Source: a virus
IMG/VR virus record: IMGVR_UViG_3300027621_000607
Coordinates: 1-21,497 of that record
DNA length: 21,497 nucleotides
Strand: one strand, 5' to 3'
Under the pieces are notes generated by a model. That model ran no database searches and was not told the DNA's origin. It worked only from the letters and a program-made list of their open reading frames with translations. Every line of letters begins with the position of its first letter. Position 1 is the stretch's first letter. The position numbers and the translations under genes are program-made. This document shows positions 1 to 21,497 of this stretch, piece after piece.

Positions 1-283
1 GAACCAACTGGTTAATCGTGTTGTCAATCAGCCTGTTGCGAACGTCGGAAGCACCCTCGTAAGGGAATGGTTCATAGCCAAGTTGTTCCTGATGTTTCTT
101 GCCGTCACTAGACTGCCCGTCCCATCTGCACATACGTTGGTCGTCAGACGTTGTAAGTCTAGACATATTACCACCATAAAAGAGAGAGCGATTCAGTTCG
201 GAGTTAAGATACTGAATGTCGGGAACATCACTCGAAAAGACAATCTTATCGGTATGCGTGTTATACGCCTTATCTGGTTTCAT
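1..283 (-). CDS. Portal protein-like, N-terminal part (runs off the left edge)
   Basis: This reading frame starts at ATG 283 and stays open for about 94 codons to the window edge, so only the N-terminus is present. The start MKPDKAYNTHTDKIVF is followed by a segment containing RWDGQSSDGK and PFPYEGASDVRNRLID. A Pro/Tyr-Glu-Gly-Ala-Ser-Asp-x-Arg stretch near the N-terminus is typical of many phage portal proteins. Its place directly after the terminase large subunit gene, 30 bases downstream in the same direction, is also the usual position of a portal gene. A portal forms the ring at the capsid vertex through which DNA is packaged. No SD sequence is visible before the ATG; the leader is A/T-rich. 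The call rests on the motif and gene order only, since the conserved core lies outside the window. Confidence 0.62.
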   Translation of the reverse strand, partial: MKPDKAYNTHTDKIVFSSDVPDIQYLNSELNRSLFYGGNMSRLTTSDDQRMCRWDGQSSDGKKHQEQLGYEPFPYEGASDVRNRLIDNTINQLV

Positions 284-313
284 AATATATGTGTATCAAT
301 ATTTTCTTAAAAA

Positions 314-1927
314 TCAATACGAGCCGCCGTAAATTGACTTGTATGAGTTTGAGGTTTCAAAGGCTGGGTCCATTACCGCTATGTATCTCAAAGCGTCAAT
401 AGGGTCTTTACTAGCACCCTTGTCGTTGTCAAGTCCAGTCCATTCCCTTAGGGAATATATAAGGTTTTGACACTTTTCGGAGATAAACAACTTGGGTTGG
501 TTAACGGCGGAGATTGACTCATTCTGGTTATATGAGAGCCAGTCGTTGATAATAGAAATGCCTTGGTCAATCTTGATTCCAGCAGAAGGGGTAAAATACA
601 TACCATCCTTACCCTCTCCGAGTAAGTCAATAAGCGATGTTCCGCCTTCTTTGCCAATAGCCTGAGTCGCACCAGCACGGGGGTCAATATAGCGTTCTAC
701 AATAATCTCTCCGTTTTCAAGCCCTCTGATTAAGTTCTTGTATTCGTCAATGCCCCTGCCAGCACTTGAACGCTGGGCTGGACCTTCCCTGCCGTCTGAC
801 TTTTCGCTAGGTAGTGCCCACTCTCCGTATGTGTCATCTGGGAACTCTCTGTAGATAAACATATTTCCGTGACTGTCACAACGCATCCAAAGCATAAACC
901 AGTTTCTAGCACCAGCGGGGTCAACAGCCATATAGTTAGTCCCCTCATTTGGAATGTCTTTATCCTTAACAATATGTGCTTCACCGAACAGTGGGAACTG
1001 TGAACCTACCAAGGCAGTAGCCCATCCGTAGGCTCGGATTTTCTTTTCATACTCTGTCTTGCTATCAAGTTGCTTAACCATCTGGTCAAATGGAGAATAG
1101 ACATTGAACTTAGAGTGGAACCAGATGATGCCACCAGTCTTCATTCTGGCGTGTGCAGTATATGGCATATGCCCTTTTGGGCATCCTGGGACGTGGACAA
1201 CACTTTGGTTTAGGATGTCTGCCTTTTTTGTCTTTGTATAACTGCAGCCACTAACATATTCCTTAACCACCTGAGAGAAGCCCGAGATTGGAGTGAACGT
1301 TATAAGGAGTTTCCCTCTTCGGGTGAGGGTTCTATATCGTAGGGTCGTTACCCAATCTAACGGGACAAGTTCATCGCACCAGATAAAGTCAGGTTCACCA
1401 CCCTCAATGACAACTCGCTCTTGTGCGTAGTTCATAAAGATGCACTGACTTCCGTTGGGCAACACAAAAGAGTTCTGAGAAAAGCCATTTTTAAGGGAAT
1501 ATTGGATGTTTGTAATTCTCCCCTTTTTGATTGTCTTGTATTCAGACGGAATATACTTCCATACAACATTCTGTTGCATCTGAATTGAAGACATAGATGT
1601 AGTGTGGATGCACCAAACAATGGCATTTGGTTTATTGCACAATGTAAAGATTGCTCGCTTAGCGGCATACTCGGTTTTACCAGCACGATTGCCACCAAGA
1701 ATTAGTAGTTCGTCTTTGTCTTTCAAGATAATGTCCGCATCTCTCCAATGAAACGGCTCATAGCCGTGCCTGTATGGGTCTTCCTTTTCTGCGTTAATCT
1801 TATCCTCTCTGAGTTGAATCATCTCAACAACCTTCTCAGAGCCGTGAATCTTAATGAGTTCGCACAGGTCTTCTTCCGTTGGCTTTAAAAGCAACGGGTG
1901 GTCTGACATCTTTTTGAGAATGTCCAT
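314..1927 (-). CDS. terL: Terminase large subunit (ATPase/nuclease)
   Basis: At 537 aa this is a full-length TerL, the motor that pumps DNA into the prohead and cuts the concatemer. The ATPase domain has a Walker A motif GGNRAGKT at about residues 78-85, a Walker B FIWCDE at 181-186 and a coupling motif LLITFTP at about 208-214. The C-terminal RNase H-like nuclease domain shows the expected acidic positions: YMAVDPAGA (Asp336), YIDPRAGA (Asp415) and DPIDALRY (Asp508/Asp511). The start ATG 1927 has a good SD (GGCGGAG, about 5 bases upstream) and touches the end of the preceding 706-aa gene, so translation is probably coupled. The portal-like gene follows. The small terminase subunit is not adjacent; a candidate lies near 14 kb. 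Confidence 0.96.
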   Translation of the reverse strand: MDILKKMSDHPLLLKPTEEDLCELIKIHGSEKVVEMIQLREDKINAEKEDPYRHGYEPFHWRDADIILKDKDELLILGGNRAGKTEYAAKRAIFTLCNKPNAIVWCIHTTSMSSIQMQQNVVWKYIPSEYKTIKKGRITNIQYSLKNGFSQNSFVLPNGSQCIFMNYAQERVVIEGGEPDFIWCDELVPLDWVTTLRYRTLTRRGKLLITFTPISGFSQVVKEYVSGCSYTKTKKADILNQSVVHVPGCPKGHMPYTAHARMKTGGIIWFHSKFNVYSPFDQMVKQLDSKTEYEKKIRAYGWATALVGSQFPLFGEAHIVKDKDIPNEGTNYMAVDPAGARNWFMLWMRCDSHGNMFIYREFPDDTYGEWALPSEKSDGREGPAQRSSAGRGIDEYKNLIRGLENGEIIVERYIDPRAGATQAIGKEGGTSLIDLLGEGKDGMYFTPSAGIKIDQGISIINDWLSYNQNESISAVNQPKLFISEKCQNLIYSLREWTGLDNDKGASKDPIDALRYIAVMDPAFETSNSYKSIYGGSY

Positions 1928-4047
1928 TAATCTCCGCCCTGCATTTTTCTAAACAACAGGTTTCCACCATCAGCACTCCAGTCAATAGGCTCAACTCCTC
2001 GTTTCGTTGGAGGTCTAAGTGATTGCTCCAATGCCTTTTTCTGTAAATACTTTTGAGCCATCTCTCTTTGTTCTTGGTTGTTTGAAAGAGGGTCACGCTG
2101 ACTTGCTGTTCTTCCAGCAACGTCTTCACCATTCTCTGCCATTGCAGCATTAAGGTCTTTCATACTCATACCAAAAACAAGACCACCAAAACCAAGAGCA
2201 GCCGAAGGAGGTATTCCGCCACCGCCAGGTGCGTTGCCACCGCCAAGTGCACCACCAGTTCCAGGATTTTGTCTTGGAGGATTTACGGTGGGCTTAGGTG
2301 CAGAAGCAGTTCTTCCCTTTTCCTTAGCCGCTTTTTGGGCTGCTTCCCATGCGTCTGCTTCAGCAAGAGACTGTAATTGTTCTGGCGTAAGTCCAGCAGG
2401 TGCAGCAGGTGCAGCAGGTGCTGGTATAGTAATCCTAAGTCCTTCTGGCGTTACTACAGTTTGTTGGGGAGTAGCAAGTCTTGGTGCTTCAGCCGCATCT
2501 AATGCAGCCAACTCAGCAAGGGCTGCTGCTCTTCTTGCAGCCCTCTCAGCAACCGCTGGGTCAACGTCCACAATTGGAGTGGCTGTTGCTGCAGGTGGAG
2601 GTGCTCCAAGTTGCTGTTGCGGTGCGTTTCTTCTAGCAGCCTCTGCCTGTGCTTCTTGAATAATACGCTGTCTCTCTGTTTGAAGTGGTGTAAGTTTAGG
2701 CTGTTTGTTTTGGTTGACTTCGGCTTGAGTTGTTGCTCTTTCTGCTCTTGCCTTTTGCTCTGCTGCAAGAGCGTCTCTTGCTTGAATCAACTTTTTCCAA
2801 GCCATATGCTTTGGGTTGTTTTCCTTTAACGTAGTATTAAATCTAATACCATATTTTTTAGGATTTAGTTCTCCAGCATTTTCTTCAACAAGTCTATCAA
2901 GTTCTGAGGCAGACAAATTACTTGGGTGAGTGGGCTTGCCATTATAGTCAATCATGCTGGCTTGTTTCTTGGCAAGGTCTTGTGCCTTTTGCTGTGCCTT
3001 TGCTTCCTTTTCAGCAGCCTTTTCTGCTTTTTCATTTTCAAGCCTAGCGTATGCTGCCCGATTGTCTGCTTCTCTACGTTCAGCAAGAGCATCTTCATCA
3101 ATGACATCAAGGTCTGGTTCTAGGACTGGCTGAGCCAATGTTGGTCCTTCCTGACTGCCAAGAATTTGTGCTGGAGTAGCAGGTGGAACTGTCTTAGGAA
3201 CAATTGGCTTAGAAGACATATTAGGGTCTAATGGCTCGCCAGCCGCTATCGTTGCCTTCTTTTCTGCTGCTGCTGCACGCTTTGCTTCTTTCAATGCAGC
3301 CGCATCAGCACGTCTCTCTTCTAGGAGTTTCTTAGATGCTGCCTTTTCAAGTTGTCTTTCTTCATATGCCTTTCTGTCTGCAAAAGCCTTTTCCTTAGCC
3401 GCTTCTTCAAGTGCTCTAGCCTCGTCAATTGCTTCCTGTCTAGGAATAATATTAGCAACATTAGACTTAGGAGGGACATTAGAAGGCTCAACTCTGCCAA
3501 ATCTTCTTTCCTTAGCCAGTCTAATTAATTCAAGCCCATCCGCAGCCAACTTGGGCTTATCGGTTGCACCAAGTGCAGCCTTTTCAGCCTCTGCTGCTGC
3601 AATTTTTGCTTTAGCCGCTTCTGCGTTTGCTTTTAATATTGCATCAGGAACTTTGATGGGGTCACCGCCCCCCTTAGGCTTTCGATGTCCAGAACCCGTA
3701 ATAACTGGCTTCTCAGATGGCTTTGGCGTAGGGCCACCTTCCTCTCCGTCCTCTCCGATGGCTATCCTGAGTTCACGTAAAGCCTTTTGCTGTTTTTGGC
3801 TTGGGAAATCATCTCCAGGCCAATGAAGATGAGCAGTCTTTTCATCAAATTCCTTTTGAGATGCCAGCAGTCTTTCCTTGCCCTTAATTAATTGTTCCTG
3901 CCAATGGTTAGTTGCTCCTGTATCACCAGCCTCCATTGCGATTTCGTAATTACGTCTAACAAAGTTGATTCTTTCAATCTCCCTCTTTGTATATTCCTTT
4001 CTCATTCCCCAATAACTATCAGGTTTAAATTCAGGTTCTTGATTCAT
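1927..4047 (-). CDS. Ala/Glu/Lys-rich coiled-coil protein upstream of TerL, function unknown
   Basis: I do not recognise this 706-aa protein. Residues 1-100 are charged and probably helical. Residues 135-270 and 315-365 are Ala/Glu/Lys/Arg-rich heptad-like helices, 360-430 is a less biased segment, and 425-525 is again Ala/Glu/Arg-rich. Residues 535-615 are Pro/Ala/Gly-rich and flexible, including a glycine-rich stretch and the apolar segment around GFGGLVFGMSM. The C-terminal 60 residues are polar and end in KMQGGD. Transcription order (this gene, then terL, then portal) puts it in the packaging/virion operon. A long helical or internal virion component is possible, but nothing in the sequence proves it. 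The ATG is preceded by an A-rich leader without SD, inside the end of a 34-aa ORF. Confidence 0.9.
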   Translation of the reverse strand: MNQEPEFKPDSYWGMRKEYTKREIERINFVRRNYEIAMEAGDTGATNHWQEQLIKGKERLLASQKEFDEKTAHLHWPGDDFPSQKQQKALRELRIAIGEDGEEGGPTPKPSEKPVITGSGHRKPKGGGDPIKVPDAILKANAEAAKAKIAAAEAEKAALGATDKPKLAADGLELIRLAKERRFGRVEPSNVPPKSNVANIIPRQEAIDEARALEEAAKEKAFADRKAYEERQLEKAASKKLLEERRADAAALKEAKRAAAAEKKATIAAGEPLDPNMSSKPIVPKTVPPATPAQILGSQEGPTLAQPVLEPDLDVIDEDALAERREADNRAAYARLENEKAEKAAEKEAKAQQKAQDLAKKQASMIDYNGKPTHPSNLSASELDRLVEENAGELNPKKYGIRFNTTLKENNPKHMAWKKLIQARDALAAEQKARAERATTQAEVNQNKQPKLTPLQTERQRIIQEAQAEAARRNAPQQQLGAPPPAATATPIVDVDPAVAERAARRAAALAELAALDAAEAPRLATPQQTVVTPEGLRITIPAPAAPAAPAGLTPEQLQSLAEADAWEAAQKAAKEKGRTASAPKPTVNPPRQNPGTGGALGGGNAPGGGGIPPSAALGFGGLVFGMSMKDLNAAMAENGEDVAGRTASQRDPLSNNQEQREMAQKYLQKKALEQSLRPPTKRGVEPIDWSADGGNLLFRKMQGGD

Positions 4048-4135
4048 ATAGGTTTTTGTTTACGGTTTGAATAAGCCAAATGAGTTCTTCAAATGGAATC
4101 TCATCCTCCTCATCATCTGTCACATCAGGTTCCAT
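4031..4135 (-). CDS. 34-aa acidic peptide, unknown
   Basis: The frame begins MEPDVTDDEEDEIPFEEL and ends ESRT. Its ATG lies in TGATTAATG, four bases after the stop of the 53-aa ORF, and its last 17 bases overlap the start of the 706-aa gene. This stop/start stacking is typical of translationally coupled phage genes and would carry ribosomes to the large gene, which has no SD of its own. The acidic DEIPF stretch resembles protein-interaction tips such as the SSB tail, but that likeness is weak at this length. The gene is short and has no recognised family, so it may only be a coupling ORF. Confidence 0.5.
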   Translation of the reverse strand: MEPDVTDDEEDEIPFEELIWLIQTVNKNLYESRT

Positions 4136-4138
4136 TAA

Positions 4139-4300
4139 TCAACCCCTGCGACCCTTTGACTTACTCTTGCCATGAAGCATTTTTTCAAATGACTCCATCT
4201 TGTTCTTGGCTGCACTCTTCTCAGAATCCTTACCCTTCTGGACGTTGCGTTCAATCTTGTCAGAATCCTTAAACTTCTTGCTATTATTATCGTAGTGCAT
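4139..4300 (-). CDS. 53-aa basic protein, unknown
   Basis: The frame starts MHYDNNSKKFKDSDKIE and ends KSKSKGRRG. It is rich in Lys, Ser and Asp and probably disordered, and it has no recognisable domain. It fills the space between the 89-aa gene and the 34-aa ORF in the same direction, with no other candidate on either strand. The leader in front of ATG 4300 is A/T-rich (the DNA reads CGCATTCATTTTATG), like most genes here. Small basic proteins in this position occur in many phage packaging operons, but no role can be assigned. Confidence 0.6.
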   Translation of the reverse strand: MHYDNNSKKFKDSDKIERNVQKGKDSEKSAAKNKMESFEKMLHGKSKSKGRRG

Positions 4301-4326
4301 AAAATGAATGCGTAATTGTGGTTACG

Positions 4327-4596
4327 TTAAATCGTTTTGTCAAGCGAATCACCTAAACCTTTCCTCGAAAGGTTTAAATTTTTTCTGAGAATGGAATTAA
4401 GGGCCTTCCTGCCCCTATCCTTGCTAAAGAGATACAAACTTTCTGCCTTGTCAGGCGTTTGCACGTAGAGACAGCCTTTGACACCGTAATGTTCGAGCAT
4501 TTCAAGGAAATTCTTTCCACACGCTTCAATTTGCTCGTCAACGTGGGCATTATGGATGGGATTTTCATTTTGCGATGGCTTTTTCATTGACTTCAT
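4327..4596 (-). CDS. 89-aa conserved-looking phage protein, unknown
   Basis: The protein starts MKSMKKPSQNENPIHN and has a central segment (residues 20-60) with mixed helix/strand character around ACGKNFLEMLEHYGVKGCLYV. The C-terminus is basic. The core looks like a small folded domain (two cysteines, alternating hydrophobic residues), but I do not recognise the family. The ATG overlaps the stop of the upstream 142-aa gene by four bases (ATGA), which indicates coupled translation. A second ATG four codons in is also possible. Confidence 0.75.
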   Translation of the reverse strand: MKSMKKPSQNENPIHNAHVDEQIEACGKNFLEMLEHYGVKGCLYVQTPDKAESLYLFSKDRGRKALNSILRKNLNLSRKGLGDSLDKTI

Positions 4597-5021
4597 GTTC
4601 CAATAAGTTGATTACCCCTCGAAATTACAGACAAAATGTTGCCAACTCGCATATTTGTAGAGTCTCTGACAACTACAAGTGAGTTGACACCCCTAATTTC
4701 ACACAAAACGAGCCTCTTATTGGGGAATTTGCGTCTTACAATGCCAGGAACCTGAGAATTTGTCTTAATTTCAGGTTTCTTGACTTCTTCTTCCTTGAGT
4801 GGGGGCGGTGGCTTAATGTCAACTGGCTTATCTTCAATGCCAAAGTGGGTATACAACTTCTTGAGTCCCTCCTTGGTCCACAGCACAGCACCTCTATGGT
4901 TGTTGCTGTCCTTTGCCAGCACCCAGTCTACATCCTTTGTCACAGTAGTAGTCTTACGCAACTTAATAAGAGCCGCCTTAGAGATGTTGTGCGTCAGTGT
5001 AATATACTTCTCTTTGGTCAT
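4593..5021 (-). CDS. 142-aa protein, first gene of the packaging operon, unknown
   Basis: Residues 1-65 form a compact segment (MTKEKYITLTHNISKAAL, then WVLAKDSNNHRGAVLWTKEGLKKL) that could be a small helix-rich or winged-helix domain. A Pro/Glu/Lys linker at about 68-90 (KPPPPLKEEEVKKPE) separates it from a C-terminal beta-rich domain around RLVLCEIRGVNSLVVVRDS. A two-domain protein at the head of a leftward operon could be a regulator, but this is inference only. There is no SD. A promoter candidate lies immediately upstream, so the mRNA may be nearly leaderless. Confidence 0.78.
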   Translation of the reverse strand: MTKEKYITLTHNISKAALIKLRKTTTVTKDVDWVLAKDSNNHRGAVLWTKEGLKKLYTHFGIEDKPVDIKPPPPLKEEEVKKPEIKTNSQVPGIVRRKFPNKRLVLCEIRGVNSLVVVRDSTNMRVGNILSVISRGNQLIGT

Positions 5022-5030
5022 AGGTAAAAG

Positions 5031-5058
5031 AACTTATCTTACATTACTCTGTTGTCAA
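5031..5058 (-). promoter_or_regulatory. Promoter candidate for the leftward packaging operon
   Basis: Read on the minus strand there is a perfect TTGACA at 5058-5053, a 16-base spacer and TAAGTT at 5036-5031. The -35 is consensus; the -10 is weak. Transcription would start a few bases before ATG 5021, giving almost no 5' leader, which would fit the missing SD. The C- and T-runs just upstream (5061-5080) could serve as an upstream element. Confidence 0.35.
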
Positions 5059-5114
5059 CACCCCCCTTTTTTATAAAAAAAACTACAGGTCAAGATGATA
5101 TCGGTAGGGCTTAA

Positions 5115-5129
5115 TGAGACTCAGTCTCA
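5115..5129. repeat. 15-bp perfect palindrome (operator candidate)
   Basis: TGAGACT and AGTCTCA flank a single central C, giving a perfect two-fold site in the divergent control region between the leftward and rightward operons. A site of this size suits a dimeric DNA-binding protein. No partner can be named. Confidence 0.5.
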
Positions 5130-5133
5130 ATAG

Positions 5134-5169
5134 CCCCCCCCCTCATATACCGCTCATATAACTCATATA
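5134..5169. repeat. C9 run followed by three CTCATATA direct repeats
   Basis: A run of nine C residues (5134-5142) leads into three copies of CTCATATA starting at 5142, 5153 and 5162, i.e. 11 and 9 bases apart, close to one helical turn. A matching run of nine G residues lies at 5253-5261. Spacing near a helical turn suggests cooperative protein binding on one face of the DNA. Confidence 0.55.
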
Positions 5170-5337
5170 TATATGCTCGTTTGACCTTTTATGCTCGAAA
5201 GTAATTGATTACTATATGCAACTATACGAAGTTATATGATTACCGTTGCGGTGGGGGGGGGTCGATGCTAGTATGTAGGGGTAGGTTAAACACCTACATT
5301 TGACAGTCTAATCAGATAAGGGGAAGGAAGGAGACAG

Positions 5338-5376
5338 ATGCCAACCCAAACCAGTCGGAGTAGTATCGAGTCCTAA
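5338..5376 (+). CDS. 12-codon mini-ORF with a strong SD (leader peptide candidate)
   Basis: GGAAGGAAGGAG ends five bases before ATG 5338, one of the best SD sequences in the window, and is followed by MPTQTSRSSIES and a stop at 5374-5376. The next real gene begins 220 bases later. Such a well-marked start with only 12 codons suggests a translated leader peptide or a decayed gene start. Nothing else supports it. Confidence 0.35.
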   Translation: MPTQTSRSSIES

Positions 5377-5541
5377 ATCTCGAACCGAACACAGGGAACA
5401 AAGCCATAAGCCCACCAATGCGGGATGGACACCAGCAGGCCAATTCGATGCATCGTATCATAATTCCGGACTCATATAGGAGTGGGGTATAGTCGTATCC
5501 CAATCGTGTTAGCGATAAGGGCATCTAATCCGAAAGTGAAG

Positions 5542-5595
5542 ATGGCTCGGCTAGGTCTAGGACAAAGGACTAGACGCATAGGAAGGAATAACTAA
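5542..5595 (+). CDS. 17-aa upstream ORF ending at the next gene's start
   Basis: MARLGLGQRTRRIGRNN runs through the SD of the following gene and stops two bases before its ATG at 5598. This arrangement would couple translation of the two frames. The peptide is very basic. The upstream SD is weak, so this may be chance. Confidence 0.25.
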   Translation: MARLGLGQRTRRIGRNN

Positions 5596-5597
5596 CT

Positions 5598-5951
5598 ATG
5601 GCGACTACACAAAGAAAGAATATTTGGGGTCACCTTACTGCTGAACCTGCCGAATACACTGATATCGAAAAGTTGGCTATCGAGTATACCTCGAAAGCGA
5701 TTATCGAAGGTGTTGCCCGTGCTACGCACTGTCCTTTCCGTCAAGGAAATGGCACGAGTAATATGGGTTGGGACTTGTTCAATGGTAAGCGGTTTCTCAC
5801 TCTGCAGTCTGCTGGCGGCATCCTTATCAAGATGAGTATCTTGAAGGGGACGTTTGAAACTCAAGAAGCATACGCTAAGCGTATGGCTCTTTACGGTTTC
5901 TTGCCAGAGGATTTGGTTGAGCGTGAAACGATTGACCCCAAGCGTTCCTAA
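5598..5951 (+). CDS. 117-aa protein, unknown, first gene of the rightward small-gene operon
   Basis: The protein starts MATTQRKNIWGHLTAEPAE. It looks like a compact mixed alpha/beta domain with aromatic positions (NIWGHL, NMGWDLFNGKRFLTLQ) and a helical C-terminus (AYAKRMALYGFLPEDLVE). I do not recognise the family. The start has a clear SD (AGGAAGGA, 10 bases upstream) and the leader AACTAACT before the ATG. The next gene has almost the same leader (AACTAAC), so both probably share a type of translation signal. It is followed by three hairpins. Confidence 0.82.
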   Translation: MATTQRKNIWGHLTAEPAEYTDIEKLAIEYTSKAIIEGVARATHCPFRQGNGTSNMGWDLFNGKRFLTLQSAGGILIKMSILKGTFETQEAYAKRMALYGFLPEDLVERETIDPKRS

Positions 5952-6040
5952 CTAATCAACGACTGATTAGTGTCGTCAAGCGAAAGCAACGACAAACGGA
6001 CACCGTAGACGTGGGCAGGGGTCACAATACCTGCCCACTT
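5952..6040 (+). terminator. Three consecutive hairpins after the 117-aa gene; the last is terminator-like
   Basis: Hairpin 1 is CTAATCA/TGATTAG with a 5-base loop (5952-5970) and starts at the stop codon. Hairpin 2 is TGTCGT/ACGACA (5971-5994), whose loop contains a GC-closed GAAA tetraloop. Hairpin 3 is the 9-bp GTGGGCAGG/CCTGCCCAC (6011-6038), followed by TTATTCCTTCCT. The third resembles an intrinsic terminator with an imperfect U tract. The first two look like a structured 3' end. Confidence 0.5.
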
Positions 6041-6066
6041 ATTCCTTCCTCTTACTTTCCCCTTGC

Positions 6067-6087
6067 CGTGGGGGTTATAATACACGG
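6067..6087 (+). promoter_or_regulatory. TATAAT inside a 7-bp inverted repeat, upstream of the 95-aa gene
   Basis: GCCGTG and CACGGC arms flank a loop that contains a perfect TATAAT -10 box. The strong SD AAGGAGGTG follows within a few bases. A clear -35 is missing at the usual distance (TACTTT is the best), so this could be an activator-dependent or phage-polymerase promoter, or a hairpin protecting the 5' end of the message. Confidence 0.4.
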
Positions 6088-6107
6088 CAGTAAGGAGGTG
6101 AACTAAC

Positions 6108-6395
6108 ATAGAACGAATAAAGTGTATCCTGCCTATTCGAGAGCGAACGGCTAGTATGCTTAGAGGATATATCATTCAAGATTGGCAAGATTACAACATT
6201 GCAATCTTCGGATGTGAAGCAACGAGCACCGACGGAGAAGGTAAGATAGTTAAGTCGAGGTCTCGGCGGTCTGGTAAGCCTGTTCATTATCCTTGTGTTT
6301 ATTATCGAGCACAATGGGAGTCTGACAGGTCTTTTAAAGAGCGTATTATCCTTGAGCATCCTTCGCTTACTCTCGAACAGTTTAAAGGACTGTAA
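6108..6395 (+). CDS. 95-aa protein, unknown, with an apparent AUA start
   Basis: The first ATG in this frame is at 6156, but no SD precedes it. A perfect AAGGAGGTG lies at 6092-6100, and the codon at the right distance is ATA (6108), which is in frame with 16 further sense codons before the ATG. The leader AACTAAC between SD and ATA matches the leader of the preceding gene, where the codon is ATG. The protein is therefore either initiated at AUA or a variant base has replaced the G. The downstream part (MLRGYIIQDWQDYNIAIFG, then ERIILEHPSLTLEQFKGL) reads like a small folded protein with no known family. If ATA is not used, the gene is 6156-6395 (79 aa). Confidence 0.7.
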   Translation: MERIKCILPIRERTASMLRGYIIQDWQDYNIAIFGCEATSTDGEGKIVKSRSRRSGKPVHYPCVYYRAQWESDRSFKERIILEHPSLTLEQFKGL

Positions 6396-6427
6396 GTTGC
6401 AGGGCAGTGACAGTGCCCTTTTTCTTT
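6396..6427 (+). terminator. Intergenic hairpin with U-rich tail (copy 1)
   Basis: GTTGC is followed by AGGGCA/TGCCCT with a 7-base loop and TTTTCTTT. It begins right after the stop of the 95-aa gene and ends five bases before the next ATG. The same layout recurs at 6624-6654, so it is a repeated module that could attenuate transcription between the small genes. Confidence 0.7.
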
Positions 6428-6431
6428 CCGT

Positions 6432-6623
6432 ATGAGGCCTAACAATAGGTTCAAGCGGGTTATCGGTGAAGAGTATAATGAGGTCTTGCGTCACCCTTCG
6501 ACGCACTTCATTCGTGGTTGGGACAATTGCCACGTTCGTTCGTGGTGTCGCAATCCGAGTAAGTGGCAGTCGAAGCACAAGAAACGCAAGTCTTCTAAAG
6601 ACTCTATCCGCAATCCCGAGTAG
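6432..6623 (+). CDS. 63-aa basic protein, unknown
   Basis: The protein starts MRPNNRFKRVIGEEYNEVL and is rich in Arg, Lys, His, Ser and Trp (RGWDNCHVRSW, KWQSKHKKRKSSK). The very basic C-terminus could bind nucleic acid or be disordered. There is no SD; the start codon follows the terminator-like hairpin and a pyrimidine stretch CTTTCCGT. Its place between two identical intergenic modules supports it as a real gene. Confidence 0.7.
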   Translation: MRPNNRFKRVIGEEYNEVLRHPSTHFIRGWDNCHVRSWCRNPSKWQSKHKKRKSSKDSIRNPE

Positions 6624-6654
6624 GTTGCAGGGTGTCGCAGCACCCTTTCTCTTT
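6624..6654 (+). terminator. Intergenic hairpin with U-rich tail (copy 2)
   Basis: GTTGC, then AGGGTG/CACCCT with a 6-base loop, then TTCTCTTT, ending just before ATG 6659. It is the second copy of the module at 6396-6427: the stem bases differ but pairing is kept, which supports selection on the structure. Confidence 0.7.
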
Positions 6655-6658
6655 CCCC

Positions 6659-6937
6659 ATGAACCCAAAATACGAACAACCGATGTTTGTGACTATCACC
6701 GCAGAAATGATGGTGAAACACGCAGATGTCGAAGCAGAAAACAAGGTCAAACGGCAGGCAATCGACGGAATCGCAGATTCGTTGCCAGGCTACAAGCATA
6801 GGTTTATCTACTCCAACGGCTCTGTCGTTGGATACAAATGGGAGAAGGTTGACTCCACTGGTGGCTGGGTTGATATCTCTTGGTATCGAGAGATTGACAT
6901 GCTCTCCCACTGGAAGAGGCTTAAGTGGAACTGGTGA
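6659..6937 (+). CDS. 92-aa protein, unknown
   Basis: I choose ATG 6659 because it sits at the same distance from the hairpin module as the start of the preceding gene. A GTG nine codons earlier would lie inside the hairpin. The protein starts MNPKYEQPMFVTITAEMMV, has a helical middle (DVEAENKVKRQAIDGIADSL) and a Trp-rich C-terminal half (GYKWEKVDSTGGWVDISWYRE). The family is unknown. It is the last gene before a strong terminator. Confidence 0.75.
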   Translation: MNPKYEQPMFVTITAEMMVKHADVEAENKVKRQAIDGIADSLPGYKHRFIYSNGSVVGYKWEKVDSTGGWVDISWYREIDMLSHWKRLKWNW

Positions 6938-6942
6938 GGAAC

Positions 6943-6967
6943 AGCCCCCAGAAATGGGGGCTTTTTT
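6943..6967 (+). terminator. Strong intrinsic terminator of the rightward small-gene operon
   Basis: A 7-bp stem AGCCCCC/GGGGGCT with a 6-base loop is followed by T6. It lies six bases after the stop of the 92-aa gene. Confidence 0.92.
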
Positions 6968-7122
6968 GTGCCTGTTTTCCTGGGGCTATCACTGGTCGTC
7001 GTGGACTCAATGGCTCATTGACTGTGTGATGGCATTGAAAAGACTGCCTCACACCCAGAATGAATGTATTGACACTAAGGCGTTAGTGCTTGCAGGGCTG
7101 TGGGTGCATCATTGACACCATT

Positions 7123-7220
7123 GCATTAGATGCGTTAGTATTAGCATTAGGGCATTAGATGCATTAGTATTAGCGTTACTAATAATGGTAGTGCATTAGA
7201 TGCGTTAGTATTAGCGTTAC
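7123..7220 (+). repeat. Three direct repeats built on GCRTTAG
   Basis: Copies start at 7123, 7152 and 7193. Each reads GCATTAGATGC, then R, TTAGTATTAGC, R, TTA (R is A or G), about 27 bases with only one or two differences. The units are 29 and 41 bases apart, and the third copy is followed by CTACTAA much as the second is followed by CTAATAA. Internally each unit holds several GCRTTA/TTAG words, so the array may have grown by slippage or be a cluster of protein sites. Confidence 0.85.
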
Positions 7221-7306
7221 TACTAACTGTTCCATTACGTTACTGCAGGCTTGACAACAACCAGTTCCTACCCCTTAATAATCCCCATGCCTTCACAACC
7301 TGTAAT

Positions 7307-7340
7307 GCGTTAGATGCGTTATTGCGTTAAATGCGTTAGT
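7307..7340 (+). repeat. Degenerate GCGTTA cluster
   Basis: GCGTTAGATGCGTTA (7307-7321) and GCGTTAAATGCGTTAGT (7324-7340) are further copies of the same word as in the main array, about 100 bases downstream. They show the motif is spread across the region and not confined to one tandem block. Confidence 0.7.
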
Positions 7341-7442
7341 TTGTTAATGATTTCAATGAATACATTGTTCCTGTGTTTATTAGTTAATCAATGAGAGTGA
7401 TTAAATGTAGTGCGGGAACTAAGGCGGCTGACATATTGACAC

Positions 7443-7467
7443 AAAAAAGGGCAGTGTTAATGCCCTT
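7443..7467 (-). terminator. Intrinsic terminator of the amidoligase operon
   Basis: On the minus strand the stem AAGGGCA/TGCCCTT with a 7-base loop is followed by a T tract; the arms are 7461-7467 and 7447-7453, and the Ts are 7448-7443. It lies about 25 bases after the stop of the 201-aa gene. Confidence 0.85.
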
Positions 7468-7493
7468 GTATTGATATCTAAGAGGGTATTGAC

Positions 7494-8099
7494 TTACTTA
7501 CCCTTAAACCACTTATGATATCGAGATACGCACTCAATCTCTGTAGCGATATGCTCTAACTGGAACTCTTCGAGTTTGTTATACACTTGATATTTGAATT
7601 GCATCCAGTGTGCGGCTGGCGACAAATCAAGTGAATAATTGAACGTAGTGCCACCAGTTAGACTGTGTGTGTAGCGAAGCATCTCCATTACTGCTGGCGA
7701 CCATCGTTTAGATGGATTGCAGGTGTAATGGTATGTATGCTGGAACTTCACTTCATTGTCAATAACTAGTGAGTATGTCCAACCCAGCCGAGTATTGGAG
7801 CAAGTAATACTCCTATCTCGTAGAGAGTAGAACCTGTGCTTAGTCAACAGCATTGGATTAACTACCCAAATGCGTGCGAACTTTGGCTTTAAGTCACGTG
7901 CACATTTAGGAGTTTTAGGAGTAGGACGATAGCCTTGGATGCATCGAATCCATTGACTGCAAGCACCGAGAGCATCTGTTGGCTTTCGTGGTGGTTGTGC
8001 GTCGATGAGTTTGATTTGACGTTTGGCTTCATCTGTATTAACCCAATCATTGATGTCAGTGACAGGTTCCCAGTTGCCGATGTATGGATGGTATTTCAT
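7494..8099 (-). CDS. 201-aa protein, last gene of the amidoligase operon, unknown
   Basis: I choose ATG 8099 (MKYHPYIGNWEPVTDINDW); the frame extends 20 codons upstream only to a TTG. The protein is rich in Trp, Tyr, His and Cys. It has a basic middle (GYRPTPKTPKCARDLKPKFARIW would be too long to be a motif; key parts are CSQWIRC and LKPKFARIWVV), a strand-rich segment around GWTYSLVIDNEVKFQHTYHYTC and a helical C-terminus ending RYHKWFKGK. No family is recognised. It follows the amidoligase by 70 bases in the same direction and precedes the operon terminator, so it is a candidate partner, substrate or carrier for the amidoligase. That is inference from position. Confidence 0.8.
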   Translation of the reverse strand: MKYHPYIGNWEPVTDINDWVNTDEAKRQIKLIDAQPPRKPTDALGACSQWIRCIQGYRPTPKTPKCARDLKPKFARIWVVNPMLLTKHRFYSLRDRSITCSNTRLGWTYSLVIDNEVKFQHTYHYTCNPSKRWSPAVMEMLRYTHSLTGGTTFNYSLDLSPAAHWMQFKYQVYNKLEEFQLEHIATEIECVSRYHKWFKGK

Positions 8100-8130
8100 G
8101 TTCGTGGTGGAATAGGTTGATTGAGAGGGT

Positions 8131-8157
8131 GCTGGCACTCGGAGTGATGCTACCAGC
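8131..8157 (-). repeat. Inverted repeat between the amidoligase and the 201-aa gene
   Basis: GCTGG (8131-8135) pairs with CCAGC (8153-8157), and inside it CACTC (8136-8140) can pair with GAGTG (8142-8146) in an alternative fold. It lies in the leader of the 201-aa gene and could affect its translation. The two folds compete in part, so the structure is uncertain. Confidence 0.4.
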
Positions 8158-8169
8158 AATCTCGGTTAG

Positions 8170-9723
8170 TTACTGGATTTCTTCGCCTCCTTTGTTGTTT
8201 TTGCTGTAGAACTCGAATTCAAGTCCAGCAAACGATTGAGCGAGGCCATCCAATGCTGGAAGTGGCTTGTCACCAGCACTAATGTATGAGTGGTTAAACT
8301 TCATAATACGCTGGAAAACGTATACTTTCAAGTCCATCGGTGCATTGGATTGCATGAAGTCCTCAAGCGTTGCAACACGAGTGTTGGGTTGAGCCATCCA
8401 CTGAAGGAAGCGAACCCAGTAACGCAACTTGTGGTAGTTAAGCGTTGCCATCCCGAGACGCACTTCAATCGTTCGATGCTCTGCCCAACATTGAGTGTTG
8501 ATAGCACAATATCGACTATCTTCACCAAACTTATGGATAGAACAATACGAATTATTGGCACGCTTGCGATGAACCAAGCGATGTGCCCATTCACTCATTG
8601 CATCACGCATTTTAACGGCTGTTCGCATCGCACTTTGTGCTGTTCGTCCACGCATATCAATATGAACGTGATTACCACAAGAGCGATTAATACGTGCTCC
8701 GCTTGCAGTAATGGCTTTGAGTGTTTTCCTAACGTTATCCCACTCATCTTCGCTATTGCCATTGAGGAAGTAAGTCCACTCTTGATAGCGAGCAGTAGAT
8801 TCGCCGCTATCTATAGGATTGATAGAACCATCAGTCTTGAACTGCATCCAAGGGTATTGAGGGTAATCATCTTCGCACCAGTCCATAATCTCTGATTTAG
8901 TTTCTGCAATGAACTCTAACTCTAAACCAAGGCAATGACCTTCTGGACGCACACGTTCAGCGAGTTTTTTATGGAACTCATTCAAATTAGCGTTCCAACG
9001 TATTGGAGCAAGATTACGAATGAGGTCATACGCTTTATTGAGTTTAGTGCGAGGACTTTCATCAACAAGATGTTGAGTTATACACTCCTGTTTATGTATC
9101 GTGAGCGTATGTTTCAGCCGAGTATGACGCATAATGGTTTGAATTAAGTATTGCCAGTCAGCCCAGTGCATAACTATCTGCTGTTCTACATCATATTCAA
9201 CAACATCAGCGAAGGTTTTAACCTTTTTAGTGAGGTCAAAGCCTTGCTCAAATGCAACAGGTTCTTGACTTCCATAAACATTATACTGTAACACAGGCTT
9301 CTGAAGGCAATGAAGCCAAGCAACGTGGTCATAGCGATAATATTCATAAAGATATTGAGCGTGCATATGCATCCACGTCAATAAACTCATGTTATCTTTA
9401 CCACCTAACTTCACTTTCGATGCTTGAAGCATACGACTGGCTGAAGTCTTTAACGAGTTCATTTGATAACCGTTATTGTATCTTGGATTCCAGTTAGGCG
9501 AACCCTGCAATGCTACTTTAAGCATAAGAGGGTGCTGACGCAATTCAATTGGAAGAGCATTCCATTGTGCGACTGCATCCGCAGTGCTGTAGTTAGCAAG
9601 TCCACTAGAGTGCTTGAGGAGAACAAACGCTTTGAGTTGCTGTTTGCGAAGACTGCACTTACCGACAAGTTGCAATCCGTTATACTTACTGTTGAGGTTT
9701 TTAGCCTCAGTGGGAGCCGTCAT
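8170..9723 (-). CDS. Putative amidoligase (COOH-NH2 ligase fold) with a long N-terminal extension
   Basis: This 517-aa protein carries the signature of the amidoligase family, glutamine-synthetase-like ligases thought to join a carboxyl to an amine using ATP. Visible motifs are GLELEF (266-271), KTDGS (296-300), a glutamate-containing strand YQEWTYF (313-319), CGNHVHID (349-356) with the His-x-His-x-Asp pattern, and RTIEVR (417-422). The acidic and histidine residues would bind metal and ATP. About 255 residues precede the catalytic domain; they are Trp/Tyr/His-rich, helical and unfamiliar. The last residues (AGLEFEFYSKNN) echo the first catalytic strand, as if a second copy had been cut off. 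Upstream in the operon is a class II glutamine amidotransferase, a plausible ammonia donor. The substrate is unknown. Confidence 0.8.
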   Translation of the reverse strand: MTAPTEAKNLNSKYNGLQLVGKCSLRKQQLKAFVLLKHSSGLANYSTADAVAQWNALPIELRQHPLMLKVALQGSPNWNPRYNNGYQMNSLKTSASRMLQASKVKLGGKDNMSLLTWMHMHAQYLYEYYRYDHVAWLHCLQKPVLQYNVYGSQEPVAFEQGFDLTKKVKTFADVVEYDVEQQIVMHWADWQYLIQTIMRHTRLKHTLTIHKQECITQHLVDESPRTKLNKAYDLIRNLAPIRWNANLNEFHKKLAERVRPEGHCLGLELEFIAETKSEIMDWCEDDYPQYPWMQFKTDGSINPIDSGESTARYQEWTYFLNGNSEDEWDNVRKTLKAITASGARINRSCGNHVHIDMRGRTAQSAMRTAVKMRDAMSEWAHRLVHRKRANNSYCSIHKFGEDSRYCAINTQCWAEHRTIEVRLGMATLNYHKLRYWVRFLQWMAQPNTRVATLEDFMQSNAPMDLKVYVFQRIMKFNHSYISAGDKPLPALDGLAQSFAGLEFEFYSKNNKGGEEIQ

Positions 9724-9786
9724 GTTATTATTGTATTTGGTTGGGTTATGGCTGTAAAGCCAAGAGGGTTGGAAAACGTGGTAGAT

Positions 9787-10872
9787 TTACTGCTTCCACG
9801 GCTTGTTGAACTTGCGAGCGTTTTTGTGCATTTGAGCACGCACTTGTGCCTGCTGTTTTGCTGCTTCATCTAAGTCAGGTGCAGGAGTGTTAGGAGTAGG
9901 AGTGCTTGCGGCAGTAACAATACTAGGCACAGTAGGAGTAGTTGGTCTAGCAACTCCACTGTAACCATAATCATCATCCCAAGCAGCACCACTATAACCT
10001 ACAGCACCAGCACTGCCTAAACTACGATAGACACTAGCAATGCTTCCATACGACATTGTGCCTTTGAATGCCTTGAAGTCCTTTGAACTCACTAAACCGT
10101 CTTGATGGAACGTATGCATTACATACGCTTCAAGCATAAAGGCATCAGTGATAGTAGGGTTCTTGATATCCATAAACTTACAGAGCATATTGCTAACTTC
10201 AGTGCAATGTGCTGGGTCAGTGCAAACGACGTATTGCTTCAGTTCTAGAATGTATTGCACGTGAAGCGGTGCTCTGTCGTCTCTCAATGCGAACATTTCG
10301 CCTGCTGGATTAATGCCCACAATAGCAGCATAACCAGCAATGCCTTCTGTAAACGATTGCTCACCATTAAGGTAGAGAAAGCAGTTAAGCAGATGCTCTG
10401 AATCACACGTAGTTTGCAATGGCAGTTTAATGCCACTCCATTCTACAACTCCATTGTGGGCAATAGTCCATTGCGAGCCATTATGCGTCCCAGTAAAAGG
10501 ATGCGTATTAGCAATGACTTTGCCACACGTTGCAGTGCGTCCGTGTGCTATGAATGGTGCATTAACTATCTTCCCACTAGGCATCACGCCTTGCGAGTCG
10601 AAGTCTACCCCTTCTTTCAAAACCGTTTTAATTCCTGCTGGAATCAAGTTACGGCTTTGTTTGAGAGTGCCCATACCAGTAACGGCATTGGGGTTGAGAT
10701 ATCTTTCGATATACACACCCAATGACAGATTTGATATGTCACCAGTTCCAATTGCGAAACCGTAGCCATCTCGTTGAGATGAACCTAGCAGTTCGCTCGT
10801 TTTCTTAATTAGGGCATTTGATTGTTTCCTGCCCTTGACTGACAAGCCACTAATGGCTATTAACTTGCACAT
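9787..10872 (-). CDS. Class II glutamine amidotransferase (Ntn-hydrolase)
   Basis: The protein begins MCKLIAISG, so Cys2 becomes the N-terminal nucleophile after Met removal. Other class II motifs follow in order: RDGYGFA (34-40), AHGRTAT (109-115), HPF (124-126), AHNG (138-141) and the glutamine-binding CDSEHLL (156-162). It releases ammonia from glutamine. At 361 aa it has one Ntn domain (about 1-280) and a C-terminal tail rich in Pro/Thr/Ala that ends basic (KNARKFNKPWKQ), but no synthetase domain, so the acceptor must be another protein. The amidoligase 63 bases downstream is the obvious candidate. The start lies in an A-rich leader six bases after the small membrane gene. Confidence 0.92.
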   Translation of the reverse strand: MCKLIAISGLSVKGRKQSNALIKKTSELLGSSQRDGYGFAIGTGDISNLSLGVYIERYLNPNAVTGMGTLKQSRNLIPAGIKTVLKEGVDFDSQGVMPSGKIVNAPFIAHGRTATCGKVIANTHPFTGTHNGSQWTIAHNGVVEWSGIKLPLQTTCDSEHLLNCFLYLNGEQSFTEGIAGYAAIVGINPAGEMFALRDDRAPLHVQYILELKQYVVCTDPAHCTEVSNMLCKFMDIKNPTITDAFMLEAYVMHTFHQDGLVSSKDFKAFKGTMSYGSIASVYRSLGSAGAVGYSGAAWDDDYGYSGVARPTTPTVPSIVTAASTPTPNTPAPDLDEAAKQQAQVRAQMHKNARKFNKPWKQ

Positions 10873-10878
10873 ATTGTG

Positions 10879-11061
10879 TTATTGTTTTAGTTGACCTACA
10901 TTTAGTGATATCCACGCTATCAATACACTTGATAATATTAACGCAAGCAGTCCCATCACTACACTTAATGGAAGTAATGTGACAAGTTGAATCAACGCAT
11001 ACGTAGATTTCACTGTGGTAAGTCTAGGGATGATACCAGTCAATGTCAATACTAATCGCAC
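10879..11061 (-). CDS. 60-aa membrane protein, first gene of the amidoligase operon
   Basis: The frame starts at GTG 11061, which has an SD-like AAGGA about nine bases upstream, and reads MRLVLTLTGIIPRLTTVK at its N-terminus. Residues 22-54 are strongly hydrophobic (ALIQLVTLLPLSVVMGLLAL, continuing ILSSVLIAWI), enough for one long or two short membrane segments. It ends six bases before the amidotransferase start and lies behind a promoter candidate. It could anchor the system at the membrane or be a holin-like protein. With no known family and a GTG start it remains uncertain. Confidence 0.5.
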   Translation of the reverse strand: MRLVLTLTGIIPRLTTVKSTYALIQLVTLLPLSVVMGLLALILSSVLIAWISLNVGQLKQ

Positions 11062-11075
11062 CTAACTTCTTCCTT

Positions 11076-11103
11076 AGTATGAGCAATAGGATTACTGTGT
11101 TAA
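11076..11103 (-). promoter_or_regulatory. Promoter candidate for the amidoligase operon
   Basis: Minus strand: TTAACA (11103-11098), a 16-base spacer, then CATACT (11081-11076). The expected start lies about 10 bases before the SD of the 60-aa gene. The same CATACT -10 hexamer occurs in the promoter candidate at 14307-14335, which strengthens both. Confidence 0.45.
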
Positions 11104-11124
11104 TAAAGTTAATGACTTTAATCG

Positions 11125-11158
11125 CTTATTAATATTAAACTCGTTTTACGTTAATAAG
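11125..11158. repeat. 8-bp inverted repeat upstream of the amidoligase promoter
   Basis: CTTATTAA (11125-11132) and TTAATAAG (11151-11158) are perfect arms around 18 bases of A/T-rich DNA, about 20 bases upstream of the -35 candidate. The position suits an operator or activator site. Confidence 0.45.
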
Positions 11159-11204
11159 AGCAGTGAATTAATTATTCCCGTGAGTAATAAACTTTGCTGC
11201 CGCA

Positions 11205-11317
11205 GCATAACACTTTATGCAATGACTCAACCTGGTCAGCAATAGCATTACGTCACTGACAATAAGACTTCAGTGCGTGCCGGTCGTCATTGCATAAAGT
11301 ATTTCAGTGCTGTTATG
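11205..11317. repeat. Long inverted repeat with an inner hairpin (possible structured RNA or binding site)
   Basis: ACTTTATGCAATGAC (11212-11226) and GTCATTGCATAAAGT (11286-11300) are perfect 15-bp arms. The flanking CATAAC (11206-11211) can pair with GTTATG (11312-11317) after an 11-base bulge. The 59-base loop holds another hairpin, CACTGA/TCAGTG (11254-11275). The region lies between the terminator at 11390 and the amidoligase promoter and has no gene. The strand of any transcript is unknown. Confidence 0.65.
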
Positions 11318-11389
11318 TTAATGAGACTGAAATGGTTTTCTTGCTTATAGTAATATTGATTATATATGTCTGTCAGCCAGTTTGGGCAC

Positions 11390-11417
11390 AAAAAAACAGA
11401 GGTTGCGAGCCTCTGTT
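11390..11417 (-). terminator. Intrinsic terminator of the leftward small-gene operon
   Basis: Minus strand: stem AACAGAGG/CCTCTGTT with a 7-base loop followed by a T tract (11395-11390). It lies 45 bases after the stop of the 65-aa gene. The plus-strand side is followed by TGTATTTTATTT, so it may also stop weak transcription from the other side. Confidence 0.85.
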
Positions 11418-11461
11418 GTATTTTATTTAACTTATCGTTCCAGTTTTAAAATCTTTCAAAA

Positions 11462-11659
11462 TTAATCTGCACTAGTTTTTTCGGGATTTTTTTCGGGATT
11501 TTCTGGGATTTTTGGGCTTTTATGGGCATTTTGCTTTAATTTTTGACCCAAATCCCAAGCCTTCATTTCTGTGTGAAACAATATCACTGACTCAACCGAC
11601 ACTCCGAGAAGGAGTGCGGCTGATGCGATTGAACTGTTGGCGTTTATCTTATGACTCAT
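11462..11659 (-). CDS. 65-aa protein with a Pro/Glu/Lys repeat tail, unknown
   Basis: Residues 1-40 are helical and mixed (MSHKINANSSIASAALLLGV, then ESVILFHTEMKAWDLG). The tail contains KSPKIPENPEKNPEKTSAD with a repeated PEN/PEK element and is probably disordered. The ATG overlaps the stop of the Api92-like gene by four bases. It is the last gene before the terminator. The family is unknown. Confidence 0.7.
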   Translation of the reverse strand: MSHKINANSSIASAALLLGVSVESVILFHTEMKAWDLGQKLKQNAHKSPKIPENPEKNPEKTSAD

Positions 11660-12147
11660 AGGTTTGTATGTGATACTTCTTTTCCTTCGAGGTATATAGA
11701 CTCAAACGCTTCCCATAAATCCATTTCATTATTTGCTTCAATCTCAAACATAAGTTCTGGAAAGTCAGCAGATAAAGATTTGAGCCAAGCGATAGGCGGA
11801 GTGCCAATCGTGGTGAACTCAAAGTGTAGCGTATCATCAGTATACCATATTGCATTAACGGCTCTAGCATCATAAGGGCAACCCCATTCCTCACAGGTAA
11901 ACTCCAGCATAGAGTGATATCCTGTCTTAACGTAATTATGAGCAGTCTCGTCTTTAGTCAAAGTATAATGACTATCAACCAGTGTCTGCGGAATGGGTGA
12001 ATGATTGTAAAACGATAGTGGTGACCTGTCGTCCTCGTCTACTAACTGTTGCGACAGGTCATAGATAGAGGCGACGAATGTATCTGCCACCGCTGAGATG
12101 GTCAGTTTATTATAACACCAGATAGGTGCTTCAGAAGGGTGAGTCAT
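11656..12147 (-). CDS. Api92-like / ferredoxin-like fold phage protein
   Basis: This 163-aa protein fits the Api92-like family (DUF1281/YubB type) found in phages and plasmids. It has an N-terminal WCYNKLTI strand (residues 10-17), a central EWGCPYDARAVN motif (about 86-97) and the C-terminal pattern FEFTTIGTPPIAWLKSLSADF (the key part is TTIGTPPIAWL, then FPELMFEIEAN). In relatives these regions read WGTKWDA and FDTAWSPP. The biochemical role is not established. It overlaps the 69-aa gene by 17 bases and the 65-aa gene by four. Confidence 0.8.
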   Translation of the reverse strand: MTHPSEAPIWCYNKLTISAVADTFVASIYDLSQQLVDEDDRSPLSFYNHSPIPQTLVDSHYTLTKDETAHNYVKTGYHSMLEFTCEEWGCPYDARAVNAIWYTDDTLHFEFTTIGTPPIAWLKSLSADFPELMFEIEANNEMDLWEAFESIYLEGKEVSHTNL

Positions 12148-12340
12148 AGTTGATAGTGGTTTGGGTGAAGTTTTTGTAGTCTTTGTTTTGTTTCTTTAGG
12201 ATTTCATCAGCATCAGAGATGGCTAGACTTGTCAGAAAGTTAAGAGCACTGAGATGTGCTCTGCAATCTGGAGTCGTGCCATTCCAATACTTGTCAATCA
12301 GATGGTGGTAGACGATTACTTGGGCTTCTTGTGTATTCAT
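12131..12340 (-). CDS. 69-aa protein, unknown
   Basis: It starts MNTQEAQVIVYHHLIDKYW and is mostly helical through residue 50 (DCRAHLSALNFLTSLAISDA, then EILKKQNKDYKNF). The C-terminus is polar. No family is recognised. The start lies just after a hairpin (12356-12385) and in an A-rich leader without SD. It overlaps the Api92-like gene. Confidence 0.72.
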   Translation of the reverse strand: MNTQEAQVIVYHHLIDKYWNGTTPDCRAHLSALNFLTSLAISDADEILKKQNKDYKNFTQTTINYDSPF

Positions 12341-12355
12341 ATGGTTGTTAATGAA

Positions 12356-12385
12356 GAACCCCCAATATGCTACTAAAGGGGGTTC
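12356..12385 (-). terminator. Intergenic hairpin without a U tract (attenuator or mRNA-stability stem)
   Basis: GAACCCCC (12356-12363) and GGGGGTTC (12378-12385) form a perfect 8-bp stem with a 14-base loop. On the minus strand it is followed by TTCATTAAC, not a T run. It is the only real gap in this otherwise overlapping operon, so it could be a partial terminator or a processing/stability element before the 69-aa gene. Confidence 0.5.
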
Positions 12386-12409
12386 GTGTCAAGTGGATAT
12401 CGTGAGTTT

Positions 12410-12535
12410 TTATTCTTTTTGGTTTACGATTTCTTTGCAGATACGGATGGCTCTGGCAATCTCTGGGTCGTTTTCTGGGTTCGCCTCGACAGCGGCCAAA
12501 TCAATCTCTGAGAAATAATCGTTACTTGGACTCAT
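12410..12535 (-). CDS. 41-aa protein, unknown
   Basis: MSPSNDYFSEIDLAAVEANP is followed by ENDPEIARAIRICKEIVNQKE. The C-terminal part looks like an amphipathic helix. ATG 12535 overlaps the stop of the 139-aa gene (ATGAGTCCAAGTAA), a sign of coupled translation, and the frame fills an otherwise empty gap. The size leaves doubt. Confidence 0.6.
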   Translation of the reverse strand: MSPSNDYFSEIDLAAVEANPENDPEIARAIRICKEIVNQKE

Positions 12536-12941
12536 TGGCGATGGCTTCATTGAATACGTTTAGGACGAACGCTCGGCTTTCTGGATGCTGTGCAACTTCC
12601 ATTAAGTTAAGTTTAGAGAGGATAGTCTCAAACTTATTACGTTGGGCTGAGTTCTTCAGTCCGACGATGGTAAGGAAGGCACGGCGATGGCGTTCGTATG
12701 CCATTACCAATTTGGAACGAGTGACTACGCCAGACTCATTCTTGAGAATGTTCTGGTTAATCTTCGGCTCCTTGCACAGAGAAAGATAATTCTCAATAGC
12801 ATTGGAGCAGGTCAGTTCGGTGTCCTCTCTGGAACTGAACAGGTCGTAGAAGCGACCCGCCTCACGATTGTTCAGACCACGGCTTTTTGCCCACATAAAA
12901 TTGTAGGCTTCTTTGATTTCTGGCGTTAGTTTCTTAGGCAT
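12522..12941 (-). CDS. 139-aa helical protein, unknown
   Basis: The protein starts MPKKLTPEIKEAYNFMWAK and is helical throughout, with segments around GLNNREAGRFYDLFSS, MAYERHRRAFLTIVGLKN and LNLMEVAQHPESRAFVLNVF. It looks like an all-alpha folded protein. No family is recognised. The A-rich leader ACCAAAAACAAAA precedes ATG 12941, which overlaps the end of the 60-aa gene. Confidence 0.78.
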   Translation of the reverse strand: MPKKLTPEIKEAYNFMWAKSRGLNNREAGRFYDLFSSREDTELTCSNAIENYLSLCKEPKINQNILKNESGVVTRSKLVMAYERHRRAFLTIVGLKNSAQRNKFETILSKLNLMEVAQHPESRAFVLNVFNEAIANESK

Positions 12942-13116
12942 TTTTGTTTTTGGTTTGGTAGGAAATATATTTGGTTAATGACGCAACTAAGTTTGGCTTG
13001 GTTCCCGATAAGGTGGCCTCTGCTAGTTTGGCTTTCATCTCATTAATCCTGTCGCTTTTGTTTTTGTAGTGAGGCGACACTTGGTTGCCTTTTAATCCGC
13101 TGATGTATTTGCTCAT
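12934..13116 (-). CDS. 60-aa basic protein, unknown
   Basis: MSKYISGLKGNQVSPHYKNK is followed by a helix (RINEMKAKLAEATL) and a basic tail ending KNKNA. Its start codon overlaps the stop of the 131-aa gene by four bases, and the A-rich ACCAAAAACAA leader is the same type as in its neighbours. Net positive charge could suit nucleic-acid binding, but no domain is recognised. Confidence 0.68.
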   Translation of the reverse strand: MSKYISGLKGNQVSPHYKNKSDRINEMKAKLAEATLSGTKPNLVASLTKYISYQTKNKNA

Positions 13117-13508
13117 TTGTTTTTGGTGTTCTTCTTAGATTTAGCGGACTTCTTCTTCTTAGTCAAGTGAAACTTCTTTTTTATCGGAGCAAATAGAGAC
13201 TCAATCTTGATATCGTATTTAGTTTCGTCAACAGGGTCGGCTAGGTGGTTTTTGTCAACCAATTCGCACCCCTGCTCATACATTTGCTTAAACTGTTCGG
13301 TGTCTTTTGAAAGAGAATATACAGTAAGGATGCCGTAGTGGGAGAGGTTGCACGCATACTTTCCTGCGTGAATATCACGAAGCAACTTCCAAGCGTCTAC
13401 TCGACTCAACTCCCCATTGTGAATGATGAGGAGAAGGTCAAGAGGCTCGAAAGTCGTAAGACTTTTAGGATACTTGAATACGAATGTGTCTGGGATTTTG
13501 TTTTTCAT
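13113..13508 (-). CDS. 131-aa protein with a lysine-rich tail, unknown
   Basis: Residues 1-105 look like a folded domain (MKNKIPDTFVFKYPKSLTTF, then ELSRVDAWKLLRDIHAGKYA and YGILTVYSLS). The segment NGELSRVDAWKLLRDIHAG could be a helix-turn-helix-like unit. The last 25 residues are almost all Lys, Ser and Asn (KKKFHLTKKKKSAKSKKNTK) and would bind nucleic acid or membranes nonspecifically. The start overlaps the stop of the 106-aa gene by four bases. Confidence 0.75.
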   Translation of the reverse strand: MKNKIPDTFVFKYPKSLTTFEPLDLLLIIHNGELSRVDAWKLLRDIHAGKYACNLSHYGILTVYSLSKDTEQFKQMYEQGCELVDKNHLADPVDETKYDIKIESLFAPIKKKFHLTKKKKSAKSKKNTKNK

Positions 13509-13825
13509 TTGGTGTAGAGAGCGTTGACTTGCTTAATGCCATCCTTGAAAATGTTTTCAAGAGAGGCGATTACGTTGAGTGCATCGAGATGCCCTTTGGA
13601 GGCAAGAGAGTGCTCATACTTCCAATGAGCCGCCATCTTTTCTTCGTGTGCAACTGACTGACGCATAACCTCCATAGCGGTATTTGCGGATTTGATATAC
13701 ATCGCATCAGCCGCATTTTCGATGCGGAGTTTTGCGATTTCTTGATTCAAACTGACGATTTGATGTGCAAGTGCTTGCACGTCTTTATCAATCTGAGTCT
13801 GAGGAATGTGGGCTAGGTTGTTCAT
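13505..13825 (-). CDS. 106-aa coiled-coil protein, unknown
   Basis: Residues 12-45 show heptad-like Leu/Ile/Ala spacing (DKDVQALAHQIVSLNQEIAK, then LRIENAADAMYI), typical of a coiled coil. The rest is also helical. No family is recognised. The first 38 bases overlap the end of the HTH gene in another frame. The leader is CTACTAAAACAA before the ATG. Confidence 0.75.
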   Translation of the reverse strand: MNNLAHIPQTQIDKDVQALAHQIVSLNQEIAKLRIENAADAMYIKSANTAMEVMRQSVAHEEKMAAHWKYEHSLASKGHLDALNVIASLENIFKDGIKQVNALYTK

Positions 13826-14288
13826 TTGTTTTAGTAGGTTGTTCGTCTACAGGTATATCTAAGGTCTTTGCTTTGTCAAGCGAGAACATCTTATTGAGTT
13901 CATCTTGGGTGACCTGCAATCTGGTTTCCACCCTCACAGTAGGAGCGTCCGACAAGTCTCTGACCTTATCAATAGCGATAGCGACAGCCATAGTTAGTTG
14001 CCCCAAGGGTATGTTGTCAACCTCGTTCCTAAGTCTTTCTGCACCTTTCTGCACAAAATCTCCCAGCGAGCCAGCAATCTCTTTCTTCCAAGCGTTCATC
14101 TCAAGTTTGCCTTCGCCCTCAAGTTCCTGCCTAATGGCTACGATTGTGGACTTCCTAACGGAAATTGTTCGTGCAGTCTCTTCGCAGGTCTTTCCGTCCT
14201 GTAGCATTTTCTTTGCAATTTCTTTCACGGGCTTGGGCAGGCTCCTGCCTGCTGGGTTTAGTGACTCGTTGCTGGCTTGATATTCCAT
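13788..14288 (-). CDS. HTH protein, possible terminase small subunit
   Basis: I choose ATG 14288 (MEYQASNESLNPAGRS, 166 aa); the frame extends 12 codons further only to a GTG. Residues 20-56 form a helix-turn-helix (KEIAKKMLQDGKTCEETART, then ISVRKSTIVAIRQEL). Residues 65-90 are amphipathic helix. Residues about 93-122 (LGQLTMAVAIAIDKVRDLSD, then APTVRVE) match a pattern seen in many phage HTH proteins, including small terminase subunits. The C-terminus is polar. A small terminase recognises the packaging site and works with TerL. The distance to terL (12 kb, different operon) is unusual, so a transcription regulator is an equal alternative. Confidence 0.75.
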   Translation of the reverse strand: MEYQASNESLNPAGRSLPKPVKEIAKKMLQDGKTCEETARTISVRKSTIVAIRQELEGEGKLEMNAWKKEIAGSLGDFVQKGAERLRNEVDNIPLGQLTMAVAIAIDKVRDLSDAPTVRVETRLQVTQDELNKMFSLDKAKTLDIPVDEQPTKTNEQPSPHSSDSD

Positions 14289-14306
14289 AATTTTGTGATA
14301 AATGGG

Positions 14307-14335
14307 AGTATGCACGAAATACACTTTGATGTCAA
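14307..14335 (-). promoter_or_regulatory. Promoter candidate for the leftward small-gene operon, inside the rusA start
   Basis: Minus strand: a perfect TTGACA (14335-14330), a 17-base spacer and CATACT (14312-14307). It would start transcription about 15 bases before ATG 14288. The -10 overlaps the plus-strand rusA start codon (14310-14312), so use of this promoter and translation or transcription of rusA may interfere. Confidence 0.6.
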
Positions 14336-14738
14336 ATTAGAACCTACCAAGGCAACACATCAGTCCTGTCTGCGAGTTATGAAAAGACGTGGCGGCGGTA
14401 TGTTTGTTGGAAAATATGCTAATTCCAAGGTAAAACTGTGGGTTTCGGACTTTTCAAAATTAATTGCAAAGCACAGACCATCAACGCCTTACGACTTTCC
14501 TGTTTCGCTTTTTATTAGATTCAGATTTCCCCACCTGAAATCCAGCAGCAGCGAGTATAAAAAGAATCCGCAATGGAAAACCACACGCCCTGACTTGGAT
14601 AATATGGAAAAGGTAATCTTGGACTCTCTTACGGAACAGGGTTTCTTTGTGGATGATTCGATTGTATGCTCGAAGACGACGGAAAAAGTCCACGACGCAA
14701 ATTACGGGATAGAAATATTAATTAGAAAAATTGGTTGA
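14310..14738 (+). CDS. rusA: RusA-type Holliday junction resolvase
   Basis: This 142-aa protein has the RusA signature TRPDLDNMEKVILDSL (about 92-107), with Asp95 and Asp97, followed by GFFVDDSIVC, with Asp115 and Asp116. These acidic residues bind the metals that cut four-way junctions. The N-terminal strand (MHEIHFDVKLEPTKATHQS) also fits. I choose ATG 14310, preceded by GGGAG though very close to the ATG; the frame continues upstream only to a TTG at 14277 that lies in the opposing gene. It begins the rightward recombination/replication operon and would resolve recombination intermediates before packaging. Confidence 0.93.
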   Translation: MHEIHFDVKLEPTKATHQSCLRVMKRRGGGMFVGKYANSKVKLWVSDFSKLIAKHRPSTPYDFPVSLFIRFRFPHLKSSSSEYKKNPQWKTTRPDLDNMEKVILDSLTEQGFFVDDSIVCSKTTEKVHDANYGIEILIRKIG

Positions 14739-14770
14739 CGGCACGTCTGATTGGGGTAAGGTGTGTGTCT

Positions 14771-15625
14771 ATGCCTAACACGAAAATCGACAGCATCACA
14801 GACCAGATTAACTCGGAGTCTTATGACCTCATTGACGCTATGAATTACTCTGGCCTCAAAGAGTTCCTCATCTCCCCTGCCCACTACAAGCACTCCCAAG
14901 ACTCGGAGGACGACAGCGACAACCCAGCCTTTAAGATTGGTCGTGCCTTGCATATGGCTGTGTTTCAGCCGTTTGCTTTTGTTAATAATTGGGCTGTTGC
15001 TCCAGAGTGCGACCGCAGAACGACTGCTGGAAAACTTATCTGGAACGATTTTCAGTTGCACAATCTTGCCAAGGAAGTTCTTTCTGCTACCGAATATGAA
15101 TTGGTCTGTGCTATGACTGCAAAAGTTAAAGCCAACCGCTTTTTCAAAGATACTGTAACCGATTTAAACTTTAACGAGTGCGGTGTATTCACTAATTTGT
15201 GGGGTTCTAATGTGAAAGGACGACTCGACACTTACGACCCGATTAACAACGTAATTTTCGACTTAAAAAGCATTAAGGTTCCGCCAACCGCAAAGGCTAT
15301 GCGTCACGAAATCTTTGCCAGAGGTTATCATCTCCAAAGTGCTTTGTATAAGGAAATGGTTTACTCAATTACCAAGAAGATGCCTAAGTTTGTGTTTGGT
15401 TTCATTGAAAAAAATGAGCCGTTTTCCATAAACTTTGCTACCATCGGGCAGACCTATCATCATAGTGCCTGTATCCAAATACAGACCGCATTGTGCCGTT
15501 ATGAAAACTGCAAGGCAGAGAACAAGTGGTTTGGATTTGATAACGAGTTTGAGCCGTTGGTAATCTCTCCAGATTACGGACTTGACGACAGCGTTGAAAT
15601 CGGACAAGACATTCTCGATGACTAA
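14771..15625 (+). CDS. RecE/exonuclease VIII-like PDDEXK nuclease
   Basis: The 284-aa protein shows the layout of the phage PDDEXK exonuclease family (DUF3799, exodeoxyribonuclease VIII-like). It has GRALHMAVF (57-65) with a conserved His, Glu136 in NECGVF, GRLDTYD (150-156) with catalytic Asp153, IFDLKS (162-167) with Asp164 and Lys166, and the QSALY motif (189-193). It would resect double-stranded ends 5' to 3' to expose single strands for the annealing protein encoded downstream. I start at ATG 14771; a TTG 12 codons earlier would overlap rusA. It ends in an 8-base overlap with the next gene. Confidence 0.9.
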   Translation: MPNTKIDSITDQINSESYDLIDAMNYSGLKEFLISPAHYKHSQDSEDDSDNPAFKIGRALHMAVFQPFAFVNNWAVAPECDRRTTAGKLIWNDFQLHNLAKEVLSATEYELVCAMTAKVKANRFFKDTVTDLNFNECGVFTNLWGSNVKGRLDTYDPINNVIFDLKSIKVPPTAKAMRHEIFARGYHLQSALYKEMVYSITKKMPKFVFGFIEKNEPFSINFATIGQTYHHSACIQIQTALCRYENCKAENKWFGFDNEFEPLVISPDYGLDDSVEIGQDILDD

Positions 15626-16295
15626 CGAAAACCACAATATGTTCTCTGGGGTATTTATACCAAGAGAAGTCTTACTAGACGCTGACCTATCAGCGTCCTG
15701 TAAGATTATTTACGCCATCATCCAGTCGCTCGATAACGCAGATGGATGTTATGCCTCAAACGATTACATTGGCAAGATGATTGACTTATCCGAGCGTAGC
15801 GTAAGCGATGCCGTGTCAGCACTCGTTGACAAAGGATATGTCAGTCGCTTTGTCGATAACGACAAGGGCATCCGTATCCTTCACACCGCCTCTAGCCGTT
15901 CTTTAGCCCAGCAGAAATCTGCTACCCCCCCTAGCGAAAATCTGCTACCCCCCACGCAGAAAACTGCTACCAATAAGACTAAGAATAATAATAGAAGAAT
16001 AAATACAGGGGACACTAAGACTTTGGTTCTTCCTCCTTTGCCTCACGGACAGGCTTTATGGGACGCTTGGGATAAGTGGGTAGCCTACAAAAAAGAACGT
16101 AATACACCCTTGACGAACTCAACAATCCTAAGCACATTAACCTTCCTAACACAACTAAACGAAAATGACGCAATCCTCTCAATCGAACTTTCAATCCGTA
16201 ATGGCTGGTCTGGCCTCTTCGCTCCCCAACAGTCAAAGTGGAAGCAAGCCTCACAGTCAAAACCCCTCACCAAGAGCGACCATGAGTCATTCTAA
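15618..16295 (+). CDS. Replication initiator-like wHTH protein (lambda O-like layout)
   Basis: The 225-aa protein has an N-terminal winged helix-turn-helix (about 12-80: FIPREVLLDADLSASCKIIY, then YIGKMIDLSERSVSDAVSAL and VDKGYVSRF) of the type found in phage replication proteins. A Ser/Pro/Thr/Asn-rich linker (about 92-135) follows, then a C-terminal helical domain (144-202) ending NGWSGLF, a phrase common at the end of such initiators. The linker-coding DNA holds three iterons and an A/T-rich stretch, as in lambda O. The ATG overlaps the RecE-like stop (ATGACTAA), and the DnaC-like loader follows, the same order as lambda O then P. It would bind the origin and recruit the loader. Confidence 0.85.
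   Translation: MTNENHNMFSGVFIPREVLLDADLSASCKIIYAIIQSLDNADGCYASNDYIGKMIDLSERSVSDAVSALVDKGYVSRFVDNDKGIRILHTASSRSLAQQKSATPPSENLLPPTQKTATNKTKNNNRRINTGDTKTLVLPPLPHGQALWDAWDKWVAYKKERNTPLTNSTILSTLTFLTQLNENDAILSIELSIRNGWSGLFAPQQSKWKQASQSKPLTKSDHESF
15905..16012 (+). other. Candidate replication origin: iterons plus A/T-rich unwinding stretch
   Basis: The three iterons (15911-15971) are followed at once by 15972-16008, a purine- and A/T-rich stretch (AATAAGACTAAGAATAATAA and beyond) with very few C or G. Iterons next to an A/T-rich block inside the initiator gene is the layout of the lambda origin. The initiator would bind the iterons, melt the A/T-rich block and load helicase through the downstream DnaC-like protein. 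Confidence 0.6.
15911..15974 (+). repeat. Three iterons inside the initiator gene
   Basis: GCAGAAATCTGCTACCCCCC (15911-15930), GCGAAAATCTGCTACCCCCC (15934-15953) and GCAGAAAACTGCTACC (15956-15971) lie 23 and 22 bases apart, about two helical turns. The first has a perfect GCAGA/TCTGC inverted repeat around AA. The middle copy is in a different reading frame from the outer two (it encodes ENLLPP, not QKSATP or QKTAT), so the DNA and not the peptide is repeated. Confidence 0.85.
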
Positions 16296-16968
16296 GTGCG
16301 AGTGCGGTGGTGACCGAGTGCCTATGCTGAAGGACGGCAAGGTTATCTGGCCCGACTATGCTTGCCCAGCCTGTGAGTGCAAGTATGACCTTAGCCGTGA
16401 CGGACGCTATCGTGGTGGCGTTTGGGCATACGAACCAGTGGGTATGCCTGTCGAGTATACCAAAACAGTTCCTAGCCTCATTCCGTGCCCAAAGATGCAG
16501 TCCGTAGCGAACACTTGGGAGAACTGGAAGGAACGCTCGCTCCTGCTCCACGGAACCACCCGCCTTGGCAAGACCCGAGCCGCCTTTGAGGTTGCCCGCA
16601 GACATTGGAAGGCTAACTTCAAGAAGCAGACATTCTTGACTATGCGTAAGTTGGAGCAACTCATTGAACAGGGATACGGCAAGTTTGACCATTCGTCCCG
16701 CATCCAGAGCCTCATTGATGTCCCATTCCTGTTTATTGACGACTTGGGCAAGGAGAAAATGACTGCTCGTATTGCAACTGACCTGTTTGCCATTATTGAC
16801 GAACGCACCATCCACCACCGCCCGACTGTCATTACGACCAACTTTACGTCTGGTAGTCTTATTGAAAGATTTGACGACAAGGAGTTGGGGCTTGCCTTAA
16901 TCGGTCGTTTCAAGGATTACTTTGACCTCGTTGGGGCAACCGCAAAAGAAATTGAAAATAACCCTTGA
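16282..16968 (+). CDS. DnaC/IstB-like helicase loader ATPase
   Basis: I choose ATG 16282 (228 aa), which overlaps the initiator stop by 14 bases. The frame is open 39 codons further up (ATG 16165, in an A-rich context), but that part is Ser/Pro-rich and overlaps the conserved end of the initiator. N-terminal cysteines C6, C8, C28 and C31 (CECGG, then CPACEC) look like a zinc ribbon. The AAA+ core has Walker A GTTRLGKT (91-98), Walker B FLFIDD (149-154), sensor I VITTN (183-187) and an arginine-finger-like GRF (208-210). DnaC-type loaders bring the replicative helicase to the origin. Position after the initiator supports this role; IstB-type transposition proteins are related, but no transposase is present. 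Confidence 0.9.
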   Translation: MSHSKCECGGDRVPMLKDGKVIWPDYACPACECKYDLSRDGRYRGGVWAYEPVGMPVEYTKTVPSLIPCPKMQSVANTWENWKERSLLLHGTTRLGKTRAAFEVARRHWKANFKKQTFLTMRKLEQLIEQGYGKFDHSSRIQSLIDVPFLFIDDLGKEKMTARIATDLFAIIDERTIHHRPTVITTNFTSGSLIERFDDKELGLALIGRFKDYFDLVGATAKEIENNP

Positions 16969-16994
16969 CCCAACACCAAACATAAGCATATATA
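16965..16994 (+). promoter_or_regulatory. Promoter candidate for the annealing-protein gene
   Basis: TTGACC (16965-16970), an 18-base spacer and TATATA (16989-16994) lie in the only gap of the replication operon, 20 bases before ATG 17015. An extra promoter here would allow high expression of the annealing protein. Confidence 0.4.
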
Positions 16995-17014
16995 CATTCT
17001 CACCCATACATAAT

Positions 17015-17770
17015 ATGAACGAATACGCAGAATACGAAGCCGAAATGAAAATCCGCAACGCCAAGCAAGTAGCACTCCAGAACTCACTGGTTGCCGCTAT
17101 TGCCGAAACAACGGATGTTCACGCCGACAGCAATAACCCATTCCACAAGAGCAAGTATGCTTCTCTTAACGCACATCTTGCGTTGATTAAGCCTATCTTT
17201 GCAAAGCACGGCCTTGCTATCGTGCAGTTCCCTTGTGGCGACGCAGTAAGCGTTGGTATCAACACTATCATCATCCATAAAGATGGCGGTCGACTTGAAG
17301 AACAGTCTGTAATCCCTTGTCCGCAGGGCATTGATGGTCAGAAGGCTGGCTCTATCTTCTCCTACCTCCGTCGCTACGCTCTTGCGGCTGTTGCTGGTGT
17401 TGCTACTGACGATGATGATGCAGAGGCAGTTCGTGCTCCTGTATCAAGTGCTCCAAGACAGACTTATACTGCCGCCACTAACGCAGGAAAGTTTGTTGCT
17501 AATCCTTCCTTCAACACACCTTCTGGTGAAATAAACTTTGACCTTCCTGTTCCTTTTGGAAAGAATAAGGGAAGTGCTCTCAAAGACCTCCCAGATGCTG
17601 ACGTAAATTATTGGGCTAACACTTGGGAGCCTAAGCCTTGGGAAAAGACTGGTAAGGTCGGTGCTAAGGACTTGGCTCTAAAGGCTTCTGCTAAGGCTCT
17701 TTGGGCTATCAAGCAGGGTGGCACTCCCGAAAACGAAGGCGAAGAAGAGGAGGATGCTATTCCCTTCTAA
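17015..17770 (+). CDS. erf: ERF-family single-strand annealing protein with SSB-like acidic tip
   Basis: The 251-aa protein has the ERF core: NPFHKSKYASLNAHLALIKP (41-60), GGRLEEQSVIPCP (91-103) and QKAGSIFSYLRRYAL (109-123), then GVATDDDD (128-135). ERF proteins anneal complementary single strands. Residues 174-205 (FDLPVPFGKNKGSALKDLPD, then YWANTW) look like the small FGK-KG module of the DUF3820/exonuclease X C-terminal type. The protein ends EGEEEEDAIPF, very like the acidic tip of bacterial SSB (DDDIPF) that docks repair and replication proteins. With the RecE-like nuclease two genes upstream it forms an exonuclease/annealase pair. I use ATG 17015; upstream in-frame codons overlap the loader gene. 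Confidence 0.9.
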   Translation: MNEYAEYEAEMKIRNAKQVALQNSLVAAIAETTDVHADSNNPFHKSKYASLNAHLALIKPIFAKHGLAIVQFPCGDAVSVGINTIIIHKDGGRLEEQSVIPCPQGIDGQKAGSIFSYLRRYALAAVAGVATDDDDAEAVRAPVSSAPRQTYTAATNAGKFVANPSFNTPSGEINFDLPVPFGKNKGSALKDLPDADVNYWANTWEPKPWEKTGKVGAKDLALKASAKALWAIKQGGTPENEGEEEEDAIPF

Positions 17771-17784
17771 ACCCTAAGCGATTT

Positions 17785-17856
17785 CACCCTGTAGTTCAAT
17801 GGATAGAACATCTGCCTTCTAAGCAGATTATCTTGGTTCGATTCCAAGCAGGGTGA
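17785..17856 (+). tRNA. tRNA-Arg (anticodon UCU)
   Basis: A full cloverleaf is visible: acceptor CACCCTG/CAGGGTG, D arm GTTC/GAAC, anticodon arm TCTGC-CTTCTAA-GCAGA with anticodon TCT, T arm CTTGG-TTCGATT-CCAAG, and discriminator A. CCA is not encoded. It reads AGA codons. It lies 14 bases after the ERF gene in the same operon. Confidence 0.95.
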
Positions 17857-17868
17857 TTTCAAAACTTT

Positions 17869-18066
17869 ATGACTAAATGCCGACACATTGAAAAGTTTAA
17901 TCCAAAGGTATTTGGTCCGTATCTAATGGTGCAGTATGCTGATGGCGAAACCAAGGAGTTCCTTGGCTTTACCTGTCAGTTTTGCCCTAAGTGCGGAGAA
18001 CGTATCCACCCAGACGAAAGAACTGAACAAGAAATCAAAGACTTTGAAAATGAAAAACCATATTAA
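17869..18066 (+). CDS. 65-aa zinc-ribbon-like protein, unknown
   Basis: The protein starts MTKCRHIEKFNPKVFGPYLM and has one clear CxxC knuckle with surroundings typical of a zinc ribbon (FTCQFCPKCGERIHP, where Cys36, Cys39 and Cys42 are close together). The early Cys4-x-His pair could complete the site. The C-terminus is acidic and helical. It starts 12 bases after the tRNA and overlaps the next gene by 17 bases. The role is unknown; such small proteins often bind nucleic acid or protein partners. Confidence 0.78.
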   Translation: MTKCRHIEKFNPKVFGPYLMVQYADGETKEFLGFTCQFCPKCGERIHPDERTEQEIKDFENEKPY

Positions 18067-18379
18067 AGAAGAAATAGAGTCGCTTAAAAAGCAACTCGCT
18101 GGTGCTGTCATTGAAACATCCGTTGCTGAACGAGAAAGAACTCAAGTCGCAGATATGTATAAGTCACTCTATGCTCGTTTTGAAAAACTTGAGTTAGAGA
18201 GAGCAAACCTACAAAACGAAAACCAACTGTTAAAAGATTTCTGCAAGGCTTTCCATTTCGTTCTTCCAGAACCAACTCCAGACCCAAAAGACTCAACAAC
18301 ATCTTCTGAGTTATACAAAACTCAATACAAGATGGCTATGAGCCAATACCTTAAATGGTTTAACGCCAACCCCCAATGA
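18050..18379 (+). CDS. 109-aa coiled-coil protein, unknown
   Basis: I choose ATG 18050 (MKNHIKEEIESLKKQLAG), preceded by an A-rich leader; the frame is open upstream but runs inside the zinc-ribbon gene. Residues 1-65 form a continuous coiled coil (heptads through ERERTQVADMYKSLYARFEK and LELERANLQNENQLLKDF). The C-terminal part has a Pro-rich turn and a final helix. The stop overlaps the phosphoesterase start (ATGA). No family is recognised. Confidence 0.78.
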   Translation: MKNHIKEEIESLKKQLAGAVIETSVAERERTQVADMYKSLYARFEKLELERANLQNENQLLKDFCKAFHFVLPEPTPDPKDSTTSSELYKTQYKMAMSQYLKWFNANPQ

Positions 18380-19140
18380 GCAAATACCAAACATTTATCT
18401 GCGTAGGAGATAACCACGGCGACAAAGGTGACCAAATAGCGTTCGATGGAATGAAGGAGTTCATTAAGGACTTCAAACCCCAGCATCGTATTCACCTCGG
18501 AGATTGCTTTGATTTCCGTTCCATCCGTAGAGGCGTTTCCACCTCCGACAACGAATCTCACGAATCATTGAGAGAAGATGTCGAGTGCGGAATGGAGTTT
18601 ATCACCGCAATGAAACCTACAGCGTTTCTTTACGGAAACCACGAAGATAGACTGCATCAAATGATGTTTGGTAGCAACAATGGCGTTGTGCGTGACTATG
18701 CTTATGATTTAGACCAAGTAATTAAGAAGCATCTAAAGAAAAATGGGTGCAAAACAATCCTGCCTTATCACGCAGACAAAGGAGTTTATCGCATCGGTCC
18801 AATAGCGGCAGTCCACGGATACACTTGTGGTGTTAGAGCCGTGCAAGAACACGCTATGCATTACGGAACTTCTGGCGGTGCTGTCATTATGGGTCACGTC
18901 CATAGCATCCAGCAAGCCAACGCCAAGAAGCACGGAGGGGTTGTAGGCTTCTCTGGAGGGTGTATGTGCTCTAGGGATATGGACTACGCCAAGAACCGAC
19001 TGGCTACGTCTATGTGGGGTCTTGGATGGACTTATGGAGTCATTGAAGGCAAGGAGTGGAAGGTGTGGCAAGCCCATCGTTTTAACGATGGCTGGATTTG
19101 GACAAAGGAAGTCCGCACTTGGACTCATAGAACTAAATGA
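18376..19140 (+). CDS. Calcineurin-like metallophosphoesterase
   Basis: The 254-aa protein carries all the motifs of this superfamily: GDNHGD (11-16) with Asp12 and His14, LGDCFDF (41-47), YGNHEDR (86-92), AVHG (145-148) and MGHVHS (172-177). These bind two metal ions. Members cut phosphodiesters or phosphomonoesters in nucleotides, nucleic acids or proteins; the substrate here cannot be told. Phages often carry one among their replication genes. The start overlaps the preceding stop by four bases, as does the next gene. Confidence 0.92.
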   Translation: MSKYQTFICVGDNHGDKGDQIAFDGMKEFIKDFKPQHRIHLGDCFDFRSIRRGVSTSDNESHESLREDVECGMEFITAMKPTAFLYGNHEDRLHQMMFGSNNGVVRDYAYDLDQVIKKHLKKNGCKTILPYHADKGVYRIGPIAAVHGYTCGVRAVQEHAMHYGTSGGAVIMGHVHSIQQANAKKHGGVVGFSGGCMCSRDMDYAKNRLATSMWGLGWTYGVIEGKEWKVWQAHRFNDGWIWTKEVRTWTHRTK

Positions 19141-19343
19141 TTTACGAGTTTCGCAATCCCATCCCTGTGCATACTGATATTGGCTACGGCTGGTTAATGT
19201 ATGTGCGAGATGGTGGAACTTGGTCTAACGACATTTTTGCTGTTGTGCTTGAAATAGATGGAATTATTCGTCATATGAGAACAGACCAATTCAAAGTTCT
19301 GCAAAACCCAACATTTGACATAACCAATAAACAAACCAAATGA
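19137..19343 (+). CDS. 68-aa protein, unknown
   Basis: It starts MIYEFRNPIPVHTDIGYGWL and is strand-rich (MYVRDGGTWSNDIFAVVLEI, then GIIRHMRTDQFKVLQN), like a small beta barrel or SH3-like domain. The start and stop both overlap neighbours by four bases (ATGA), which supports it as a real gene. No family is recognised. Confidence 0.8.
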   Translation: MIYEFRNPIPVHTDIGYGWLMYVRDGGTWSNDIFAVVLEIDGIIRHMRTDQFKVLQNPTFDITNKQTK

Positions 19344-19735
19344 CAAAGCCCAAGGCAAAGGAATACTGGACTAGATACAAGACTGTTGAACTAAACGGAA
19401 TTGTGATGAAAGAGTTTAGAGCAAAAAGAATACTTGCTCTACAGGATGAAATTGTCCGCTTAAATGAACACGAAAGAATGAAAGAAGACGACATCGCTGC
19501 AAGCCTCGGAATTAATCCAATGACTCTTCGTGGATACATTAAAGTCCTTGGCATCAAAATTATTAACAAAAACCCTTGGCATCTAAACGATACTACTGGG
19601 TGGGAAAATAAAATCCCGATTATGCTTGCGAATGAGGAAACTTACGCAACAATGGCTAAGAAGTTGAACACCAATGAGTCTGCAATCTGCAGATGGGTGT
19701 GCAACCAGGGACTCTCCAAACAAAAAATACAATAA
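19340..19735 (+). CDS. 131-aa HTH DNA-binding protein
   Basis: Two helix-turn-helix-like segments are visible: EDDIAASLGINPMTLRGYIK (residues about 48-67) and ETYATMAKKLNTNESAICRW (about 99-118). Both fit the pattern A/M-x(2,3)-L-x-(I/T)-N with a recognition helix after it. The N-terminal 45 residues are basic and helical. It could be a regulator of phage transcription. Its stop and the next start share TAATG. Confidence 0.75.
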   Translation: MTKPKAKEYWTRYKTVELNGIVMKEFRAKRILALQDEIVRLNEHERMKEDDIAASLGINPMTLRGYIKVLGIKIINKNPWHLNDTTGWENKIPIMLANEETYATMAKKLNTNESAICRWVCNQGLSKQKIQ

Positions 19736-19968
19736 TGAAAAACCTATTAACTAACCTAATTAAAACGCTTAAAAACAAAGAGGAAGAGCACGTCCCTTAT
19801 GGATGGTTTACGAAAGAACAAATTGCCAAAGAAATGGACATATCTATCTCTCAGGCAAAATATTTCATTTTTACTGGAAAGCAGTCTGGCTTAGTAATTA
19901 CTAAGCAATTTAAGCGTTTAAACAAACAGGGTGCTTTAAGAAGCACGACCCACTACGCTAACAAATAA
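19735..19968 (+). CDS. 77-aa winged-HTH-like protein
   Basis: I choose ATG 19735 (MKNLLTNLIKTLKNKEEE). Residues about 23-45 (GWFTKEQIAKEMDISISQAK) are a typical helix-turn-helix, followed by a basic C-terminal part (ITKQFKRLNKQGALRSTTHY) that could form the wing. Paired with the preceding HTH gene and ending directly before tRNA-Thr, it is a second regulator candidate. Confidence 0.75.
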   Translation: MKNLLTNLIKTLKNKEEEHVPYGWFTKEQIAKEMDISISQAKYFIFTGKQSGLVITKQFKRLNKQGALRSTTHYANK

Positions 19969-19969
19969 C

Positions 19970-20044
19970 GCATCTGTAATTCAATGGTAGAATGCCTCAT
20001 TTGTAATGAGGTCGTTGTCGGTTCAAGTCCGTCCAGATGCTCCA
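19970..20044 (+). tRNA. tRNA-Thr (anticodon UGU) with encoded CCA
   Basis: Acceptor GCATCTG/CAGATGC, D arm ATTC/GAAT, anticodon arm CCTCA-TTTGTAA-TGAGG with anticodon TGT, and T arm GTCGG-TTCAAGT-CCGTC with one T-T mismatch. Discriminator T (20041) is followed by CCA (20042-20044). It reads ACA codons and starts one base after the wHTH stop. The CCA is also the first part of the trailer hairpin. Confidence 0.93.
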
Positions 20045-20101
20045 TTGAAGCGTCCCCACAAGAAGGAGTGCAAGCAACCTGTGGGGACTAATCTTCAATG
20101 G
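20042..20101 (+). ncRNA. Structured trailer hairpin that pairs with the tRNA CCA end
   Basis: Two perfect 9-bp helices stack: CCATTGAAG (20042-20050) with CTTCAATGG (20093-20101), and GTCCCCACA (20052-20060) with TGTGGGGAC (20080-20088), separated by a 1x4 internal loop. The 19-base terminal loop contains AAGGAG and TGC-AA-GCA. No U tract follows, so it is not a standard terminator. It could block transcripts from decay or set the tRNA 3' end, or be a small RNA. Confidence 0.6.
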
Positions 20102-20190
20102 CCTAACAACGGGCACAAACGAACACAACAAACCCTGCACTCACCACATCAACTTAAAACACTATGAGCGATAATTTATTTTTAGCAAGC
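20102..20190. other. Short gap between convergent operons
   Basis: After the trailer hairpin an A/C-rich stretch (ACGAACACAACAAACC and similar) leads to the stop of the spanin-like gene. I see no terminator with a U tract on either strand, and no gene. Confidence 0.5.
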
Positions 20191-20889
20191 CTACTTCTTT
20201 TCTGCGTCATCGGGAGCCTTACGTGTTGCCTTATAAATTATATAGGCGAGGTCCAAAACAAAAAATACTCCAAGAGAGATGACGATGTATTGCCAGATAG
20301 GACTGTCAAGAACCCACGCAGAGGATACGCAGAGGACACCAGCAACGCAAAATATCATACCAGAAAGTTTTTTGGTGGTAAATGCTATCGCTATTACTCC
20401 AATCATTATCATCCCCAGACCAAGACTTGTAATTTTGGAGATAGCATTATCTTTTATAGCCCTTTCAGCAATCGCATCAGAATTGGCTTTAGCAAGTTTG
20501 GCTTCAGTCAATTCCGCACTCATAGCCTCAACAGCATCCCACGCAAGACTGGTTTCATTATCTATTTTTACAGCAAGGTCTTTGTCTTTGGTGGCGGCTA
20601 CGGAGTCATTCTTCGCAATGGTAGTTCTATATTCAATGACTTTTACAACACTAGGTGGCTTAATGCCAGAGAGTCTGGTAATTTGAGCGTCGAGAAGAAT
20701 CCAAGAGACTGACTTGTTGTCAGTTACTTCAGAGATTGCAGTAAGAGCACTGGCGGCATCAGAAGCAATTATTTCAATCTTTTCGACATACTTAAATACC
20801 TCTGTATTTTCTTTGATTACAGGTGCAGCAACAGGCCCAGTAGCACAGCCAGCAAGGAAAAGAGTCAAGAATAGGCAAAAAAGTTTCAT
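20191..20889 (-). CDS. Spanin-like lipoprotein with three C-terminal membrane segments
   Basis: The 232-aa protein starts with a lipoprotein signal (MKLFCLFLTLFLAGC) and a lipobox LAGC at Cys15. A long helical region (about 25-150, Ala/Glu/Lys-rich) follows, then three hydrophobic segments at about 155-171, 174-194 and 200-219, and a charged tail. A lipoprotein at one end and a membrane anchor at the other is the design of unimolecular spanins, which join inner and outer membranes at lysis. Three segments are more than the single one usual for that class, so a combined holin/spanin role is possible. The start overlaps the lysozyme stop by four bases. Confidence 0.75.
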   Translation of the reverse strand: MKLFCLFLTLFLAGCATGPVAAPVIKENTEVFKYVEKIEIIASDAASALTAISEVTDNKSVSWILLDAQITRLSGIKPPSVVKVIEYRTTIAKNDSVAATKDKDLAVKIDNETSLAWDAVEAMSAELTEAKLAKANSDAIAERAIKDNAISKITSLGLGMIMIGVIAIAFTTKKLSGMIFCVAGVLCVSSAWVLDSPIWQYIVISLGVFFVLDLAYIIYKATRKAPDDAEKK

Positions 20890-21497
20890 TTCTTTCTTTT
20901 GTTTTGAGTTAACATTATGTAATCCCTTTTTCTTCTAGACTCCAAAAGGGGGTTTTTAGGCTTTCCATCTTTACCATGCGACCAAGTTCTTACATTTTCA
21001 GCAATAGCACCCCAGTCCCCCTTTGACATCTGTTTAAAAAGATTTGAAGGAGAGGTTTCTTGAGCATAGCCATTTCCTACGTTATGAAGAAATGATACGA
21101 GTGCTGCTTTTTGTTTGATACTTCCAGTAGACCAAAGTTTTGGGAATCGTTCAATAAAATCAGAATCCATTTTCATGTGGTCTTTTTGATATCTTGCTCT
21201 GTCTTTTTCTCTGTTTGTAACAACTGTGTCAAATTGGTCTGCTCTCCATAAGTTGCCATCTTCGTCTTTGGTATAACCAGTGCCAGCAGTAAGAACTCCT
21301 ACTTTACCTTTAATTTCTTTATATTTACCATTATATTTTTTATCTGCCCAATCTGCTGGGACAACTGCAGCAGTATCAAGATACACCCTATCAACCATAC
21401 CCTCACTCTTTGAGTTGTAATCATAGCCTTCTTTCATCCAATCAAGTGCGTCAGCACCATTAATTCGACCAGTCTTACCTCCATAATAAATCTTTTT
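20886..21497 (-). CDS. GH24 (T4-type) lysozyme, open at the right edge
   Basis: The first ATG is at 21437 (183 aa to the stop), but the frame is open to the window edge (a further 20 codons, ending in GADALDW before the ATG), so the true start may lie outside. The catalytic pattern of T4 lysozyme is clear: SEGMVDRVYLD with Glu12 and Asp21, nine residues apart as in T4, then GVLTAGTGYT carrying the third catalytic position. The C-terminal half (KAALVSFLHNVGNG, then SNLFKQMSKGDW and SRRKRD) also fits. It cleaves the glycan strands of peptidoglycan at lysis. It precedes the spanin-like gene in the same operon. A tail-associated lysozyme domain is an alternative. Confidence 0.88.
   Translation of the reverse strand, partial: KKIYYGGKTGRINGADALDWMKEGYDYNSKSEGMVDRVYLDTAAVVPADWADKKYNGKYKEIKGKVGVLTAGTGYTKDEDGNLWRADQFDTVVTNREKDRARYQKDHMKMDSDFIERFPKLWSTGSIKQKAALVSFLHNVGNGYAQETSPSNLFKQMSKGDWGAIAENVRTWSHGKDGKPKNPLLESRRKRDYIMLTQNKRKK

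Follow-up and report, generated by a model that had tools for sequence, protein, structure and literature searches.

What reaction might be carried out by a stand-alone glutamine amidotransferase (GAT) and a putative amidoligase that are encoded side by side in a phage? We addressed this question for a locus within a 21,497-nt (21.5 kb) stretch of DNA, hereafter the window, which comprised positions 1 to 21,497 of the IMG/VR virus record IMGVR_UViG_3300027621_000607 and was a fragment. In addition to this locus, the window encoded a large terminase (TerL), an Erf recombinase, a DUF3799 nuclease, an IstB/DnaC-like ATPase, a metallophosphoesterase-like protein, a phage lysozyme, and two tRNA genes. 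The presence of TerL, Erf, and the lysozyme agreed with the phage origin proposed in a first-pass annotation. Among 50,697 phage records, the terminase had a single match, a remote one (32%), and it had many matches among uncultivated viral contigs. Thus, the window belonged to a lineage with no close cultured member in that collection. The GTDB genomes scanned with the GAT and TerL profiles yielded no relative and hence no named host or prophage.

Organization of the locus

All four open reading frames (ORFs) that had been described between positions 7494 and 11061 were present on the minus strand (Table 1). Of 300 simulated windows, none had a chance ORF as long as 361 aa, and 7 had one of at least 201 aa. 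Therefore, both enzyme ORFs were beyond chance, while the 201-aa ORF was only moderately so. The set had also been described as bounded by a promoter candidate and a terminator. Terminator-like hairpins were indeed found on both flanks and were plausibly real, but the promoter candidate did not rise above chance, as 11 promoter-like sites were found versus 11.9 expected. The starts of the GAT and the ligase had no Shine-Dalgarno sequence and were preceded by the A-rich leaders AAACAATAACACAAT and AAATACAATAATAAC (window positions 10873-10890 and 9724-9745, respectively). Upstream of the 60-aa ORF there was an 18-nt inverted repeat (11209-11226 and 11286-11303) with arms that were 94% complementary and 59 nt apart.

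Table 1. Features of the GAT-ligase locus in window coordinates
Feature	Position	Strand	Basis or status
Orphan ORF, 221 aa from TTG (201 aa from ATG at 8099)	7494-8159	-	accessory, unproven
Amidoligase_2 protein, 517 aa	8170-9723	-	Pfam, PHROGs, homologues
Stand-alone class II glutamine amidotransferase (GAT; Ntn-hydrolase family), 361 aa	9787-10872	-	Pfam, PHROGs, homologues
Predicted membrane peptide, 60 aa, GTG start	10879-11061	-	hydrophobicity; accessory, unproven
Intrinsic terminator-like hairpin preceding the set, after the 11462-11659 gene	11395-11417	-	
Intrinsic terminator-like hairpin following the set	7447-7467	-	

Family, fold, and selection of the two enzymes

The GAT matched the Pfam model GATase_4 (1.9e-7, 30.8 bits, above the cut-off of 23) as well as GATase_6, and each of these models recognized all six members of the GAT alignment. 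The protein began with Met-Cys, and the active-site residues C2, R112 (HGR), N140-G141 (HNG), and D157 (CDSEH) were invariant in the six aligned sequences. These profile matches and invariant catalytic residues bore out its earlier assignment as a class II amidotransferase with a Cys2 nucleophile and a CDSEH motif. Close pairs of relatives indicated purifying selection over the whole protein (dN/dS 0.06-0.20), and the closest pair had zero non-synonymous changes in the protein body. Class II GATases were common among phages, with 186 records of the phage collection matching one, and they often adjoined amidoligases.

The ligase matched the Pfam model Amidoligase_2 (PF12224; 9.3e-10, 39.2 bits, curated cut-off 22), which also recognized all 12 aligned members of the lineage, and the identification of the two enzymes was further supported by PHROGs (2443, 3.7e-12). 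Its catalytic C-terminal domain (residues ~259-485) followed a helical N-terminal extension (residues 1-255). An AlphaFold2 (AF2) model built from the 12-sequence alignment had a pLDDT of 76.9, with values of ~90 in the C-terminal half and fair values in most of the N-terminal half. In this model, residues 259-485 folded like glutamine synthetase (GS) and YbdK, with VIA-align Z values of 10.9 to YbdK (1r8g) and ~10 to glutamine synthetases. The first-pass annotation had made its amidoligase call depend on such a fold at residues 260-440, and the GS-like fold was found to cover that region. The best 50 VIA-align rows all belonged to one superfamily (GS, YbdK, GmaS, glutathione-synthase-like proteins, and Dop; Z 9.4-10.9). 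Since these Z values were tied, the model would not place the ligase closer to YbdK, GS, GmaS, or Dop than to the others. Foldseek alone gave E-values of 0.003-0.03 to GS chains, which were firmed up by VIA-align, and searching PDB sequences with the profile of the ligase returned chance matches only. The GS-like motifs GLELEF, FKTDGSI, CGNHVHID, and TIEVR were largely conserved across the lineage.

According to close pairs of relatives, the C-terminal domain was under purifying selection (dN/dS 0.03-0.32), and the N-terminal half was under weaker purifying selection and evolved faster (dN/dS 0.19-0.60). The best viral structure match of the ligase spanned more than the catalytic domain, and the ~255-residue extension may therefore occur in other viruses too. 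A recognition part of an enzyme might evolve as fast as the N-terminal half did, and this would suit a protein-modifying role where the pair amidated or cross-linked a phage or host protein picked by the N-terminal domain of the ligase. The occurrence of Dop, from the pupylation pathway, among the fold matches (Z 9.6) pointed in the same direction. However, Dop was just one of many tied GS-fold rows, relaxed constraint would also yield a faster N-terminal half, and neither a tag protein nor a peptidase was recognized in the neighbourhood. Thus, we regarded such a role as decidedly unlikely.

Recurrence and inheritance of the gene pair

Scans of viral contigs with the single ligase or 221-aa protein sequence found nothing, while alignment-based scans worked for both the ligase and the GAT. 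These profile scans identified 14 related IMG/VR phage contigs with the ligase gene, 13 of which also carried the GAT gene next to it and in the same orientation. The recurrence in related phages that the first reading had asked of the pair was thus observed. The remaining contig was an 8.5 kb fragment that began inside the ligase gene and had no GAT. The gene order was GAT-ligase in 11 contigs and ligase-GAT in two, suggesting that the association had survived a rearrangement. Because two pairs of contigs (G011/G012 and G013/G014) were near-duplicates, the number of independent cases was smaller than the contig count.

Neither gene was found in 20 more distant TerL relatives (terminase 61-67% identical; 12 of which reached 30 kb or more) in a search with the same profiles that detected the genes in the carriers. 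Similarly, PF12224 had no match in 17 of the non-carrier terminase relatives searched. Another record (G028, terminase 76%) ended inside the ligase gene. The distances of GAT, ligase, and TerL were intercorrelated (r 0.93, 0.94, and 0.91), and descent within the carrier group therefore looked vertical. This weakened the argument from joint inheritance, since the joint absence was confined to more distant phages and the enzyme distances tracked TerL. Thus, the co-inheritance of GAT and ligase may simply reflect vertical descent.

Comparison with known phage cassettes

A peptidoglycan modification cassette of the LUZ24/phiEco32/RIO-1 type was described by Iyer 2009 and Hardies 2013, as cited in later phage papers (PMC5498523, PMC11945000, PMC10580990) where its role, modification of peptidoglycan that blocks superinfection, was offered as a conjecture. 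In LUZ24, the run of genes encoded a COOH-NH2 ligase, an amidoligase, a GATase, a RimK-like ATP-grasp protein, and a gamma-glutamyl cyclotransferase (GGCT). Variants of the cassette were present in RIO-1, Alcaligenes phage QDWS535, Klebsiella phage Klyazma, and Cellulophaga phage phi14:2. The window lineage resembled LUZ24 in having an Amidoligase_2 protein and a class II GATase within one run of genes, where they were adjacent. Moreover, both window proteins had profile homology to their LUZ24 counterparts (E 3e-7 for the ligase and 1.5e-6 for the GAT), which suggested that they formed the same kind of enzyme pair.

The other parts of the cassette were searched for in 12 records of the lineage, namely the window fragment, G007 (28 kb), and ten records of 39-45 kb. 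None of the 12 had a match to the COOH-NH2 ligase (PF14395) or GGCT (PF06094), both of which were detected in LUZ24 as the positive control. A phage-type ATP-grasp protein was also found in none of the 12 with a phage ATP-grasp profile that detected phiEco32 and Klyazma in the same search; this profile replaced PF13535, which was dropped after it missed both phage positive controls. Thus, the window lineage differed from the LUZ24-type cassette in having none of these three members and in the ~255-residue helical extension ahead of the catalytic domain of its ligase. Since the controls worked, we concluded that, judging from sequence, the window pair is a reduced two-enzyme form of a known kind of enzyme pair rather than a new kind.

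Other phages also had the two genes together. In the OM43 phages MEP401 and MEP402 and in more than 30 metagenomic genomes, an amidoligase (PF12224) was reported with a GATase (PF13522) (PMC10580990), and we likened them to the window pair by this published description only. The cluster AL Arthrobacter phages had an AIG2-like gene just ahead of their amidoligase-GAT pair (PMC5513430). The Arthrobacter phages Laroye (gp98-gp99) and Ottawa (gp65-gp66) encoded an adjacent amidoligase and glutamine amidotransferase, as annotated. The Laroye ligase, with the amidotransferase as the next gene, had a profile match to the window ligase (E 2e-11). In contrast to the window, the ligase preceded the GAT in both phages, and their ligases were shorter (337 and 324 aa) and had no long extension. 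Outside phages, the closest parallel that we considered was MurT-GatD, where MurT belongs to the Mur-ligase type and GatD falls outside the Ntn-type GATases. To our knowledge, neither of them is homologous to the window pair. The parallel is an analogy only: in the amidation of peptidoglycan glutamate by MurT-GatD, the ATP-dependent ligase receives its ammonia from a glutaminase that is a separate protein (PMC3267633).

Proposed function of the pair

We considered it somewhat probable that the pair performs glutamine-dependent amidation of a carboxylate as a phage-borne module of two enzymes. What is established for the two families suggested that the GAT hydrolyses glutamine and that the ligase forms an amide at the expense of ATP, and the adjacency and joint inheritance of the genes led us to infer ammonia transfer from the GAT to the ligase. 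According to this proposal, the GAT would lose Met1, after which Cys2 would release ammonia from glutamine by hydrolysis, leaving glutamate. The ligase, with its GS fold, would use ATP to activate a carboxylate, presumably as an acyl-phosphate like that formed by glutamine synthetase and gamma-glutamate-cysteine ligase. The activated carboxylate would then take up the ammonia, yielding a primary amide. The two proteins probably work either in a complex or as separate chains with handover from one to the other, and the faster-evolving helical half of the ligase would be a plausible part for recognition of the partner or the substrate.

Our best guess for the substrate was a carboxylate of the host envelope, possibly a peptidoglycan peptide or its precursor, although the target may also be a small molecule; any benefit to the phage was presumed. 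The envelope guess was borrowed from the literature on related phages, where it rests on a published conjecture (PMC5498523, PMC11945000, PMC10580990). In the literature consulted on related phage pairs, we found no experimental test of activity, substrate, or peptidoglycan modification. As the simplest version for in vitro reconstitution, the two-enzyme form could make the old guess of cell-wall modification and superinfection exclusion directly testable. A more specific proposal, which we regarded as possible though doubtful, would be that the two proteins suffice on their own to amidate one specific target in the host or the phage, that the helical N-terminal domain of the ligase selects this target, and that the substrate differs from that of the five-gene cassette.

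On the other hand, class II GATase folds include gamma-glutamyl amide hydrolases such as EgtC, and the GAT may therefore act on something other than glutamine. In that case, the ligase could attach glutamate (as a gamma-glutamyl group) or a different amino acid to an amine, from which the GAT-fold protein could remove it as an amidohydrolase. EgtA and EgtC of ergothioneine synthesis provide a precedent for such logic of addition and removal. The top VIA-align rows, YbdK and a predicted glutathione synthase, were gamma-glutamyl-ligase-like and would suit this alternative, but they were tied with glutamine synthetases. Similarly, GATase_4 was the best-scoring model for the window GAT, and EgtC (TIGR03442) was the NCBIfam model matched by most GAT members, though weakly (five of six, best 2.7e-4). 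However, GATase_6, PurF, and GlmS fitted these members about as well, and the EgtC score of the window GAT was 14.8 bits, far under the model cut-off of 218.65. A cyclotransferase was present in the related cassettes but was not found in the 12 lineage records. Taken together, a gamma-glutamyl cycle of this kind appeared rather unlikely, and glutamine-dependent amidation was the reading that we preferred.

The accessory ORFs

The first-pass annotation treated all four genes as one system. In such a system, the 60-aa peptide would serve as an anchor and the 201/221-aa protein would provide the substrate or specificity. The arrangement was suggestive, as the genes were on one strand, had short gaps, and lay between two terminator-like hairpins. 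The 60-aa ORF had a clear hydrophobic segment (Kyte-Doolittle 2.5), a good Shine-Dalgarno sequence (AAGGAAG) upstream, and a stop codon 6 nt ahead of the GAT start, and its codon score was negative (-0.40). Its product had no match in the neighbouring loci of relatives, where proteins this short are easily missed.

The 201/221-aa protein had no homologue in the 14 related contigs, 50,697 phage records, and 72,556 plasmids, and no Pfam, NCBIfam, or convincing PHROG match. The codon score of the 221-aa ORF was just above zero, and a few per cent of the simulated windows contained chance ORFs of 201/221-aa size. A single-sequence AF2 model of the 201-aa protein (pLDDT 36) was not interpretable. 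Thus, neither accessory was found in relatives that kept the GAT-ligase pair, and the claim of a conserved four-gene system did not hold. Five relatives (L002:10778-11179, L004, L005, L011, and L013) had instead a different, conserved gene of 130-146 aa directly behind the ligase. This gene had no family match, was not found in the window, and had no similarity to the 221-aa protein. Accordingly, we considered a single system of four genes very unlikely indeed, and the proposed amidation would involve the two enzymes.

Other observations

A role in DNA hypermodification was considered and set aside, as neither the window nor the small number of genes scanned in the relative G001 contained a clearly recognized pointer to it; G001 has a DNA methyltransferase and a PAPS-reductase-like protein. 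In G001, the methyltransferase gene (L153:9044-9664; PHROG 757) adjoined a metallophosphoesterase-like gene, and the PAPS-reductase-like protein (L152:8770-9570; PF01507, 5e-14) was encoded among virion genes. Downstream of the operon, an intergenic stretch of the window (7103-7338) carried a 20-nt repeat (GCATTAGATGCGTTA-like) in five copies and was possibly a replication or regulatory region.

Follow-up and report, generated by a model that had tools for sequence, protein, structure and literature searches.

In phage lambda, dimers of the initiator O bind to dyad iterons and build the O-some, upon which an AT-rich tract opens and the P-DnaB complex is received (PMC3985674; PMC7466680). Phage SPP1 carries one origin, oriL, within gene 38 and another, oriR, in an intergenic position, with gp38 binding both (PMC6316719). 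In the RepA_N plasmid pSK41, the origin likewise lies inside rep, where the binding boxes occupy the linker-coding part of the gene and the linker peptide is dispensable (PMC5703833). Here we analysed a 21,497-nt stretch of viral DNA (the window), for which an initial annotation had proposed a similar arrangement in the manner of lambda ori and O. Consistent with that proposal, which gains support from the spacing and dyads conserved in relatives and from intergenic copies of the module, positions 15907-16008 most probably form a replication origin of the theta type that lies within the initiator gene. The locus comprises the following features:

15618-16295, plus strand: initiator gene, 225 aa (Pfam HTH_36, 6e-8; PHROG 678, 1.7e-17; AlphaFold model)
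15907-15929, plus strand: iteron 1, with its dyad core at 15910-15923 (AGCAGAAATCTGCT)
15930-15952, plus strand: iteron 2, with its core at 15933-15946 (AGCGAAAATCTGCT), in a frame different from that of copies 1 and 3
15952-15974, plus strand: iteron 3, with its core at 15955-15968 (CGCAGAAAACTGCT)
15972-16008, plus strand: probable DNA unwinding element, AT-rich and placed 3' of the iterons, of low stability and matched in relatives
16165-16968, plus strand: DnaC/IstB-like helicase loader gene (IstB, 2.7e-11; PHROG 50, DnaC-like loader, 1.2e-20)

The iterons are three 23-bp repeats that span 15907-15974, with start-to-start distances of 23 and 22 bp. They are genuine repeats: allowing up to three mismatches, the core pattern occurs at exactly these three sites in the 21.5 kb, against 0.14 expected by chance, and three core sites were found in none of 100 shuffles scanned with the same pattern. 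Each iteron is itself a dyad with an A-rich centre, a feature absent from the initial annotation. Iteron 1 reads AGCAGA-AA-TCTGCT and iteron 3 reads GCAG-AAAA-CTGC, while iteron 2 is an imperfect dyad with a degraded left arm. At the DNA level, the initiator gene contains several dyad repeats, as a lambda-type nested origin does.

The repeats could in principle reflect peptide units repeated in tandem in the linker, which is rich in Pro, Gln and Thr and is repetitive as a peptide in some relatives, or they could have arisen by chance. The codon phases of iterons 1 to 3 are, however, 2, 1 and 2, placing the middle copy off-frame as had been noticed initially. Among 52 triplets compared across relatives, the copies lie in three different frames in 40 and in two frames in 12, and no relative has all copies in one frame. 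When codons were shuffled synonymously with the protein kept, the triplet score of 42 was reached in 0 of 5,000 shuffles (null mean 29.2, maximum 36). Together with the intergenic copies found in relatives, the frame shifts and the synonymous null led us to reject a peptide repeat or chance, to which we assign a negligible probability.

An A/T-rich stretch follows the iterons directly, an early observation that the stability ranking and the synonymous shuffles both bear out. When non-overlapping 37-bp segments of the 21,497-nt window are ranked by stability, only two are less stable than the one that starts at 15972, and the AT content of 15976-16012 lies above the synonymous expectation, with 165 of 5,000 shuffles equally high. 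Relatives carry an AT-rich element of related sequence at the same place. Positions 15972-16008 are probably a DNA unwinding element, placed next to the repeats as in lambda-type origins. GC skew is dominated by gene orientation and gives no support for an origin position.

In the AlphaFold model, the initiator comprises a confidently predicted HTH_36 winged helix (about residues 10-92), a disordered linker (residues 94-137, predicted pLDDT below 50) and a helical C-terminal domain (residues 145-195). Together, the iterons and the AT-rich DNA cover the codons for about residues 97-131, within the disordered stretch, so that coordinates and predicted pLDDT agree with the original placement of three iterons, spaced by 23 and 22 bp, in the linker-coding part of the gene. 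The protein had been described as unrelated-looking to its lambda counterpart, a description that does not hold: PHROG 678, 'replication initiation O-like', matches residues 42-215 (E = 1.7e-17) and also matches lambda O (E = 1.7e-35). Because both proteins match this family, a remote kinship of the initiator to O-like proteins is detectable at the profile level. When initiator profiles were compared directly with lambda O by itself, no match was obtained. Unlike lambda O, which matches Pfam Phage_rep_O (PF04492) at 5.7e-36, the window initiator has no match to that family and matches HTH_36. The initiator ends in DHESF (window 16278-16292); a DHxxF or DHxxxF motif occurs at the C-terminus in 41 of 55 non-redundant viral initiators and could be a loader-docking peptide.

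By Foldseek, the top solved structures include 4pql, 4pt7 and 5kbj, at an E-value of 1.5e-3 that does not separate them from other winged helices. Their titles describe an initiator and a Rep-DNA complex, and we take them to be RepA_N plasmid initiators. With these nearest folds, a winged-helix N-terminal domain and repeats in the linker-coding part, the locus resembles the pSK41-type RepA_N arrangement. The latter differs in belonging to a plasmid and in having a C-terminal domain that interacts with primase, with no sequence match to the window shown.

The helicase loader gene lies directly downstream of the initiator, as in lambda-type origins, and its IstB and PHROG 50 matches agree with the suggestion that a DnaC-like loader takes the place of lambda P. 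With a start at 16165, the gene shares 131 nt with the end of the initiator gene; an alternative start is found at 16281. The ATG at 16165, with the frame open from there, is kept in L005-L009, five relatives of which two, L007 and L008, lack an ATG at the site corresponding to the alternative start. The initiator-loader pair is surrounded by genes for an exonuclease, an ERF annealing protein and RusA. A scan of 20 window proteins recognised no DnaB-like helicase, and no portal, capsid or tail genes were recognised in the window. The window is probably a genome fragment, since it is about half as long as the contigs of its relatives and has no recognised structural genes of these kinds. Elsewhere in the window, an amidoligase-like protein (PHROG 2443, 3.7e-12) is encoded at 8173-9723, next to the gene for a 361-aa protein of unknown function (9790-10872).

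Judged by its sequence, then, the window holds every element of the lambda scheme, with a DnaC-like loader replacing P. The likeness to lambda ori extends to dyad iterons in mid-gene, the A-rich centre, the AT-rich tract on the 3' side, a loader gene overlapping the initiator end and an O-like initiator. In contrast to lambda, the window has three iterons instead of four, a different arm sequence and a loader of the DnaC/IstB-like kind, and the hosts are likely other ones. Direct repeats and an AT-rich unwinding element inside the initiator gene are also features of SPP1 by its published description (PMC6316719), although SPP1 encodes its own DnaB-like helicase, of a kind that was not recognised among the scanned window proteins.

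We gathered viral contigs with the loader and an initiator profile, and scored a triplet as significant when no more than 1 in 150 synonymous shuffles equalled or bettered it. The same method recovers the annotated iterons of lambda. A significant triplet was found at the same gene position (mostly about residues 87-103) in 44 of 54 non-redundant viral initiator genes, with spacings mostly of 22 or 23 bp. In four of the ten genes below the criterion (L085, L103, L105 and L111) the best triplet is nonetheless at the same place, with a spacing of 23/23, while the AT-rich relatives L107, L126, L132 and L138 gave no clear triplet in the survey. Among cultured phages, 8 of 12 initiators scored at 0 of 200 shuffles and that of PMBT9 at 6 of 200; no significant triplet was found in the other three, from ANDSL2, phiLdb (in which the gene is fragmented) and a Latilactobacillus phage. 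Cultured phages with the same pattern have Pseudomonas, Cellulophaga, Lysinibacillus, Butyrivibrio, Oceanospirillum and Flavonifractor hosts. A genome scan yielded 19 short HTH_36 proteins (about 116-142 aa, mostly from Verrucomicrobiota MAGs), which are without the linker and the C-terminal domain and contain no triplet. Short HTH_36 relatives in genome contigs (L044-L064), again mostly Verrucomicrobiota MAGs, may give a clue to the phylum that the phage infects.

Iteron copy number among the relatives is three or four, and the arm sequences vary by group (GCAG, GCC(A/G)G, GTGAAG, TCGCC and others), while the dyad, the A-rich centre and the spacing persist. The initial annotation had held that relatives keeping the peptide and losing the repeats would speak against a nested origin; the reverse was observed, with spacing and dyads kept while linker peptide, frame, copy number and arms change. 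A three-repeat nested arrangement thus appears, from these comparisons, to be general among the relatives. The predicted recognition helix shifts with iteron class: the window has SERSVSDA, most initiators of the GCC(A/G)G class have S(E/D)S(S/A)VR, and most of those with GTGAAG iterons have RN(V/T/I)Q. Such covariation is as expected if this helix reads the iteron arms, as it may do.

A second module, consisting of three dyads and an AT-rich element, was found in all seven long, near-complete contigs of close relatives (G001-G007). It is situated between genes, upstream of a small gene that neighbours the terminase block, and lies 10.2-11.0 kb from the first module in five contigs and 8.5 kb from it in G007; in G006, where the second module appears inverted, the two are 10.7 kb apart if the contig is circularly permuted. 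Examples of such modules in close relatives are:

L161, 8880-9010: second intergenic module
L165, 4980-5080: second intergenic module
L167, 3720-3850: second intergenic module
L170, 15300-15425: second intergenic module

Being intergenic, the second module is free of coding constraint. Its dyads are mostly near perfect (GCCGGAAAACTGGC), with a diverged copy in G006, and G005, G006 and G007 have one more dyad past the AT-rich element. From this second, intergenic module it follows that selection on the module almost certainly acts at the DNA level, and the early view that DNA and not peptide is selected also fits the synonymous shuffles and the varying frames of relatives. The AT-rich elements of the two modules begin alike (ACCATATAGTAATA in G001, ACCATATAAGACTA in G004) and pair better within than between genomes, the true pairing being the best of 120 permutations across five genomes. 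With so few genomes, this within-genome match of the two elements is suggestive only.

Like SPP1, the close relatives of the window carry an additional module between genes, in most of them about 10 kb from the first; unlike in SPP1, a second module was not found in the window itself, where the core pattern has no further site in the 21.5 kb. The equivalent intergenic place, window 5022-5597, has no iterons, and its alignment to the modules of relatives is no better than that of shuffles. This region is AT-rich with C and G runs; within it, positions 5030-5300 contain a GAGACT-C-AGTCTC dyad as well as ATATA repeats and runs of C9 and G9. Since the window is probably a fragment, a second module elsewhere in the genome of this phage is possible. 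In the class with GTGAAG iterons, the same scans gave no second module in ten contigs.

The position of the second copy, near the terminase-side gene block, would suit a recombination, packaging or other protein-binding site unconnected with the initiator. We consider such a site very improbable, as the coding copy always lies within the initiator gene beside the loader, the arm class changes together with the predicted recognition helix of the initiator, and both lambda and SPP1 provide precedents for a nested origin.

The analysis shows the sequence architecture, the improbability of the triplet, the persistence of the repeats as DNA among relatives and the families to which the proteins belong; from these we infer how a nested origin would be bound, melted, loaded and used. 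Dimers of the winged-helix initiator would bind the three dyad iterons, whose 22-23 bp phasing would place them on similar helix faces so that the DNA wraps. By analogy with lambda, the resulting strain would open the adjoining AT-rich element. The C-terminal part of the initiator may then recruit the DnaC-like loader encoded by the neighbouring gene, which would bring the replicative helicase of the host, proposed here because no DnaB-like gene was recognised among the window proteins. The same DNA also codes for the flexible linker of the protein, in which almost any peptide is tolerated.

A different role for the repeats is that they are mainly regulatory, acting in the rep operon as sites of autorepression or copy control, or that they stall forks for a switch to concatemers, with replication starting elsewhere. 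Regulatory roles are common for initiator binding sites, gp38 on oriR of SPP1 has been proposed to stall forks (PMC6316719), and of two modules in close relatives one could be regulatory. The sites are, however, in mid-gene instead of at a promoter, and each of the two module copies has an AT-rich element immediately adjoining its last dyad. An operator would need neither an AT-rich neighbour nor a fixed phasing of 22-23 bp, and we regard a mainly regulatory or fork-stalling role as unlikely.

The origin in the window is thus very likely a real one of the lambda/SPP1 type, nested in an O-like initiator gene, a kind that is already known; what is added here is the generality of the iteron geometry and the two-module clade. 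We found no systematic description of an HTH_36 rule in the open-access literature searched, and one may exist elsewhere. Tentatively, and at somewhat less than an even chance, the observations may be read jointly: diverse HTH_36 initiators would encode their origin in the linker by one rule (three dyads 22-23 bp apart, each with an A-rich centre, and an AT-rich element on the 3' side), which would make origin and initiator specificity readable from sequence, and one clade would add a second, intergenic origin in which the unwinding elements change in concert, pointing to their sequence-specific recognition. The paired modules of the close relatives make coding and non-coding constraint on one element directly comparable. 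Natural initiator/iteron pairs that differ in their arms and share the same geometry are useful for studying site choice by winged helices. For this uncultured phage group, in which none had been located before as far as we found, the analysis gives testable origins.
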